A stretch of 64,000 bases of DNA, from contig NZ_VDUZ01000018.1 in the NCBI RefSeq assembly GCF_008039615.1, forward strand, positions 62,001 to 126,000. The letters are read 5' to 3'. Below, piece after piece: positions 1 to 64,000 of this stretch. Source of the DNA: Vineibacter terrae. Its GTDB lineage: Bacteria > Pseudomonadota > Alphaproteobacteria > Reyranellales > Reyranellaceae. The position numbers were made by a program, and so were the translations under genes. Under the pieces are notes generated by a model, which saw nothing but the letters and a program-made list of their open reading frames with translations, had not been told where the DNA came from and did not search any database. Position 1 is the first letter of the stretch, and each line of letters opens with the position of its first letter.

Positions 1-165
1 CAGGCGGCCATGCAGCGCCTTCTCGATATCGGCCCCGAAGCGGCGGGCGATATCCGCATCGATGGCCGGCGTGCCGTTGAACCACATGGCACGGTCGCGG
101 CCATGGCCCGGATCATCCGGCGGCAGGAACCAGTAGTCGAGAATGCGGGAGGCGAGGCCGGCCAT
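1..165 (-). CDS. DUF924 family protein, N-terminal part (cut by window edge)
   Basis: The minus strand from the ATG at 165 reads without a stop to the window edge, giving 55 residues that begin MAGLASRILDYWF and continue with MWFNGTPAIDADIARRFG and IEKALHGRL. This matches the start of the DUF924 family (an I-L-x-F/Y-W-F opening, then W-F and a D-x-x-I-x-x-x-F-G segment), small all-helical proteins of unknown function related to TPR folds. A stop codon lies just upstream in frame, so the ATG is the only plausible start. It diverges from the sulfatase-family gene at 240. The rest of the gene lies outside the window. Confidence 0.75.
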   Translation of the reverse strand, partial: MAGLASRILDYWFLPPDDPGHGRDRAMWFNGTPAIDADIARRFGADIEKALHGRL

Positions 166-239
166 TCCGGATCGGTATCAGGGATCGGGCAATGGCGCTA
201 TGCTCATGATCGTCCCTGACACTTGGTTCCCTGGATCCC

Positions 240-1808
240 ATGCGCGCCGTTCGCAACGTCCTCTTCATCATGTGCGACCAGCTGCGCGCCGATCACCTGT
301 CGTGCGCCGGCCACCCGCATCTGAAGACACCCAACATCGACGCGCTGGCGCGCCGGGGCGTGCTGTTCCCGCGTGCCTATGTGCAGTCGGCGGTGTGCGG
401 ACCCTCGCGCATGTCGTTCTACACCGGCCGCTACATGTTCAGCCATGGCGCGACATGGAACCGCGTGCCGCTGAGCGTGCGCGAGAAGACGATCGGTGAC
501 TACCTGCGGCCCGCCGGAATGCGCGTCGCGCTGGCGGGCAAGACGCATGTGCTGCCCGACCTGGACGGGCTGGAGCGCTACGGCATCGAGGCCGGCTCGG
601 CGTTCGCCACCTTGCTGCGCCAAGGCGGCTTCGAGGAGCTCGACCGCTATGACGGTCATTCGCCGCCCGGCGGCGAGAGCGGCTACCCGGCCTTCCTGCG
701 CCGGCACGGCTACCGCGCGGATGACCCGTGGAGCGAGTTCGTGATCGCCGCCGATGGTCCTGATGGCGAGACCCTGTCGGGCTGGCACATGCGCAACGCG
801 CGGCTGCCCGCCCGCGTGCAGGAGGCGCACTCCGAGACCGCCTATATGACCGACCAGGCGCTGCGCTTCATCGAGGCGCAGGGCGACAAGCCCTGGTTCC
901 TGCACCTGAGCTACGTCAAGCCGCATTGGCCCTATATGGCGCCGGCGCCGTATCACGCGCTCTACGGGCCGCAGGATTGCCTGGTGCCGAACCGTAGCGC
1001 CGCCGAGCTCGAGGACCAGCATCCGGTGCTGGCGGCCTATCGCCAGCACGAAGAGTCGGTGAGCTTCAGCCGTCCCGATGGCCCCGCGACGGTGCGGCCC
1101 ACCTATATGGGGTTGATCGCGCAGATCGACGATCACCTGGGCCGCCTGTTCGCGGCCATGGAGCGCCTCGGCCGCTTCGACGACACCTTGATCGTCTTCA
1201 CCGCCGACCACGGCGATTTCCTGGGCGACCATTGGCTGGGCGAGAAGGAGATCTTCTACGAGGAGGCGGTGAGGGTGCCGTTCATCCTGGTCGATCCCGA
1301 CCCGGCGGCCGCGGCGGCGCGCGGCACGGTCGACCGGCGCTTCGTGGAAGGCGTCGATGTCCTGCCCACCGTCCTGGACGCGCTCGGCCTGCCGCCGGCG
1401 CGCCATCTCATCGAAGGGCGCTCGCTGCTGCCGCTGACGCGGCCGGGCGCGGCGGCGCCGGCCTGGCGCGACGCGGTCTTCTCGGAGCTGGACTACGCCT
1501 TCCGCGAGGCGCGCCGCCTGCTGGGCCGCCACCCGCGCGACTGCCGCGCCTTCATGGTCCGCACCGAGCGCTGGAAATATGTCTGGTGGCTGGATTTCCC
1601 GCCGCAGCTGTTCGACCTTGTCGAAGACCCGCACGAGATGGCCGATCGCGGCCGCGATCCCGGCTACGCTCAGGTGCGCGATGAGATGCAGGCCCGCCTG
1701 TTCGACTGGATGCGCGGGCGCAAGACGCGGGTGACGGTCGACGATGCCTATGTCGAGGCCCGCACCGCCAGCCACAAGAAGCACGGCATCTTTTTCGGTG
1801 TCTGGTAG
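240..1808 (+). CDS. Phosphonate monoester hydrolase / sulfatase-family enzyme
   Basis: A 522-residue protein of the alkaline phosphatase superfamily. Visible motifs: metal-binding DQLRAD near residue 13; the formylglycine signature C53-G-P-S-R57, where Cys53 would be converted to the catalytic formylglycine; FLHLSYVKPHWPY near the middle; TYMGLIAQIDDHLGRLF; and the second metal site TADHGDFLGDH. Length and these central blocks resemble the Rhizobium/Burkholderia phosphonate monoester hydrolases (about 510-515 residues) more than secreted arylsulfatases. There is no signal peptide, which suggests a cytosolic enzyme hydrolysing phosphonate or phosphate diesters, possibly also sulfate esters. 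The formylglycine-generating enzyme is not in the window. Substrate is inferred from family resemblance only. Confidence 0.82.
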   Translation: MRAVRNVLFIMCDQLRADHLSCAGHPHLKTPNIDALARRGVLFPRAYVQSAVCGPSRMSFYTGRYMFSHGATWNRVPLSVREKTIGDYLRPAGMRVALAGKTHVLPDLDGLERYGIEAGSAFATLLRQGGFEELDRYDGHSPPGGESGYPAFLRRHGYRADDPWSEFVIAADGPDGETLSGWHMRNARLPARVQEAHSETAYMTDQALRFIEAQGDKPWFLHLSYVKPHWPYMAPAPYHALYGPQDCLVPNRSAAELEDQHPVLAAYRQHEESVSFSRPDGPATVRPTYMGLIAQIDDHLGRLFAAMERLGRFDDTLIVFTADHGDFLGDHWLGEKEIFYEEAVRVPFILVDPDPAAAAARGTVDRRFVEGVDVLPTVLDALGLPPARHLIEGRSLLPLTRPGAAAPAWRDAVFSELDYAFREARRLLGRHPRDCRAFMVRTERWKYVWWLDFPPQLFDLVEDPHEMADRGRDPGYAQVRDEMQARLFDWMRGRKTRVTVDDAYVEARTASHKKHGIFFGVW

Positions 1809-2039
1809 GGCGCGTGTTGAAACCACGGCGATCGCCGGTGGCCTGGTGTCGCGGGATCGCCAAGCGGGACAGGTGATGAGCCTACTCTTGAAGCAGCAGC
1901 GTGGCCGGCGCAGGGCGGTTTCGTGGCGTTCCGGCACGGCCATGTGATCGGCATGCGGTATATGCAGTGGCTGAACGCGTTGTCCTTGCCGTCGCCGCGA
2001 TGTACGGTGCCGCCGCGTTGCGTGCCGCAGAGGCCGTCC

Positions 2040-3050
2040 GTGTTCAGCCGTCGTCACTTCTTCGCTTCGACCCTTGCCGCCACCGTGCCATACGGTGCGC
2101 CCCTGCGCGCGCAGCCGGTGGTCGAGCACCACTTTCTGATCGGGGCCGGGCCGATCGGCGGCACCTATTTTCCGGTGGCCGGCCTGATCGCCACCGCCAT
2201 CAGCAATCCGCCCGGCGGCCGTCCCTGCGAAGCCGGCGGCAATTGCGGCGTGCCCGGCCTGGTGGCCGACGCGCTCGCGACCCAGGGCTCGGTCGAGAAT
2301 TTGCGCAAGATTGCTGATGGCAGCATGGAGTCCGGCCTGGCCCAGGCCGATGTCGCGTTAGCGGCCTATAAGGGCGAGGACGCGTTCACCGGCCGCGCGC
2401 TCAGCGGGCTGCGCGCGATGGCGAATCTTTTTCCGGAGACCGTCCACGTGGTGATCCGGCGCGGCTCCGGCCTGGAGAGCATCGCCGATCTGCGGGGCCA
2501 CACCGTTTCGCTGGGCGAGCGCGAGTCTGGCGCGCTGTCGATCTCGCAGCGGCTGCTGTCGGCCTTCGGCGTGGGCCGGCGGGACATCGATGCGCTCTAC
2601 CTGTCGCCGCAGGCGGCCAGCGGCCGGCTGCGCGAGGGCACGATCGATGCCTTCATCATGATCGCCGGCCAGCCGGCGCCGCTGCTGAGCGCGATGGCGC
2701 AGCAATCGCCCATCGACCTGCTGCCGGTGCCGGCGCCGGTCGTCGAGCGCATGCGCGAGACCCAGCCCGACATCACCGAGACCACGGTCGCGGCCGGCCT
2801 CTACGACGGCATCGACGCGCATCCCTCGATTGCGGTCAACGCGCAGTGGCTGGTGGCCGAGCGCGTCGATCCCGACATCGTCTATGGCAGCTTGCGGGCG
2901 TTGTTCCATCCCGCCATGCGCGGCCGGCTCGACCGCGGCTCGCCGAGCGCCGCCGCGATCCGGGTGGAGACAGCGCTCGATGGCCTCACCGTGCCGCTGC
3001 ATCCCGGCGCGACCCGCTTCTACAAGGAGCGCGGCCTGATCAAGGATTGA
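2040..3050 (+). CDS. TAXI-family TRAP transporter solute-binding protein
   Basis: Predicted periplasmic binding protein (336 residues). The N-terminus is a twin-arginine-like export signal (FSRRHFFASTLAATV, then a cut after PLRAQ). The mature part carries TAXI-family blocks: IGAGPIGGTYFPVAGLIA, then CGVPGLVADALATQGSVEN and a lobe with QADVALAAYKGE. I chose the GTG at 2040 because AGAGG lies 6 bases upstream and the export signal starts right there; an in-frame ATG at 1923 would add about 39 residues of unlikely sequence. The TRAP membrane subunits (DctQM type) that TAXI proteins normally serve are not next to it, so it looks orphaned here. Ligand unknown; family members bind small acids. Confidence 0.82.
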   Translation: MFSRRHFFASTLAATVPYGAPLRAQPVVEHHFLIGAGPIGGTYFPVAGLIATAISNPPGGRPCEAGGNCGVPGLVADALATQGSVENLRKIADGSMESGLAQADVALAAYKGEDAFTGRALSGLRAMANLFPETVHVVIRRGSGLESIADLRGHTVSLGERESGALSISQRLLSAFGVGRRDIDALYLSPQAASGRLREGTIDAFIMIAGQPAPLLSAMAQQSPIDLLPVPAPVVERMRETQPDITETTVAAGLYDGIDAHPSIAVNAQWLVAERVDPDIVYGSLRALFHPAMRGRLDRGSPSAAAIRVETALDGLTVPLHPGATRFYKERGLIKD

Positions 3051-3148
3051 GGCCGGGCCGCGCCGCTCCAGCGGCGCATCATGGTCGCCGGCAAGGCCAA
3101 GCCACATCAACCACAGCAAGACGCCGCTGGAGCGGCGCGGCCCGACCA
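3051..3148. repeat. Palindromic intergenic repeat, family A, copy 1
   Basis: Two GC-rich hairpin arms that are inverted copies of each other. The left arm (about 3055-3077) contains GCGCCGCT-CC-AGCGGCGC, itself a perfect 8-bp hairpin; the right arm (about 3122-3147) holds the reverse complement, ending GCGGCCCGACC. It fills the gap between the convergent TAXI and GST genes and may act as a bidirectional terminator. Related copies are at 5301, 32255 and 51856. Confidence 0.85.
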
Positions 3149-3150
3149 GA

Positions 3151-3819
3151 TCACCGGAACTCGTACTCGGCGACCAGCCAGGGCTCGTGACGGGCGGCGT
3201 CGCACCATTCCTTCATGGCGTCGTGCCCCATCACCGCATCGCTGTAGCGTTGCGCCTCGCTGTCGAGCTTGACGCCATAGGTGCGGAAGCGGGTGACGAT
3301 CGGCGCGAACATGGCGTCGGCGACGCCGAACGTGCCGAACAGGAAACCGTCGTCGCGGGGCGAGGAGCCGGCGAAGCGCTTGCGGCAGTCAAGCCACATG
3401 CCGACGATGCGCTGCACCTGGGCCAGCACCTCCGGGGTGTGGCCGTGACCGGGAAAGGAGGCGCGGATGTTCATCGGCATCTCGCGGCGCAGCTCGGCGA
3501 AGCTTGAATGCATCTCGGCTGCAACGGAGCGCGCGACCGCGCGCGCTGCCGCGGCCTCCGGCCATAACTTGGCTTCGGGCCTCAGCTCGTGCAGGTACTC
3601 GCCGATCGACAGTGAATCCCAGATCGACAGGCCACCATGGGTCAGCACCGGCAGCAGGCCGGATGGCGAATAGCGCGCCACCTGCGTCTTGCTGTCCGGT
3701 TCATAAAGCCGCACGAGAACTTCCTCGAAATCGATTCCGGCCGCCTTGCAGACCAGCCAGCCGCGCAACGACCACGACGAATAGTTCTTGTTGCCGATCA
3801 CCAGGGTGAATTCGCTCAT
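3151..3819 (-). CDS. Glutathione S-transferase family protein
   Basis: A 222-residue cytosolic protein with an N-terminal thioredoxin-like domain beginning MSEFTLVIGNKNYSSWSLRGW, in which NYSSWS supplies the probable glutathione-activating Ser/Tyr region, followed by the cis-proline segment SPSGLLPVLTHGG and ESL-like WDSLSIGEYLHE (glutathione gamma-Glu binding), then an alpha-helical C-terminal domain. The NYSSWSLRGW opening is typical of the YfcF-like/maleylacetoacetate isomerase-like GST group. The ATG at 3819 matches the family start; an upstream ATG at 3843 would add eight residues. It is divergent from the aminopeptidase gene at 3913. Substrate unknown. Confidence 0.88.
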   Translation of the reverse strand: MSEFTLVIGNKNYSSWSLRGWLVCKAAGIDFEEVLVRLYEPDSKTQVARYSPSGLLPVLTHGGLSIWDSLSIGEYLHELRPEAKLWPEAAAARAVARSVAAEMHSSFAELRREMPMNIRASFPGHGHTPEVLAQVQRIVGMWLDCRKRFAGSSPRDDGFLFGTFGVADAMFAPIVTRFRTYGVKLDSEAQRYSDAVMGHDAMKEWCDAARHEPWLVAEYEFR

Positions 3820-3912
3820 CACGTCCTCGCCGCGACTTTGCACATTGCCAGCGCGACCGATTCCCGATCATGCTGGGGGTTCGTCGCCGAACATAACAAC
3901 ACGGAGGATACC

Positions 3913-5295
3913 GTGTCGCTGCCGTTTCTCGACCGTGCGCCCGCTGCTGTCCCCGTGGCGGTCGTGGCACCATCCGACTGGACGGCATGGCTGAAGCGGC
4001 AATCGGCGCCGGCGCGGACATGGTTGCAGGCGTCGGGTATCAGCGGCAAGTCGGGCGATTTCGCGCTGCTGCCCGGCGACGAGGGCCGCGCCCAGCTCGC
4101 AGTCCTGGTGCGCTCGGCCACGTCGACGATGTGGGATTATGGCGCGCTGGCAGGCAAGCTGCCGGCCGGCGACTATTGCCTCGTCGGCGACACCGCCCCG
4201 GTCTCGACCGCCGATGCCTGCATCGCCTTCGCGCTCGGATCATGGCGGTTCACGCGGTACCGTGGCGACGTCAAGTCGCAGCCGCGGCTGGTTTGGCCCG
4301 CGAAATGCGACCGCGGCGCCGTCGAGCGCACGGTGAACGGCATCTGCCTGGCGCGCGACCTGATCACGACGCCGTCCAACGACATGGGGCCGGCGGAGCT
4401 CGCCGCGGCGGCCCGGCAGCTGGCGCGCCGGCATCGGGCGCGCTTCTCGGTCATCGCCGGCAACGAGCTGCTGCGTCGCAACTATCCCGTGATCCATGCC
4501 GTTGGCCGCGCCTCGACACGCGCACCACGCCTGGTCGACATCGTCTGGGGCCGGCCGAGCGCGCCCAAGGTCACGCTGGTCGGCAAGGGGGTCTGCTTCG
4601 ACTCGGGCGGCCTCGACCTGAAGCCTGCGTCCGGCATGCTGATGATGAAGAAGGATATGGGCGGCGCGGCCACGGTGCTGGCCGCCGCTGCCATGGTGAT
4701 GGCGGCGCGCCTGAATGTGCGCCTGCGCGTGCTGATTCCGGCGGTCGAGAACAGCGTCTCCGGCAACGCCTTCCGGCCGCTCGATGTCATCAAGTCGCGC
4801 AAGGGCGTCACGGTCGAGATCGGCAACACCGACGCCGAAGGCCGCCTGATCCTGTGCGACGCACTGGCCGAGGCGGCGCGGGAGGAGCCGGCGCTGATCA
4901 TCGACGTTGCGACCCTGACGGGGGCTGCGCGCGTCGCCCTGGGGCCCGACGTGCCGGCGCTGTTCAGCAACGACGACGAGTTGGCCGACTCCTTGCTCAA
5001 AGCCGCCAAGGAACGCGAGGATCCGCTGTGGCGCCTGCCGCTGTGGCGCGGCTATCGCCGCTTCCTCGACAGCAAGGTGGCCGACATCAACAACGCCGGC
5101 CAGTCGCCGTTCGGCGGCGCCATTACCGCCGCCTTGTTCCTTCAGACTTTCGTGCCCGACTCCGTGCCCTGGGCGCATATCGACACCATGGCCTGGAACC
5201 AGACCAGCCAGCCCGGCCGTCCCGAAGGCGGCGAGGCCATGGGCGCGCGCGCGATCTACGGCATGCTGGCGGCGAAATACCCACCCCGGCGGTGA
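3913..5295 (+). CDS. Leucyl aminopeptidase family protein (peptidase M17)
   Basis: Di-zinc aminopeptidase of 460 residues that removes N-terminal amino acids from peptides in the cytosol. The catalytic domain shows the M17 blocks in order: VGKGVCFDSGGLDLKP (Lys225 and Asp230, metal and catalytic residues), MMKKDMGGAA (residues 245-253), and the signature NTDAEGRL at 305-312. The shorter N-terminal domain is like that of the alphaproteobacterial PepA-related subgroup rather than E. coli PepA (about 503 residues). The GTG at 3913 is preceded by GGAGG at 3903-3907 with a 5-base spacer, clearly better than the earlier in-frame ATG at 3637, which lies inside the divergent GST gene. Confidence 0.93.
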   Translation: MSLPFLDRAPAAVPVAVVAPSDWTAWLKRQSAPARTWLQASGISGKSGDFALLPGDEGRAQLAVLVRSATSTMWDYGALAGKLPAGDYCLVGDTAPVSTADACIAFALGSWRFTRYRGDVKSQPRLVWPAKCDRGAVERTVNGICLARDLITTPSNDMGPAELAAAARQLARRHRARFSVIAGNELLRRNYPVIHAVGRASTRAPRLVDIVWGRPSAPKVTLVGKGVCFDSGGLDLKPASGMLMMKKDMGGAATVLAAAAMVMAARLNVRLRVLIPAVENSVSGNAFRPLDVIKSRKGVTVEIGNTDAEGRLILCDALAEAAREEPALIIDVATLTGAARVALGPDVPALFSNDDELADSLLKAAKEREDPLWRLPLWRGYRRFLDSKVADINNAGQSPFGGAITAALFLQTFVPDSVPWAHIDTMAWNQTSQPGRPEGGEAMGARAIYGMLAAKYPPRR

Positions 5296-5300
5296 CGCAA

Positions 5301-5377
5301 GGGCCGGGCCGCGTCGCTCCAGCGACGCTCATGGCAATCGGTCGGATGAGCGCCGCTGGAGTGGCGCGGCCCGACCC
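5301..5377. repeat. Palindromic intergenic repeat, family A, copy 2
   Basis: Same architecture as copy 1. The left arm has GCGTCGCT-CC-AGCGACGC, where the C:G pair of copy 1 at the fourth position is replaced by T:A on both sides, so the hairpin is preserved. The right arm (about 5349-5377) is GCGCCGCT-GG-AGTGGCGC with one G-T wobble. It fills the gap between the convergent aminopeptidase and glycosyltransferase genes. Confidence 0.85.
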
Positions 5378-5380
5378 TTG

Positions 5381-6358
5381 TCATCGCTGCACCCCGAACG
5401 GAACCGCCCGCCGCGGCGCGACATCGGCGCGGCGGGTGCGCCAACAGGTGCAGATGCCGGCCAGCGTGCCCATCACCACCTCGCGCAAGGCGGCAAGCGC
5501 CAGCTTGTCGCCGCGCAGGGTGTAGACGAGCGCTGCCGCGACGCCGGGCGAAAGGCGGCTGCCCCACAGGAGCTGGTACAGCATGATCGCCGCGGCGCGG
5601 TGCGCCGGCCAGTACTCGAGGTGCCCCAGGGTCGCGTTGTGGATCAGGTCGCGCAAGGCACCCTGATCGAGCTGGTTGCGCTGATCGGAGTCCGGACGCA
5701 CCGAAGGATAGTGGTCGACCAGCACGGCCGGGTCGTAGACCAGGGTCCAGCCGGCCAGCCGGATGGCGCCGCCGAACAGCGCTTCGTTGGCGACTTGCGC
5801 TCCCCGGCCGCGCAGGCGCCGGTCGAAGCGCAGCGCGCCTATGGCGCGGCGACGGAAGGCCATGCAGACGCCCTTCAGCGCTTCGACCTCGCGCGCCGGT
5901 CCGACGCCGCAATTGTGGTTGCCCTCGACACGGCCGTACCAGGTGCTGACGCCGACACGGGTCCGCGGCGGCCAGTCGTCCTTGCGGTTGTCCTGGAAGA
6001 TGCGGTCGCGGCCGCCGACGCCGCCCACGCGTGCATCGGCCTGGAAGTGGCCCGCGATGCGCTCCAGCCAGTCGGGATGCGGCGCCGCGTCGTCATCGGT
6101 CATGGCCACGGCCTCGCCGACGGCATGCTCCAGGCCGATGTTCAGCGCCGCCACGACGCCGGGCACGTCCACGACGTGCACCTGCATCGCCAGGCCGCCG
6201 GCGTCGTAGCCGGCCAGCAGCGCGGCCGTGGCGCTGTCGCTGTCGCGGCGCACGACATTGACGCGCGCGGCCGGCAACGTCTGCCGCTTCAGCGCGTCCA
6301 GGCATTGCCGCAGATCGTCGGGCCGCTTGTAGGTCGGCACGATGACCGTGATGTCCAT
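5381..6358 (-). CDS. Glycosyltransferase family 2 protein
   Basis: A 325-residue GT-A fold glycosyltransferase. It opens MDITVIVPTYKRPDDLRQCL, the family 2 nucleotide-sugar binding start, and has the metal-binding TDDDA (Asp88-90) followed by PHPDWLERI. The central part includes CMAFRRRAIGALRFDRRL, the typical acceptor-domain stretch of GT2 enzymes, and the C-terminus is hydrophobic and may touch the membrane. I take the ATG at 6358, one base after the stop of the upstream dehydrogenase (translational coupling); an ATG at 6373 overlapping that gene is possible. As last gene of the yej-like operon it is an odd partner; sugar donor and acceptor unknown. Confidence 0.87.
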   Translation of the reverse strand: MDITVIVPTYKRPDDLRQCLDALKRQTLPAARVNVVRRDSDSATAALLAGYDAGGLAMQVHVVDVPGVVAALNIGLEHAVGEAVAMTDDDAAPHPDWLERIAGHFQADARVGGVGGRDRIFQDNRKDDWPPRTRVGVSTWYGRVEGNHNCGVGPAREVEALKGVCMAFRRRAIGALRFDRRLRGRGAQVANEALFGGAIRLAGWTLVYDPAVLVDHYPSVRPDSDQRNQLDQGALRDLIHNATLGHLEYWPAHRAAAIMLYQLLWGSRLSPGVAAALVYTLRGDKLALAALREVVMGTLAGICTCWRTRRADVAPRRAVPFGVQR

Positions 6359-6359
6359 G

Positions 6360-7315
6360 TCAATAGCCGGCATTCCGGTCGATCAGGTTGACGAGCGCCG
6401 CGCCGGCGCGCAGGCGACGCACGTTCTGGGCCACGCTTTCGGCTGCGGTGCGCGGATTGGTCGGCCCGGCGATATGCGGCGTCACCTTGATCTTCGGGTG
6501 CGTCCAGAACGGATGGTCGGCCGGCAGCGGCTCGGCGTGGAAGACGTCGAGCGCCGCGCCGGCGAGATGGCCGCTGTCCAGCGCCGCGATGAGGTCGTCG
6601 TCGACCACATGCCCACCGCGCGCCATGTTGATAAAGAAGGCGCCCCGAGGCAGCAGGGTGAACGCGCGCGCGTCCAGCATGCCGGCGGTCTGCGGTGTCA
6701 TCGGCAGCACGTCGATCAGGATGTCGGTGCGCTGCAGGAAGGCCGTGAGCCCGGCGGCGCCGCTGAAGCATTCGATGCCGTCGATGGCGCGCGGCGAGCG
6801 GCTCCAGCCGGCCGTGGCGAAGCCCAGCCCCGCGATCTTGCTTGCGGTGTCGGCGCCGATCTCGCCCAGGCCCATGACGCCGACGCGGCGGGTGGCGGTG
6901 TCGGTGAACGGCACCTCGTGCCAGCGCCGCTGGCGCTGCTGCGTGCCGTAGGCTTCCATGTCGCGGTGATGGTGCAGCGTCCAGTAGATCGCGTACTCGG
7001 CCATCTGTCCGACCAGGCCGGGATCGATGACCCGCACGATGGGCACGTCCGGCAGCGCCGGATCGACCAGCAGGTGGTCGACGCCCATGCCCGTCGAGAC
7101 GATCAGGCGCAGGTTGGGCAGGCGTGCCAGCGCACCAGGCGGCGGCTTCCAGGCCAGCGCGATCGCGATGTCCTGCGCATCGCCGATGTCCGGCCAGGCG
7201 CGCAGGTCGATTGCCTCGCCCAGCGCGGCGCCCAGCCGCTGGCGCCAGCCGTCGGCGTCGCCGCCGCCCTGCGCATCGGAGACATAGGCGAAGGCGGCGG
7301 ACATCGCCGGGCCGC

Positions 7316-7319
<4 letters not shown>
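6360..7319 (-). CDS. D-2-hydroxyacid dehydrogenase, glyoxylate/hydroxypyruvate reductase A type
   Basis: A 319-residue NAD(P)-dependent dehydrogenase that would interconvert 2-oxo acids such as glyoxylate or hydroxypyruvate and D-2-hydroxyacids. The Rossmann motif is GVMGLGEIGADTASKIAGLG; catalytic residues are in NMARGG (Arg), the following acidic segment DVFHAEPLP (Glu) and TPHIAG (His). The spacing and the LPMTPQTAGMLDARAF block are those of the GhrA subgroup. The start is a GTG at 7319 that overlaps the TGA of the upstream ABC ATPase by 4 bases (GTGA); an ATG at 7304 is an alternative. Its position in a peptide-transporter operon suggests co-regulation rather than a shared pathway. Confidence 0.9.
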
Positions 7320-8976
<1,657 letters not shown>

Positions 8977-8977
<1 letters not shown>

Positions 8978-10002
8978 CAGGCGAGGGTCTTGCGCGGGTC
9001 GAACGCGTCACGCACGGCTTCGCCGATGAATATCAGCAGAGTGAGCATGATGGCGACTACGAAAAAGCCGGTCAGGGCCAGCCAGGGTGCCTGGAGGTTG
9101 TTCTTGCCCTGCAGCAGCAGCTCGCCCAGTGACGGCGAGCCCGCCGGCAGGCCGAAGCCCAGGAAGTCCAGCGCAGTCAACACCGTGACCGAGCCGGCCG
9201 CGACGAAGGGCATGTAGGTGAGGGTCGAGACCATGGCGTTGGGCAGGACATGCCGGATCATGATCGTGAGGTCCCTGGCGCCCAGGGCCCGGGCGGCCCG
9301 GACATAGTCGAAGTTGCGTGCCCGCAGGAACTCGGCACGCACCAGCCCGACCAGGGCCGTCCAGCTGAACAGCAGCATGATCGCCAGCAGCGAGAAGAAG
9401 GTGGGTGCGACGATGCTGGCCATCAGGATCAGGATGTAGAGCTGCGGCAGGCTCGACCACAGCTCGAGGAAGCGCTGGAACAGCAGGTCGACGAGGCCGC
9501 CGAAATAGCCCTGGACCGCCCCGGCGGCGATCCCGACCAGGGAGCTGAAGACCGTCAGGATCAGGCCGAACAGAATGGAGATGCGCAGGCCGTAGATCAG
9601 CCGGGCCACGACGTCACGCGCCTGGTCGTCCGTGCCCAGCAGGTTGCGCGCCGTCGGCGGCGTCGGCGCCGTCATCCCGAGATCCCTGACGGCATTGAAG
9701 TAGTTGTAGGGGATCGGCGGCCACAGCGCCCAGCCCTTGGCATCGATCTGACGGACAATCTCCTTGTCGGCGAAATCGGCGGTGATGCCGAGGTCGCCGC
9801 CGAATGTCGTATCCGTGTAGTCGTGGAAGATCGGAAGATAGAAGGCGCCGTCGTAGCGCACCAGGATCGGGCGGTCGTTGGCGATCAGCTCCGCGAACAG
9901 GGTCACGAGGAAGATCACGCTGAAGAGCACCAGGGACCAGTAGCCGCGCTTGTTGGCGCGGAAGATCGCCAGCCGCCGTCGGGTGAGGGGCGAGAGGGTC
10001 AT
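8977..10002 (-). CDS. yejE: Peptide ABC transporter permease (YejE-like)
   Basis: A 341-residue inner-membrane permease. N-terminal membrane segment ([19 protein letters not shown]), a long periplasmic loop with [19 protein letters not shown] and [12 protein letters not shown] that is typical of Yej[17 protein letters not shown] before the core, five further membrane segments and the EAA loop [15 protein letters not shown]. It forms the transmembrane channel with YejB. The ATG at 10002 overlaps the yejB stop as ATGA, so the two are translationally coupled. Confidence 0.93.
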
Positions 10003-11087
10003 GCGCCGCGGCTTTCGAAGTCGATGCGCGGGTCGACCAGCACGTACATCAAATCGCCGATCAGCCCCATGATCAGCCCCAGCAGCGAGAACACCCAGAG
10101 CGTGCCGAAGATCAGCGAGTAGTCGCGGTTGATGGCGGCGTTGAAGCCCAGGTATCCCAGGCCATCGAGCGAGAAGATGACCTCGATCAGCAGTGAGCCC
10201 GTGAACAGCACGGCGATGAAGGCGGCGGGGAAGCCGGCGATCACGATCAGCATGGAATTGCGGAACACGTGGCCGTAGAGCACGCGGCGCTCGCTCAATC
10301 CCTTGGCGCGGGCCGTCTGCACGTACTGCTTGCGGATCTCGTCCAGGAACGAGTTCTTGGTCAGCATGGTGAGCGTCGCGAACCCGCCGATCACCATGGC
10401 CAGGATCGGAAGGGCCATGTGCCAGAAATAGTCCAGGATCTTCTCGCCCAGCGGCAGGCTGGACCAGTCCGGCGATACCAGCCCCTGGCGCGGGAAGATG
10501 TTCCAGTAGCTGCCGCCGGCGAACAGCACGACCAGCAGGATGGCGAAGAGGAAGCTGGGGATGGCGTTGCCGACGATCACCACCGACGAGGTGGCGATGT
10601 CGAAGCGCGAGCCGTCGCGCACCGCCTTGGCCACGCCCAGTGGTATCGAGATCAGGTAGATCAGCAGCGTCGTCCACAGCCCCAGCGATACCGAGACCGG
10701 CAGCTTGGAGATGATGGCGTCCAGCACCGGCTGGCCGCTCAGCGAGCTGTTGCCGAGGTTGAAGGTGGCGTAGTTGCCCAGCAGCAGCAGGTAGCGCTCA
10801 TGGATGGGCCGGTCGAAGCCGTACTGCTTCTTGATGCGCTCGATCACCTCCGGCGGGATGCCGCGGGCGCCGCGCGAGGTGCCGGTGTCGCCGGCCTGGG
10901 CGCTCGGGCCGCCTTCGCCGCCGCCGCTGAAGCGCGCCGTCGGGTCACCGGCGCGGCCCTGCAGCTGGGCGATGGCGCGGTCGACCGGACCGCCCGGCGC
11001 CGCCTGGATGATGAAGAAGTTGAGGGTGATGATGCCGAGCAATGTCGGCACCATCAGCAGCAGCCGGCGCAGGATGTAGGCGGTCAC
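9999..11087 (-). CDS. yejB: Peptide ABC transporter permease (YejB-like)
   Basis: A 362-residue permease of the DppB/OppB type. It opens with the membrane segment [23 protein letters not shown], then the [13 protein letters not shown] block, then a Gly/Ser-rich insert (about residues 40-70) and the [14 protein letters not shown] segment characteristic of YejB. The EAA loop [15 protein letters not shown] and the C-terminal VDPRIDFE are present. The start codon is GTG at 11087. It lies 43 bases after the binding-protein gene and overlaps the next permease by 4 bases. Confidence 0.92.
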
Positions 11088-11130
11088 GGCCGAAATCTAT
11101 CACAGCGTCGGCTGGAAGTGCGGCCCATCG

Positions 11131-12993
11131 TCAGGTCTTGCGCTCCGGCGGGGTCTGGCCCAGCGTCTTTTCCTTTTCCGGGTCGAGCCACCATGTCTCG
11201 ATGCCGCGCGGCTGGTATTTCGCCGTCTTCTCCGGGCGCCCGAACTTGTTCCAGTACGCGATCCAGAACGTGGTGGAATAGTACTGCGGCACGATGAAGT
11301 AGTTCCACAGCAGCGCCCGGTCCAGCGCCCGGCTGCGGGTGACCAGGCTGGGACGGTCCGGCGCGGCGATCACCGCCTCGATCAGCTTGTCGATCGCCGG
11401 ATCGGCGATGCCGATCAGGTTCTGGCTGCCCTTGGTCTTGGCGGCGGCGGAGCCCCAGTACTCGCGCTGCTCGTTGCCGGGCGACAGCGACTGGCTGAAG
11501 ATCACGATCGTGGCGTCGTAGTCGAACTCGTCCATCCGCTTCTGGTACTGCACCGGGTCAACCGTGCGCAGCCGCACGTCGATGCCGACCCGGCCGCACC
11601 ATTCCTTGAACGGCAGCGCGAAGCGCTCCAGCCTGGGCGCGCCCAGCAGCAGCTCGAACGACAATTGCTGGCCGTTCTTGACGTTGGTCATCTTGCCGCT
11701 GCGGACCTCCCACCCGACCTCCTTCAGCAGCGCGATCGCACGGCGCATGCCCTCGCGGTTGTTGCCCGAGCCGTCGGTGACCGGCAGCTTGAACTCCTTG
11801 GTGAAGAGCTCGGGTGGCAGCTGGCTGCGCAGCGGCTCCAGCAGCGCCAGCTCGTCCTTCGACGGCAGGCCCTTGGCCGCCAGCTCGGAGTTGAAGAAAT
11901 AGCTGTCGATGCGGGTGAACAGGTTCCAGGACAGCGCCTTGTTGAACCATTCGAAGTCGACGAGATGCACGAAGGCTTCGCGGAAGCGCCGGTCCGTGAA
12001 CATCGCGCGACGCAGATTGAAACCGATGCCCTGCATCGGCAGCGTGCTCTCGTGCTTCAGCTCGACCTTCTGCACGGCGCCGGATTTCACCGCCGGGAAA
12101 TCGTATGACGTCGCCCACAGGCGTGACGTGAACTCTTCGCGGTAGTCGACGTCGCCGGCCTTGAACGCCTCGAACGCGACCTGCTCGTCGCGATAGTAGT
12201 CGTAGCGGATGGTGTCGAAGTTGTAGCGGCCGCGGCTGAGCCACAGATCCTTGCCCCAGTAGTCCTCGACCCGTCGCATCACGATGAAGCGCCCGGCCTC
12301 CAGCGATTCGACGCGATAGGGGCCGCTGCCCAGCGGAATCTCCAGGCTGGCTTGATCGAAGGCGCGGCTCGCCCACCAATGCTTGGGCAGCACGGTCAGC
12401 TGGCCGATGATCACCGGCAGCTCGTGGTTGTCGCCGCCGCGGAAGCTGAACTTCACGCGGCGCTGGTCCAGCGCCTCGGCCGCCACGACGTCGTGCCAGT
12501 ACACCGCGTAGAGGGGCTGTCCCTTCTCCTTGAGGATGTTGAAGGAGAAGACGACGTCGTCCGACGTCACCGGCTTGCCGTCGTGCCAGCGGGCGTTGGC
12601 GCGCAGGGTGAAGATGACCCAGGCGCGGTCGGGCGGCGTCTCGATCGTCTCGACCAGCTGTCCATACTCGGTCGAGACCTCGTCGTAGACCGTCTCGAGC
12701 AGCGGCTCGTAGATGCCGGCGACGCCGCGGGCTGCCGTGCCCTGCAGGATGAAGGGGTTCAGCGAATCGAACGTGCCGCCCGCGGCGAGTCGGATCGAGC
12801 CGCCCTTGAGGGCGTCGGGATTGGCGTAATCCAGATGCTTGGCGTCGGGCGGATAGCCGGGCTCGCCATGGATGGCGATGCCGTGCGAGACGATGGTCTT
12901 GCCCTGGGCCCGGGCGCGCGACGGCGCCGGCAAGGCTGCCGCCGCGGTCAGGCCGGCCAGGACGGAGCGGCGTCGAATTCCAGGCAGAAACAT
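11131..12993 (-). CDS. yejA: Peptide ABC transporter substrate-binding protein (YejA-like)
   Basis: A 620-residue exported binding protein of the SBP_bac_5 family. The N-terminus IRRRSVLAGLTAAAALP ending SRARAQ is a signal peptide with an arginine cluster, possibly Tat-type. The mature part contains the family blocks YANPDALKGGSIRLAAGGTF, IYEPLLE, FTLRANARWHDGKPVTSDDVVFSF and SGPYRVE. The YANPDALKGG opening is characteristic of YejA rather than DppA. Start ATG at 12993 has GGGAGG six bases upstream. It heads the minus-strand operon binding protein - yejB - yejE - yejF - dehydrogenase - GT2. The ligand is likely a peptide. Confidence 0.92.
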   Translation of the reverse strand: MFLPGIRRRSVLAGLTAAAALPAPSRARAQGKTIVSHGIAIHGEPGYPPDAKHLDYANPDALKGGSIRLAAGGTFDSLNPFILQGTAARGVAGIYEPLLETVYDEVSTEYGQLVETIETPPDRAWVIFTLRANARWHDGKPVTSDDVVFSFNILKEKGQPLYAVYWHDVVAAEALDQRRVKFSFRGGDNHELPVIIGQLTVLPKHWWASRAFDQASLEIPLGSGPYRVESLEAGRFIVMRRVEDYWGKDLWLSRGRYNFDTIRYDYYRDEQVAFEAFKAGDVDYREEFTSRLWATSYDFPAVKSGAVQKVELKHESTLPMQGIGFNLRRAMFTDRRFREAFVHLVDFEWFNKALSWNLFTRIDSYFFNSELAAKGLPSKDELALLEPLRSQLPPELFTKEFKLPVTDGSGNNREGMRRAIALLKEVGWEVRSGKMTNVKNGQQLSFELLLGAPRLERFALPFKEWCGRVGIDVRLRTVDPVQYQKRMDEFDYDATIVIFSQSLSPGNEQREYWGSAAAKTKGSQNLIGIADPAIDKLIEAVIAAPDRPSLVTRSRALDRALLWNYFIVPQYYSTTFWIAYWNKFGRPEKTAKYQPRGIETWWLDPEKEKTLGQTPPERKT

Positions 12994-13103
12994 GCGCGCG
13001 GCCTCCCAGGTCGGGTACAGCCTACGGGGTCAATATGGTGAAACCAAGAGGCTGATCTCACGATGGCGTCAGATCGGGCGTCGGAAGCGTCGCGCTGCTT
13101 CGT

Positions 13104-13901
13104 TCACGTCGCGGCTTTGCCGGCGGCGCCGCCCGCGAGCATGGCCAGCGCCGCCGCATGCACGGCCGCGTCGCCGGCGGCGATCACCCGGCCGTCCGAC
13201 TCCTTGCCCAGTGGCCGGCCCTGCCAGTCGGTCATGCGGCCGCCGGCGCCTTCGATCACCGGCACCACGGCGCAGAAATCGTGCAGCATCAAGCTGGCCT
13301 CGACCACGAGGTCGACCAGTCCGCACGCCAGCAGGCCGTAGCTGTAGCAATCGCCGCCCCAGCGGAAGAGCTTGACGCTGTCGGCCAGGGCGCGGTGCGG
13401 CCCCCGCATGTCGCCGGGGAACATCAGCGGCGCGGTCGAGTACATGTAGGCCTTGGCGAGCGTATCGCACGTCCTGGTCGTGATCGGCTTGCCGTTGAGC
13501 GTCGTGGGCCGCCCCGACACGCCCAGCCAGCGCTCGCCCAGGATCGGCTGGTCGATGATGCCCAGCACCGGCCGGCCATGGTGCAGCAGGCCGATCAGCG
13601 TGCCGAACACCGGCATGCCGGTGATGAAGGCGCGCGTGCCGTCGATCGGATCGAGCACCCAGGCCCAGGCCGCGTCCATGCGCTCGCTGCCGTGCTCCTC
13701 GCCCCAGATCCCGTGGTCGGGCACGTCGCGCGCCAGGATCGCGCGCATCACAGCCTCGGCCTCGCGATCGGCGATCGTCACCGGCGAGTCGTCGGGCTTG
13801 TCGTCGACACCCACCGGCGTGCGGAAATAGCGCCGCACGACCGGCCGCGCCGCATCGGCCAGGCGGTGGGCAAGCTCGATATAGGAGTCGGGGACAGCCA
13901 T
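13104..13901 (-). CDS. hisN: Histidinol-phosphatase, inositol-monophosphatase fold (HisN type)
   Basis: A 265-residue magnesium-dependent phosphatase. Motifs: WGEEHG (Glu68/69), DPIDGTRAFITG (residues 84-95) and HDFCAVVPVIEGAGG near the C-terminus, the three metal-site blocks of the inositol monophosphatase family. The HDFCA form of the last block, the short N-terminus and the size match HisN, which dephosphorylates histidinol phosphate in histidine synthesis; a broader inositol-type phosphatase cannot be excluded. I take the ATG at 13901, preceded by GGAG with a 5-base spacer; a GTG at 13907 overlaps that site. It lies 51 bases after the cytochrome gene. Confidence 0.85.
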   Translation of the reverse strand: MAVPDSYIELAHRLADAARPVVRRYFRTPVGVDDKPDDSPVTIADREAEAVMRAILARDVPDHGIWGEEHGSERMDAAWAWVLDPIDGTRAFITGMPVFGTLIGLLHHGRPVLGIIDQPILGERWLGVSGRPTTLNGKPITTRTCDTLAKAYMYSTAPLMFPGDMRGPHRALADSVKLFRWGGDCYSYGLLACGLVDLVVEASLMLHDFCAVVPVIEGAGGRMTDWQGRPLGKESDGRVIAAGDAAVHAAALAMLAGGAAGKAAT

Positions 13902-13952
13902 GGTCACTCCACCCGGTGCGCGCCGTGCCGGTCGCGCACCGGGCGACTGGCG

Positions 13953-14456
13953 CTACTTCAGCGACTTCAGGAAGGCGATGACGTCGCCGCGGTCCTTGTC
14001 CTTGGGCAGGCCGACGAACGCCATCTTGGTGCCCTTGACGAAGTTGGCCGGCTTGAACAGGAACTCGTTGAGGTCCTCATCCGTCCACTGGCCGCCCTTG
14101 CTCGTCATGCCCGACGAGTAGGAGAAGCCGTCCAGGTGCGCCTTCTTGTTGCCGGCGATGCCGAACAGGTTCGGGCCGACCTTGTTGGGTCCGCCCTTCT
14201 CGCTGGTGTGGCAGGTCGTGCACGCCTTCTTGAAGATGGCTTCGCCGGCCGCGGCGTCGGTGCCGGTGGCAGGCGGCGCCTTCGCGGGCGCGGCCTCGAC
14301 GGCGGCCGGCGTAGCGGCCGCCTCCTTGACCTCGATATGCGGCTTCTCCGGGATGTGCGGATGAACCAGGGCGTTCGAGACCTTGCCAATGACCATGATG
14401 CCCAGGCAGGCCGCGAGCACGGCACCGGCGATCTTGTTGAATTCGAACGAGTCCAT
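13953..14456 (-). CDS. Membrane-anchored cytochrome c family protein (CycM-like)
   Basis: A 167-residue class I c-type cytochrome. Residues about 9-28 form an uncleaved signal-anchor (IAGAVLAACLGIMVIGKVSNAL), followed by an Ala/Pro/Glu-rich tether to about residue 66 and a periplasmic haem domain with CTTCH at 79-83 (haem attachment, axial His83) and GTKMAF with Met145 as probable second ligand. This layout is that of CycM/cytochrome c552, which passes electrons from the bc1 complex to the aa3-type oxidase in alphaproteobacteria. The ATG at 14456 has GGAAGGGG just upstream. Divergent from kdsB, a neighbour pairing common in alphaproteobacteria. Confidence 0.9.
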   Translation of the reverse strand: MDSFEFNKIAGAVLAACLGIMVIGKVSNALVHPHIPEKPHIEVKEAAATPAAVEAAPAKAPPATGTDAAAGEAIFKKACTTCHTSEKGGPNKVGPNLFGIAGNKKAHLDGFSYSSGMTSKGGQWTDEDLNEFLFKPANFVKGTKMAFVGLPKDKDRGDVIAFLKSLK

Positions 14457-14628
14457 GGTCCCCTTCCGGACGCGCAAAAAGTACTGCGGCGACGCTCGGC
14501 GCCACCGGTGACGGCATCGCGTCTACCACAATCACCGGACGGGCAGTAGTATTCTGTCGCTGCGCTTCCGCGTGGCGCGGCATGTCGTCGCAATTGTCCG
14601 CTAACTCACTATTTTCTCACGCGAATTC

Positions 14629-15387
14629 ATGGCCCAGCCAACCGCCTCCGGAGCCCGCCGCCCGATCGTCATGATCCCGGCGCGGCTGGCGTCTACCCGC
14701 CTGCCCAACAAACCGCTGGCCGATATCCACGGCGCGCCGATGATCGTCCATGTCTGGCGCCGCGCCATGGAGGCCGATGTCGGGCCCGTCGTCGTGGCCG
14801 CGGCCGAGGCCGAGATCATCGACGTCGTCGTCGCCGCCGGTGGCCGCGCCGTGCTGACCGATCCCGCCCATGCCTCGGGATCCGACCGCATCCACGAGGC
14901 GCTGCAGCAGGTCGATCCCGATGGCGTCCACGACGTGGTCGTGAACGTCCAGGGCGACCTGCCCACCCTGGCGCCTTCCGTCGTGCGCGCGGCGCTGGAG
15001 CCGATGGTCGATGCTGCCGTTGATATCGCTACGCTGGCGGCCGAGATCCGAACCGACTACGAGCGCGCCGCGTCGCAGGTCGTGAAGGCGGTGGCCGGCT
15101 TCGCGCCGGGGCAGACGATCGCCCGCGCCCTCTATTTCAGCCGCACCCAGGTGCCGACCGGGGAGGGCGCGCTTTACCACCATATCGGGCTCTACGCCTA
15201 TCGCCGCGCCGCGCTGCAGCGTTTCGTGGCGCTGCCGCCGGGCGTGCTGGAGCAGCGCGAGAAGCTTGAGCAGCTGCGGGCCCTGGAAGCCGGGATGCGC
15301 ATCGACGTGCGCCTCGTCGATACGGTGCCGCTGGGCGTCGATACGCCCGACGACCTGGAGGAGGCGCGCCGACGCCTGGCGCCGTAG
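14629..15387 (+). CDS. kdsB: 3-deoxy-manno-octulosonate cytidylyltransferase
   Basis: A 252-residue cytosolic enzyme that activates KDO with CTP to CMP-KDO, the donor for lipopolysaccharide inner core. The N-terminal nucleotide-binding block [18 protein letters not shown] is diagnostic, followed by [20 protein letters not shown] (metal-binding Asp) and [14 protein letters not shown], all KdsB motifs. Length is normal. No clear ribosome site precedes the ATG at 14629. The 172-base gap to the divergent cytochrome gene should hold both promoters, but I see no strong consensus boxes. Confidence 0.95.
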
Positions 15388-15480
15388 CGCTTGGCGACCC
15401 CGCATCCGGTGCTTGCGCTGGCGCCATCGGTGAATTCCCGCTAGAGCAGCGCCCCTGAAGCAACGATTGCCGGATCCGTC

Positions 15481-16377
15481 ATGGCTGCCCGCCGCAAGAC
15501 CACGCCTCGCCCCAACGACACCATCGCGTTTCAGGGCGAGTTCGGCGCCAATTCCGACATGGCGTGCCGCGCGGCGTTTCCCTACATGACGACGCTGCCG
15601 TGCCCCACGTTCGAGGCGGCGATGGAGGCGGTGCGCCGCGGTCGCGCCGCGCTGGCGATGATCCCGGTCGAGAACTCGATCGCCGGCCGCGTCGCCGACC
15701 TGCACAGCCTGCTGCCGCATACCAACCTGCGCATCGTCGCCGAGCATTTCCAGCGGGTCGAGCATTGCCTGGTCGCGGTTCCCGGCGCGTCGCTGAAGAC
15801 CGTGAAGAGCGTGCGCAGCCATGTGCAGGCGCTGGCGCAGTGCCGCGGCTTCCTGAAGAAGCACCGGCTGGCGCCCTCAGTCCACGCCGACACCGCCGGC
15901 GCCGCGCGGGAGATCGCCGGCTTGAGCGACAAGTCGGTGGCCGCCATCGCCTCGTCGCTGGCGGCGCGCATCTACGGCCTGCAGGTGCTGGCGCGCAACA
16001 TCGAGGATGCCGATCACAACACCACGCGCATGCTGGTGTTCTCGCGCGAGCCGGCATCGCCGGACGGGCGCACCGTGCCCTGCCTCACGGCGTTTCTGTT
16101 CCGCGTCAAGAGCCGGCCGGCGGCGCTGTACAAGGCGATGGGCGGGTTCGCCACCAACGGCGTGAACATCACCAAGCTCGAGAGCTATCTTTCCGGCGCG
16201 GCGTTCGAGCAGGCGCTGTTCTATGCCGAGGTCGAGGGCCACGTCGAGCTGCGTCCGCTCAAGCTGGCGCTGGAGGAGCTCGAGTTCTTCTCCGACGAGC
16301 TCAAGATGCTGGGGACCTTCCCGGCGCATCCGTTCCGGCGCAAGGGCTGGGAGGCACCGACCCGGCCCGGCACCTGA
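15481..16377 (+). CDS. pheA: Prephenate dehydratase with C-terminal ACT domain
   Basis: A 298-residue enzyme converting prephenate to phenylpyruvate in phenylalanine synthesis. The catalytic domain opens TIAFQGEFGANSDMACR and contains IPVENSIAGRV and the active-site segment DHNTTRMLVF. The ACT domain (about residues 195-275) would bind phenylalanine; in place of the ESRP motif known from E. coli PheA it has LESYLSG, the form I recall from alphaproteobacterial enzymes, so feedback behaviour may differ. There is no chorismate mutase domain. It follows kdsB by 93 bases in the same direction and may be co-transcribed. Confidence 0.95.
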   Translation: MAARRKTTPRPNDTIAFQGEFGANSDMACRAAFPYMTTLPCPTFEAAMEAVRRGRAALAMIPVENSIAGRVADLHSLLPHTNLRIVAEHFQRVEHCLVAVPGASLKTVKSVRSHVQALAQCRGFLKKHRLAPSVHADTAGAAREIAGLSDKSVAAIASSLAARIYGLQVLARNIEDADHNTTRMLVFSREPASPDGRTVPCLTAFLFRVKSRPAALYKAMGGFATNGVNITKLESYLSGAAFEQALFYAEVEGHVELRPLKLALEELEFFSDELKMLGTFPAHPFRRKGWEAPTRPGT

Positions 16378-16586
16378 AGGCGAGTGGTTACTCGTTCATA
16401 CCAACGGTTGCCGTCGATACCGGCTTCCACTGGAAGAAAGAACGCTGTGCCACCATATCGTTTCGGCCGTGGTCCGATCTTCATAATTGCAGGTTGGGCG
16501 CAAACTAAGCTTTCTGTCCTGGCTTCTGTCCTTGCTTGACGACGCGCCGGCAGCCGCACGGCTGGTCGGCGTTTCGGGGGAAATCG

Positions 16587-17855
16587 ATGATTGAGGGTTT
16601 GGTTGAGCACCCCGTGCGGTGGAACAGGGTGGGCGTCACCGTTCTTGTGCTGGCGGCCGCGCTGGGCTTGGCAGGCTGTGAGCGCAAGCAGCAAGGCCAG
16701 CATGCCGGCGGGCCGCCGCCTGTCACGGTCGCCAAGCCGGTGGTCAGGGACATCGTCGAGATGGACGAGTTCACCGGCCGCTTCGATGCCGTCGGCTCGG
16801 TCGACATCCGGGCCCGGGTGGGCGGCTATCTGGAGTCGGTGAACTTCAAGGACGGCGCGATGGTCAAGGAGGGCGACCTCCTGTTCGTGATCGACCGCCG
16901 TCCCTACAAGGCCGCCCTCGATCAGGCGGAGGCATCGCTGGTGTCGGCCCAGACGCGCTTCGACCTCGCCAAGGTCGAGCTGGAGCGCGCCGAGCGGCTG
17001 GCCAAGAGCGGCGCCGGCACCGAGCAGTCGCTCGACCAGCGGCGCCAGGGCTTCCTGGCGGGGCAAGCCGACCTGGCCGGCGCCAAGGCTGCCGTCGAGC
17101 AGGCGCGGCTGAACTACGAGTTCACCGAGGTCCGGGCACCCATCACCGGCCGCATCTCGCGCAAGCTGGTGACGGTCGGCAACCTGATCAATGCCGACTC
17201 GACGCTGCTGACCACCCTGGTCACGACCGACCCCATCTACTTCTATTTCGACATCGACGAGCGGTCCTTCCTGGCCTACCAGCGCCTGGCGCAGCAGGGC
17301 GTCAACTCGACCGGCGACAGCACCGGCCTGCCGGTCGCCGTCATGCTGACCGACGAGAAGGAGTTCAAGCACAAGGGACGCCTGGACTTCACCGACAACC
17401 GCGTCGACGCCGCCACCGGCACCATGCGGCTGCGGGCGGCGATCCCCAACAAGGATCAGTTCCTCACCCCCGGCCTGTTCGGACGCATCGCCGTTCCCGG
17501 CAGTCCGAAATACCAGGGCGTCATGCTGCCCGACGAGGCCATCCTCAGCGACCTCGACCGACGCTACGTCTATGTCGTGGCGCCGGACGGCAGCGTCAAG
17601 CAGCAGCCGGTGCGGCTGGGATCGCGCACCGACAACTACCGCATCATCCGCGAGGGCCTTAAGGGCGACGAGACGGTCGTGATCAACGGCCTGCAGCGCG
17701 TGCGCATGGGCGGCGGCAAGGTGACGCCGCAGCCGCTCGAACTGCCGGCCGTGTGGCACGGCCTGATGGCGCTGGGACCGCCGCCGGGTGCTGGCGGCGC
17801 GCCGCCGGGCGGCGACAAGAAGGACGGCTCGAAGCCGGGCGACAGCAAGAAGTAA
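16587..17855 (+). CDS. RND efflux periplasmic adaptor (membrane fusion) subunit
   Basis: A 422-residue periplasmic lipoprotein. The signal peptide ends in a lipobox (LGLAGC, Cys about residue 31). It has the barrel-sandwich/lipoyl half VDIRARVGGYLESVNFKDG, an alpha-hairpin rich in Ala/Glu/Gln (residues about 110-170), the return lipoyl strand FTEVRAPITGRIS, then beta-barrel and C-terminal tail with GGDKKDG. It links the inner-membrane RND pump encoded next (17872) to an outer-membrane channel. ATG at 16587 has GGGGGAAA upstream. No outer-membrane factor gene or local regulator accompanies it. The 209-base gap before it shows no recognisable gene. Confidence 0.92.
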   Translation: MIEGLVEHPVRWNRVGVTVLVLAAALGLAGCERKQQGQHAGGPPPVTVAKPVVRDIVEMDEFTGRFDAVGSVDIRARVGGYLESVNFKDGAMVKEGDLLFVIDRRPYKAALDQAEASLVSAQTRFDLAKVELERAERLAKSGAGTEQSLDQRRQGFLAGQADLAGAKAAVEQARLNYEFTEVRAPITGRISRKLVTVGNLINADSTLLTTLVTTDPIYFYFDIDERSFLAYQRLAQQGVNSTGDSTGLPVAVMLTDEKEFKHKGRLDFTDNRVDAATGTMRLRAAIPNKDQFLTPGLFGRIAVPGSPKYQGVMLPDEAILSDLDRRYVYVVAPDGSVKQQPVRLGSRTDNYRIIREGLKGDETVVINGLQRVRMGGGKVTPQPLELPAVWHGLMALGPPPGAGGAPPGGDKKDGSKPGDSKK

Positions 17856-17871
17856 GGCTCCGGAGCCTGCC

Positions 17872-20800
17872 ATGAAGTTCGCACATTTCTTCGTCGATCG
17901 GCCGATCTTCGCGACGGTCGTCTCGATCGTGATCGTGATCGTCGGCGCGATCTCCTATTTCCGCCTGCCGGTCTCGGAGTATCCCGAGATCGCGCCGCCT
18001 TCGGTGTCGGTGACGACCACCTATCCCGGCGCCGACGCCGAGACCCTTGCGCGCACGGTGGCGACCCCCATCGAGCAGGAGGTCAACGGCGTCGAGAACA
18101 TGCTCTACATGTCGTCGTATTCGACCAGCGACGGCACGTTGACGATGACCGTGGTGTTCAAGCCCGGCACCGACCTCGACATCGCCCAGGTGCAGGTCCA
18201 GAACCGCGTCTCGGTGGCCGAGCCGCGCCTGCCCGAGGAGGTACGCCGCCAGGGCCTGGTGGTGCGCAAGCGCTCCGGCGACTTCCTGCTCGTGGTGCAT
18301 CTGCTGTCGCCAGACAAGACATACGACGACCTCTACATCGCCAACTACATGCAGCAGCGCGTGCGCGAGCAGCTGCTGCGGCTCGACGGCGCCGGCGACG
18401 TCATCGTCTTCGGCGGCAGCGAGTATGCGTTGCGCATCTGGCTCGACCCGGCGCGCCTGGCGGCCTACTCGCTGACCAGCGGCGAGGTGGTGGCGGCTCT
18501 GCAGGCCCAGAACGTGCAGGTCTCGGGTGGCCAGCTCGGCCAGCAGCCGGCGCCGGCCTCGATCGCCCTGCAGGCGGCAGTGACGACCCAGGGCCGCTTC
18601 CAGGACGTGCGGCAGTTCCGCAATGTCATCGTCAAGTCCGGCAGCGACGGCCGGCTGGTGCGCCTGCAGGACATCGCGCGTGTCGAGCTCGGGGCGCGCG
18701 ACTACACCAGCCGCAGCTATCTCGATGGCCAGGTCGCGATCGCGCTGGGCGTCTTCCAGCGCCCCGGCACCAACGCGCTGGACACCTCGCAGCAGGTCAA
18801 GGCCAAGATGGAGGAGCTGAAGAAGGACTTCCCGCCCGGCCTCGAGTACGCCATCGTCTACAACCCGACCGAGTTCATCGACCAGTCGGTGGACGCCGTC
18901 TACGAGACGCTGGTCGAGGCCGTGATCCTGGTCTCGCTGGTCGTCCTGATCTTCCTGCAGAATTGGCGCGCGGCGCTGATTCCGATCCTGGCCATCCCGG
19001 TGTCGCTGATCGGCACCGTGGCGTTCATGCTGGCCTTCGGCTTCACGCTCAACGTGCTGACCCTGTTCGGCCTGGTGCTCGCCATCGGCATCGTCGTCGA
19101 CGACGCGATCGTGGTGGTCGAGAACGTCGAGCGCAACATGGCCAACGGCATGTCGCCGCGCGACGCATCACACAGGACCATGGACGAGGTGGGCACGGCG
19201 GTGATCGCCATCGCCGTGGTGCTGTCGGCCGTGTTCGTGCCCACGGCGTTCATTCCCGGCATCTCGGGCCAGTTCTACCTCCAGTTCGCGCTGACCATCG
19301 CGGTCTCCACGATCATCTCGGCGTTCAACTCGCTGTCGCTGTCGCCGGCGCTGGCCACCATCCTGCTGAAGCCGCATGCCGCGCATGGCGGCGAGGGCCA
19401 CACCGCCAGCCCGCCGCGGCAGTTCCTGCTCGTGCGGCTGGGGCGCGGCTTCGCCAACGGCTTCAACCGCGGCTTCGACCGGATGAGCAGCGCCTATGCC
19501 GACCTGGTGCGCGGCGTGAGCCGGCACCGCGTCCTGATGCTGGGCCTCTATGGCCTGCTGGTGGCCGGCACCGTGTGGATGTTCATGACCGTGCCGCAGG
19601 GCTTCATCCCGGCGCTCGATCGCGGCTATGCCCTGGTGATCGTGCAGCTGCCCGACGGCGCGACGCTCGACCGCACGGACGAGGTCGTGAAGAAGGCAGA
19701 GAAGCTGCTGGAGGGCACGCCGGGCGTCGGCCATGTCGTGGCCATTCCCGGCTTCAACGGCGCCACCTTCACCAGCGCCCCCAACACGGCTGTCATCTTC
19801 ACGCCCTTCAAGCCGTTCGACGAGCGCCTGGCGCAGGGCTTGCATTCAGACCGGATCATCGGCGACATGATCGTCAGGCTGCAGAGCATCTCGGAAGCCT
19901 TCGTGATGGCGGTGCCGCCGCCGGCGGTGCCCAGCGTCGGCAACAGCGGTGGCTTCAAGATGCAGCTGCAGAACCGCGCCAGCGACGATGTCGGCTCGCT
20001 GCTGGCGTCGGCCTACCAGATGATGGGGCGGGCCACCCAGGTGCCGGAGCTGACGGGCGTCTTCACGACGTTCTCCGTTTCCTCGCCGCAGGTCTACCTC
20101 AACATCGATCGCGTCAAGGCGCAGATGCTGAACGTGCCGCTGGCGAGCGTGTTCGAGGCGCTGCAGGTCAATATCGGCTCGGCCTACGTGAACGACTTCA
20201 ACGCCTTCGGCCGTGTCTACCAGGTGCGCATCCAGGCCGATGCCAAGTACCGCCTGGAGCGCGAGGACATCGCGCGCCTGAAGGTGCGCTCGGCCACCGG
20301 CGCCCTGGTGCCGCTGGGCACGCTGCTGGATGCCGTCGACGTCGCCGGCCCGGACCTGGTGCAGCGCTACAACATGTACGTGTCGGTGCCGATCCAGGGC
20401 AACACGCCGCCCGGCGTATCGAGCGGCCGCTCCCTGGAGGCCATGGAGAAGCTGGCGCGCGAGACCCTGCAGCCCGGGCAGGGCTTCGAGTGGACGGAGC
20501 TTGCCCTTCAGGAGCGGGCGGTCGGCAACACCGCGATCTACATCTTCGCGCTGTCGATCCTGTTCGTGTTCCTGGCCCTGTCGGCCCAGTATGAGAGCTG
20601 GACCTTGCCGTTGGCCATCATGCTGATCGTGCCGATCAGCATGCTGTTCGCGCTGCTGGGCGTGACGGCGGCCGGCATCGACAACAACGTGCTGGTGCAG
20701 ATCGGGCTGGTGGTGCTGATCGGGCTTGCGGCCAAGAATGCCATTCTGATCGTGGAGTTCGCACGCCAGCAGGAGCATGAAGGCAGGGACCCGATATCGG

Positions 20801-21066
20801 CGGTGGTCGAAGCCTGCCGCCTGCGCCTGCGGCCGATCCTCATGACGGCTTTCGCCTTCGTCCTGGGCGTGCTGCCGCTGGTGACGGCGTCGGGCGCCGG
20901 CGCCGAGATGCGCCGCGCGCTCGGCACCGCGGTGTTCGCCGGCATGATCGGCGTGACGCTGATCGGCCTGTTCCTCACGCCGGTGTTCTATGTCGCGATC
21001 CGCTTCGCCACGGACCGCCTGAGCCGTCGGTCCGCGCCGCCCGCGTCCCCGGCGCCGACGGCCTAG
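17872..21066 (+). CDS. RND efflux permease (AcrB/MexF type)
   Basis: A 1064-residue inner-membrane proton-driven multidrug exporter. It opens MKFAHFFVDRPIFATVVSIV and has 12 expected membrane segments with two large periplasmic loops. Proton-relay residues are present: the Asp-Asp pair in GIVVDDAIVVVENVER (TM4) and the TM10 Lys in GLAAKNAILIVEFARQ. The porter-domain blocks (VATPIEQEVNGVENMLYM, RAAIPILAIPVSLIGTVA-like) are those of the HAE1 family. It starts 16 bases after the adaptor gene, so the two are one operon. Substrates unknown; hydrophobic drugs or bile-like compounds are usual for the family. Confidence 0.95.
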   Translation: MKFAHFFVDRPIFATVVSIVIVIVGAISYFRLPVSEYPEIAPPSVSVTTTYPGADAETLARTVATPIEQEVNGVENMLYMSSYSTSDGTLTMTVVFKPGTDLDIAQVQVQNRVSVAEPRLPEEVRRQGLVVRKRSGDFLLVVHLLSPDKTYDDLYIANYMQQRVREQLLRLDGAGDVIVFGGSEYALRIWLDPARLAAYSLTSGEVVAALQAQNVQVSGGQLGQQPAPASIALQAAVTTQGRFQDVRQFRNVIVKSGSDGRLVRLQDIARVELGARDYTSRSYLDGQVAIALGVFQRPGTNALDTSQQVKAKMEELKKDFPPGLEYAIVYNPTEFIDQSVDAVYETLVEAVILVSLVVLIFLQNWRAALIPILAIPVSLIGTVAFMLAFGFTLNVLTLFGLVLAIGIVVDDAIVVVENVERNMANGMSPRDASHRTMDEVGTAVIAIAVVLSAVFVPTAFIPGISGQFYLQFALTIAVSTIISAFNSLSLSPALATILLKPHAAHGGEGHTASPPRQFLLVRLGRGFANGFNRGFDRMSSAYADLVRGVSRHRVLMLGLYGLLVAGTVWMFMTVPQGFIPALDRGYALVIVQLPDGATLDRTDEVVKKAEKLLEGTPGVGHVVAIPGFNGATFTSAPNTAVIFTPFKPFDERLAQGLHSDRIIGDMIVRLQSISEAFVMAVPPPAVPSVGNSGGFKMQLQNRASDDVGSLLASAYQMMGRATQVPELTGVFTTFSVSSPQVYLNIDRVKAQMLNVPLASVFEALQVNIGSAYVNDFNAFGRVYQVRIQADAKYRLEREDIARLKVRSATGALVPLGTLLDAVDVAGPDLVQRYNMYVSVPIQGNTPPGVSSGRSLEAMEKLARETLQPGQGFEWTELALQERAVGNTAIYIFALSILFVFLALSAQYESWTLPLAIMLIVPISMLFALLGVTAAGIDNNVLVQIGLVVLIGLAAKNAILIVEFARQQEHEGRDPISAVVEACRLRLRPILMTAFAFVLGVLPLVTASGAGAEMRRALGTAVFAGMIGVTLIGLFLTPVFYVAIRFATDRLSRRSAPPASPAPTA

Positions 21067-21163
21067 GTCGGCGGCGGCGCGCGGATGCCCATGGTCAACG
21101 TTCGTCCGGGCGCAGCGGGGGATCCTCCGCCGCGTCCGGTCTGACAGGCGGCGCCGCCACGCC

Positions 21164-21979
21164 ATGCAGGCCATCGCCAGCCTGCCACCGTTCTGGACCG
21201 GCGTCCTCGGCGCCGTCATCGCCGGCTTCTTCGGCACGGCCATCGGTGGCGTGCCCGTGGTCGTCGTGCGGACCTTGCCGGCGCGGCTGGGCAATGCGCT
21301 GCTGAGCTTCGCCGCCGGCGTCATGCTGGCCGCGACGTTCTTCTCGCTGCTGCTGCCGGCCCTGGAGCTGGCGCGCGAGGCGACCGGCGGCCGGGTGCCG
21401 GCCGCGATCGGTGTGATCGTCGCCCTGTCTGTCGGTGGCCTGGCCATGGCCGGCGCCCATCGGATGACGCCGCACGAGCATCTGGGACGCGGCCGCGAAG
21501 GGCCGCACGTGCAGCGCATGCGGCGGGTGTGGCTGTTCGTGATCGCGATCGCGATCCACAACTTTCCCGAGGGCCTGGCCACCGGTGTCGCGGCCGGCAA
21601 TCCCGCGCCGCACCTGCCGGGCGAGATCCCCGGCCTGGGCGTGGTGATGGGCATCGGCCTGCAGAACGTGCCGGAAGGCCTGGCCGTCGCTGTCGGCCTG
21701 CTGTCGCTGGGCTATGGCCGCGGCCGCGCGCTGCTGGTCGCCGCCGCGACCGGCCTGATCGAGGTCGTGGGCGGCGTGGCGGGCGCCGCCGCCGTGTCGG
21801 TGTCGCACGCCTTGCTGCCCTGGGCGCTGGCCTTCGCCGGCGGCACCATGCTGTTCGTGATCAGCCACGAGATCATTCCCGAGACCCATGCGCCCGAGGC
21901 CGGCGGCACCATCAGCGCCACCGTCGCGCTGTTCATCGGCTTCGCCACCATGCTGTTCCTGGACCACACGCTGGGGTGA
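21164..21979 (+). CDS. ZIP family metal transporter (ZupT/GufA-like)
   Basis: A 271-residue inner-membrane transporter, eight hydrophobic segments expected. The two metal-site helices are recognisable by IAIHNFPEGLATG (about residues 127-139) and GLQNVPEGLAVAVG (about 166-179), the HNFPEG and (N)VPEG motifs of the GufA/ZupT group that carries zinc and other divalent cations. The loop between the third and fourth segments is short and has HRMTPHEHLGRG, a small His cluster. It lies 97 bases after the RND permease in the same orientation; a functional link is not evident. Confidence 0.9.
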   Translation: MQAIASLPPFWTGVLGAVIAGFFGTAIGGVPVVVVRTLPARLGNALLSFAAGVMLAATFFSLLLPALELAREATGGRVPAAIGVIVALSVGGLAMAGAHRMTPHEHLGRGREGPHVQRMRRVWLFVIAIAIHNFPEGLATGVAAGNPAPHLPGEIPGLGVVMGIGLQNVPEGLAVAVGLLSLGYGRGRALLVAAATGLIEVVGGVAGAAAVSVSHALLPWALAFAGGTMLFVISHEIIPETHAPEAGGTISATVALFIGFATMLFLDHTLG

Positions 21980-22003
21980 TCCAGGGCTGCCGGCCGCGGG
22001 CGG

Positions 22004-23191
22004 CTACTCCGCCGCTTTCGCAGCCGGCTGTGGCTTGAACGGCAGGATGGTGCCGGCGCGGTGATAGGGAGTCGGCAGCGGCGGCAGCTGCGCGCCCAGG
22101 CTGCGCGCCGCGTTCCAGCCCCAGCGCGGGTCGGCCAGGAATGACCGCGCCAGCGCCGTGCAGTCGGCCTGCCCCGAGGCCACGATCTGCTCGGCCTGCT
22201 GCGGCTCGGTGATGATGCCGACGGCCCAGGTCTTGATGCCGGCCTCCTGGCGGACACGGGCGGCGAATGGCACCTGGTAGCCCGGCCCGAACGCGATCTT
22301 GGCCGTGGGCACGGCCCCGCCCGAGCTCACGTCGATGAAATCGCAGCCCAGCGCCTTCAGCGCCATGGCGGTCGCGATCGTGTCCTCGATGGTGACGCCG
22401 CCCTCGACCCAGTCGATCGCCGACAGCCGCACGCCCAGCGCGCGCTCGCGCGGCCAGACGGCGCGGCAGGCCTCGAACACCTCGAGCAGGAAGCGCCGGC
22501 GCTTGTCGGCCGTGCCGCCATAGTCGTCATCGCGCCGGTTGCTCAGCGGCGACAGGAACTGGTGCAGCAGGTAGCCGTGCGCGCCATGCAGCTCCAGGAC
22601 ATCGAAGCCCAGGCGCGCGGCGCGCATCGTGGCCGCCACGAACGCCTGCTTGATCGCGTCCAGGCCGGCGCGGTCGAGCGCCACCGGCGTGTGCCATTTG
22701 GCCGTCGGCGCCGGCACGCTGGCGCCGCCGGTCACGAAGCCGACGCCCGGCCCGGTGGCGTCGAAGGCGATCGCCGACGGCGCCACGCAGGTCCAGGGCG
22801 TGTCGGGCGCATCGGCGGCGCCCAGCGGCCCGCCGCCTTTCCACGGCCGCTGCGCCGAGCCCTTGCGCCCGGCATGGCCGATCTGGATGCCCAGCTTGGT
22901 GGCCGGCGCCCAGGCCCGCACCCAGTCGACGACGCGCTGCAATGCCGCCTCGTTGGCGTCGCTGTACAGGCCCAGGCAGCCCTGCGTGATGCGGCCGCGC
23001 GCCTCGACATGCGTCGCCTCGACCATCAGCAGGCCGGCGCCGCTGGCGGCGAGCTGGCCGAGATGCACGAGGTGCCAGTCGCTCGCCGAGCCGTCGACGG
23101 CCACGTACTGGCACATCGGCGACACCACGATCCGGTTGGGCAGCACGACATCGCCGCCAAGGGGCAGGGCGTTGAAGAGTGTTGGCGGCAT
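22004..23191 (-). CDS. NADH:flavin oxidoreductase, Old Yellow Enzyme family (YqjM/NamA type)
   Basis: A 395-residue FMN enzyme that reduces activated C=C bonds with NAD(P)H. The TIM barrel opens NALPLGGDVVLPNRIVVSPMCQY; Cys27 in SPMCQY is the YqjM-class flavin-tuning cysteine. Other blocks: QIGHAGRKGS (active-site His), FDVLELHGAHGYLLHQFLSP, NRRDDDYGG and DFIDVSSGG. The ATG at 23191 has GGAG eight bases upstream; the longer reading to 23242 runs through unlikely sequence. Convergent with the ZIP gene. Natural substrate unknown. Confidence 0.92.
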   Translation of the reverse strand: MPPTLFNALPLGGDVVLPNRIVVSPMCQYVAVDGSASDWHLVHLGQLAASGAGLLMVEATHVEARGRITQGCLGLYSDANEAALQRVVDWVRAWAPATKLGIQIGHAGRKGSAQRPWKGGGPLGAADAPDTPWTCVAPSAIAFDATGPGVGFVTGGASVPAPTAKWHTPVALDRAGLDAIKQAFVAATMRAARLGFDVLELHGAHGYLLHQFLSPLSNRRDDDYGGTADKRRRFLLEVFEACRAVWPRERALGVRLSAIDWVEGGVTIEDTIATAMALKALGCDFIDVSSGGAVPTAKIAFGPGYQVPFAARVRQEAGIKTWAVGIITEPQQAEQIVASGQADCTALARSFLADPRWGWNAARSLGAQLPPLPTPYHRAGTILPFKPQPAAKAAE

Positions 23192-23243
23192 GGGCGATCT
23201 CCGGACGTCGAACGATGGTTGCTGGCCGTCATCCGAATGCAAT

Positions 23244-23293
23244 GAGGGATCTAGGGGAGATGCCCAGATCCCTCGCTACGCTCGGCATGATGG
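23244..23293. repeat. Short intergenic inverted repeat (family E)
   Basis: GAGGGATCT at 23244-23252 pairs exactly with AGATCCCTC at 23266-23274 across a 13-base loop, followed by GCTACGCTCGGCATGATGGG. The AGATCCCTCGCTACGCTCGG text resembles a short interspersed sequence I have seen in many alphaproteobacterial intergenic regions. It lies between the NudC and OYE genes and could terminate transcription. Confidence 0.55.
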
Positions 23294-23309
23294 GAATTGC
23301 GGCAGGTCC

Positions 23310-24233
23310 TCACACCGACGGCGGCGGGCCGGCTTCGTGCCCTAGCCAGTCCTCGATCAGGCGGCGCGCGATGCTGTCCTTGCGCGGCATGAAGAAGGAG
23401 CCGTCCTTGGGCAGGTTCTCGGGCAGCAGCTCCTCGCGGCTCATCCAACGGGCGCTTTCCAGCTCCGACTGGTTGACGTCGATCTCCATCGACTCGGCCT
23501 CGGCATGGAAGCCGATCATGACGGACGCCGGGAATGGCCAGGGCTGCGAGGAGTGGTAGCGCACGTTCTTCACGCGCACCTTGACCTCCTCGTAGACCTC
23601 GCGCGCCACGGCGTCCTCGAAGCTTTCACCCGGCTCGACGAAGCCGGCCAGCGTCGAATGCATGCCGCGCGGGAAGTGTCGGCCGCGCCCGAGCAGGCAC
23701 TTGTCGCCATGGTGCACCAGCATGATCACCGCCGGATCGGTGCGCGGGAAGTGTTGGGCCTTGCAGTCCTCGTTGGTGCAGACGCGCTCGTGCCCGGCCT
23801 TGGCGATCCGGGTCGGCGCGCCGCACACGCCGCAGAACTTGTGCCGCCGGTGCCAGTAGGTCATGCCGCGGGCATAGGCCAGGATCGAGCCTTCGCGCGC
23901 GAACAGCAGCGGGCCGATCTGGCGCAGGTCGACAAACTCGCCCAGACCTTCCGTCGGCATCTCGAAGCCGGTCACGTCCAGGGCGAAGTAGGTCTCCTCC
24001 TCGACATGGCCCAGGAAGATGGTGGTGGCGCCGCCGCGGATCAGGGCGCGGGCCATCATGCCTTGCAGGAATACCGGCTGCGGCTGGCCGTGCTTGTTCA
24101 CGAGGTTGCGTTCGTTGTCGACCGGCACGAACTTGGTTCGCGAGCCGACCAGCAGGTCCTCGATGCGGTCGTCGTCCTCGCGGTGATGCGAGGCGCGGTC
24201 GATCTCGGCGCTGGAATAGGGATTGCGGTGCAT
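23310..24233 (-). CDS. nudC: NAD+ diphosphatase / NADH pyrophosphatase (NudC)
   Basis: A 307-residue zinc-binding Nudix hydrolase that cleaves NAD(H) to NMN(H) and AMP and can remove NAD caps from RNA. Zinc ribbon: FCGVCG (Cys134, Cys137) and CTNEDC (Cys152, Cys157). Nudix box at 197-219, starting GFVEPGE and continuing REVYEE. The NudC-specific SQPWPFPAS is at 229-237. One oddity: the box normally ends E-E-x-G-U but here reads EEVKV, with Lys218 in place of Gly. The start at 24233 gives an N-terminus (SSAEIDRASHHR) that fits alphaproteobacterial homologues. Divergent from the S9 peptidase gene. Confidence 0.93.
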   Translation of the reverse strand: MHRNPYSSAEIDRASHHREDDDRIEDLLVGSRTKFVPVDNERNLVNKHGQPQPVFLQGMMARALIRGGATTIFLGHVEEETYFALDVTGFEMPTEGLGEFVDLRQIGPLLFAREGSILAYARGMTYWHRRHKFCGVCGAPTRIAKAGHERVCTNEDCKAQHFPRTDPAVIMLVHHGDKCLLGRGRHFPRGMHSTLAGFVEPGESFEDAVAREVYEEVKVRVKNVRYHSSQPWPFPASVMIGFHAEAESMEIDVNQSELESARWMSREELLPENLPKDGSFFMPRKDSIARRLIEDWLGHEAGPPPSV

Positions 24234-24351
24234 GCGGTTGGCGCCAGGTGCCTGTCTGCGGATGGAGCTGTCGACAATGGCATCGCACGCCGCACGCGGC
24301 AACCGGTCCGCCATGATAGCATGGCTGCCTTTCCGACCGATGCGAGGCCGC

Positions 24352-26346
24352 ATGCGCAGGCATCTCGGGCTTATTGTGTCGGCCTTCCTGGCCGTGGCGG
24401 CCGCCGCGGCGTCGGCGCAGACGCATCCGGCGCTGAAGGAAGCGGCGCTGCCGCCGCTGCTGCCCGTGGCGCTGCTGGCCGAGGGCGACGCGCAGACCCG
24501 CAGCAGGTTCCAGATCGCGCCCGACGGCCGCTCGATCGCGTGGCTGCAGCGCGTCGGTGGCCGGCGGCAGGTGCATCTGACGCCGATCGAGGGCGGCGAT
24601 CCGACCGTGATCCGCATGGCGCGCGACGTCGGCGTCTTCCAGTGGGCGGCCGACAGCCGTCACCTGGCTGTTTCGATCGATCCGGTCCCCGGCGCCGAGA
24701 ATCCTCAGATCATGATCGTCGACACGCAGGCACCGGACACGTCGCAGCGCAACGTCACGCCCTGGCCAGGCACGCGCAACGTGGTGATGGTGCCGTGCGA
24801 CATGACAGATGGTCTCTACCTGTCCAGCAATCGCCGTGACCGGCGCTATTTCGACATCTACAAGCTGTCCTTCGCGCCGGGCAGCGAGCCGCAGATGATG
24901 GCCGAGAATCCCGGCACCATCTCGTCGTGGATGTTCGATGCCGCCGGCCGGATTCTGGCCCGCCTGACGCGGCCCGACGCTGCCGGCCACCGCACGTTCG
25001 AGCGCTGCGACGCCATCGAGTCGTGTGCGCGCCTGTTCGAGCTCGGGCTCGAGGATCAGGTCAGCGTGCTTGGTGCCGTCGACGGCGAGGCCGTGGCCTG
25101 GGCACTGTCCAATCGCGGACGCGACAAGACGGCGCTGGTGCGGCTCGACCTCAAGACGGGAGACGAGGCCGAGATCCACGCCGATCCGCAGGTCGATATC
25201 AGCAGCGTCCTGCTTGCCGCAGATCGGCGCGGGCCGCTGCTGGCGGTGTCGTGGCCGAACCGGCAGAAGCTGCGCTTCTTCGATCCGGCTATCGAAGCCG
25301 ACCTCAAGCCGCTGCTCGCCGCCGATGCCGATGTCATCGAGGTCAGGTCGAGCGACCGTGCCCGTCGCTGGCTGGTGGTGTCGGTGAGCGGCGCGCTCAA
25401 GCCGACGCACACCTTGCTCCTGGATCGCCGCACCGGCCAGCGCCGGCTGCTGGGTGTGAGCCCTTGGGCTGCCTGGCTCGAGACGCTGTCGCGCACGGAG
25501 CCTTTCTCGTTCACAGCGCGCGATGGCCGTCCGATCCCGGGCTACGTCACCGTGCCGCGCGGCATCGCGGGGCGGCGCCTGCCGATGGTGATGTTCGTCC
25601 ATGGCGGACCCTGGGTGCGCGACCTGGGCACGCTCGATCCGCGGGTGCAGTTCCTCGCCAATCGCGGCTACGCGGTGGTGCAGGTCAACTACCGCGGCTC
25701 GTCGGGCTACGGAAAGGCGCATCTGTGGGCTGCCGTCGGCGAGTTCGGCCGCAAGATGTCCGACGATGTCGACGATGCCGCGCAATGGGCGATCGACCGG
25801 GGCATCGCCGATCCCGACCGCATCGCCATCATGGGCGCCAGCTACGGCGGCTACGCGGCCATGGTCGGCATGACGCGCACGCCGCTTCTCTACGCTGCCG
25901 GCATCTCCTTCGTGGGTGTCTCCGACTTGCCGGCGCTGATGGACCTCATGCCCGCGTATTGGGAGCCGTATCGCTGGCACCGCATGCTGGGCCAGCCCGG
26001 CGACGCCGAGGCCCGCGCCCGCATGTGGGAGACCTCGCCGCTGCGGCTGGTCGACAAGGTCGAGCGTCCGATGCTGATCGTTCACGGCGCCAACGATCCA
26101 CGCGTGCGCCGCGATCAGAGCGAACGCTTCGCCGGGGCGCTGAAGTCATTCGGCAAGCCGGTCGAGCTGCATGTCTTTCCCGACGAAGGGCATGGCCTCA
26201 ACCGCCCAGCCAACCGGGTCCGCTATTACGCGATGATCGAGACCTTCCTGGCGCGCCATCTGGGTGGGCGAGCCAGTCCCTCGGGCAGCGGCGCCCTGCA
26301 CGAGCCGGCCGTGGGCACCGGGCCGGCCAGCAACGAGTCTCGCTGA
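24352..26346 (+). CDS. S9 family peptidase (acylaminoacyl/dipeptidyl peptidase type), exported
   Basis: A 664-residue serine peptidase. Signal peptide RRHLGLIVSAFLAVAAAAASAQ, then a beta-propeller region (to about residue 400) with WD-like strands, then an alpha/beta-hydrolase domain. Catalytic triad: Ser in GASYGGYAAM, Asp in VHGANDPRV, His in PDEGHGL. The MVMFVHGGPWVRD segment forms the oxyanion region. It would cut short peptides in the periplasm. ATG at 24352 has GAGG just upstream; an ATG at 24340 is the alternative. The last 25 residues (GGRASPSGSG onward) are a low-complexity tail. Confidence 0.92.
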   Translation: MRRHLGLIVSAFLAVAAAAASAQTHPALKEAALPPLLPVALLAEGDAQTRSRFQIAPDGRSIAWLQRVGGRRQVHLTPIEGGDPTVIRMARDVGVFQWAADSRHLAVSIDPVPGAENPQIMIVDTQAPDTSQRNVTPWPGTRNVVMVPCDMTDGLYLSSNRRDRRYFDIYKLSFAPGSEPQMMAENPGTISSWMFDAAGRILARLTRPDAAGHRTFERCDAIESCARLFELGLEDQVSVLGAVDGEAVAWALSNRGRDKTALVRLDLKTGDEAEIHADPQVDISSVLLAADRRGPLLAVSWPNRQKLRFFDPAIEADLKPLLAADADVIEVRSSDRARRWLVVSVSGALKPTHTLLLDRRTGQRRLLGVSPWAAWLETLSRTEPFSFTARDGRPIPGYVTVPRGIAGRRLPMVMFVHGGPWVRDLGTLDPRVQFLANRGYAVVQVNYRGSSGYGKAHLWAAVGEFGRKMSDDVDDAAQWAIDRGIADPDRIAIMGASYGGYAAMVGMTRTPLLYAAGISFVGVSDLPALMDLMPAYWEPYRWHRMLGQPGDAEARARMWETSPLRLVDKVERPMLIVHGANDPRVRRDQSERFAGALKSFGKPVELHVFPDEGHGLNRPANRVRYYAMIETFLARHLGGRASPSGSGALHEPAVGTGPASNESR

Positions 26347-26379
26347 GCCAGGCGCGGCCGCCGCCGCGCCGCGCATCAA

Positions 26380-26744
26380 CACTCATCTGCAACATATTGC
26401 AGAATTTGGAAAATTCCCATGCTGAATGGGTTTTTCGTCAATTCATCGTCAAAAAATTTCCAATAGAATCAACGTTCCAGCCACATCATTGACGATGTGA
26501 GGCGATCTTTTTACATTGTGTCCATTATGAACGGACATCCCGGCGATTTGGACCGGATGTTGCGGGCAATGCGTAGCAGCGTAACGGCACAATACGAACG
26601 ATTTCTCGGAAACGAATTTCGGCCGGACGGGGATTGGGCCCGTCGCTTCCAGAAACGGATACCGGACGAGGGGTGCGGCACGTCTGCACCCGACGGGGGC
26701 GGCTGTCCTTCGGGCAGGCGGATCGGCCGCTGGGGAAGGGGATC
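26380..26744. other. AT-rich intergenic island and long leader, no gene seen
   Basis: About 400 bases separate the S9 peptidase from the Tad-like gene. The first part (26380-26525) is strikingly AT-rich for this genome, with short dyads such as TGCAA-CATA-TTGCA. It includes a good sigma-70-like promoter at 26489-26517. The rest (26525-26744) returns to GC-rich sequence. A 73-residue frame from 26527 shows no family features and I do not call it. The region may be a regulatory leader or a scrap of transferred DNA. Confidence 0.5.
26489..26517 (+). promoter_or_regulatory. Predicted sigma-70 promoter for the Tad-like vWA gene
   Basis: TTGACG (26489-26494), a 17-base spacer and TACATT (26512-26517), set in AT-rich DNA. 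Five of six -35 and four of six -10 positions match consensus. Transcription would begin near 26524, leaving a leader of about 220 bases before the ATG at 26745. Confidence 0.5.
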
Positions 26745-28097
26745 ATGAAGGTGATGCGTATCAGGCTCCGCCGGCGCGACGGCAAAGCCCCGGCCAGGTC
26801 ATTCTGGTCGTCGTTGCGCGCCGACTCGCGCGGCTCGACGCTGGTGCTGGTGAGCCTGGCCATGCCCGTGGTCATCGGGGCGCTGGGCCTCGCTGTCGAT
26901 ACGGGCCTTTGGTACCTGGAGAAGCGCCACCTGCAGCAGGCCGCCGACAATGCCAGCCTCGGGGCTGTGCGCGCGCTGCAGACCGGCGCCACGGTCGCCG
27001 ATGCCAGGGCCGTGGCGGTCAACGATGCGCGGCGCAACGGCTTCGTCGCGGACTGCGACGCCTGCTTCCAGTTCAACTCGCCGCCCGTGTCGGGTGCCTA
27101 TGCCGGCAAGACCAATGCGGTGGAGATCGTCCTCAGCCGCAAGCTGCCGGTGGCGTTCAGCGCCTACCTGTTCAGCGGCGCGTCGATGGTTTCGGCGCGC
27201 TCGGTCGGCTACCAGTCGGGCGTGCAGGGCAAGAACCTCGAGGTCGCCTTGATGCTCGACGTGAGCTCGTCGATGGATGGCGCGAAGCTCGAAGGCATGC
27301 AGGACGCCGCCAAGTCGGTGATCGACATCGTGGTCCAGCCGTCGCAGTCGCCCTTCAAGTCACGGGTCGCGATCGCGCCCTACTCCTCGTCCGTCAATGT
27401 CGGCAGTGACTACTACCAGGCCGTCACCGGCAAGACCTCGACGAAATGGTCGACGGTAGTGGAGCGGGCCGGGACGGCGGCTTTCACCGACGACGCGCCC
27501 GCCAGCGGCAAGTATCTGGGCGAGTTCAGGACCAAGAAGAGCAATGCGATGGGGGCCTACGCATCGACGGTGAAGAACTATTCGTCCAACGTGCCGGCGA
27601 GCGCGCTCATCCATCCGCTGACGACCGAGAAGGACAAGCTGAACGCCACGATCGACTCCTTCACTGCTGCCGGCACCACCGCCGGCCATCTTGGCGTCGC
27701 CTGGACCTGGTATCTGCTGTCGCCCAAATGGTCGGGCATCTGGACCGACGACACGACGCCGGCGGCGTACGATGCCACCAAGACCCTGAAGGTCGCCGTG
27801 CTGCTGTCGGATTTCGACATGAACAGCTATTACGAATCGGCCAACGGCAATGCGTCGGTCCAGGTCCAGACCCTGTGCGCCAAGATGAAGGCGGCCGGGA
27901 TCACCGTCTACACGGTGGGCTACAACGTCGACAGCCGCAGCACCACGGCCGTGAATCTGTGGAAGACGTATTGCCCCAGCGACGACAAGAAGTGGTACTC
28001 GGCCAAGACCGTCGACGAATTGAAGGCCGCTTTTCGCGCCATCGCCCAATCGGCGGTCGGCGGGGTCATGACCATGGGCCCGGCCCTGGTCGAGTAG
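26745..28097 (+). CDS. Tad-type pilus assembly protein with vWA domain (TadG-like)
   Basis: A 450-residue envelope protein. After a basic N-terminus comes the membrane segment STLVLVSLAMPVVIGALGLAVD (about 31-52), then the Tad signature DTGLWYLEKRHLQQAADNAS, and from about residue 165 a von Willebrand A domain whose metal site is DVSSSMDG (Asp172-Ser176). Family members (TadG/Flp pilus minor components) sit in the inner membrane with a large periplasmic part. ATG at 26745 has GGGGAAGGGG upstream. No other tad/cpa genes are in the window, so it is an isolated member. Confidence 0.85.
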   Translation: MKVMRIRLRRRDGKAPARSFWSSLRADSRGSTLVLVSLAMPVVIGALGLAVDTGLWYLEKRHLQQAADNASLGAVRALQTGATVADARAVAVNDARRNGFVADCDACFQFNSPPVSGAYAGKTNAVEIVLSRKLPVAFSAYLFSGASMVSARSVGYQSGVQGKNLEVALMLDVSSSMDGAKLEGMQDAAKSVIDIVVQPSQSPFKSRVAIAPYSSSVNVGSDYYQAVTGKTSTKWSTVVERAGTAAFTDDAPASGKYLGEFRTKKSNAMGAYASTVKNYSSNVPASALIHPLTTEKDKLNATIDSFTAAGTTAGHLGVAWTWYLLSPKWSGIWTDDTTPAAYDATKTLKVAVLLSDFDMNSYYESANGNASVQVQTLCAKMKAAGITVYTVGYNVDSRSTTAVNLWKTYCPSDDKKWYSAKTVDELKAAFRAIAQSAVGGVMTMGPALVE

Positions 28098-28150
28098 CGC
28101 GCGGCAGCCATAAGCGACCCGGCCGCGTCATGTGAAGGCGGCGAACAGGT

Positions 28151-28255
28151 TTAAAGGCCCGGCACGTAGCGACGCGGACCATCCACATGGCGGGCGACGG
28201 CCTGCGGATCAGAGAAGGCATCCAGGAAATGCCTGGTGCCGTCCTCAATGGACAT
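28151..28255 (-). pseudogene. Truncated SAM-dependent methyltransferase remnant (34 codons)
   Basis: The minus strand from ATG 28255 encodes 34 residues with FSDPQAVARHVDGPRRYVPGL before a TAA at 28151-28153. This resembles the N-terminus of class I SAM-dependent methyltransferases that commonly sit beside an Rrf2 regulator (an F-x-D-A-x-x-V-A-R-Y-x-x-G-P-P-R-x-V-P-G block), but the SAM-binding domain is missing: the next bases encode nothing like it. It overlaps the end of the Rrf2 gene by 11 bases, as a coupled partner would. I read it as the stub left by a deletion. Recognition rests on one short block. Confidence 0.55.
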
Positions 28256-28709
28256 GATCGATCTCCGTGCGCAATGCGGCCGGGCGCGCCGCCAGGCGGG
28301 CGTGGAAATCGGCGCTCAGCATCGCGAGCGTGACGTCGCCGAGCCGGGCAAGCAGAAGCGCCTGCGCGTCCTGGAACGCCGTGTCGAGCGCCGCGTTCAC
28401 CGCCTGCTCGACGAGGCAGTCCGGCGACTCGGTGCGATTGCCGATCGCCAGCAGCGAGGGGCAGCCGATGGCGTCGTAGATGTCGCGCAGCGTGATCTCG
28501 GCCAGGTCCCGCGCCAGCGTCCAGCCGCCGCCATGTCCCTTCTCGGATCGCACGTAGCCTTGCTCGCGCAATCCCGCCATGACCCGTCGGATCACGACCG
28601 GGTTTGTGCCCATCGCTTTCGCCAGCGTCTGTGACGTCACGGGGGCGTGATGCTCCGCCATGTGCAGCAGCACGTGGAGCATCCCCGACAATCGGCTGTC
28701 TCTTCTCAT
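28245..28709 (-). CDS. Rrf2 family transcriptional regulator
   Basis: A 154-residue DNA-binding protein. Winged helix-turn-helix at residues 5-65 with [21 protein letters not shown] (recognition helix) and the wing [19 protein letters not shown], both diagnostic for Rrf2. Only two cysteines (GCPSLL, PDCLVE) follow, not the three-cysteine cluster of IscR/RirA/NsrR, so an iron-sulfur cluster is doubtful and it is closer to the YwnA/CymR-like group. It is divergent from the DUF1194 gene and overlaps the methyltransferase stub, its probable former target. Confidence 0.88.
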
Positions 28710-28731
28710 GTAACTTCAAATAGTGCGTGAA
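28707..28731. promoter_or_regulatory. Possible Rrf2 autoregulatory site
   Basis: An AT-rich stretch directly before the Rrf2 start reads TGTAACTTCAAATAGTGCG on the plus strand, with an imperfect dyad (ACT...AGT around TCAAAT). Rrf2 proteins usually bind AT-rich dyads at their own promoters. This is position plus composition only. Confidence 0.25.
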
Positions 28732-28864
28732 GCCCGCGTCGTCAATGGCCGCAGCCAGCCGACCCGGCGCTGTGTCGGCTCATGTCAGGCTCACGTATGG
28801 CGCCGCCGGTCGACTCGCCGATGGGCGGTGGTACAGTGACCGGCCGGACAATGGAGTGGCAGGC

Positions 28865-29614
28865 ATGGCCCGAACGAGTCGCATCGTGTGGGTGCTCCTT
28901 GCGTTCACGATCCATCTCGTCGCGCCCGCGGCGCGCGCCAAGGAACCGGTCGATCTGCTGCTGGTGCTGGCAGCGGATGTGTCGCGCAGCGTAGACCAGG
29001 CGAAGTTCCAGCTGCAGCGCGAAGGTTACGCGGCGGCGATCTCCCATCCCGAGGTGCTGAAGGCCGTGACGTCCGGTCCGCACCGGCGCATCGCGCTGTG
29101 CTTCGTCGAGTGGTCGGGCGCGGCGTCACAGGCCGTCCTGATCAACTGGATGCTGATCGGCGACGCAGCGGCGGCCCGCGCCTTCGGCGACCAGCTTATC
29201 GAAGCGCCGCGCTCGTTCGCCGACCGGACGTCGATCAGCGCCGCGCTCGATTTTTCCGTGCCGCTGTTCGAAAGTGCTCCGTTCGAGGCGGAGCGCCACG
29301 TCATCGACGTCTCGGGCGATGGCACCAACAATGCCGGCCGCGACGTGACCGCGGCGCGCGACGATGCGCTGGCGCACGGCATCATCATCAATGGCCTCGT
29401 CATCCTGACGGAAACCCCGCTGCCGTGGAATCCCGAGCACACGAATCCGCCCGGCGGCCTTGAGGCCTATTACCGCGCCAATGTCATCGGCGGGCCCGAT
29501 GCCTTCGTGATCGCCGCCCAGAACTTCGAATCGTTCGGCGAGGCCATCATCAAGAAGATGGTCAGGGAGATCGCTTCCCTGTCGGGGCCGCGCCACGCGG
29601 CGATGCCGCGCTGA
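28865..29614 (+). CDS. DUF1194 vWA-domain protein, exported
   Basis: A 249-residue protein with signal peptide IVWVLLAFTIHLVAPAARA (cut about residue 25) and a von Willebrand A-like fold opening VDLLLVLAADVSRSVD, in which DVSRS (38-42) is the metal-site motif. The blocks FVEWSGAASQ, RTSISAALDF, HVIDVSGDGTNNAGRDV and INGLVILTE are those of DUF1194, a widespread alphaproteobacterial family of unknown function. ATG at 28865 follows GGAG at eight bases. It and the Tad-like gene flank the Rrf2 regulator; both have vWA domains but different families. Confidence 0.85.
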   Translation: MARTSRIVWVLLAFTIHLVAPAARAKEPVDLLLVLAADVSRSVDQAKFQLQREGYAAAISHPEVLKAVTSGPHRRIALCFVEWSGAASQAVLINWMLIGDAAAARAFGDQLIEAPRSFADRTSISAALDFSVPLFESAPFEAERHVIDVSGDGTNNAGRDVTAARDDALAHGIIINGLVILTETPLPWNPEHTNPPGGLEAYYRANVIGGPDAFVIAAQNFESFGEAIIKKMVREIASLSGPRHAAMPR

Positions 29615-29728
29615 CTGTCCGACGGCGCGGGTGCTGCGGCAGGCGTTTGATATGACTCATGTTTTTGCGCCTTTTGCGCTTGGCGTGACAGATTCTGTCG
29701 GCCATCCCCAGCCGTGCGATGATAGGTC

Positions 29729-29759
29729 TTGCAGGCGGCGCACAAAGTCCTGATATAAC
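29729..29759 (+). promoter_or_regulatory. Predicted promoter of the SRP RNA gene
   Basis: TTGCAG (29729-29734), 19-base spacer, TATAAC (29754-29759). The -10 box lies six bases before GGGAGG, the first paired bases of the SRP RNA, which fits a start at about 29765. Confidence 0.5.
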
Positions 29760-29764
29760 GCCTT

Positions 29765-29857
29765 GGGAGGCCGGCGCGGACGTAGTCTTCGCCAACCCGG
29801 TCAGGTCCGGAAGGAAGCAGCCGTAACGAATTCGCTGCGGGTCGTGTCCGGTCTCCC
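29765..29857 (+). ncRNA. ffs: Signal recognition particle RNA, small (4.5S) type
   Basis: The core GGTCAGGTCCGGAAGGAAGC contains the conserved asymmetric loop and GGAA tetraloop region of SRP domain IV, the Ffh-binding site. The ends pair: GGGAGGCCGG at 29765 with CCGGTCTCCC ending at 29857, with one G-U. The RNA of about 93 nt folds as a single hairpin and targets membrane proteins co-translationally with Ffh. Its place directly upstream of dnaX is the usual one in alphaproteobacteria. Confidence 0.95.
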
Positions 29858-29925
29858 ACCCGCGCTGCAAGCACACGTTGCCCGGGCTGACGAAGCCGGG
29901 CGCCATTTTTCGGGGCGGCCGCCGC

Positions 29926-31806
29926 ATGACCGACACCGCCGACGGATCGCCCTACCACGTCCTCGCCCGCAAATACCGGCCGGCCGACTTCTCGACCCTG
30001 ATCGGGCAGGAGGCGATGGTGCGCACCTTGCGCAACGCGCTGGAGTCCGGCCGCCTCGCGCATGCCTTCATGCTTACTGGCGTGCGCGGCGTGGGCAAGA
30101 CCACGACCGCGCGCATCATCGCCAAGGCGCTGAACTGCATCGGGCCCGACGGCAAGGGCGGCCCGACCATGGACCCATGCGGCGTCTGCGAGCATTGCGT
30201 CGCCATCGCCGAGGACCGCCATGTCGACGTCCAGGAGATGGACGCCGCCAGCCGCACCGGCATCGACGACATCCGCGAGATCATCGAGGGCGTGCGCTAC
30301 CGCCCGGCCGCGGCGCGCTACAAGGTCTACATCATCGACGAAGTGCACATGCTCTCGCGGCAGGCCTTCAACGGCCTGCTCAAGACGCTGGAAGAGCCGC
30401 CGCCGCATGTGAAGTTTCTGTTCGCCACCACCGAGATCCGCAAGGTGCCGGTGACGGTGCTGTCGCGCTGCCAGCGCTTCGACCTGCGCCGCGTGCCCAT
30501 CGACGTGCTGTCGGCGCATTTCGCGCGCATCGCCGAGGCCGAGAAGGTCGAGATCTCGCCCGAGGCGCTGCGCCTGGTGGCGCATGCCGCCGACGGGTCG
30601 GTGCGCGACGGCCTGAGCCTGCTCGACCAGGCCATCGCCCATGGCGGCGGCGTGGTCGATGCCGGACAGGTGCGCGACATGCTGGGCCTGGCCGATCGCG
30701 GCCGGGTGTTCGACCTGTTCGACCTGCTGATGAAAGGCGACGCGCCGGCGGTGCTGGCGCTGCTGGGCGACATGTACGATTCGGGCGCCGACCCGGTCGT
30801 GGTGCTGCAGGATCTGCTGGAGCTGACGCACTGGCTGACCCGCCTGAAGGTGGTCCCGGATGGCGCCGCGACAGCGGCCGAGCTGGAGCGCACCCGCGGC
30901 GCCGACATGGCCAGGCGGCTGGCGATGGCGCACCTGACGCGGGCATGGCAGATGCTGCTGAAAGGCCTGCAGGAGACGCAGGGCGCGCCGTCGCCCATCC
31001 GCGCCGCCGAGATGGCGATGATCCGCCTGTGCTACGCTGCCGATCTGCCGACACCGGCCGAGGCGCTGCGTGCCCTCAACGACGGTGCCGGCACGCGAGC
31101 CGCCACGGGTGCGCCGGCGGTGCCGGCATCCTCGGTGGGCAGCGCCGGCTCGGCAGGTGCGCCGGCCACCGCGCGCGCCATGCCGCAGCCGCCGCAGCCA
31201 TCGCGCCCGTCGGCGGGTCCGCCCAATGCGCCGGTGGCGCGGCTGGCGGCCAGCAACGCCGCGGTGGCCACGGCAGTGGCGCCCACGCAAGCCGTGCCGC
31301 AGCAGGATGAGCCGCCCAAGCCGAACCCGGCGACCTTTGCCGAGGTCGTGGCGCTGTTCGAGCGGCAGCGCGAGCCGAAGCTGGCGTACAGCCTCAGTCG
31401 CGAGGTCCATCCCGTGCGCTGCGAGCCCGGCCGCCTGGAGTTCCGGCCGGCGCCGACCGCGCCGCGCGACCTGGCGCCCCGTGTCGCCGAATACCTGTCG
31501 CAATGGACCGGAAGGCGCTGGATGGTGTCGGTGTCCGGCGATGCCGGCGAGGCGCCACTGGCGCAGCAGCGTGCCCAGGCGGAGGACGCGCGCCGCGAGC
31601 GGGCGCTGGCGCATCCGCTGGTGCAGGCTGCGATGACGCTCTTTCCCGGCGCGACTCTGGAGACGGTGCGCGCCAAGGACGACGATGGCGGCATGATCGC
31701 GTTATCCGTGGCGGCCGATGCCGGCATGGCCGGCAGCGAGGATGTGCCGGAGGCGGAGGAGTATCCGACCGACGCCTTCGAGGAGATCCCGGAACGCGAC
31801 TATTGA
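29926..31806 (+). CDS. dnaX: DNA polymerase III subunit gamma/tau
   Basis: A 626-residue clamp-loader ATPase subunit that ties together the replicative polymerase. Opening [21 protein letters not shown]; Walker [10 protein letters not shown] (52-60); zinc-binding Cys71, 85, 88, 91; Walker [11 protein letters not shown] (134-143); sensor/SRC block [13 protein letters not shown]. Then an Ala/Pro-rich linker (about 385-465) and the tau-like C-terminus. ATG at 29926 begins [13 protein letters not shown]; an upstream ATG at 29878 overlaps no gene but adds unlikely residues. I see no obvious programmed frameshift site of the E. coli type. First protein gene of ffs-dnaX-ybaB-recR. Confidence 0.96.
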
Positions 31807-31889
31807 GAGAGGCCTCCATGGTGAGCCTGTCGAGCCATGGAGGCCGCGCACGGCGGTGCGGTCCGCTTCGCGGTTCGACAAGCTCGCCG
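31807..31889. repeat. Intergenic palindromic repeat, family B, copy 1
   Basis: GGCCTCCATGGTGAGCCTGT is followed by CGAGCCATGGAGGCC, giving a hairpin of GGCCTCCATGG against CCATGGAGGCC; GGTTCGACAAGCTCGCC follows further on. The motif TTCGACAAGCTCACCATGA and its complement is widespread in alphaproteobacterial intergenic DNA. It begins at the last base of the dnaX stop region and fills the dnaX-ybaB gap. Second copy at 43066. Confidence 0.75.
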
Positions 31890-31915
31890 CGAGGCACAAC
31901 AAGAACGGTCAGGAC

Positions 31916-32245
31916 ATGCTCGGTGGATTGAAGGATTTCGGCGCGCTGATGAAGCAGGCGCAGGAGATGCAGCAGAAGCTGGGCGAGCTGCAGGCTCGCC
32001 TGGCAGAGAGCGAGGTCACGGGCGAATCCGGCGCCGGCCTGGTCAAGGTGACGCTCAACGGCAAGAACGAGACGCGCCGCGTCGAGATCGACCCGTCGCT
32101 GATGGTGCCGGCCGACAAGGGCGTGCTGGAGGACCTGATCGTCGCTGCCGCCAACGATGCGCGCGCCAAGGTCGAGGGGATGGTGCAGGAGCAGATGCGT
32201 GGCCTTACCGGCGGCCTGCCGCTGCCCCCCGGATTCAAGCTGTGA
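31916..32245 (+). CDS. ybaB: YbaB/EbfC family nucleoid-associated protein
   Basis: A 109-residue DNA-binding dimer protein. It opens [20 protein letters not shown], a helix with heptad spacing, and has the family block [20 protein letters not shown] followed by [19 protein letters not shown]. Family members coat and shape the nucleoid, and the gene nearly always sits between dnaX and recR, as here. ATG at 31916 follows CAGGAC. The gap upstream is occupied by repeat B1. Confidence 0.95.
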
Positions 32246-32254
32246 GAAGGCCGA

Positions 32255-32331
32255 GGCCGGGCCGCGCCGCTCCAGCGGCGCTCTTCCGGCCGATCGTCAT
32301 GAGCGTCGCTGGAGCGACGCGGCCCGACCCG
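32255..32331. repeat. Palindromic intergenic repeat, family A, copy 3
   Basis: Left arm GCGCCGCT-CC-AGCGGCGC (about 32264-32281), right arm GCGTCGCT-GG-AGCGACGC (about 32303-32320) with flanking GGCCCGACCC. The two arms differ from each other (C:G against T:A at position four) yet each is still a perfect hairpin. It lies inside the ybaB-recR operon, ending two bases before the recR ATG, so an RNA hairpin would form at the recR ribosome site. Confidence 0.85.
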
Positions 32332-32333
32332 TC

Positions 32334-32930
32334 ATGAACGGCCCCGAGATTGCCCGCATGATCCAGCTCCTCGCCAAGCTGCCGGGGCTGGGGCCGCGCT
32401 CGGCGCGGCGCGCGGCCCTGCATCTGCTGAAGAAGCGCGAGGCATTGCTGCGGCCGCTGGCGCAGTCACTGGGGCAGGCGGCCGATGCCATCCGCACCTG
32501 CAGCATCTGCGGCAATTTCGATACGCTCGATCCGTGCACCGTCTGCGGCGATGCGCGGCGCGACGGCGCCACGATCTGTGTCGTGGAGGACGTCGCCGAC
32601 CTGTGGGCGATGGAACGCGGTCACGTGTTCAGCGGCCGCTATCACGTGCTGGGCGGCACGCTGTCGGCGCTCGACGGTGTCGGTCCCGAGGATCTCAACA
32701 TCGCCAGCCTGGTGGCGCGGGTGCGTGCCGGCGGTGTCGGCGAGGTGATCCTCGCCACCAACGCGACGGTCGACGGCCAGACCACGGCGCACTACATCGC
32801 CGACCGCCTGGCCTCGTTCGACGGCGTGAAGGTCTCGCGCCTGGCCCACGGCCTGCCCGTTGGCGGCGAGATCGATCATCTCGACGACGGCACGCTGTCG
32901 GCGGCGTTCAAGGCCCGCCGCGCCGTGTAG
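32334..32930 (+). CDS. recR: Recombination mediator RecR
   Basis: A 198-residue protein that loads RecA on gapped DNA with RecF/RecO. It shows the N-terminal helix-hairpin-helix ([21 protein letters not shown]), a zinc finger CSIC...CTVC (Cys56, 59, 68, 71), the Toprim domain opening [16 protein letters not shown], and [15 protein letters not shown]. Length is normal. The ATG at 32334 lies against repeat A3, leaving no usual Shine-Dalgarno sequence; translation may depend on how that hairpin folds. Confidence 0.96.
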
Positions 32931-33021
32931 CCGTCACACCCGGTTGGCGATGCCGTGGCTGCCCTTGGAGCGGACGCCGTGGGGCGGTACGGTAGGCGCC
33001 AGCAGCGTGGTAGGCCAACGG

Positions 33022-33495
33022 ATGACGATGTCAGGGACGGAAGCGTGGCGCCCGGAGCGGGCGGCCGAGATCATTGCCCAAGGCGCGGGGGCACCGGGCG
33101 CGGCATTGCCGATCCTGCATGCCCTGCAGGAAGCGTTCGGCCATGTGCCTGAGGCCGCAGTTCCGATGCTGGCGGATGCGCTCAATCTGACGCGCGCCGA
33201 GGTGCACGGCGTGGTGAGCTTCTACCATGACTTCCGCCGCGCGCCGCCGGGCCGCCATGTGCTGCGCCTGTGCCGGGCCGAGGCCTGCCAGTCGATGGGC
33301 GCCGAGGCCTTGGCGGCGCAGGCGGTGCTTCAGGTCGGCTGGGGCCAGACCAGCGCCGATCATGCCGTCACCTTGGAGCCGGTGTACTGCCTTGGGCTGT
33401 GCGCGGTGGCGCCGGCCGGCCTGATCGATGGCGCGCCCGTTGGGCGGCTGGACAGCGCCCGGCTGCAGGCGCTGATCGACGAGGCGCGGGTGTAG
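33022..33495 (+). CDS. fdsG: NAD-dependent formate dehydrogenase gamma subunit-like protein (NuoE family)
   Basis: A 157-residue thioredoxin-fold [2Fe-2S] protein related to NuoE. The N-terminal helical part has PILHALQEAFGHVPEAAVPML and RAEVHGVVSFYHDFR; the cluster ligands are CRAEAC and CLGLC (four Cys). In FdsGBACD-type formate dehydrogenases it passes electrons between the molybdenum subunit and the flavin subunit FdsB, encoded 2 bases downstream. The ATG at 33022 is followed by a second at 33028; an ATG at 32950 is also in frame. No alpha subunit gene follows the pair. Confidence 0.87.
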   Translation: MTMSGTEAWRPERAAEIIAQGAGAPGAALPILHALQEAFGHVPEAAVPMLADALNLTRAEVHGVVSFYHDFRRAPPGRHVLRLCRAEACQSMGAEALAAQAVLQVGWGQTSADHAVTLEPVYCLGLCAVAPAGLIDGAPVGRLDSARLQALIDEARV

Positions 33496-33497
33496 CC

Positions 33498-35057
33498 ATG
33501 GCCGCGCTTCGCCTGTTCGTTCCCCGTGACGCCGGCGCCCTGGCCGTGGGCGCCGACGCCGTGGCCGATGCGCTGCGCGCCGGCATCGAGCGCCGCGGCT
33601 TGTCGGCCGAGATCGTGCGCACCGGCTCGCGCGGCCTCTACTGGCTGGAGCCGATGGTCGAGGTCGCCACGGCGCAAGGCCGCATCGCCTTTGGGCCGGT
33701 GACGGCGGCGGATGTCGAGCCGCTGCTGGCGGCGGGACTACTGTCCGGCGGCGCCCACGAGCTGCGGCTCGGCGCACCCGAAGCGATCCCGTTCCTGCAG
33801 CGCCAGACGCGGCTCACCTTCGCGCGTTGCGGCATCGTCGACCCGCTGTCGCTGGACGACTACCGCGCCCACGGCGGCTGGCGCGGACTCGAGCGCGCCA
33901 TTGCCCTGCCGCCGGCCGATATCGTCGAGGCGGTGGTGCAGTCCGGTCTGCGCGGCCGCGGCGGCGCCGGCTTCCCGACCGGCATCAAATGGCGCACCGT
34001 GGCGCAGGCGCCGGCCGACCAGAAATACATCGTGTGCAACGCCGATGAAGGCGATTCGGGCACCTTCGCCGACCGCATGCTGATGGAAGGCGATCCCTTC
34101 GTGCTGATCGAAGGCATGGCGATCGCCGGCATCGCCGTCGGCGCCACCAAAGGCTACGTCTACATCCGCTCCGAGTATCCGCACGCCATCGCCACGCTGC
34201 GCGCCGCCATCATCGTGGCCCGCGCCGCCGGCTTCCTGGGCGCGACGGTCATGGGCACGCCGCATGCCTTCGAGCTGGAGGTGCGGGTCGGCGCCGGCGC
34301 TTATGTCTGCGGCGAGGAGACGGCGCTGCTCGACAGCCTGGAGGGCAAGCGCGGGCAGGTGCGGGCGAAGCCGCCGCTGCCGGCGCATCACGGCCTGTTC
34401 GGGCGCCCGACCGTGATCAATAACGTGTTGTCGCTGGCCGCGGTGCCGTTCATCCTCGGCGAGGGCGCTGCGGCCTATGCGGCGCTGGGCGTCGGCCGCT
34501 CGCGCGGCACCATGCCGATCCAGCTCGCCGGCAACATCCGGCACGGCGGCCTGTTCGAGGCCGCTTTCGGCCTCACCCTGGGTGAGCTGGTCGATGAGAT
34601 CGGCGGCGGCACGGCCAGCGGCCGGCCGGTGCGCGCGGTGCAGGTTGGTGGTCCGCTGGGCGCCTATTTCCCGCGCGCGCTGTTCGACACGCCGTTCGAT
34701 TACGAGGCGTTCGCGGCGCGTGATGGATTGCTGGGTCATGGCGGCATCGTGGTGTTCGACGACACCGTCGACATGGCGCGCCAGGCGCGCTTCGCCATGG
34801 AGTTCTGCGCCATCGAGTCCTGCGGCAAGTGCACGCCCTGCCGCATCGGCTCGACCCGCGGCACCGAGGTGATCGACCGCCTTATCCGCGGCGAGGGCGA
34901 TGCGGCTTCGCATCTCGCGCTGATCACCGACCTGTGCGAGACGCTGAAGTTCGGCTCGCTCTGCGCGCTGGGCGGCTTCACGCCCTATCCGGTGATGAGC
35001 GCCATCCGCCATTTCCCCGAGGACTTCCGCGCGGCCGCGGTATCGTCGTTGTCCTGA
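33498..35057 (+). CDS. fdsB: NAD-dependent formate dehydrogenase beta subunit-like protein (NuoF family)
   Basis: A 519-residue flavoprotein. An N-terminal thioredoxin-like domain (residues 1-100) typical of FdsB precedes the NuoF core: GRGGAGFPTGIKW (NADH site), CNADEGDSGTFADR (FMN site), GAGAYVCGEETALLDSLEG, and the [4Fe-4S] ligands ESCGKCTPCRIG plus Cys in GSLCALGG. It would reduce NAD+ with electrons from the gamma subunit. The catalytic formate dehydrogenase alpha gene and accessory fdsC/fdsD genes, normally next, are absent; LuxR-type regulators follow instead. Confidence 0.9.
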   Translation: MAALRLFVPRDAGALAVGADAVADALRAGIERRGLSAEIVRTGSRGLYWLEPMVEVATAQGRIAFGPVTAADVEPLLAAGLLSGGAHELRLGAPEAIPFLQRQTRLTFARCGIVDPLSLDDYRAHGGWRGLERAIALPPADIVEAVVQSGLRGRGGAGFPTGIKWRTVAQAPADQKYIVCNADEGDSGTFADRMLMEGDPFVLIEGMAIAGIAVGATKGYVYIRSEYPHAIATLRAAIIVARAAGFLGATVMGTPHAFELEVRVGAGAYVCGEETALLDSLEGKRGQVRAKPPLPAHHGLFGRPTVINNVLSLAAVPFILGEGAAAYAALGVGRSRGTMPIQLAGNIRHGGLFEAAFGLTLGELVDEIGGGTASGRPVRAVQVGGPLGAYFPRALFDTPFDYEAFAARDGLLGHGGIVVFDDTVDMARQARFAMEFCAIESCGKCTPCRIGSTRGTEVIDRLIRGEGDAASHLALITDLCETLKFGSLCALGGFTPYPVMSAIRHFPEDFRAAAVSSLS

Positions 35058-35160
35058 TATCCTCAGCGTCGCCGCGCTCGACGTGACAGGAGAGCCATCG
35101 CCCGGCATCATGGTGGTTGGCGGGTCGCACCGCCATGGATGGACAGCGGTAGGGCCTGGG

Positions 35161-36279
35161 GTGACGGGAAGTTCCTCGCCTGGGCGGCACGACGTCCTGG
35201 ACATCATCGGGTTGATCCAGGATGCCGCGCTTGATCCTACGGCATGGCCGCATGTCGTGGCCGGCATGATGCGGCAGTTCGACGGGATCGCCGGCGTCCT
35301 GGTGATCAACAGCGCCGACGCCGACAACGGCTGCAGCATGGTGCAGCATGGCGTCGTTCCGGAATTTCAGAAGCGGTATTTCGACTATTTCGCGCGCCTT
35401 GATCCCGTGTTCGCGGCGCATTCGCGGCTGGAGGTGGGCCGACCCATCTGCTTGTCGCCCTTTGCACCGGGCGGCCTCTTCACCGACGGCGAGTTCTATA
35501 GCGACTGGTTCGCGGCGCAGGGGTTTTACGACGGGCTGGGCGCCGTCGTTTACAGCCATGGCGAACGGCGGCTGTGGCTGTCGGTTGCGCGGCCCGAGAA
35601 CGGGCTGGCGCTGGACCATGTGGAGGGCTTCGCGCGCCTGTTGCCGTTCGTCACGCGCGCGCTGCGCGTCGCGGAGCGGCTGGGTACGCTGACCGATCGG
35701 CAGGCGGCGCTGCACGACACCTTGGCGGCGGCCACGCACGGCGTGATGCTCGTTGACCGTCAGCATCGTCCTGTCTTCGTCAACCCGGCCGCCGAGGCGC
35801 TGCTGCGCCGCGGCCAGCCGCTGCGGGTACGGTCGGGACGATTGGTGGCGTGCGACGTGGCGGTGGACACGGCGCTGCAGATCGCGCTGGCTGCCGGCCG
35901 CGTGTGCGATCTCGCGGTGCCGCGGCACGGGCAGCGGCCGCTGCTGCTGAGTGTCGTGCCGGTCGGCCGGCGGGCCGCGGATGGCGCCGGCCTCGATGCA
36001 TCGGTCGCTGCGATGATCGTTGCTTCGGACCCGGATATGCGGCCCTGGCCCCGGCTGGAGGGTTTCGCGCGCCTCTATGGCCTGACGGCGGCCGAGGCCA
36101 AGGTCCTCGCGGCCTTGCTCGATGGTGATGGCCTGGAGCAGGCTGCTGATCGCCTCGGTGTCGGGCGCGCCACCGTCAAGACCCACCTCAACCGCATTCT
36201 CGGCAAGACCAGCTGCTTGCGGCAGAACGAGCTGATCCGCCTCATCGCCCGCACGTTGCCATCCTTGCGGGAGCAATAG
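35161..36279 (+). CDS. LuxR-type helix-turn-helix regulator, tandem paralogue 1
   Basis: A 372-residue protein. N-terminal alpha/beta region with LIQDAALDPTAWPHVVAGMM and FYSDWFAAQGFYDGLGAVV, a PAS-like middle (GVMLVDRQHRPVFVNPAAEALL), and a C-terminal LuxR/FixJ HTH: LTAAEAKVLAALLDGDGLEQAADRLGV then RATVKTHLNRILGKT. It is the first of three paralogues in a row. The GTG at 35161 is chosen because it aligns with the starts of the other two; an ATG at 35110 and a GTG at 35083 are in frame upstream. Signal and targets unknown; no sensor kinase is adjacent. Confidence 0.8.
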   Translation: MTGSSSPGRHDVLDIIGLIQDAALDPTAWPHVVAGMMRQFDGIAGVLVINSADADNGCSMVQHGVVPEFQKRYFDYFARLDPVFAAHSRLEVGRPICLSPFAPGGLFTDGEFYSDWFAAQGFYDGLGAVVYSHGERRLWLSVARPENGLALDHVEGFARLLPFVTRALRVAERLGTLTDRQAALHDTLAAATHGVMLVDRQHRPVFVNPAAEALLRRGQPLRVRSGRLVACDVAVDTALQIALAAGRVCDLAVPRHGQRPLLLSVVPVGRRAADGAGLDASVAAMIVASDPDMRPWPRLEGFARLYGLTAAEAKVLAALLDGDGLEQAADRLGVGRATVKTHLNRILGKTSCLRQNELIRLIARTLPSLREQ

Positions 36280-36396
36280 AAGTGTACGCTCACTTGCAGA
36301 TGGGAAGTCATTCTGGCATCATGTACCTGACAGCGACCGGCCGGGCGTTCCCCCCACGGCACGCTTGGTCGGCCATGGTTGCGTGCGCCGCAACGG

Positions 36397-37548
36397 ATGG
36401 TGAGGGTGATGCTGGCAACCCTGCCGGAGCCGGATCTGGGCATCGTCGATGCGCTGCAGGACGCAGCGCTCGACCCGAGCCTGTGGCGTGACGCGCTGGA
36501 GCGTGTGGCGCACCGCATCGGCTGCATCGGCGGTGGCATCCTGACCCAGGACCCGATCCTCAAGACGGGTTCGGCCTTGGCCGGGTTCGGCATCGACCTG
36601 GCGCATACGGAGCAGTACTTCCGGCATTACGCGCATGTGAACCCGATGCTTCACCGTGCGATCATGCCGCCGCTGGGACAGCCGCTGACCGCCGCGGCGC
36701 TGATGCCGCGCCATGCCTTCGCGATGACCGAGTTCTGCAACGATTGGATCCGGCCGCAGGGCTTCAGCGATGCCGTGGGCGTGGTGGTGCATCGTGACGG
36801 CACGCAGTTCACCTGGCTGTCGGCGATGCGCCCGCACTGCGTCGACGATTGGCAGCGCGCCGATCTCGACGCGCTGGCGCGACTGGCGCCGCATGTCACG
36901 CGCGCGCTGCGTGTGGCGCACCGGCTGGGCGTGCTCGAGGAGCATCAGCGGGCACTGCAAGAGGCGCTCGACCAGGTCGCGCATGCCACCATGCTGATCG
37001 ACCGGCGTGGCCGGCTGGTCTTCGCCAACGCGGTGGCCGAGGCGCTTCTGGGCGCGCAGCAGACGCTTACGGTCGCGCATGGGCGCCTGCTGGCGTGCCA
37101 CCCCGCGGCCGATGCGGCGCTGCAGGCGGCGCTGGCGCGCAGCCTGTCGCACCGCCGCGACGAGCAGCACGGCATCGAGGATGTCCCGCTGCCGCGCGCC
37201 GAACGGCGGCCGCTGGTGCTGAGCGTGATGCCGGCGCGTGGCCACGCCGCGGAGCGGCTGGACCCGGATCTGCGGGTGGCCGCGATCGTCGTTGCCGTCG
37301 ACCCCGAGGCCCGGCCGTGGCCGCGGCTTGGCGGCTTCATGAACGCCTATGGCCTGACGCCGGCCGAGGGCAAGGTGCTGGATGCCGTGGTCGACGGCGA
37401 TGGTGTCGACGCGATCGCCGATCGGCTCGGCATCCGCCGCACCACGGTGAAGACTCATCTCAATCGCATCCTCGGCAAGACCGGCACGACGCGTCAGCAC
37501 GAGCTGATCCGCCTGGTCGCCGGTTCCGTGCCGCCGCTGCGCAGTTGA
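36397..37548 (+). CDS. LuxR-type helix-turn-helix regulator, tandem paralogue 2
   Basis: A 383-residue paralogue of its upstream neighbour, with the same order: DALQDAALDPSLWRDALERV, FCNDWIRPQGFSDAVGVVV, PAS-like TMLIDRRGRLVFANAVAEALL, and HTH LTPAEGKVLDAVVDGDGVDAIADRLGI, RTTVKTHLNRILGKTGTTRQHELIRLV. The ATG at 36397 or 36409 is the likely start (MLATLPEPDLG). The three copies are divergent enough that duplication is not recent. No acyl-homoserine-lactone domain is seen, so quorum sensing of the LuxI/LuxR type is not implied. Confidence 0.8.
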   Translation: MVRVMLATLPEPDLGIVDALQDAALDPSLWRDALERVAHRIGCIGGGILTQDPILKTGSALAGFGIDLAHTEQYFRHYAHVNPMLHRAIMPPLGQPLTAAALMPRHAFAMTEFCNDWIRPQGFSDAVGVVVHRDGTQFTWLSAMRPHCVDDWQRADLDALARLAPHVTRALRVAHRLGVLEEHQRALQEALDQVAHATMLIDRRGRLVFANAVAEALLGAQQTLTVAHGRLLACHPAADAALQAALARSLSHRRDEQHGIEDVPLPRAERRPLVLSVMPARGHAAERLDPDLRVAAIVVAVDPEARPWPRLGGFMNAYGLTPAEGKVLDAVVDGDGVDAIADRLGIRRTTVKTHLNRILGKTGTTRQHELIRLVAGSVPPLRS

Positions 37549-37559
37549 AGCGTGCCTTG

Positions 37560-38713
37560 ATGACGCGAATGCGTGCTGTCGAGGCGATCGAGACCGTCGG
37601 GCTGATCCAGGATGCCGCTATCGATGCGGCGCTCTGGCCGAGCGCCGTCGAGCACATGATGCGGCAGCTTGACGGCATCGCGGGCGGCCTGGTCGTCAGC
37701 GATCGCTGTGGCGGGCTCACGCTTGCCGCCATCGGCTTCGATCAGTCATATGTGGCGCGATACTTCGATCACTACATGCGCTTCGATCCGATGCTGCAGG
37801 CCCAGCCGCTCCCGGACCTAGGCCGTGCGGCAATATCGTCGACGCTGCTGCCCGCAGGCGCGTTCCTGAAGAGTGAGTTCTTCAACGACTGGCTCGCGCC
37901 GCAAGGGTTCCGCGATTGCTTCAGCGCCGTCGTGCATCGCCAGGGCGAGCGGCACGCCAGGCTTCACATCGTTCCACGGCGTTGCGCGGACGACTCTCTT
38001 GCGCGCGCCATGGCCATGTTCAAGCCCTTCTTCCGTCCATCATCGGTGCGCTGCGCGTGGCCCAGCGCCTGGAGCTGCTGCACGATCGGCAGGCAGCGCT
38101 GCAGGCCGCGCTTTCCGCCGCCGCGCCCGCGGTCATGCTGCTCGACAAGCGCGCACACGTGGTGTTCGCCAATCCGCAGGCGGAAGCATTGCTGGCGTCG
38201 AGCCAGGCTTTGCGTGTGAAGGGTGGCCGCCTGACTGCGTGCCATGCCACCGCCGATGCGGCGCTGCAGGCCGCGCTGGCGCCATCCCTGCGCAGCGCCG
38301 GCGACGCTCATCCCGGCGTCGTGGATCTTGCCCTGCTGCGGCCGGGGCAGCGGCCGCTGGCGGTGAGCGTGGTGCCGGTCAGCCAGCGCGTGACGGACCG
38401 CCTCGATGCCGGCCGGCGCGTTGCCGCGATGATCCTCGTCGCCGATCCGCAGATGCGACGGTCGTTGCGGCTCGAGGGCTTCATGCAGGCCTGTGGCCTG
38501 ACGCCGGCCGAAGGCAGGGTGCTGGCAGCCATTGTGGAGGGCGACGGACTGGAACGGATCGCCGGCCGGCTGGGCGTCGGACGGGCCACCGTGAAGACCC
38601 ATCTCAATCGCATCCTGGCCAAGACCGGCACGACGCGTCAGCACGCGCTGGTCCGCCTGGTCGCCGCATCCGGGCTGCCGTCTCTGGGACAACGCGGGAT
38701 CCTCCCCGACTGA
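37560..38713 (+). pseudogene. LuxR-type regulator, tandem paralogue 3, frameshifted
   Basis: Two frames carry one gene. From ATG 37560 the N-terminal part (VGLIQDAAIDAALWPSAVEHM, FFNDWLAPQGFRDCFSAVVH) aligns with the upstream paralogues to about AMFKPF. From about 38030 the homology continues in another frame: LLPSIIGALRVAQRLELL, PAS-like VMLLDKRAHVVFANPQAEALL and HTH LTPAEGRVLAAIVEGDG, RATVKTHLNRILAKT. The break lies at 38021-38040, in the run CCCTTCTTCC, and a single lost base would explain it. Either a recent inactivation or a sequencing error. As read, the product would lose its PAS-like and HTH parts and end in unrelated sequence at 38219. Confidence 0.8.
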
Positions 38714-38734
38714 CGCAACCTCTTCACCCTTCGC

Positions 38735-39490
38735 TCACGGCCGCTGCCGTCCGGTCAGCGATGGGATGACGTGCACTGCCTGACCGTTGCGCGCATCGAC
38801 GATGGCGGTGCATATCGGTTCGATGAAAGCGATCTTGCGCTGGCCTTCGACGGCCCCCTGCCCGGCAGGCGGCGGTGTCACGATCCGCTGCGTGAAGGGC
38901 GCTCGCGGCGGCCCGGCCACCAGCAGCCGCAGATGGCCGCCCAGCGCGGCGTCGGCGCTCGCTATTTTGAACCGGTAGCCGCCGTCCTTGCCCTTGACCC
39001 TGTGCCGGCCGTCTTGCGTCGGCCAGTCCGGTCCGAAATCGGATGGCGCGACCGTCACGTTGGCCACGACCGTGAGGGCATAGTCGGTCGGCGCGTGCAG
39101 ATCTTCGTGGATGACGACGGTGACGTCGACGATCCGTTCGGTCGGCGTGGACGGCAGGAGAACGCGCGCCGTCTGGATGTAGTCGAGCTCGATCTCGCCG
39201 GTTGCGGGGAGGTATTCCACCCGCGGCAGGCTGATGCCGACGATCAACGATTGGGGGAACCTGCCCGCGATCTCGGCGGCCCGGGTGACCGTCTGCTGCG
39301 GCGCCAATGATCCAGTGTTGCCGGCGGCCTGCATGGCCTCGAAGAACGTCTTGACTGTCGCGGCCGGCATGCCGGCCGCGACCAGGTCATGGCAGCGGTC
39401 GGGCCACGCCGGCATTTGCGCTGGCGTCACGGCGGGCAGGACGCCGAAGGCCAACGCAAGAGCGGCCGTCCGGCAGGGATGGGGGATCAT
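38735..39490 (-). CDS. Hypothetical exported protein
   Basis: A 251-residue protein I do not recognise. Signal peptide (RTAALALAFGVLPAVTPAQ, cut near residue 25). The mature part has PDRCHDLVAAGMPAATVKTFFEAM, then largely beta-type sequence with IELDYIQTARVLLP, VDVTVVIHEDLHAPTDYALTVVANVTV and a proline-rich FTQRIVTPPPAGQG near the end; two Cys (PDRCH, EPICTA) could form a disulfide. Convergent with the regulator pseudogene. Probably periplasmic; function unknown. Confidence 0.65.
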   Translation of the reverse strand: MIPHPCRTAALALAFGVLPAVTPAQMPAWPDRCHDLVAAGMPAATVKTFFEAMQAAGNTGSLAPQQTVTRAAEIAGRFPQSLIVGISLPRVEYLPATGEIELDYIQTARVLLPSTPTERIVDVTVVIHEDLHAPTDYALTVVANVTVAPSDFGPDWPTQDGRHRVKGKDGGYRFKIASADAALGGHLRLLVAGPPRAPFTQRIVTPPPAGQGAVEGQRKIAFIEPICTAIVDARNGQAVHVIPSLTGRQRP

Positions 39491-39687
39491 GATCGGCTCT
39501 CCACCAGGAGCATCACCCTACCTGTTCTTGCCGCGGCCTGCGTCAACCCTGAGGTGGATGCAGGCGCAGGATCGATCCGGCCGGCCGCGCAACACGTGAA
39601 ACCAAGATGGTCCGGCCGCGCAGTCATCGCGTTACAGGGCGCGCCTATTGTCCCGCCCGTTCAAGCACAGCACATGGGAGCTTCGAG

Positions 39688-40281
39688 ATGGGCACGCCAA
39701 TCACTGGTCCGCAATCACCGATCAGGCAGCGCTTCATGATGATCTGCAAGGCATTGCTGCCGCCGCCGGGGACGCTCACCAACGGCCAGAAGCCGGCGGG
39801 CGCTTCGGGCACCGGCTGCGGCGAGTTTCCGGGCCGGGTGTTCAAGCGGGTTCCGGTCATCCCCAACGGCCACTGGGGCGCGTTCAAGATGATGGTGGCC
39901 GGGGCGGGCCTGTGCTACCTCACCACCCCGATGACCCAGTGGGAGCAGTTCGCCCAGGCGGTGGACAAGAAATACGGATCGAAGACCTGGGTTCCCTTTG
40001 CGGGCAACCGGCCGCTTCCGGGCGACATCTACACCCTGACCAAGTTCGACAAGTCGACCGAGTTCCAGCACGTGGGTGTCATCGTCAACGCCGATGGCAA
40101 CGACTGGACGACGGCGGACGGCGGGCAGGGCAACGGCTGGCAATCCGGCTTCGTGAAGCGGAGCTTCCATTCCGACGGCCAGATCGACGGCGAGTTCGGC
40201 AACAAGGCGCGGCTCAAGGGCTGGGTGAATCTCGATGCGCTGTATGCCGTCGCGAATTCTGCCTTTCCCAAGACCTTGTGA
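39688..40281 (+). CDS. Putative papain-fold (CHAP/NlpC-like) peptidase or amidase
   Basis: A 197-residue protein. The order TGCGEFPG (Cys44), LPGDIYTL, STEFQHVGVIVNADG (His128) and WTTADGGQG (Asp144) matches the Cys-His-Asp/Asn plan of CHAP/NlpC-P60 domains: GDI before a strand with H-V-G-V-I, then an acidic G-G-Q-G turn. The overall sequence is not one I can place in a named family. There is no signal peptide or membrane segment, so it would be cytosolic or exported by another route. ATG at 39688 has GGAG eight bases upstream. Neighbours give no hint of its role. Confidence 0.6.
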   Translation: MGTPITGPQSPIRQRFMMICKALLPPPGTLTNGQKPAGASGTGCGEFPGRVFKRVPVIPNGHWGAFKMMVAGAGLCYLTTPMTQWEQFAQAVDKKYGSKTWVPFAGNRPLPGDIYTLTKFDKSTEFQHVGVIVNADGNDWTTADGGQGNGWQSGFVKRSFHSDGQIDGEFGNKARLKGWVNLDALYAVANSAFPKTL

Positions 40282-40323
40282 GATTGTCTGCCGACCGCGG
40301 GAAGGATGGAGGGCCTGGAGACG

Positions 40324-41178
40324 CTAGCCCTCCACCTGCCGCTGCAGCGCCGCCCAGCGGTCCAGGATCGGCAGTACGGCAGCCTCTTTCTCGGCCGGCA
40401 GGCTGAAGACGACACGATCGATGCCGATCTCCTGGCAGAAGCGCAGCCGCGCGATGTCCTCGGGCGCACGGAAGACGGTGATCGGCAAACCGGCCGGGTC
40501 ACGTCCGGCGGCGCGCGCCATGACGCGGAACTGCTCGATCAGCCCGCCGATGCCGTCCTTCTCCAGCCGGTCGGCGTGCGGGATCCAGCCGTCGCCATAG
40601 CGGATCGCGCGGCGGGCGGCGAAGGGAAAGGCGCCACCGACGATCACCGGCGGATGTGGCTTCTGCACCGGCTTGGGCCACTGGTTCATCGGGTCGAAGC
40701 TGACGAAGTCGCCGTGGTAGGCCGCCGCGTCCTGGGTCCAGATCGCCTTCATCGCCTCGATGCGCTCACGCACCAGCTGGTGGCGGGTGGCGAACACGGT
40801 GCCGTGGTTCTCCATCTCGTCCTGGTTCCAGCCGTTGCCGACGCCGAAAAGGAAGCGCCCGCCTGACAGCTGGTCCAGCGTCGACACCATCTTGGCGGTG
40901 ATGATGGGATCACGCTGGTTCATCAGGCAGACCCCGGTCCCGACCTTCAGCCGGGTCGTCACCGAAGCGGCCGCGTTCAGCGCCAGGAACGGATCCATCA
41001 GGTCGTAGTAGGGCCTGATCAACGGCCCGCCGGCAGGATAGGGCGTCTTGCGCGACAGCGGGATATGCGAGTGCTCGGGCACCCACAGGGACTCGAAGCC
41101 GCGTTCCTCCAGAGCCCGGCCGAGCGCGACCGGGCTCATCGAGTAGGCGGTGAAGAACATCACGGCGCCGATCTTCAT
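40324..41178 (-). CDS. LLM class flavin-dependent oxidoreductase (F420-type annotation group)
   Basis: A 284-residue luciferase-like TIM-barrel protein: MKIGAVMFFTAYSMSPVALGRALEERGFESLWVPEHSH, then TRLKVGTGVCLMNQRDPIITAKMVSTLDQLSGGRFLFGVGNGW, PHPPVIVGGAFPFAARRAIRYGDGWIP, in the order typical of the TIGR03619-like subgroup. Such enzymes use FMN or F420 to oxidise or hydroxylate small organic molecules. ATG at 41178 gives the standard start. Divergent from the quinone oxidoreductase gene at 41299, so it may share control with the catabolic operon. Confidence 0.85.
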   Translation of the reverse strand: MKIGAVMFFTAYSMSPVALGRALEERGFESLWVPEHSHIPLSRKTPYPAGGPLIRPYYDLMDPFLALNAAASVTTRLKVGTGVCLMNQRDPIITAKMVSTLDQLSGGRFLFGVGNGWNQDEMENHGTVFATRHQLVRERIEAMKAIWTQDAAAYHGDFVSFDPMNQWPKPVQKPHPPVIVGGAFPFAARRAIRYGDGWIPHADRLEKDGIGGLIEQFRVMARAAGRDPAGLPITVFRAPEDIARLRFCQEIGIDRVVFSLPAEKEAAVLPILDRWAALQRQVEG

Positions 41179-41298
41179 GACGTCAGTCCTTTGTCGCCGC
41201 CACACCAGCGTTGCGCCGATGGTAGCGGATACGGGATTGACGGCAAGCCGGACCGCCGTCGGAATGGGCGCCGGCCTTGACACAGCAGCGGGACAACC

Positions 41299-42306
41299 AT
41301 GACCACGTCGACGGGCAGCGGCACGATGCGGGCGCTGATCTGCCGCCAATGGGGCGGCATCGATGATCTTGCGGTCGGCGAGGCGCCGATACCGACGCCG
41401 GCTGCCGACGAGCTGCTGATCCGCGTCAAGGCGACAGCGGTGAACTATGCCGATTCGATCATGGTCGCCGGCCGCTACCAGACGAAGCCGGAGCTGCCGT
41501 TCAGCCCCGGGCTGGAGACGGCGGGCGTCGTGGCGGCGTGCGGCGCCGACGTCAAGAACTTCAAGCCGGGCGACAAGGTGATGGCGATCGTGCCCTATGG
41601 CGGCCTCGCCGAGTTCGCCGTGGCGCCGGCCGCCGAGAGCTACCTGATCCCCGAGGGCATGAGCTTCACCGAAGCCGGCGCGTTTCCGGTCGCCTACATC
41701 TCTAGCCATGTGGCGATCCGCTGGCAGGGGCGACTGGAGGCCGGCGAGACCCTGCTGGTGCTGGGCGCGGCCGGCGGCGTCGGCCTGACCGCGGTCGAGA
41801 TCGGCAAGGCCATGGGCGCGCGCGTGATCGCCGCTGCCAGCACGGCGCAGAAGCGCGCGGTTGCCGAGGCGCACGGCGCCGATGCCACGATCGACTACAC
41901 GACCGGGAAGCTCACCGAGCGGGTGATGGCGCTCACCGACGGCAAGGGCGCCGATGTCTGCTTCGACCCGGTGGGTGGTGCGTTGTTCGACTCGGCGCTG
42001 TCGTCGCTGGGGTGGGGCGGGCGCATCGTGCTCGTGGGCTTCGTAGGCGGTGTGCCGCAGATCCCGGCCAACCGGCTGCTGGTTAAGCATCGCGCGGCGC
42101 TGGGATCGTCGCTGCGCTACTTCCGCTGGCATGCGCCGGACAAGCTCGCACGGTCCGTGGACGAGCTGTTCGGTTGGTATCGCGAAGGCCGCCTCAAGCC
42201 CCTGGTCACCCATCGCCTGCCTCTGGCGCGCAGCGTCGAGGCGATCCGCCTGCTCACCGAGCGTCGCGCGCACGGCAAGGTGGTGGTCGAGATGGAGGAT
42301 GCGTGA
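41299..42306 (+). CDS. NADPH:quinone oxidoreductase family protein (MDR superfamily)
   Basis: A 335-residue zinc-free medium-chain reductase. It opens MRALICRQWGGIDDLAV, continues VNYADSIMVAGRYQTKPELPF and PGLETAGVVAACG, and binds NADPH through LVLGAAGGVGLTAVEIGKAMGA and IDYTTGKLTERV. Such enzymes reduce quinones or alpha,beta-unsaturated carbonyls, including enoyl-CoA-like substrates. First gene of an eight-gene plus-strand operon; its TGA overlaps the ATG of the enoyl-CoA hydratase by one base. Confidence 0.9.
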   Translation: MTTSTGSGTMRALICRQWGGIDDLAVGEAPIPTPAADELLIRVKATAVNYADSIMVAGRYQTKPELPFSPGLETAGVVAACGADVKNFKPGDKVMAIVPYGGLAEFAVAPAAESYLIPEGMSFTEAGAFPVAYISSHVAIRWQGRLEAGETLLVLGAAGGVGLTAVEIGKAMGARVIAAASTAQKRAVAEAHGADATIDYTTGKLTERVMALTDGKGADVCFDPVGGALFDSALSSLGWGGRIVLVGFVGGVPQIPANRLLVKHRAALGSSLRYFRWHAPDKLARSVDELFGWYREGRLKPLVTHRLPLARSVEAIRLLTERRAHGKVVVEMEDA

Positions 42307-43061
42307 TGGAAGTCCGGCTGACGCGGCATGGCCGCCACATCGCCATCGTCACCATCGACAACCCGCCGCGGCTCAACGCCATGACGCGGCCGATGCTGGC
42401 CGAGCTGGGCCGGCTGTGGGACGAGCTGGAGCGTGATGACAGCCGCTGCATCATCGTGACCGGCGCCGGCACGCGCGCCTTCACCGTCGGCGCCGATGTC
42501 AGCGGCGACCTCTCGGCCGGCCCCGAGACGGCGCGCATGGTGAACCACGCGCTGCTGAAGTGCGACGCCTACTCCAAGCCGATCATCGCCGCGGTCAATG
42601 GCGACTGCATCGGCGGCGGCGTCGAGCTGATGCTGGCGAGCGACATCCGCGCTGCCGTGCCCACCGCCCGCTTCGGGCTGACCGAGGTGAAGTGGTCGAT
42701 CTATCCCTTCGGCGGTTCGACCATCAAGCTGATCCAGCAGATCGGCTACGTCCACGCCATGGACCTGCTGCTGACGGCGCGCCTCATCGACGCCGAGCAC
42801 GCCGCCCGGCTCGGCTTGGTGAACCAGGTGATGCCGGCGGCCGACCTGATGCCGTGGGCGATCCGGACGGCCGAGACGATTGCCGCCAACAGCCCCTCGG
42901 CGGTGCAGGCCGTCAAGCGCCAGGTCAGCGCCACCATCGCCGATCACGCGCTGACCCGCGAGGCCCTGGAGCAGCAGCTCGGCGATGCCGTGCGCGCCAG
43001 CCCGCATTTCGCCGAAGGCATCGCGGCGTTCCGCGAGAAGCGCCAGCCGCGCTACGAGTGA
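42306..43061 (+). CDS. Enoyl-CoA hydratase/isomerase family protein
   Basis: A 251-residue crotonase-fold enzyme that adds water to, or isomerises, enoyl-CoA. Motifs: VTIDNPPRLNAMTRPM, the oxyanion-hole strand TGAGTRAFTVGADVSGD, and AAVNGDCIGGGVELMLASDIRAA. Around the catalytic positions FGLTEVKWSIYPFGGST has Glu in TEVK but the second canonical Glu (of E-x-x-L-G-x-x-P) is replaced by the S-I-Y-P-F stretch, so it may act as an isomerase or other crotonase reaction. ATG overlaps the upstream stop. Confidence 0.88.
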   Translation: MEVRLTRHGRHIAIVTIDNPPRLNAMTRPMLAELGRLWDELERDDSRCIIVTGAGTRAFTVGADVSGDLSAGPETARMVNHALLKCDAYSKPIIAAVNGDCIGGGVELMLASDIRAAVPTARFGLTEVKWSIYPFGGSTIKLIQQIGYVHAMDLLLTARLIDAEHAARLGLVNQVMPAADLMPWAIRTAETIAANSPSAVQAVKRQVSATIADHALTREALEQQLGDAVRASPHFAEGIAAFREKRQPRYE

Positions 43062-43065
43062 AGTA

Positions 43066-43155
43066 GGAGAGAGCTTCATGGTGAGCTTGTCGAACCATGA
43101 AGCGCCGCACCACGGTTCGTGCGGCCTTCATGGTTCGACAAGCTCACCATGAAGG
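43066..43155. repeat. Intergenic palindromic repeat, family B, copy 2
   Basis: CTTCATGGTGAGCTTGTCGA and AACCATGAAG pair, then after a short GC-rich middle (CCGCACCACGGTTCGTGCGG, itself a hairpin) the inverse TTCATGGTTCGACAAGCTCACCATGAAG follows. It fills the gap between the hydratase and the ligase and reaches to the ATG at 43149, which would be a false start for the ligase. Confidence 0.8.
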
Positions 43156-43187
43156 ATGCTGATGCACGGCGGCTGGGAGACACCGAC

Positions 43188-44816
43188 GTGAGCACAGGTC
43201 CGGCGAGCCGCACCCTTGGCGACCTGCTCGACGAGATGGCCGCCACTGCGTCGACGGCAGAGGCGGTGGTGCATGGCGACCAGCGTTTGGACTACGCCGG
43301 CCTCAAGATGCAGGTCGATGCCTTCGCGCGGGCGCTGCTGGCGGCCGGCATTCGTCATGGCGACCGGGTCGCCCTGCTGGCATCGAACCGCACCGAATGG
43401 ATCGTGGCCGCCATCGCCACAGCGAAGATCGGTGCCATTGTCGCGGCCGTCAGCACCTACGTCACGCCGCGCGAGCTGGCGTGGTCGCTCGAGCATGCCG
43501 GCGCCACGGCGCTGGTGAGCCTGTCGGCCTTTCGCGGTCGGCCGTTCCTCGATGCGTTGCGTACGCTCTGCCCCGAGCTCGACGGTGCGGCGCCCGGTGC
43601 GCTGCACAGCCCGCGCCTGCCGGCGCTGCGCACGGTGGTGGCGCTGGACGGTCCGCCACGACGCGGGGTGTGCGCGCTGGCCGACTTCCTGGCGCGCGGT
43701 GCAGCGGTCGATGCCGCGGCGCTACGTGCCGCGCAGCAGGCGGTGGCACCCACGGACACCTGCTACATCCTCTACACATCGGGTTCCACCGCGCTGCCCA
43801 AGGGCGTGACCCTGGCGCATGGTCCCCTGATCGCCAACGGCTTCGCGATCGGCGAGCGCCAGCACCTGCGCGCCAGCGATCGGCTGTGGCTGGCGGTGCC
43901 GCTGTTCTGGTCGTTCGGCTCCGCCAACGCCCTGCCGGCGATCCTGACCCATGGCGGCTGTGTCGTGCTGCAGGAGAGCTTCGAGCCCGGGCAGGCCCTG
44001 GCCCTGATCGAGCACGAGCGCTGCAGCGTCTACTACGGCATGGCCAACATGGCGCGCTCCCTGCTGGAGCATCCCGACCATCCCAGGCGCCGGCTGGGCG
44101 CGATGCGCACCGGCCTCACCATCGGCGCGCCTGAGGATATCACCATGACCATCGCGGCGCTCGGCGCCGAGGCGCTGTGCAATGTCTATGGCTCGACCGA
44201 GACCTACGGCAATTGCGCCGTGACCGATGCCGCCGACCCGTTGCCGCTGCGATTGCGCAGCCAGGGCCTGCCGCTGCCGGGCATGACGATTCGCGCCGTC
44301 GATCCCGTGACGCGCGCACCGCTGCCACAAGGCACGGTCGGGGAGCTGACCGTGCGCGGCCATGTCACGCCCGGCTACTACCGCGCGCCCGAGCTCGATG
44401 CCGCCGCGTTCGATGCCGAGGGCTGGTTCCTGACCGGCGATCTTGGCCTTGTCGAGGCCGACGGCCGTGTCAGCTTCCGCGGCCGCCTGAAGGAGATGAT
44501 CAAGACGGGCGGCATCAATGTCGCGCCGCTCGAGGTCGAGCAGGTCCTCCTGCAGCATCCCGACATCGTGCAGGCGCATGTGGTCGGCGTCGCCGACCGG
44601 CAGAAGGGCGAGATCGTCGCTGCCGCCGTCGAGCTGCGGCGCGACGCGCAGAGCGATGCCGCGGCGATCATCGCTTTCTGTCGCGAGCGGCTGGCGAGCT
44701 ACAAGGTGCCGGCGCGCCTCGTCATCCGTGACGCGGCCGAATTTCCGCGCACGCCGACCGGCAAGATCCACAAGCCGGCGCTGCGCGAGCAGCTGGCAGC
44801 GGGCGAAGCGGACTAG
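43188..44816 (+). CDS. AMP-dependent acid-CoA ligase 1
   Basis: A 542-residue adenylate-forming enzyme that activates a carboxylic acid with ATP and CoA. P-loop YILYTSGSTALPKG (about 193-206), NVYGSTETYGN (A5), DAEGWFLTGDLGLVEADGRVSF (A7), RLKEMIKTGGINVAPLEVE (A8) and the catalytic Lys in TPTGKIHK. GTG at 43188 has GGGAG eight bases upstream; an in-frame ATG at 43149 lies inside repeat B2 and is rejected. It is different from the second ligase at 46959. Substrate unknown; the sequence resembles fatty-acid and cyclic-acid ligases in general. Confidence 0.9.
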   Translation: MSTGPASRTLGDLLDEMAATASTAEAVVHGDQRLDYAGLKMQVDAFARALLAAGIRHGDRVALLASNRTEWIVAAIATAKIGAIVAAVSTYVTPRELAWSLEHAGATALVSLSAFRGRPFLDALRTLCPELDGAAPGALHSPRLPALRTVVALDGPPRRGVCALADFLARGAAVDAAALRAAQQAVAPTDTCYILYTSGSTALPKGVTLAHGPLIANGFAIGERQHLRASDRLWLAVPLFWSFGSANALPAILTHGGCVVLQESFEPGQALALIEHERCSVYYGMANMARSLLEHPDHPRRRLGAMRTGLTIGAPEDITMTIAALGAEALCNVYGSTETYGNCAVTDAADPLPLRLRSQGLPLPGMTIRAVDPVTRAPLPQGTVGELTVRGHVTPGYYRAPELDAAAFDAEGWFLTGDLGLVEADGRVSFRGRLKEMIKTGGINVAPLEVEQVLLQHPDIVQAHVVGVADRQKGEIVAAAVELRRDAQSDAAAIIAFCRERLASYKVPARLVIRDAAEFPRTPTGKIHKPALREQLAAGEAD

Positions 44817-44862
44817 GATCACAGGTTCCCGGGATGCCGGGGCCGGGCAGCAGGAGGGCGCC

Positions 44863-45957
44863 ATGAAGATCGCGAGCTACGAAGCGGCCGTGCTGAACAT
44901 CCCTGAGGACGATCCCCTGGCGGACATGCCGGAGGAAGCGGGACGCACCCGGCCTATCGTCATCCTGCGCCTGCGCACGGATGACGGCATCGAGGGCCTG
45001 GGCGTGACCCTGTATGGCGGCCGGATGACCGGCAGCCTGCGCGTCGCGGTCGAGGAGCTTGCGGCGCTGACGGTGGGCGAGGATCCGATGCGCATCGAGC
45101 GGGTCGTGGCCAGGCTGCGTGCCGGCACCGGCGATTCCTGCGGGCCGGGCGGCATCTTCACGCTGGCGCTGTCGGCGATCGATGTCGCGCTGTGGGACAT
45201 CAAGGCCAAGGCGCTGGGGCAGCCGCTGTGGAAGCTGCTGGGCGGCCATCGCGATCGCGTCGCGACCTACGCCTCGGGGTCGCTGCGGCGCGGACTGACG
45301 GACGATCAGGCGCAGCGCGCGGCGCAGACCCTTCTGCGCAAGGGCTTCCGTGAGATGAAGACGCAGATGGCCCTGCCCGGCAATCCGACGCCGGCCGAGG
45401 AGGTGCGCCGCGTGCGCGTGGTACGCGAGGCCATCGGCCCCGACGTCAAGCTGATGTGCGACATCAACCAGCGCTGGCGTCCGGAGCAGGCGATCGATAT
45501 CGGCAGCCGCGTCGAGGATGTCGGCCTGTTCTGGCTCGAGGACGTGACCACGGCCGATGACTACCAGGGCCTCGCGCGCGTCACCGCTGCCTTGAGGACA
45601 CCTGTGGCGGGCGGTGAATATGTCTGGGGCATCGTGCCTTTCCGGCACATGATCGAGGCCCGGTCGGTCGACATTGTGATGATCGACCTCGCACGGGTCG
45701 GCGGCGTCACGCAGTGGATGAAGGTTGCCGGCATGGCCGAGGCGTTCAATCTGCCGGTCGTCAGCCATGTCATGCCCGAGATGCTGGTCCACCTGGTGGC
45801 CGCCTGCCCCAACGGGTTGACGGTGGAATACATGCCGTGGATGCTGCCGCTCTACGAGGAAACGCCGCCGATCGACAATGGCGAGCTGGTGCTGCCGGAC
45901 AAGCCGGGACTGGGCCTGAAGTTCGACGACAAGGCGATCGCAGCGTTCAAGGCGTGA
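44863..45957 (+). CDS. Enolase-superfamily enzyme (mandelate racemase/muconate lactonizing type)
   Basis: A 364-residue TIM-barrel enzyme. Capping domain (1-125), then barrel motifs: CDINQRW (Asp200, Asn202), FWLEDV (Glu226), AGGEYVW (Glu252), magnesium ligands; SHVMPEM with His302, and Glu322. The general-base motif K-x-K of the mandelate racemase group here reads Lys166-Thr-Gln168: the second Lys is Gln. AGGAGG precedes the ATG at 44863. It may act on a hydroxy or cyclic acid; reaction cannot be assigned. It follows ligase 1 by 46 bases. Confidence 0.87.
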   Translation: MKIASYEAAVLNIPEDDPLADMPEEAGRTRPIVILRLRTDDGIEGLGVTLYGGRMTGSLRVAVEELAALTVGEDPMRIERVVARLRAGTGDSCGPGGIFTLALSAIDVALWDIKAKALGQPLWKLLGGHRDRVATYASGSLRRGLTDDQAQRAAQTLLRKGFREMKTQMALPGNPTPAEEVRRVRVVREAIGPDVKLMCDINQRWRPEQAIDIGSRVEDVGLFWLEDVTTADDYQGLARVTAALRTPVAGGEYVWGIVPFRHMIEARSVDIVMIDLARVGGVTQWMKVAGMAEAFNLPVVSHVMPEMLVHLVAACPNGLTVEYMPWMLPLYEETPPIDNGELVLPDKPGLGLKFDDKAIAAFKA

Positions 45958-46008
45958 CCGCGCCGCCCTGGTGTGCGTGGGCAGGGTGATCAACGTCGAA
46001 GGCAGGCC

Positions 46009-46950
46009 ATGGCTGGACAGCGCTTCACTGAACGCGACGACCGCTTCCACTTCGCCGAGATGGGCGACGACTGGTGGGCTACCGAGACGGCGTGGTTCTC
46101 GTTCCATCATCCCGAACGGCGGCTGGGCGGCTGGCTGTACACCATGGCGCGGCCCAATATCGGCACCGTCGCGGGTGGCGCCTGGGTCTGGGACGACAGC
46201 GCCCATCTGCCGTGGGAGGCGCTGTACTCGGCCAACTACTCGGCGCTGCCGCTGCCGTGTGGCCAGGATCTCGACGACTGCCGCCTGCCGACCGGCGTCG
46301 CGATCAGGGTTCTCGAGGCGGGCCGGTGCTATGCCATCGGCTATGCCGATCCAGAGCGGCTGGCGATCGACCTGGTCTTCGACGGCGTGATGCCGCCCGA
46401 GCCCCTGACCGCGGCCGGCTCCACCTTCGGCTCGGCCCACCACTTCGATCAGTTCGGCCGTGTGACCGGCACGATCGCGCTGCAGGGCGAGACCATCGCG
46501 ATCGACTGCATCGGCATGCGCGACCGCACCTGGGGGCGCCGTCCCGAGGACCGCCCGCGCCGCGCCGCCTATGTCACCGGCGCCGCCGGCCCTGGCCATG
46601 GCTTCCTGGCGGTGACCACGGCGCGGCCGGATGACGACCGCGTCGCCTACGGTTTTCTGCGCCGCGACGGGCGGACCGTGAGCCTGGCCGCGGGCGAGCG
46701 CACGGTCGAGCGCGATCCGGTCGACGGCTGGGTGACCCGCATCACGCTGACGGCGCGCGATGCCGAAGGCCGCACGCTCAGCGCCACCGGCGTGCCGGTC
46801 AGCCGCATCATCATCAACCGCCACACCTTCATCGACGTGAACAGCCTGATCCGCTGGGAGCTCGATGGCGCCGTCGCCTGGGGCGAGGACCAGGACATGT
46901 GGCCGGTGCATCACTGGGCGCAGCAGGCCCGCGCGCGGCGCCGGCGCTGA
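46009..46950 (+). CDS. CrtC/DUF7064-like protein of unknown function
   Basis: A 313-residue soluble protein rich in beta strands and Trp/Tyr/His. It opens FHFAEMGDDWWATETAWFSFHHPERRLGGWLY and contains FGSAHHFDQFGRVTGTIAL, IGMRDRTWGRRP, HGFLAVTTARPDD and a C-terminal MWPVHHWAQQARARRR. This resembles the lipocalin-like hydroxyneurosporene synthase (CrtC) relatives known in databases as DUF7064/DUF7065, proteins found beside CoA ligases and terpenoid or steroid catabolic genes. I recall the family but cannot verify it here. ATG at 46009 has AGG upstream. Likely binds a hydrophobic intermediate. Confidence 0.6.
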   Translation: MAGQRFTERDDRFHFAEMGDDWWATETAWFSFHHPERRLGGWLYTMARPNIGTVAGGAWVWDDSAHLPWEALYSANYSALPLPCGQDLDDCRLPTGVAIRVLEAGRCYAIGYADPERLAIDLVFDGVMPPEPLTAAGSTFGSAHHFDQFGRVTGTIALQGETIAIDCIGMRDRTWGRRPEDRPRRAAYVTGAAGPGHGFLAVTTARPDDDRVAYGFLRRDGRTVSLAAGERTVERDPVDGWVTRITLTARDAEGRTLSATGVPVSRIIINRHTFIDVNSLIRWELDGAVAWGEDQDMWPVHHWAQQARARRRR

Positions 46951-46958
46951 GGGCGACG

Positions 46959-48640
<1,682 letters not shown>

Positions 48641-48644
<4 letters not shown>

Positions 48645-49054
48645 GCCCAGACCAGCTGCTTGAACGCATTGCCGCCACGTTGCGCCGCGACATCGGGCCT
48701 GCGATCGGCGACGAATATCCGCGCACCCAGGCCTTCATGGCCGCGGTGGTGCTGCAGAAGCTGGGCCGCGGGCTCGCCTGCGCCCCGGCTCATCGCGCCG
48801 CCGCGGCCGCCGACATGGACGCGCTGGTGGTCGATCTCGAGGCGGCGCTGGCTGCAGCGCCGCCGCCGCCCGCCATCGCCACAGCGGTCGCCGGGCTGGG
48901 GCGCAGCCGCGACGCGGTGGCGCTCTGCGCCCTGATCGAGGCGCTCTATGCCAACCGCGAGGCGCTGGATCCGGCGCGCTTCGATGCGCTGCTGTCCCGC
49001 GTGCGCCGGACGCTGCGCGCGGACATCGACCGGCGCGTGGAGGTGGCGGCATGA
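48641..49054 (+). CDS. Small helical protein of unknown function
   Basis: A 137-residue protein I do not recognise, read from a GTG at 48641 that overlaps the ligase stop as GTGA and ending in ATGA overlap with the phosphotransferase. It is almost entirely helical by composition, with repeated Leu/Ala heptads and a Pro/Ala linker (AAAPPPPAIATAV) near residue 75. The tight overlaps on both sides suggest it works with or regulates the phosphotransferase; similar short genes sit before APH-like genes in CoA-ester catabolic clusters. Function unknown. Confidence 0.6.
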
Positions 49055-50091
49055 CGGGGCCGATGAGCCGGAAGCTGGAGGCGCGCATCGTCGACTACAT
49101 CGCGCGCCGGCTGCCCGACGGTCGCGATTTCCAGCTCCAGGACGTGCAGCGCATCGCCGTCGGCTGGTCGCATGAGACGTGGCTGTTCGACCTTGTCTGG
49201 CAGGAGGGCGGTATGGCGCGTCGGCGCGGCCTGTGCCTGCGGCGCGATCCCGGCAACACGCTGCTGCGCCACCTGTCGAGCCTGGAGCAGCAGTTCCGCG
49301 TCCTGCAATGCCTGGCCGACACGGCGCTGCCGACGCCGCGGCCGTACTGGTTCGAGCACGACCCGGCGATTCTCGATATGCCGTTCCTGGTAATGGAGAA
49401 GGTGCCGGGCGTCTGTCCCAGCCCCTGGGGTCGCGAGGGCCGGGCCTTCTATCAGGCAGCGGCGGGGCGCGGCGCGCTGCCGGCGAGCTTCACCGCGACG
49501 CTGGCTTCCCTGCACACGCTTGACTGGCGGGTCGCCGGGCTCGATTTCCTGGGTGTGCCGGCGCCCGGGACCGATTTCGCGCGGCGCGAGATCGCGAAAT
49601 GGCGGGCGCTGATCGACCTCTCGGGCCATCCGCCGGAGCCTATCCTGACCGACCTGATCTCCTGGCTCGAGGCGAATGCGCCGCCGGTCGAGCGCTTGAC
49701 CCTGGTGCATGGCGCCTACCGCACCGGCAACCTGCTCATCCACGATGACCGCATCTCGGCAGTGCTGGACTGGGAGCTGCAGGTGCTGGGCGATCCGATG
49801 TACGACGTCGCCTACGTGCTGAGCGACCTCAACCGCGAAGGCACGCCGTTGCTGTCCAATCTGGTCGATCGTGACGACTTCTATCGCGACTACGAGGCCG
49901 CCACCGGCTTCACCATCGACGATGCGGTCTGCCGCTACTACAACGCGCTCTACGCCATGCGCTCCGTCGCCTTCTGGATGAGCGCATCAGGCCTCTATGC
50001 CGCCGGCCAGAGCGACGATATCCGCCTGGCGCGCACCGCCTGGTCGGTTCCTGTCGTGCTGGAACGGGCGGCGCGTGAGCTGGGGTATTGA
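49051..50091 (+). CDS. APH-family phosphotransferase-like protein with altered catalytic loop
   Basis: A 346-residue protein of the aminoglycoside phosphotransferase/ACAD10 N-domain fold. Nucleotide-binding lobe opens VGWSHETWLFDLVW; FLVMEKVPGVCPSPWG is the hinge; catalytic loop LVHGAYRTGN at 218-227; DWELQVLGDPMYDVAY at 240-255 supplies the metal Asp240. The catalytic Asp expected in H-G-D-Y-R-x-G-N is Ala222 (codon GCC). In this family such genes lie beside acyl-CoA dehydrogenases and may phosphorylate hydroxyacyl-CoA. Last gene of the operon, 16 bases from the convergent monooxygenase. It may be catalytically dead, or use another base. Confidence 0.85.
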   Translation: MTGPMSRKLEARIVDYIARRLPDGRDFQLQDVQRIAVGWSHETWLFDLVWQEGGMARRRGLCLRRDPGNTLLRHLSSLEQQFRVLQCLADTALPTPRPYWFEHDPAILDMPFLVMEKVPGVCPSPWGREGRAFYQAAAGRGALPASFTATLASLHTLDWRVAGLDFLGVPAPGTDFARREIAKWRALIDLSGHPPEPILTDLISWLEANAPPVERLTLVHGAYRTGNLLIHDDRISAVLDWELQVLGDPMYDVAYVLSDLNREGTPLLSNLVDRDDFYRDYEAATGFTIDDAVCRYYNALYAMRSVAFWMSASGLYAAGQSDDIRLARTAWSVPVVLERAARELGY

Positions 50092-50107
50092 ACGGCGGCG
50101 TGCCGCG

Positions 50108-51733
50108 TCATGCCAGGTTGAGCTCGCGGTAGCCGTCGGCGGCCACGGCGTCGCAGCGCTCGCGATAGGCCGGCGCGCTGCCGCTGTAGCGGGCGATGAT
50201 GCGCGTCTGCTTGCCTTCGACGTTGCTGTTGATGCCGGTCATCCACGAGTTGATCTCGTTGGACAGCAGCCCCATGCCCAGCGACTTGACGTGGTCGGTC
50301 CATGAATCGACGCCCGCGCGCGTGGCTTCGATGCGGGTGAGGCCGTGGTCGCGGGCGTGGCGCATCAGGTCCGTCACCCAGTCGACGTTGTACTCGATGC
50401 TGCGCGGGATGTTGCCCAGCGCGGTGTGCGGCCCCATCAGCATCGTCATGTTGGGGAAGCCTTCCACCAGCACCCCGAGATAGGTCTGCGGGCCCTCCTT
50501 CCAGGCATCCTTCAGCCGGCGCCCGCCGGCGCCGCGCAGGTCGATACGGTCGAAGGCGCCGGTGATGGCGTCGAAGCCGGTGGCGTAGATGATGATGTCG
50601 AACGCATGCTCGGCGTCGCTGGTCTTGATGCCCTCGGGCGTGATGCGCTCGATCGGCGTCTCGTTGATGTCCACCAGCTTCACGTTGGGCTGGTTGTAGA
50701 CCTCGTAGTACCGCGTCTCCAGCGGCACGCGGCGGGTGCCGAAGCCGTGGTTCTTTGGGATCAGCTTCTCCGCCACCGCCTGGTCCTTCACGCGCTGGCG
50801 GATCTTGCGTGCCACGAAGTCCGAGATCGCCGCGTTGGCCGCGCGGTCGACCAGGATGTCGCGGAAATTGCCCTGCCAGATGCCGAAGCCGCGCTCGCCG
50901 TAGAGCTTCTCGAAGAAGGCCTCGCGCTCCTCGGGCGTGACCTCAAAGGTGCCGCGTGGATCGGGCGTATGCAGGAAGCAGGCGAAGGTCTCCTGGCAGC
51001 GCTGGAAGATCTCGGGATAGCGGGTGCGGATGTCGGCCATCTCCCGGGCGTCGATCTTGGCGTTGTGCAGCGGCGCGCACCAGTTGGGCGTGCGCTGGAA
51101 GATGGTCAGGTGGCCGGCGGTCTTGGCCACTTCCTGGATCGTCTGCACGCCGGTGGCGCCGGTGCCGATCACCGCCACCCGCTTGCCCTCGAAGCTTACC
51201 GGCTCGTGCGGCCAGCGGGCGGTGTGGAACGACTGGCCCTTGAACGTCTCGACGTCGGCGATCCGCGGCATGGTCGGTGCCGACAGCAGGCCGATGGCCG
51301 TGACCAGGAAGCGGGCGCGATGGCGGCTGCCGTCTTCCAGCAGGATCTGCCAGCATCGCGCGTCGTCCTGGTAGTGCGCCGCCGTCACGCGGCTCCTGAA
51401 CTGGATGTCGCGCCGCAGGTCGAGCTTGTCGGCGACATGGTTGAGGTAGCGCAGCGTCTCGGGCTGGGCCGAGAAATGCTCCGACCAGTCCCACTCGTCG
51501 AGCAGCTCCTGCGAGAAGGAGTAGCCGTAGGAATAGCTTTCCGAGTCGAAGCGGGCGCCGGGATAGCGGTTCCAGTACCACGTGCCGCCGACGCCGGTGC
51601 CGGCCTCGAACACCCGCACGCGCAGTCCCAGCGCCCGCAGGCGATGAAGCTGGTACATGCCCGACATGCCGGCGCCGATGATGATGACGTCGTGATCCAG
51701 GTCCTGCGAGTGATGCGCTTGCGCGGCGGCCAT
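50108..51733 (-). CDS. Flavin-containing monooxygenase, Baeyer-Villiger type
   Basis: A 541-residue FAD/NADPH enzyme that would insert oxygen next to a ketone carbonyl. FAD-binding GAGMSG at 20-25, NADPH-binding GTGATG at 190-195, and between them the Baeyer-Villiger fingerprint FKGQSFHTARWP at 164-175 (F-x-G-x-x-x-H-x-x-x-W-P). Also GGTWYWNRYPGARFDSESY, a block common to cyclohexanone- and steroid-type enzymes. Convergent with the catabolic operon and last in the minus-strand run after the ABC transporter; repeat A4 lies between. A cyclic or steroid ketone substrate is plausible but unproven. Confidence 0.9.
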   Translation of the reverse strand: MAAAQAHHSQDLDHDVIIIGAGMSGMYQLHRLRALGLRVRVFEAGTGVGGTWYWNRYPGARFDSESYSYGYSFSQELLDEWDWSEHFSAQPETLRYLNHVADKLDLRRDIQFRSRVTAAHYQDDARCWQILLEDGSRHRARFLVTAIGLLSAPTMPRIADVETFKGQSFHTARWPHEPVSFEGKRVAVIGTGATGVQTIQEVAKTAGHLTIFQRTPNWCAPLHNAKIDAREMADIRTRYPEIFQRCQETFACFLHTPDPRGTFEVTPEEREAFFEKLYGERGFGIWQGNFRDILVDRAANAAISDFVARKIRQRVKDQAVAEKLIPKNHGFGTRRVPLETRYYEVYNQPNVKLVDINETPIERITPEGIKTSDAEHAFDIIIYATGFDAITGAFDRIDLRGAGGRRLKDAWKEGPQTYLGVLVEGFPNMTMLMGPHTALGNIPRSIEYNVDWVTDLMRHARDHGLTRIEATRAGVDSWTDHVKSLGMGLLSNEINSWMTGINSNVEGKQTRIIARYSGSAPAYRERCDAVAADGYRELNLA

Positions 51734-51855
51734 CTGCTATCGCTCCTGCGTGCCGGGGCGGAAAGAACCGAACTATTATCCGCCATTCCCGTGCGGCCAG
51801 CCCGCGCGCCAGCACAAGGGCAGGTCATCGATAGATGCAAAGGTGGATGCCTCCT

Positions 51856-51936
51856 GGTCGGGCCGCGGCGCTCCAGCGCCGCATCCGGCGCGTAGCGGCG
51901 GACACATGAGCGGCGCCGGAGCGCCGCGGCCCGACC
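51856..51936. repeat. Palindromic intergenic repeat, family A, copy 4
   Basis: Left arm GCGGCGCT-CC-AGCGCCGC (a third variant, G:C at position four), right arm GCGGCGCC-GG-AGCGCCGC, with the flanking GGTCGGGCC and GGCCCGACC of the other copies. It separates the ATPase and monooxygenase genes of the minus-strand run. Confidence 0.85.
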
Positions 51937-51946
51937 AAAGCACACC

Positions 51947-52966
51947 TCAGAACGCCACCTCGCCGGCACGGTGGCAGCGCGTCATGTGGTCGGGGGCGAT
52001 CTCGCGCAGCGCGGGCGCCTCGACGCGGCAGCGCTCCTGGGCGTGGCGGCAGCGCGGATGGAAGTAGCAGCCCGAGGGCGGCGCCGCCGGGCTCGGCACC
52101 TCGCCGCCGAGGATGCCGTCACTGCTGCGCACCCGCGGATCGGGCACCGGCACGGCGCGCATCAGCGCCGCGGTGTAGGGATGCTGCGGCCGTCCGAAGA
52201 TGGCGTCGGTGGGGGCCAGCTCGACGAGCTGTCCGACATACATCACGGCGATGCGGTCGCAGATGTGGCGCACCACCGACAGGTCATGGGCGACGAACAG
52301 GAAGGTCAGCTTCAGCCTGGACTGCAGCTCCAGCAGCAGGTTCAGCACCTGCGCCTGGACCGAGACGTCGAGCGCCGACACCGGCTCGTCGGCGACCACC
52401 AGGCGCGGGCTGGTGGCCAGTGCCCGGGCGATGCCGATGCGCTGGCGCTGGCCGCCGCTGAAGGCATGCGGGAAGCGGTGCATGAACTCCGGCCGCAGCC
52501 CGACCAGACGCAGCAGCTCGGCCACGCGCTCGGCGCGTTCGCGGCGGTTCTTCATGCCGTTGACCAGCAGCGGCTCGCCGACATTGTCCAGCAGCGTCAT
52601 GCGCGGGTTGAGCGAGCTGAACGGATCCTGGAAGATCATCTGGATCTCGGCCCGCAGCGGCCGCAGCGCGGCCGGCGACAGGGCGGCGAGGTCGACCGTG
52701 CGGCCGTCGCGGGTGCGGTAGACGATGGCGCCGCCGGTCGGATCGATGGCGCGCAGGATGCAGCGCGAGGCGGTGGTCTTGCCGCAGCCGCTCTCGCCGA
52801 CCAGCCCCAGCGTCTCGCCTTCGCTGATGGTGAAGTCGACCCCGTCGACCGCCCGGACCTGGGCGACGACGCGCTGCCGCAGGCCCCTGGTGATGGGAAA
52901 GTACTTCTGCAGCCCGCGGACGTCGAGCAACGGTGGCGCCGCCGTGCCGGTGGAAGGGGCGTTCAT
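51947..52966 (-). CDS. Oligopeptide-type ABC transporter ATP-binding protein (DppF/OppF-like)
   Basis: A 339-residue ATPase. Walker [10 protein letters not shown], signature [10 protein letters not shown], Walker [13 protein letters not shown], then the oligo_HPY extension [13 protein letters not shown] with the Cys-containing tail [14 protein letters not shown] that may bind an iron-sulfur cluster. ATG at 52966 overlaps the preceding gene's TGA as ATGA. Forms the second ATPase of a transporter with the genes to 58455. Confidence 0.92.
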
Positions 52967-53994
52967 GCCGGCTCCGCCTGGTCGTGGTGCAGGAAGCAGC
53001 TGGCGAGCTGGTGCGCGGCCACCGGCTGCAGGCTGGGGATCGCAGCCGCGCAGCGCGCCATCGCGTCGGGGCAGCGCGGATGGAACGGGCAGCCCGGCGG
53101 CCGGTTGAAGGGATGCGGCAGCGCGCCGCTGATCACCGGCAGCGCCACGCGCGTCGCGCCGTGCAGGCTGGGGATCGAGCGCAGCAGCGCCTTGGTGTAG
53201 GGATGCCTGGGATTGTGGAAGATATCGTCCACCGGCCCTTGCTCCATCACGCGGCCCAGATACATCACCACGACGTAGCTCGCCATCTGCGCGATCACGC
53301 CCAGGTCATGCGTGATGAAGATGATGGCGGTGTTGTAGCGCGCCTGCAGGTCGCGCAGCAGCGCCAGCACCTGGGCCTGCGTGGTGACGTCGATGGCGGT
53401 GGTGGGCTCGTCGGCGATCAGCAGGCGCGGCTTGCAGGAAAGCGCCATCGCGATCATCGCGCGCTGGCGCAGGCCGCCGGAGAGCTGCCACGAGAACGCA
53501 TCGATGCGCTGCTCGGGCATCGAGATGCCGACGTCGCGGAACAGCCCGACGGTGATGTCGCGCGCCTCGGCGCGGCGCAGCCGGCGGCCGCCTTCCTGCC
53601 AGCGATGGCCGTGCAGCAGGATGGCCTCGATGACCTGGTCGCCCACCGTGTGCACCGGGCTGAAGGCGGCCATCGGCTCCTGCGGGATCAGCGCGATCTC
53701 GCCGCCGCGGATGTCGCGCATCTCCGGGCCGCGCGGCGGCAGCCGGGCGATGTCGACCGCGTTGTCGCCATCACGACGGCGGAAGCGGATCTCGCCCGAG
53801 GTGATGCGTCCCGGCCGCTCGATGAGCTGCAGGATCGCCCTCATCGTCACGCTCTTGCCGCAGCCGCTTTCGCCGACGACGCCCAGCACCTGCCCGGGCA
53901 TGACGTCGAAGCTGGTGCCGTCGACGGCGCGCACCAGGCCCTCGTCCAGCGCGAACGACACGCGCAGGTCGCGCACCGAAAGCAGCGGCGTCAT
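52963..53994 (-). CDS. Oligopeptide-type ABC transporter ATP-binding protein (DppD/OppD-like)
   Basis: A 343-residue ATPase starting [19 protein letters not shown]. Walker [11 protein letters not shown], signature [16 protein letters not shown] (LSGGL in place of the usual LSGGQ), Walker [14 protein letters not shown], then oligo_[15 protein letters not shown] and [14 protein letters not shown]. The upstream gap to the permease is filled by repeat C1, whose last bases lie at the start codon. Overlaps the DppF-like gene by four bases. Confidence 0.92.
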
Positions 53995-53996
53995 TT

Positions 53997-54146
53997 CCTC
54001 CCCCAACGTAGTTGGGGGAGGTGGCCGAAGGCCGGAGGGGGAGCCCACGTGGTCCTCGTTACAAGGACACGGCGTTTATTGCGGAGACCACGTCGGCTCC
54101 CCTCCGCCCCTTCGGGGCACCTCCCCATGCTGACGCATGGGGAGGA
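53997..54146. repeat. Intergenic palindromic repeat, family C, copy 1
   Basis: CTCCCCCAAC-GTA-GTTGGGGGAG hairpin, then GGCCGAAGGCC, GGAGGGGGAGCC, a middle with GACCACGTCGGCTCC, then CCCCTTCGGGG and CCTCCCCATGC...GCATGGGGAGG. The two ends are related inverted modules. It lies between permease and ATPase genes. Copy 2 at 59746 has the same modules in reverse order. Confidence 0.85.
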
Positions 54147-54184
54147 ATAATACTCGTTCAATGTTGACGTCATGTGCCTGGCCC

Positions 54185-55297
54185 CTACTGGCTGTACGGG
54201 TCGGCGGCATCGCGCAGCCCATCGCCGACGAGGTTGAAGGCGAGCACCGCGACGATGACGACCAGGCCCGGGATCAGCAGCCATGGCGCCAGCGCCAGGG
54301 TCTGGATGTTCTGCGCCTCTTGCAGCAGCACGCCCCAGCTGATGGCCGGCGGCCGGATGCCCAGCCCGAGGAACGACAGCGACGTCTCGTTGATGATCAT
54401 GACCGGGATGGCCAGCGAGCTGGTGGCGATGATGTGGCTGAGGAAGGTCGGCACCATGTGACGCAGGATGATGCGCATCTGCGAGCAGCCGGCCAGCCGC
54501 GCCGCCAGCACGAAATCCTCCTCGCGCAGCGCGAGGAACCGGCCGCGCACCTCGCGGCCCAGGGTCGTCCAGCCGACCAGCGACAGGATCACGGTGATGG
54601 CGAAGAAGATCTCGGTCGGCGTCCAGTCGCGCGGCAGGGCGGCCGACAGCGCCAGCCAGATCGGGATCGTGGGCACGGACTGCAGCAGCTCGATCACGCG
54701 CTGGATCACCTGGTCCGTCTTGCCGCCGACATAGCCCGAGATGCCGCCCAGCACGACCCCGAGGATGACGCTGAGCGCCACCGCGACGAGGCCGACCGTC
54801 ATCGAGGTTTGCGTGCCGTGCATGATGCGCGACCACTGGTCCCGTCCCAGCCGGTCGGAGCCGAGCAGGAAGATGCGCTGCGTCGGATCGGCGGGCGCGA
54901 TCAGGTGCAGGTTGGTCTCGAACAGGCCCAGCACCCGCCAGCGATGGCCCGGCGCGAAGAAGCGGATCGGCACCTTGCGCTGCTTGTCGGTGGTCCACTC
55001 CATGCGCAGGGTCACCGGGTTGCGCTTGCCGGCGATGGCGGGCACCCAGGGCGCGAGCTTGCCGTCGTCGAACAGGTGCACCATCTGCACCGGGATGAAG
55101 GCTTGGCGCGCGTCGGTGCGCTCGGGGTCCTGGGTGGCGAAGAAGTCCGGCATCAGGACGACGACGTAGAGGCCGATCAGCAGCACGGCGCTCAACATCG
55201 CCAGGTGGTGCCGGCGGAAGCGCCACCACACCAGCCGCCAGTTGGAGGCGACCGCGACGCGGTCCTCGGCGACGGTGCCGGCATCCAGCGTCGTCAT
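54185..55297 (-). CDS. Oligopeptide-type ABC transporter permease (DppC/OppC-like)
   Basis: A 370-residue permease with an N-terminal membrane segment (LAMLSAVLLIGLYVVVLMP), a periplasmic region carrying FIPVQMVHLFDDGK and IRFFAPGHRWRVLGLFETN, GSDRLGRDQWSRIMHG before the core, and the EAA loop EEDFVLAARLAGCSQMR. The long periplasmic loop of about 110 residues is larger than in E. coli DppC. The ATG at 55297 is one base after the stop of the DppB-like gene. Confidence 0.91.
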   Translation of the reverse strand: MTTLDAGTVAEDRVAVASNWRLVWWRFRRHHLAMLSAVLLIGLYVVVLMPDFFATQDPERTDARQAFIPVQMVHLFDDGKLAPWVPAIAGKRNPVTLRMEWTTDKQRKVPIRFFAPGHRWRVLGLFETNLHLIAPADPTQRIFLLGSDRLGRDQWSRIMHGTQTSMTVGLVAVALSVILGVVLGGISGYVGGKTDQVIQRVIELLQSVPTIPIWLALSAALPRDWTPTEIFFAITVILSLVGWTTLGREVRGRFLALREEDFVLAARLAGCSQMRIILRHMVPTFLSHIIATSSLAIPVMIINETSLSFLGLGIRPPAISWGVLLQEAQNIQTLALAPWLLIPGLVVIVAVLAFNLVGDGLRDAADPYSQ

Positions 55298-55298
55298 G

Positions 55299-56285
55299 CT
55301 AGCCCTCCACCCGGATGCGTGGATCGATCAGCGCCAGCAGGATGTCGGACAGCAGGGTGCCCAGGACGGTCAGGAACGAGTAGATCAGCAGGATGCCGCC
55401 GGCGAGGTACATGTCCTGGTTGACCAGCGCGCGCAGCAGCAGCGGGCCGATATTGGGCAGGTTCATCACCGTGGCCACGATCAGGCTGCCGGAGAACAGC
55501 AGCGGCAGGTACCAGCCGATGGTGCTGACCAGCGGGTTGAACGCCAGCCGCACGGGGTAGCGCAGCACCAGCCGCCATTCCTTCATGCCCTTGGCGCGCG
55601 CCGTCACGACGTAGGGCTTGTTGAGCTCGTCCAGCAGGTTGGCCCGCATGATGCGGCTCAGCCGCGCCGTGCCGGCGATGCCCAGCACCAGGGCCGGCAG
55701 CCAGATATGGCCCAGCAGGTCCAACACCCGCGCCAGGCTCCAGGGCGCGTCGGCGAACTCGGGCGAGAACAGCCCGGTGACGCTGATGTCGAAATAGGCG
55801 AAGGCGATCCACATCAGGATCAGCGCCAGCATGAAGTTGGGCGTCGCGACCCCGACATAGTTGATCACCGTCAGCGCGTGATCGCCCCACGAGCGCGGAT
55901 GGGTCGCCGAATAGATGCCGGCCGGCACCGCGATCACCCAGGTCAGCACCAGCGAGAACAGCGCCAGCGCCAGGGTCAGCCCGAGCTGCTCGCCGATCAG
56001 ATCGGCATTGGGCCGCTGGTATTCCAGCGACAGCCCGAAATCGCCATGCAGCAGGTGCTGCAGCCACAGCACGTACTGCACGATCATGGGCTGGTCGAGG
56101 CCGTATTGCTGGCGCAGGGCCTGGACCTGCTCCGCCGACATCGACGAGCCCGAGGAGGCGAGCGTGGCGACATAGGCGGTCAGGAAGTCGCCCGGCGGCG
56201 CCTGGATGATGACGAAGATGACGAAGGAGTAGACCACCATCAGCAGCGGCAGCAGCGCCAGCCGCCGGAGGATGTAGCGCGTCAT
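55299..56285 (-). CDS. Oligopeptide-type ABC transporter permease (DppB/OppB-like)
   Basis: A 328-residue permease opening TRYILRRLALLPLLMVVYSFVIFV, with QYGLDQPMIVQYVLWLQHLLHGDFG, the EAA loop PYVVTARAKGMKEWRLVLRYP, and the C-terminal LALIDPRIRVEG. GGGAGG lies before the ATG at 56285. Between this gene and the binding-protein gene is 235 bases holding repeat D. Confidence 0.92.
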   Translation of the reverse strand: MTRYILRRLALLPLLMVVYSFVIFVIIQAPPGDFLTAYVATLASSGSSMSAEQVQALRQQYGLDQPMIVQYVLWLQHLLHGDFGLSLEYQRPNADLIGEQLGLTLALALFSLVLTWVIAVPAGIYSATHPRSWGDHALTVINYVGVATPNFMLALILMWIAFAYFDISVTGLFSPEFADAPWSLARVLDLLGHIWLPALVLGIAGTARLSRIMRANLLDELNKPYVVTARAKGMKEWRLVLRYPVRLAFNPLVSTIGWYLPLLFSGSLIVATVMNLPNIGPLLLRALVNQDMYLAGGILLIYSFLTVLGTLLSDILLALIDPRIRVEG

Positions 56286-56346
56286 GCGTCTTCCTCCCTA
56301 GCGAAGCGAGAGTAATCACATGCGGCGTTGCCGGCCGGACTGTCGG

Positions 56347-56464
56347 AAGACGAACCACAGAGGCACAGAGATCACACAGAGCAAGACATGATCGCGCGCC
56401 GAAGGCGCGCAACGCTTTGCTCTCTGTGTTGTCTCTGTGTCTCTGTGCCTCTGTGGTTGTCTTC
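56347..56464. repeat. CACAGAG-type intergenic inverted repeat, family D
   Basis: AACCACAGAGGCACAGAGA on the left pairs with TCTCTGTGCCTCTGTGGTT on the right, flanked by GAAGAC and GTCTTC; a GC-rich hairpin GCGCGCC-GAA-GGCGCGC sits in the centre. The CCACAGAGGCACAGAG text is a motif I have seen in intergenic DNA of many unrelated bacteria. It lies between the binding protein and permease genes. Confidence 0.8.
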
Positions 56465-56520
56465 CTGGCACATGCGATTGTCCCGCTCCCGGAAGGGTTG
56501 GGAGGGTTTCTCCGCCCGGG

Positions 56521-58455
56521 TCATTTGGCGAAGAAGAACTGCTCGGTGCGGGCGTTGCCGGGGCTGCGCAGCGGCCAGTCGTTGCCCAGCGTCGTGGGCA
56601 CGTTGCGGAACCTGGCGCCGGCCACGACCACGCCCTGCACCATCGGCGTCAGCCCGACGGTGCCGATCTCGTAGAGATTGTCGGCCCAGTTGCGGTACAG
56701 CTCCTGCGACAGCTTCACCTGCTCGTCGGGCCCGACCGTGCGCGCCTTGTCGACGATCTCGACGATGCGCTTCATCTCCGGCGGCGGCTCGGCGCCCTCC
56801 TTGCCGCTGGTCGCATACCAGCGGAGCCACAGCGGCCCCATGGTCAGGATGGGGGCGTTGCGCGGGTCGACCTTGGCGTTGCCGGTGTAGGGGAAGGCGC
56901 TGGTGTCCTCGTTCCAGATCTCGGCCATCAGCTCGTTGTTGTCTCTCATCGTGAAGTGCAGCGCGCGCTCGCGGATCTGCACGATGGTCTTGATGCCGAC
57001 CGCCTCCCAGTCCTTCGACACCAGCAGCGCCACGTCGGGCCACGCGGCGAACGCCGGCACGACGCTGATCTCGATCATCGCCGGCTTGCCGTTGGACAGC
57101 AGGCGGATGCCCTGAGCGTCCTTCTTGGTGAGCCCGATGCCGTCGAGCAGCTTGTTAGCCTCGTCGCGCTTGAACTCGGTGTATTTCTGCGCCCATTCGG
57201 CGCCGGGGAAGTAGGGATGCCAGGGCGCCGGCACCCCTTGGCGCGGCTCGCCCAGGCCCAGGAACACGCTCTCCTTGATCTGCTCGCGGTTGATCGCCAG
57301 CGACAGCGCGATCCGGAAGTCGCGGGTCGCCATCAGCTTGCCCATCACCGGATCGGCGGCATAGGTCTGGTTGACCGCGATCACCGCATCGGCGCCGCCG
57401 AAGGTCGGCCAGGCGATGATGCGATACTTCCCGGTCTTCTCCTGCTCCTTGAGCACCGGGTAGTTCGTCATGTTGATGTGGCGCTCCTGCATGTCGAAGT
57501 TGCCGGCGATGGCCGCCAGGTTGAGCGCCTGGGCGTCGGCGAAGTAGGTGAAGCGCACCTCGTCGAGATAGGGCAGCTGGTTGCCGGCGGTGTCGACGCC
57601 GACATAGTAGGGGTTGCGGCGCAGCGTGAAGACCGGATCGCTGGCCCGTGACACCGGCGCCCAGGCAGCCATGGTCGGGCGTTCCGGGTTCTCGGGCGGC
57701 GCGTTGCGGTTGGCGAACAGCTCGGTCCAGGTCTTGAAGCCGGCCGCCTGCGCCGCCTTGTCGATGTCCGCCTTGGGCGTGTGCGCCGGATGGAACTTCT
57801 TGAGGTAGTGCGCCGGCAGGAACATCGCGAAGGTGCGGTCGGCGCCGTCCTGGTTGGCCACCGCGGTCAGGAACAGCGTCGCCGGCGCCGCGTAGGTGAA
57901 GCGCACGGCCGCTTCGTCGACCTTCTCGACCTTGGCGGCCGAGCCGTCGGGGTTGCGGATCCAGCCCGGCAGGGTCGGCGTCAGCTCCTTGTTGAGCAGC
58001 ACGTCGTTGTACCAGAACAGGATGTCGTCGGCGGTGAAGGGCGCGCCGTCCGACCAGCGCGAGCCCTTGCGCAGCTTGATCGTCCAGGTCCGGAAATCGG
58101 CCGAGGGCTCGGCGCCTTCCGCGATCTTGGGCTCGATCTTGGCGCCGTCCGGCGAGAAGCGGAACAGCGCGTCGTAGACGACGCGGACATAGTTGTTGGA
58201 GTCCGCCGGCCCCAGGAATGCGCGGCGCCACACGCCGCCATACTCGCCGACGCGCTCGACCACCGGCACGACCAGCGGGTTCTGCGGCAGGCGGGCCTCG
58301 ACCGGCGGCAGCTTGCCGGCGCGCACCTGCTCGGCGAGCGACGGCGCCTCCTTGTAGCGCCCGGCCTGCGCCAGAGCATTGTCTCGTGCCGCCAGCGTGC
58401 CCATGCCGGCTGCCAGGCCGATCAGCGCCTGCCGCCGGCTCACCGTCCGCTTCAT
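56521..58455 (-). CDS. ABC transporter substrate-binding protein, family 5 (oligopeptide type)
   Basis: A 644-residue exported binding protein. Tat-like signal TVSRRQALIGLAAGMGTLA with cleavage after NALAQA. Mature domain shows GEYGGVWRRAF, YDALFRFSPDG, FRTWTIKLRKGSRWSDGAPFTADDILFWYND, RDFRIALSLAINREQI and DWEAVGIKT. About 100 residues longer than DppA, like family-5 proteins that bind larger or non-peptide ligands. ATG at 58455 has GGGAGG upstream. Divergent from the alcohol dehydrogenase gene. Ligand unknown; the neighbours suggest an organic compound oxidised by the monooxygenase. Confidence 0.9.
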   Translation of the reverse strand: MKRTVSRRQALIGLAAGMGTLAARDNALAQAGRYKEAPSLAEQVRAGKLPPVEARLPQNPLVVPVVERVGEYGGVWRRAFLGPADSNNYVRVVYDALFRFSPDGAKIEPKIAEGAEPSADFRTWTIKLRKGSRWSDGAPFTADDILFWYNDVLLNKELTPTLPGWIRNPDGSAAKVEKVDEAAVRFTYAAPATLFLTAVANQDGADRTFAMFLPAHYLKKFHPAHTPKADIDKAAQAAGFKTWTELFANRNAPPENPERPTMAAWAPVSRASDPVFTLRRNPYYVGVDTAGNQLPYLDEVRFTYFADAQALNLAAIAGNFDMQERHINMTNYPVLKEQEKTGKYRIIAWPTFGGADAVIAVNQTYAADPVMGKLMATRDFRIALSLAINREQIKESVFLGLGEPRQGVPAPWHPYFPGAEWAQKYTEFKRDEANKLLDGIGLTKKDAQGIRLLSNGKPAMIEISVVPAFAAWPDVALLVSKDWEAVGIKTIVQIRERALHFTMRDNNELMAEIWNEDTSAFPYTGNAKVDPRNAPILTMGPLWLRWYATSGKEGAEPPPEMKRIVEIVDKARTVGPDEQVKLSQELYRNWADNLYEIGTVGLTPMVQGVVVAGARFRNVPTTLGNDWPLRSPGNARTEQFFFAK

Positions 58456-58625
58456 GTTTCCTCCCGATGCCCCGCCGTGTTTTCCGGCTTTGTTGCTGGG
58501 AGCCTCGATCCGCCGCCCGTCGGAGTCAAGGCATTGCCGCGCTGTGCCCGTGGTTGCGTCGCCGCGCTGGCCACACCTACACTGCCGGCCTCGCGCACCG
58601 TCACGTCCGCCGCTGGAGCCGTCCG

Positions 58626-59711
58626 ATGAAAGCCACCGCCGCCGTCATGCACCAGGTCAATGCCCCGCTGTCGATCGAGCAGGTCGACCTTGACGCGCCG
58701 GCGCGCAACGAGGTGCTGATCCGCACCGCCTTCGCCGGCGTCTGCCACAGCGACCTGCATTTCATGGAAGGCCTCTATCCCTGCGCCTGTCCCTGCGTCC
58801 TGGGCCACGAATCCTCCGGCGTCGTGGTCGCGGTGGGCTCGGACGTCACCTACGTGAAGCCCGGCGACCACGTGATCACCTGCGTGTCGGTGTTCTGCGG
58901 CGAGTGCGAGTACTGCCTGAGCGGACGCATGTCGCTGTGCGTCAGCCCGGCGACGCAGCGGCCGCCCGGCGGACCGCAGCGCATGAGCCTGGACGGCAAG
59001 CCGATGCCGGCGGCGCTGCCGCTGTCGTCCTTCGCCGACCACATGCTGGTGCACGAGCATGCCGTGGTGAAGATCCGCCCGGACATGCCGCTGGACCGCG
59101 CCGCGCTGATCGGCTGCGCCGTCACCACCGGCGTCGGCGCCGTGTTCCGCACCGCCCGGGTCGAGCCGGGATCGACCGTCGCGGTGATCGGCCTGGGCGG
59201 CATCGGCCTGTCGGCGGTCAACGGCGCGGCGATCGCCGGCGCCGGCCGCATCATCGCCATCGACCGCGTGGCGTCGAAGGCCAACCTCGCCAGGGAGTTC
59301 GGGGCCACCGACTTCGTCGATGCCTCCGGCGTCGATCCCGTCAAGGCGGTCCGCGAGATGACCGGCGGCGGCGCCGACTATTCGTTCGAGTGCGTCGGGC
59401 TGAAGCCGACGGTCGAGCAGTCGTTCCGCATGATCAAGCGCGGCGGCACCGCCACAGTGATCGGCATGATGCCGGTCGGCATGCGCTTCGAGCTGTCGGG
59501 CGCCGAGATCCTGGGCGAGAAGCGCATCCAGGGCTGCGCCATGGGATCGAACCGCTTCCGCACCGACATGCCGCGCTTCGTCGATTTCTACATGCGCGGC
59601 CTTCTCAAGCTCGATCTCATGATCTCCGGCCGCGTCCGCCTCGACCAGATCAACGACGCCTACGCCCAGATCAAGACCGGCGAGGTCGCCCGCAACGTGA
59701 TCGCGTTCTGA
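58626..59711 (+). CDS. Zinc-dependent alcohol dehydrogenase
   Basis: A 361-residue MDR alcohol dehydrogenase. Catalytic zinc residues: Cys40 in AGVCHSDLH, His61-Glu62 in GHESSG, and Cys in LIGCAVTTG. Structural zinc: Cys91, 94, 97, 105 (VFCGECEYCLSGRMSLC). NAD-binding GLGGIGLSAVNGAAIAGAG. The C-V-S-V-F-C-G-E-C form and overall length fit the NDMA-dependent/class III-like group. It would oxidise an alcohol to an aldehyde or ketone, and could supply or consume substrates of the monooxygenase. Divergent from the binding-protein gene. Confidence 0.9.
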   Translation: MKATAAVMHQVNAPLSIEQVDLDAPARNEVLIRTAFAGVCHSDLHFMEGLYPCACPCVLGHESSGVVVAVGSDVTYVKPGDHVITCVSVFCGECEYCLSGRMSLCVSPATQRPPGGPQRMSLDGKPMPAALPLSSFADHMLVHEHAVVKIRPDMPLDRAALIGCAVTTGVGAVFRTARVEPGSTVAVIGLGGIGLSAVNGAAIAGAGRIIAIDRVASKANLAREFGATDFVDASGVDPVKAVREMTGGGADYSFECVGLKPTVEQSFRMIKRGGTATVIGMMPVGMRFELSGAEILGEKRIQGCAMGSNRFRTDMPRFVDFYMRGLLKLDLMISGRVRLDQINDAYAQIKTGEVARNVIAF

Positions 59712-59745
59712 GCTTTTCTCCTCTCCCCGCGGGAGCGGATATCTT

Positions 59746-59873
59746 TCCTCCCCAGCGCAGCTGGGGAGGTGCCCCGAAGGGGCGGAGGGGAGCCGACGAG
59801 GTCTATGCAGCTGAAACCACGTCAGCTCCCCCTCCGGCCTTCGGCCACCTCCCCCAACTGCGTTGGGGGAGGG
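59746..59873. repeat. Intergenic palindromic repeat, family C, copy 2
   Basis: The modules of copy 1 in inverted order: CCTCCCCAGCGC...GCTGGGGAGG and CCCCGAAGGGG come first, then ACCACGTCAGCTCC, and GGCCTTCGGCC with CTCCCCCAAC-TGC-GTTGGGGGAG last. It separates the alcohol dehydrogenase from the MFS gene and could terminate the former. Confidence 0.85.
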
Positions 59874-59890
59874 CGTGTCGGCTGTCCCCG

Positions 59891-61141
59891 ATGAAGCCGC
59901 CGTTCCTGGCGAGCCTGCTCATGCCGCGCCTGCCGTTCTACTACGGCTGGGTGGTGCTGGCCTGCGTCTGCCTGGCCGGGTTCGCCCGCCAGGGGCCGGC
60001 GGTGGCCGTGCTGTCGGTGTTCGTGACGCCGATGACGCAGGATTTCGGCTGGTCGCGCACGGCGATCTCGGGCGCCGTGTCGCTGGGCGGCGTGCTGGCA
60101 GCGGTGATCTCGCCCGTGATCGGGCCGATGCTGGACCGCCGGGGGGCGCGGCTGGTGCTGTGCCTGGCTGTGCTCGGCGTCGGGCTGGCGACCATGGCGC
60201 TGTCGCTGGTGCAGTCGCTGGCGGCGTTCTACCTGCTGTTCTGCTTCGCGCGCATGGTCTGGGCCGGCCCCTACGATCTTGGCCTCTACGGTGCGCTCAA
60301 CGCCTGGTTCGTGGCGCGCCGGCAGACCGCCGTGTCGATCGCGACGCTGGCGCAGATGTCGGGACTCGTGGCCCTGCCGATCGTGGCGCAGCTGGCCATG
60401 CGTGATGGCGGCTGGCGCAGCGGATGGGTGGCGGTCGGCGCTTGCGTGCTGCTGGTCGGCTTCCTGCCGGCCTGGCTTCTGCTGGTGCGCCGGCCCGAGG
60501 ATGTCGGGCTCGCCGCCGACAGGGTCGCTGGCGCGGGGGCGGCGCCGGAGCCGCGCTTCAGCCGCGCCGCCGCCATGCGCACGCCCGCGTTCTGGCTGCT
60601 CTCGCTCTACACCGTGCTGGTCTTTCCGGTGCAGGCCGGCGTCAGCCTGCACCAGGCGCCGCACCTGATCGAGCGCGGCCTGGCGCCGATCACCGCCGCG
60701 TCGGCGGTCGCCGTCTTCTCGGCGATGTCCGCCGTCGCCAGCTTCGGCGTCGGCTTCCTGCCGCGCCGCTGGCCAGTGCGCCATGGCCTGCTGCTGGCGG
60801 CTGTCCTGCTGGGCATCGGCAGCTTCGCGCTGATCGGCGTCGGCGCGGCCCATGACGCCATGATTGCCGGCGGCCTGTTCGGCCTTGGCATCGGCAGCCT
60901 GATGACGCTGCTGCCGGTGGCATGGGCCGACTATTTCGGCCGCGAAAGCTACGGCGCCATCCGCGGCGTGGCGCTGTCGCTGCAGGTGCTGGCCCAGGCC
61001 GCCGGGCCGGTGCTGTCGGGCGTGCTGCGCGACAGCACCGGGACCTATACGCTGTCGCTGCTGGTGTTCGGCACCCTGGCGTCGCTGGCCGCGCTCGTGG
61101 CGCTGGCGGCGCGGCAGCCGCCAGCGATTGCCGCCCGCTGA
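59891..61141 (+). CDS. MFS transporter
   Basis: A 416-residue inner-membrane carrier with 12 hydrophobic segments. It opens PFYYGWVVLACVCLAGFARQG, has GPMLDRRGARLVL (the motif-A loop between segments 2 and 3), and a C-terminal half of the same pattern (GFLPRRWPVRHG). The FYYGWVVL opening is typical of the monocarboxylate/oxalate-formate type carriers of the OFA/MCT families. ATG at 59891 starts just after repeat C2. It converges with the LLM gene; their stop codons are one base apart. Substrate likely a small organic acid. Confidence 0.87.
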   Translation: MKPPFLASLLMPRLPFYYGWVVLACVCLAGFARQGPAVAVLSVFVTPMTQDFGWSRTAISGAVSLGGVLAAVISPVIGPMLDRRGARLVLCLAVLGVGLATMALSLVQSLAAFYLLFCFARMVWAGPYDLGLYGALNAWFVARRQTAVSIATLAQMSGLVALPIVAQLAMRDGGWRSGWVAVGACVLLVGFLPAWLLLVRRPEDVGLAADRVAGAGAAPEPRFSRAAAMRTPAFWLLSLYTVLVFPVQAGVSLHQAPHLIERGLAPITAASAVAVFSAMSAVASFGVGFLPRRWPVRHGLLLAAVLLGIGSFALIGVGAAHDAMIAGGLFGLGIGSLMTLLPVAWADYFGRESYGAIRGVALSLQVLAQAAGPVLSGVLRDSTGTYTLSLLVFGTLASLAALVALAARQPPAIAAR

Positions 61142-61142
61142 G

Positions 61143-62165
61143 CTACAAACCCCGCGCCGCTTCCTTCAGGCGCGGCGCGACCTCGCGCAGGAAGCGCTCG
61201 AGGCTCTGGTTGGTGTCCTCGGGCCGCATGCCCGGCGGCACCGCCCAGGTGACCAGGTCGGTGATGCCGTAGGCCCGGATGAACGCCGTCAGCTCGGCGA
61301 CGCAATGGTCGGCATCGCCGACCACCCAGGTCTGCGGGATCCGCTCCTCGTCGACATTGCCGGCGACGCCGCCCAGCCCGGTTCCCGGCGTGAAGCTGCG
61401 ATAGACCTGGTGGCGATAGCGCTCCGCCGCCCGGATGCGCGGCCAGTCGCGGTCGCGGTCATCGGTGACGAGGCAGGAGCGGATGATGCCGACGCGGTAG
61501 CGCTGCGCGTCGCGGCCCGACGCGGCCAGCGCCGCCCGCCAGGGTTCGAGCACGGCCGCGCGCGGTCCCTGCGGCAGCAGGTGGCAGTCGAACCGGGCCG
61601 CGCGCTGGGCGCCGGCCTCCGACATCGCCGCCACCCACAGCGGCGGTCCGCCCGGCTGCACGTAGCCCGGCCGGATCACCACGTCGCTGAACGTGTAGCG
61701 CTTGCCGTGGAAGCTGAAGCGCTCGCCGCTGAAGCAGCGGCGCAGCACCTCGATGCCCTCGTCGGTCAGCGACACGCGGCGCGATACCGGCAGGCCGAAG
61801 CCGGCGAACTCGTGCGGGGCATAGCCCATGCCGACGCCGAGCTCGATGCGGCCGTTGCTGAGGTTGTCCAGCACGGCGAGATCCTCGGCCAGGCGGATGG
61901 GGTGGTTGAACGGCAGCAGGCAGACATCGGTGGAGAGGCGCACATGCCGCGTCCGCACCGCGATGGCGCCGGCGATCGGCGTCCATGACGGCAGGTAGCC
62001 GTCGTCGAGGAAATGGTGCTCGGTGAACCAGACGAGATCGAGCCCGAGCCGGTCGAGCATCACGACCTGGTCGATGATCGCGGCGTACAGGCTGGGCATG
62101 TCCATGCCCGACTCGGGCGTGTTGCGGAAATCATAGACGGCACCAATGCGCAGAGGCGGACGCAT
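61143..62165 (-). CDS. LLM class flavin-dependent oxidoreductase
   Basis: A 340-residue luciferase-like monooxygenase opening with RIGAVYDFRNTPESG, then VWFTEHHFLDDGYLPSW (FMN-site His pair), RTRHVRLSTDVCLLPFNHPIRLAEDLAVLDNLSNGRIELGVGMGY and PHEFAGFGLPVSRR, which are standard LLM blocks. AGGAG lies about eight bases before the ATG at 62165. It follows the second LLM gene by 57 bases on the minus strand, so the pair may be co-transcribed. Substrate unknown; possibly two components of one oxygenation step. Confidence 0.87.
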   Translation of the reverse strand: MRPPLRIGAVYDFRNTPESGMDMPSLYAAIIDQVVMLDRLGLDLVWFTEHHFLDDGYLPSWTPIAGAIAVRTRHVRLSTDVCLLPFNHPIRLAEDLAVLDNLSNGRIELGVGMGYAPHEFAGFGLPVSRRVSLTDEGIEVLRRCFSGERFSFHGKRYTFSDVVIRPGYVQPGGPPLWVAAMSEAGAQRAARFDCHLLPQGPRAAVLEPWRAALAASGRDAQRYRVGIIRSCLVTDDRDRDWPRIRAAERYRHQVYRSFTPGTGLGGVAGNVDEERIPQTWVVGDADHCVAELTAFIRAYGITDLVTWAVPPGMRPEDTNQSLERFLREVAPRLKEAARGL

Positions 62166-62222
62166 GCTTGGGCTCCTGTTGCGGGAATGGGGTCATTGTT
62201 GGAACGCTGGCTTCCATAGGGC

Positions 62223-63275
62223 TCAACCCTTCACCTGCGGCATCACCTCCTTGCACAGCAGCTCCAGCGAGCGCAGCACCTGGGCGTGCGGGATCAGGGC
62301 GCCGCAATTCATCTCGGCCAGGATGCCGTCGAGGCCGAGCTCGGCCCGCAGCGCCTGCAGCCGGGCCGCCACCTGATCGGGCGTGCCGACGATTACCTTC
62401 TCGCGCATCGCCTCCTCGTAGCTCACGCTCTTGAGATGCGCGGCGCGGCCGGCGCGGTTCTCGATCGCGCGCGTGCCGGCCTGGGTCGCGGACTGGGCGA
62501 TGATCGCCGCCATCTCCTGGTAGAACTGCATGATGCTGGCGCGCGGCTCGTCGCGGGCCTGGGCCTCGGTCGGGGCGACATAGACCGGCACCCGCAGATA
62601 GACCTCGCCCTTGCCGGGATGGCCGGCGGCGCGCCAGGCGGCGTGGTACTCGGCGATCAGCGGCACCAGCTCCGACAGCACGCCCAGCCGCACGGCGACG
62701 AAGATCGGAAAGCCCAGCGCCCCCACCATGGCGTAGGTGTCGGGGCTGGTGGCGGCGACACGGATGGGCGGGTGCGGCTTCTGGTACGGCTTGGGCACCA
62801 GGTGCACGTCGCTGAAGCTGTGGAACGTGCCGCTATAGGAGAACGAGGGCAGGGTCCAGGCGCGGCGGATGATCTCGAGCGTTTCGGCAAAGCGCGCCTG
62901 GCTTTCGGCGTAGGGCACGCCGTAGGCCATGTAGGTGCGCGGGAAGCCGCTGCGTCCGACGCCGAAGATCAGGCGGCCGTGGCTGACATGGTCGACGGTC
63001 GCGGCCTCCTCGGCGATGCGCAGCGGGTGGCACAGGGGCAGCACCTGCACCGCGATCCCGATCTTCATCCGCGTGGTGCGTGCGGCGATGGCGCTGGCGA
63101 TGGCCAGCGGCGCCGACAGCACCGAGCGCGTCGGCGCGATGTGCAGCTCGGCGAGCCACATGCAGTCGAGCCCCCAGCGCTCGGCGGCGTCGACCTGCTC
63201 GAAGGATTCCGCGAACGCGCGTGCCTCGCTGTAGCCGTGCGGGCACTGGAACTCGTGGAACATGCCGATTTCCAT
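62223..63275 (-). CDS. LLM class flavin-dependent oxidoreductase
   Basis: A 350-residue enzyme of the same superfamily, more like alkanal-type luciferase: EIGMFHEFQCPHGYSEARAF, WGLDCMWLAELH (FMN-site His), TTRMKIGIAVQVLPLCHPLRIAEEAATVDHVSHGRLIFGVGRSGF. GGAGG precedes the ATG at 63275. Identity to the downstream partner is low by eye, so they are not a recent duplication. Its role probably lies in oxidation of a small organic compound using reduced flavin. Confidence 0.87.
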   Translation of the reverse strand: MEIGMFHEFQCPHGYSEARAFAESFEQVDAAERWGLDCMWLAELHIAPTRSVLSAPLAIASAIAARTTRMKIGIAVQVLPLCHPLRIAEEAATVDHVSHGRLIFGVGRSGFPRTYMAYGVPYAESQARFAETLEIIRRAWTLPSFSYSGTFHSFSDVHLVPKPYQKPHPPIRVAATSPDTYAMVGALGFPIFVAVRLGVLSELVPLIAEYHAAWRAAGHPGKGEVYLRVPVYVAPTEAQARDEPRASIMQFYQEMAAIIAQSATQAGTRAIENRAGRAAHLKSVSYEEAMREKVIVGTPDQVAARLQALRAELGLDGILAEMNCGALIPHAQVLRSLELLCKEVMPQVKG

Positions 63276-63409
63276 CGCCGCTCCTCCCGCGGTCGTGGAT
63301 CCGTGCCGGCGAGCATACACCGGTGACGGACCAGGAACCGACGGTCAGGTGCGCGACGGCGCCGGCACAGGCATGCGCGTGCCGGCCGGCTTGCCCCGTG
63401 GGGCGCGAC

Positions 63410-63434
63410 GGGCGCCGTCGCGCGGACGGCGCCC
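63410..63434 (-). terminator. GC hairpin 37 bases after the DUF805 stop
   Basis: GGGCGCCGTC (63410-63419) pairs exactly with GACGGCGCCC (63425-63434) over a five-base loop. It is downstream of the DUF805 gene but has no U-run, so it may be a weak or factor-dependent terminator. The 195-base gap (63276-63470) otherwise holds nothing I recognise. Confidence 0.45.
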
Positions 63435-63470
63435 ATCGTGCGTGGTCCGGCCCCGCGGCGGGGCGCGGGC

Positions 63471-63944
63471 CTACTTGGTCGGGATGGGCTGCTGCGTGCC
63501 GTACGGGGCCGCTGGCAGCGGGTCGGGGCCGAAGCGGTTGTCGCCCACGGTGCCGCGCAGGCAGCCGAGCATGACCAGGAACACGAGGCCCAGGATGCCC
63601 TGCACGATGGAGACGACGTTGCCCAGCATGTTGGGTTCGAACGGGTTGGTGAGGGCGAGCACGGTGAGCACGACCTGCACAGCCGCCACCGCGATCGCGA
63701 TCTGCGCCAGGATCGGGCGCTCGTCGCGGTCCTGGAAGCGCTTCGCCAGCACGCAATAGGCCGGATAGAGCATGGCGAGGCTCCAGGCGCCGTAGACGAT
63801 ACGGCTGACCATGTTCCAGCCCAGCACCTTGAACAGGATCAGCGTGACGGCGGTGTTGAGGACGCCCAGGGCGATGACGCCGGCCCACCACTTGCCACGG
63901 CCGATGCGTCCTTTGGTCGAGAAGAATAGGTCTGCGACGCTCAT
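63471..63944 (-). CDS. DUF805 membrane protein
   Basis: A 157-residue inner-membrane protein with about four hydrophobic segments. It opens LFFSTKGRIGRGKWWAGVIAL, the DUF805 signature (F-S-x-K-G-R-I-G-R), and ends LGCLRGTVGDNRFGPDPLP, matching the family's G-T-x-G-x-N-x-F-G-P-D-P tail, with the middle LAKRFQDRDERP where family members have R-x-H-D. Function unknown; the family is often stress- or envelope-related. The region 63945-64000 upstream is AT-rich and carries candidate promoter and operator elements. Confidence 0.88.
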   Translation of the reverse strand: MSVADLFFSTKGRIGRGKWWAGVIALGVLNTAVTLILFKVLGWNMVSRIVYGAWSLAMLYPAYCVLAKRFQDRDERPILAQIAIAVAAVQVVLTVLALTNPFEPNMLGNVVSIVQGILGLVFLVMLGCLRGTVGDNRFGPDPLPAAPYGTQQPIPTK

Positions 63945-63978
63945 TGCTGTCTCCCAGGTGTGTTGCTCACTTAAATAA

Positions 63979-63997
63979 AGCGAGCGTTCACTATAAT
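63979..63997 (+). promoter_or_regulatory. Possible promoter -10 box and TetR-type operator dyad at window end
   Basis: A perfect TATAAT is at 63992-63997, reading out of the window to the right. Overlapping its upstream side, AGCGAGCGTTCACT (63979-63992) is an imperfect dyad (10 of 14 positions symmetric) of the kind bound by TetR-family repressors. A gene just beyond the edge may be controlled here; no consensus -35 is clear. Confidence 0.3.
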
Positions 63998-64000
63998 ACA

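Follow-up and report, generated by a model that had tools for sequence, protein, structure and literature searches.

A tandem array of LuxR-type regulators downstream of fdsGB in Vineibacter terrae, with a frame jump in the third copy

The window that we analyzed, a stretch of 64,000 nucleotides (positions 62001-126000 of contig 18), comes from a draft genome of 8.76 Mb (135 contigs; G000, "the own genome" below) and contains three neighboring genes for LuxR-type regulators. Our best explanation, which we hold with moderate confidence, is that they are one-component transcription factors of LuxR-solo-like type, in a tandem array specific to this lineage, and that copy 3 was recently frameshifted, which probably makes it a young null allele. 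Overall, this is a real and mostly ordinary small regulator family with one broken member.

Results

Three tandem genes share one architecture

A reading of the sequence alone had proposed three tandem, co-oriented LuxR-type regulators, and copies 1, 2, and 3 (c1, c2, and c3) are all present (Table 1). The GerE HTH (PF00196) scored above the Pfam cut-off of 23.5 bits in each of them (25.4, 36.1, and 31.9 bits, respectively). Because c1 and c2 match each other with E of about 1e-87 to 1e-93 (43% identity over the full length), and because c3 is 39-42% identical to both in its N-terminal half and 57% identical in its C-terminal half, the similarity of the three copies is far beyond chance. The array proteins have about 380 residues, as compared with about 240 for LuxR proteins (from the lengths of the structure-search targets). 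Two of the starts are uncertain: an in-frame ATG at 35110 is possible for c1 and a TTG at 36379 for c2.

Table 1. Features of the array and its upstream neighbors (positions in the window).
Feature	Position	Strand	Description
fdsG (gamma subunit)	33022..33495	+	NF004638 over cut-off; start approximate
fdsB (NAD-dependent formate dehydrogenase beta subunit)	33498..35057	+	directly upstream of the array, co-oriented
Copy 1 (c1)	35161..36279	+	LuxR-LBD/GAF-like half (predicted), PAS-like segment, GerE HTH
Copy 2 (c2)	36409..37548	+	same plan as c1, intact
Copy 3 (c3), whole	37560-38713	+	spread over two frames
c3, frame as started	37560..38219	+	219-aa product; native sequence up to residue 155 or so, the rest an unrelated tail
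c3, C-terminal half	38027..38713	+	lies in the other frame, with no convincing start of its own; comprises linker, PAS-like segment, and HTH
Frame change of homology in c3	38022..38030	+	from alignments, codon-position G+C, and tblastn with copy D

The proposal of a common plan held for the architecture and for the GerE HTH, which all copies have. The PAS-like core was matched by PAS_8 or PAS in c1, c2, and the C-terminal half of c3 (E of 0.0038 or better), yet below the Pfam cut-off, and the N-terminal half proved to have a recognizable predicted fold (see below). The label "FixJ-type" has to be dropped: no Pfam model of a phospho-receiver domain was found in the array proteins up to an E of 0.1. 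With an HTH of the LuxR/NarL type and no receiver, they do not belong to the response regulators of the FixJ/NarL kind.

A congener has four intact copies

We searched 61 genomes with the N-terminal half of c3. Fifteen had a match at E of 0.001 or better, and among the 61, the only close matches outside the own genome were in one congener (G002). In this congener, four copies, A to D, lie in a row after fdsB, and all are open frames. The pairs of orthologs are c1 and B (63% identity), c2 and C (72%), and the N-terminal half of c3 and D (63-64%), while A has no partner in the own genome. The tree of N-terminal halves joined c3 and D with support of 100/99, and on these grounds D can be taken as the clear ortholog of the N-terminal half of c3. 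A gene for an LLM-class oxidoreductase follows the array in G002, and one is likewise found further on in the window. Between the array and that gene, the window has two other genes (38735-40281); the one at 39607-40281 has a homolog (72%) directly after fdsB in another congener (G001), where the array was not found.

The wider regulator family has members at E of 1e-30 or better in 27 of the 75 genomes of the taxonomic family, with 67 matches in total. These other members are distant paralogs, and 1 of the 67 has an internal stop. Neighboring pairs of the family recur (for example, on contig 4 of the own genome, at 84081 and 85223). Two loci are worth recording. L127 (G010:C1:1746973-1748055) is a distant paralog with one internal TAA and is possibly another broken member. 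L111 (G002:C10:132319-132888) matches the array proteins in their C-terminal (PAS-HTH) half only, and the tree of C-terminal halves places it beside the array.

The N-terminal half has a predicted sensor fold

In searches of c1, c2, and both halves of c3, no Pfam family matched the N-terminal half up to an E of 0.1, and NCBIfam gave no name either. When we searched the sequences of solved structures, the matches fell on the HTH and on a short stretch of PAS, and none of the 39 hits had its best stretch in the N-terminal half. In an AlphaFold2 model of c2 (30 rows; mean pLDDT 86.8, pTM 0.70), residues 4-175 matched the LBD of VqsR (Z of 14.5 over 163 residues, rmsd 3.4), followed by the LBD of LasR (Z of 13.7) and the GAF domains of phytochromes (13.0). 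The N-terminal half is thus predicted to have a LuxR ligand-domain/GAF-like fold. Because Autoind_bind (PF03472) had no match in c1, c2, or either half of c3 (Pfam, up to an E of 0.1) and because the phytochrome GAF domains fit nearly as well, GAF would be an equally good name for the sensor. The description of this half as unusual is right insofar as Pfam leaves it unmatched, but its predicted fold is recognizable, with VqsR and LasR as the best matches.

A profile comparison (hhalign) with 12 autoinducer-binding domains gave a weak alignment that is colinear through the DP motif (112 columns, P = 0.0017, probability 15.5%). PMC4338825 gives nine invariant residues (TraR numbering) that mark AHL receptors, and the array copies do not have this set. 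In our reading of the hhalign alignment, the W57 and W85 positions are kept in none of the seven copies, G113 in two, D70 in five, and Y61 and P71 in all seven. Among HTH positions, E178 and L182 are kept in all seven copies and G188 in six. The own genome as a whole has no match to PF03472; among 58 genomes of the class, 12 have one. PF00765 (AHL synthase) had no match in the own genome either, but neither did the controls. We read the array proteins as LuxR-solo-like one-component regulators that are probably not AHL receptors.

Copy 3 is split between two frames

Up to about 38024, the homology of c3 lies in one frame; from about 38027 on, it lies in the frame one base earlier, which leaves room for one codon. 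The G+C pattern over codon positions also shifts by one there. Furthermore, tblastn with the intact copy D found two abutting pieces in c3, in frames 1 and 3. The sequence-only reading had put a frameshift within 38021-38040, with one base fewer, and both the interval and the direction fit; in the comparison with G002, the ortholog D is a single open frame and c3 is split in two. The jump is consistent with the loss of one base.

Both frames of c3 are free of stops together over about 37874-38219, an overlap that would allow programmed frameshifting to join them. But no slippery heptamer (X XXY YYZ) was found where both frames are open, and the ortholog D has one frame. We regard programmed frameshifting as extremely unlikely and rejected it on these two grounds. 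We also rejected an internal restart for the C-terminal half, as GTG at 38057 and later codons have no convincing ribosome site (by eye).

A recent lesion or an assembly error

Beyond the single jump, c3 has not lost conserved residues in excess. At 12 of the 85 columns on which the other six array proteins agree, c3 has a different residue, and the intact copies depart at 4-12. To call the set partly decaying, as had been done, is therefore too strong, and the lesion should either be of recent origin or result from misassembly.

If the frameshift were a sequencing or assembly error, then c3 would be an intact third regulator. We consider this unlikely, while still a serious contender. It would fit with a single lesion in about 1150 bases, with the ordinary number of departures, with the intactness of the ortholog D, and with the draft state of the genome. 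It would also fit with Tajima relative-rate tests of c3 against D, which were not significant over the full length with any of five outgroups (p = 0.24-1.0); for the N-terminal half, one of the five outgroups gave p = 0.04 (uncorrected). Against an error, the c3 gene has no homopolymer of 6 or more, the usual weak point, near the site or elsewhere. The dN/dS for c3 and D in the C-terminal half (0.34/0.64, as compared with 0.26/0.89 in the N-terminal half) also argues against it, as it is above the C-terminal values of the intact pairs c1-B (0.24/1.02) and c2-C (0.18/0.68), though orthology of c3 and D is doubtful there. Either relaxed constraint or mixed ancestry may account for the higher value.

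An estimate of the frameshift rate, from tblastn with the relatives' open frames, was void: neither run flagged the known break in c3, and one run covered 24 places only. (These runs did flag the fdsA/fdhD pair, which we read as two neighboring genes, and a reverse-strand pair opposite ybaB.) A scan of named genomes found distant relatives only, with a best identity of 32% among long matches.

Some sign of exchange between copies

Paralogs in the array are 26-45% identical in their sensor halves and 63-78% identical in the HTH. The identity of c3 and D falls from 64% in the N-terminal half to 48% in the PAS segment, where c3 is 48-56% identical to the other copies, while c1-B and c2-C retain 62% and 67%. 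The tree of C-terminal halves is star-like and did not join c3 to D, so c3 may not be a simple ortholog of D along its whole length. At HTH positions with the same residue, 38 of 47 codons are identical between c2 and c3, versus 31 of 53 between the orthologs c2 and C (Fisher p = 0.018) and 24 of 47 between c2 and c3 in the N-terminal half (p = 0.004; neither value is corrected for the number of pairs). This suggests some exchange between the neighboring copies 2 and 3. A run-permutation test on codons ignores uneven conservation along the gene, and we set it aside as evidence.

These observations also raise the possibility that c3 is a chimera, with its N-terminal half from a D-type copy and its C-terminal half from another copy via recombination or gene conversion, and with its frame perhaps lost at the junction. 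We view this as rather unlikely. In the C-terminal half, the AU test leaves the grouping of c3 with D unrejected (p = 0.34). The HTH codon identity of c2 and c3 is not significantly higher than that of c3 and D (30 of 47, p = 0.11), and several pairs of paralogs from different species have high HTH codon identity as well (0.70-0.76), so any exchange may be older, or the similarity may reflect constraint. Also, the breakpoint was not located to the frameshift. A chimeric origin would concern the history of c3 and would be compatible with our best explanation, that of a lineage-specific array with a recently frameshifted third copy.

The array sits in the place of fdsA

The array directly follows the fdsGB pair, which lies upstream in the same orientation, and the proposal of an expanded regulator set of undefined signal at this place is supported. 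In five of the seven relatives that we read (G011, G007, G010, G005, and G037), fdsA comes directly after fdsB and fdsGBA is contiguous. Congener G001 has fdsA on the contig of fdsB, at a distance of about 3 kb, and the 18 kb that was read around fdsB in congener G003 contains no fdsA. The best match to fdsA in the own genome is on contig 25, together with fdhD (L037 6717-10604). Because fdsA follows fdsB in relatives and is found with fdhD on contig 25 here, the array, judged by gene order, occupies the place of fdsA after the operon was split in this genus. (Upstream of fdsA, at L037 5520-5975, is a short reverse-strand gene that looks PIN-domain-like by eye.) Across 14 fdsB loci with flanks of 1.5 kb, c1/c2-like genes were present in two, those of G000 and G002. 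The position of the array after fdsB does not show that it regulates formate dehydrogenase. In the literature on tandem LuxR/PAS paralogs and formate dehydrogenase, or on gene conversion of LuxR DNA-binding domains, we recognized nothing on this array.

Discussion

How the array might work

In the explanation that we favor, each copy joins a predicted LuxR-LBD/GAF-like sensor at its N terminus, via a long linker helix, to a PAS-like domain and a GerE HTH, and would most likely be dimeric. A small and probably non-AHL ligand bound by that sensor, possibly together with a signal from the PAS-like domain, would alter the linker helix and thereby DNA binding. Given that the copies differ much in their sensor halves but little in the HTH, they would probably carry distinct signals to overlapping sites on the DNA. 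In copy 3, a recent single frameshift would have removed the DNA-binding half, and this copy would probably be a young null allele, with an intact ortholog in the congener.

A far more elaborate scheme can be imagined, in which the array evolves in concert as a signal-integration module: the sensor halves would diversify, the HTH halves would be kept alike by exchange between neighbors, several ligands would act on the same promoters, and c3, of mixed history, would be a TrlR-like sensor-only antagonist of its neighbors, encoded next to a split formate dehydrogenase operon under its partial control. We think that this is highly improbable.

The locus offers a natural small case in which tandem regulators diverge in their sensors and retain the part that binds DNA, and the congener, with its four intact copies, allows a comparison. 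A predicted fold can now be assigned to the N-terminal half that Pfam left blank, in a family with members in 27 of the 75 genomes. By itself, the frameshift is of little consequence, unless the truncated c3 product is active.

Comparison with known systems

According to PMC6341043 and PMC3907764, TrlR of octopine Ti plasmids comes from a traR-like gene with a single-base deletion; it has the ligand and dimerization domain but no DNA-binding domain, and it acts against TraR by forming heterodimers that block it. Going by that account, c3 is similar in being a paralogous LuxR-type gene in which a small frameshift removes the DNA-binding half, and a truncated product that acts as a dominant-negative partner would have a precedent. 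In the predicted structure of the 219-residue product, the sensor core is modeled confidently to about residue 160 (block-mean pLDDT of 80-95), followed by an unrelated and unstructured tail, and the gene lies beside two intact paralogs. However, the long linker helix, which spans residues 150-188 in the c2 model and is likely a dimer element, is cut at about residue 152 in c3, and the sensor half of c3 is just 33-38% identical to those of c1 and c2. Because the helix is cut and the sensor has diverged from its neighbors', we consider an active role for the product very unlikely. The retention of the full gene in the congener and the lack of clearly relaxed constraint in the C-terminal half of c3 also speak against it. 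In contrast to TrlR as described in those sources, c3 has a cut linker helix and far more diverged partners; the resemblance is in the kind of lesion only.

Two other groups of regulators are close to the array proteins. The first is the LuxR solos, including VqsR, which have the quorum-sensing-domain LuxR protein without a synthase. The array proteins are like them in the predicted N-terminal fold (Z of 14.5 to the VqsR LBD), in the TraR-type residues Y61 and P71 (all seven copies) and D70 (five of seven), and in the residues of the GerE HTH; they are unlike them in lacking W57, W85, and a match to PF03472 and in having an extra PAS-like domain and linker. The second group is the LuxR-type proteins VqmA and EL222, in which the sensor is a PAS/LOV domain. 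Both were among the structure matches of the array, and the array proteins share with them a PAS-like domain (matched below the Pfam cut-off) that is joined to a GerE HTH, but have an additional LuxR-LBD/GAF-like half, by prediction, in front.
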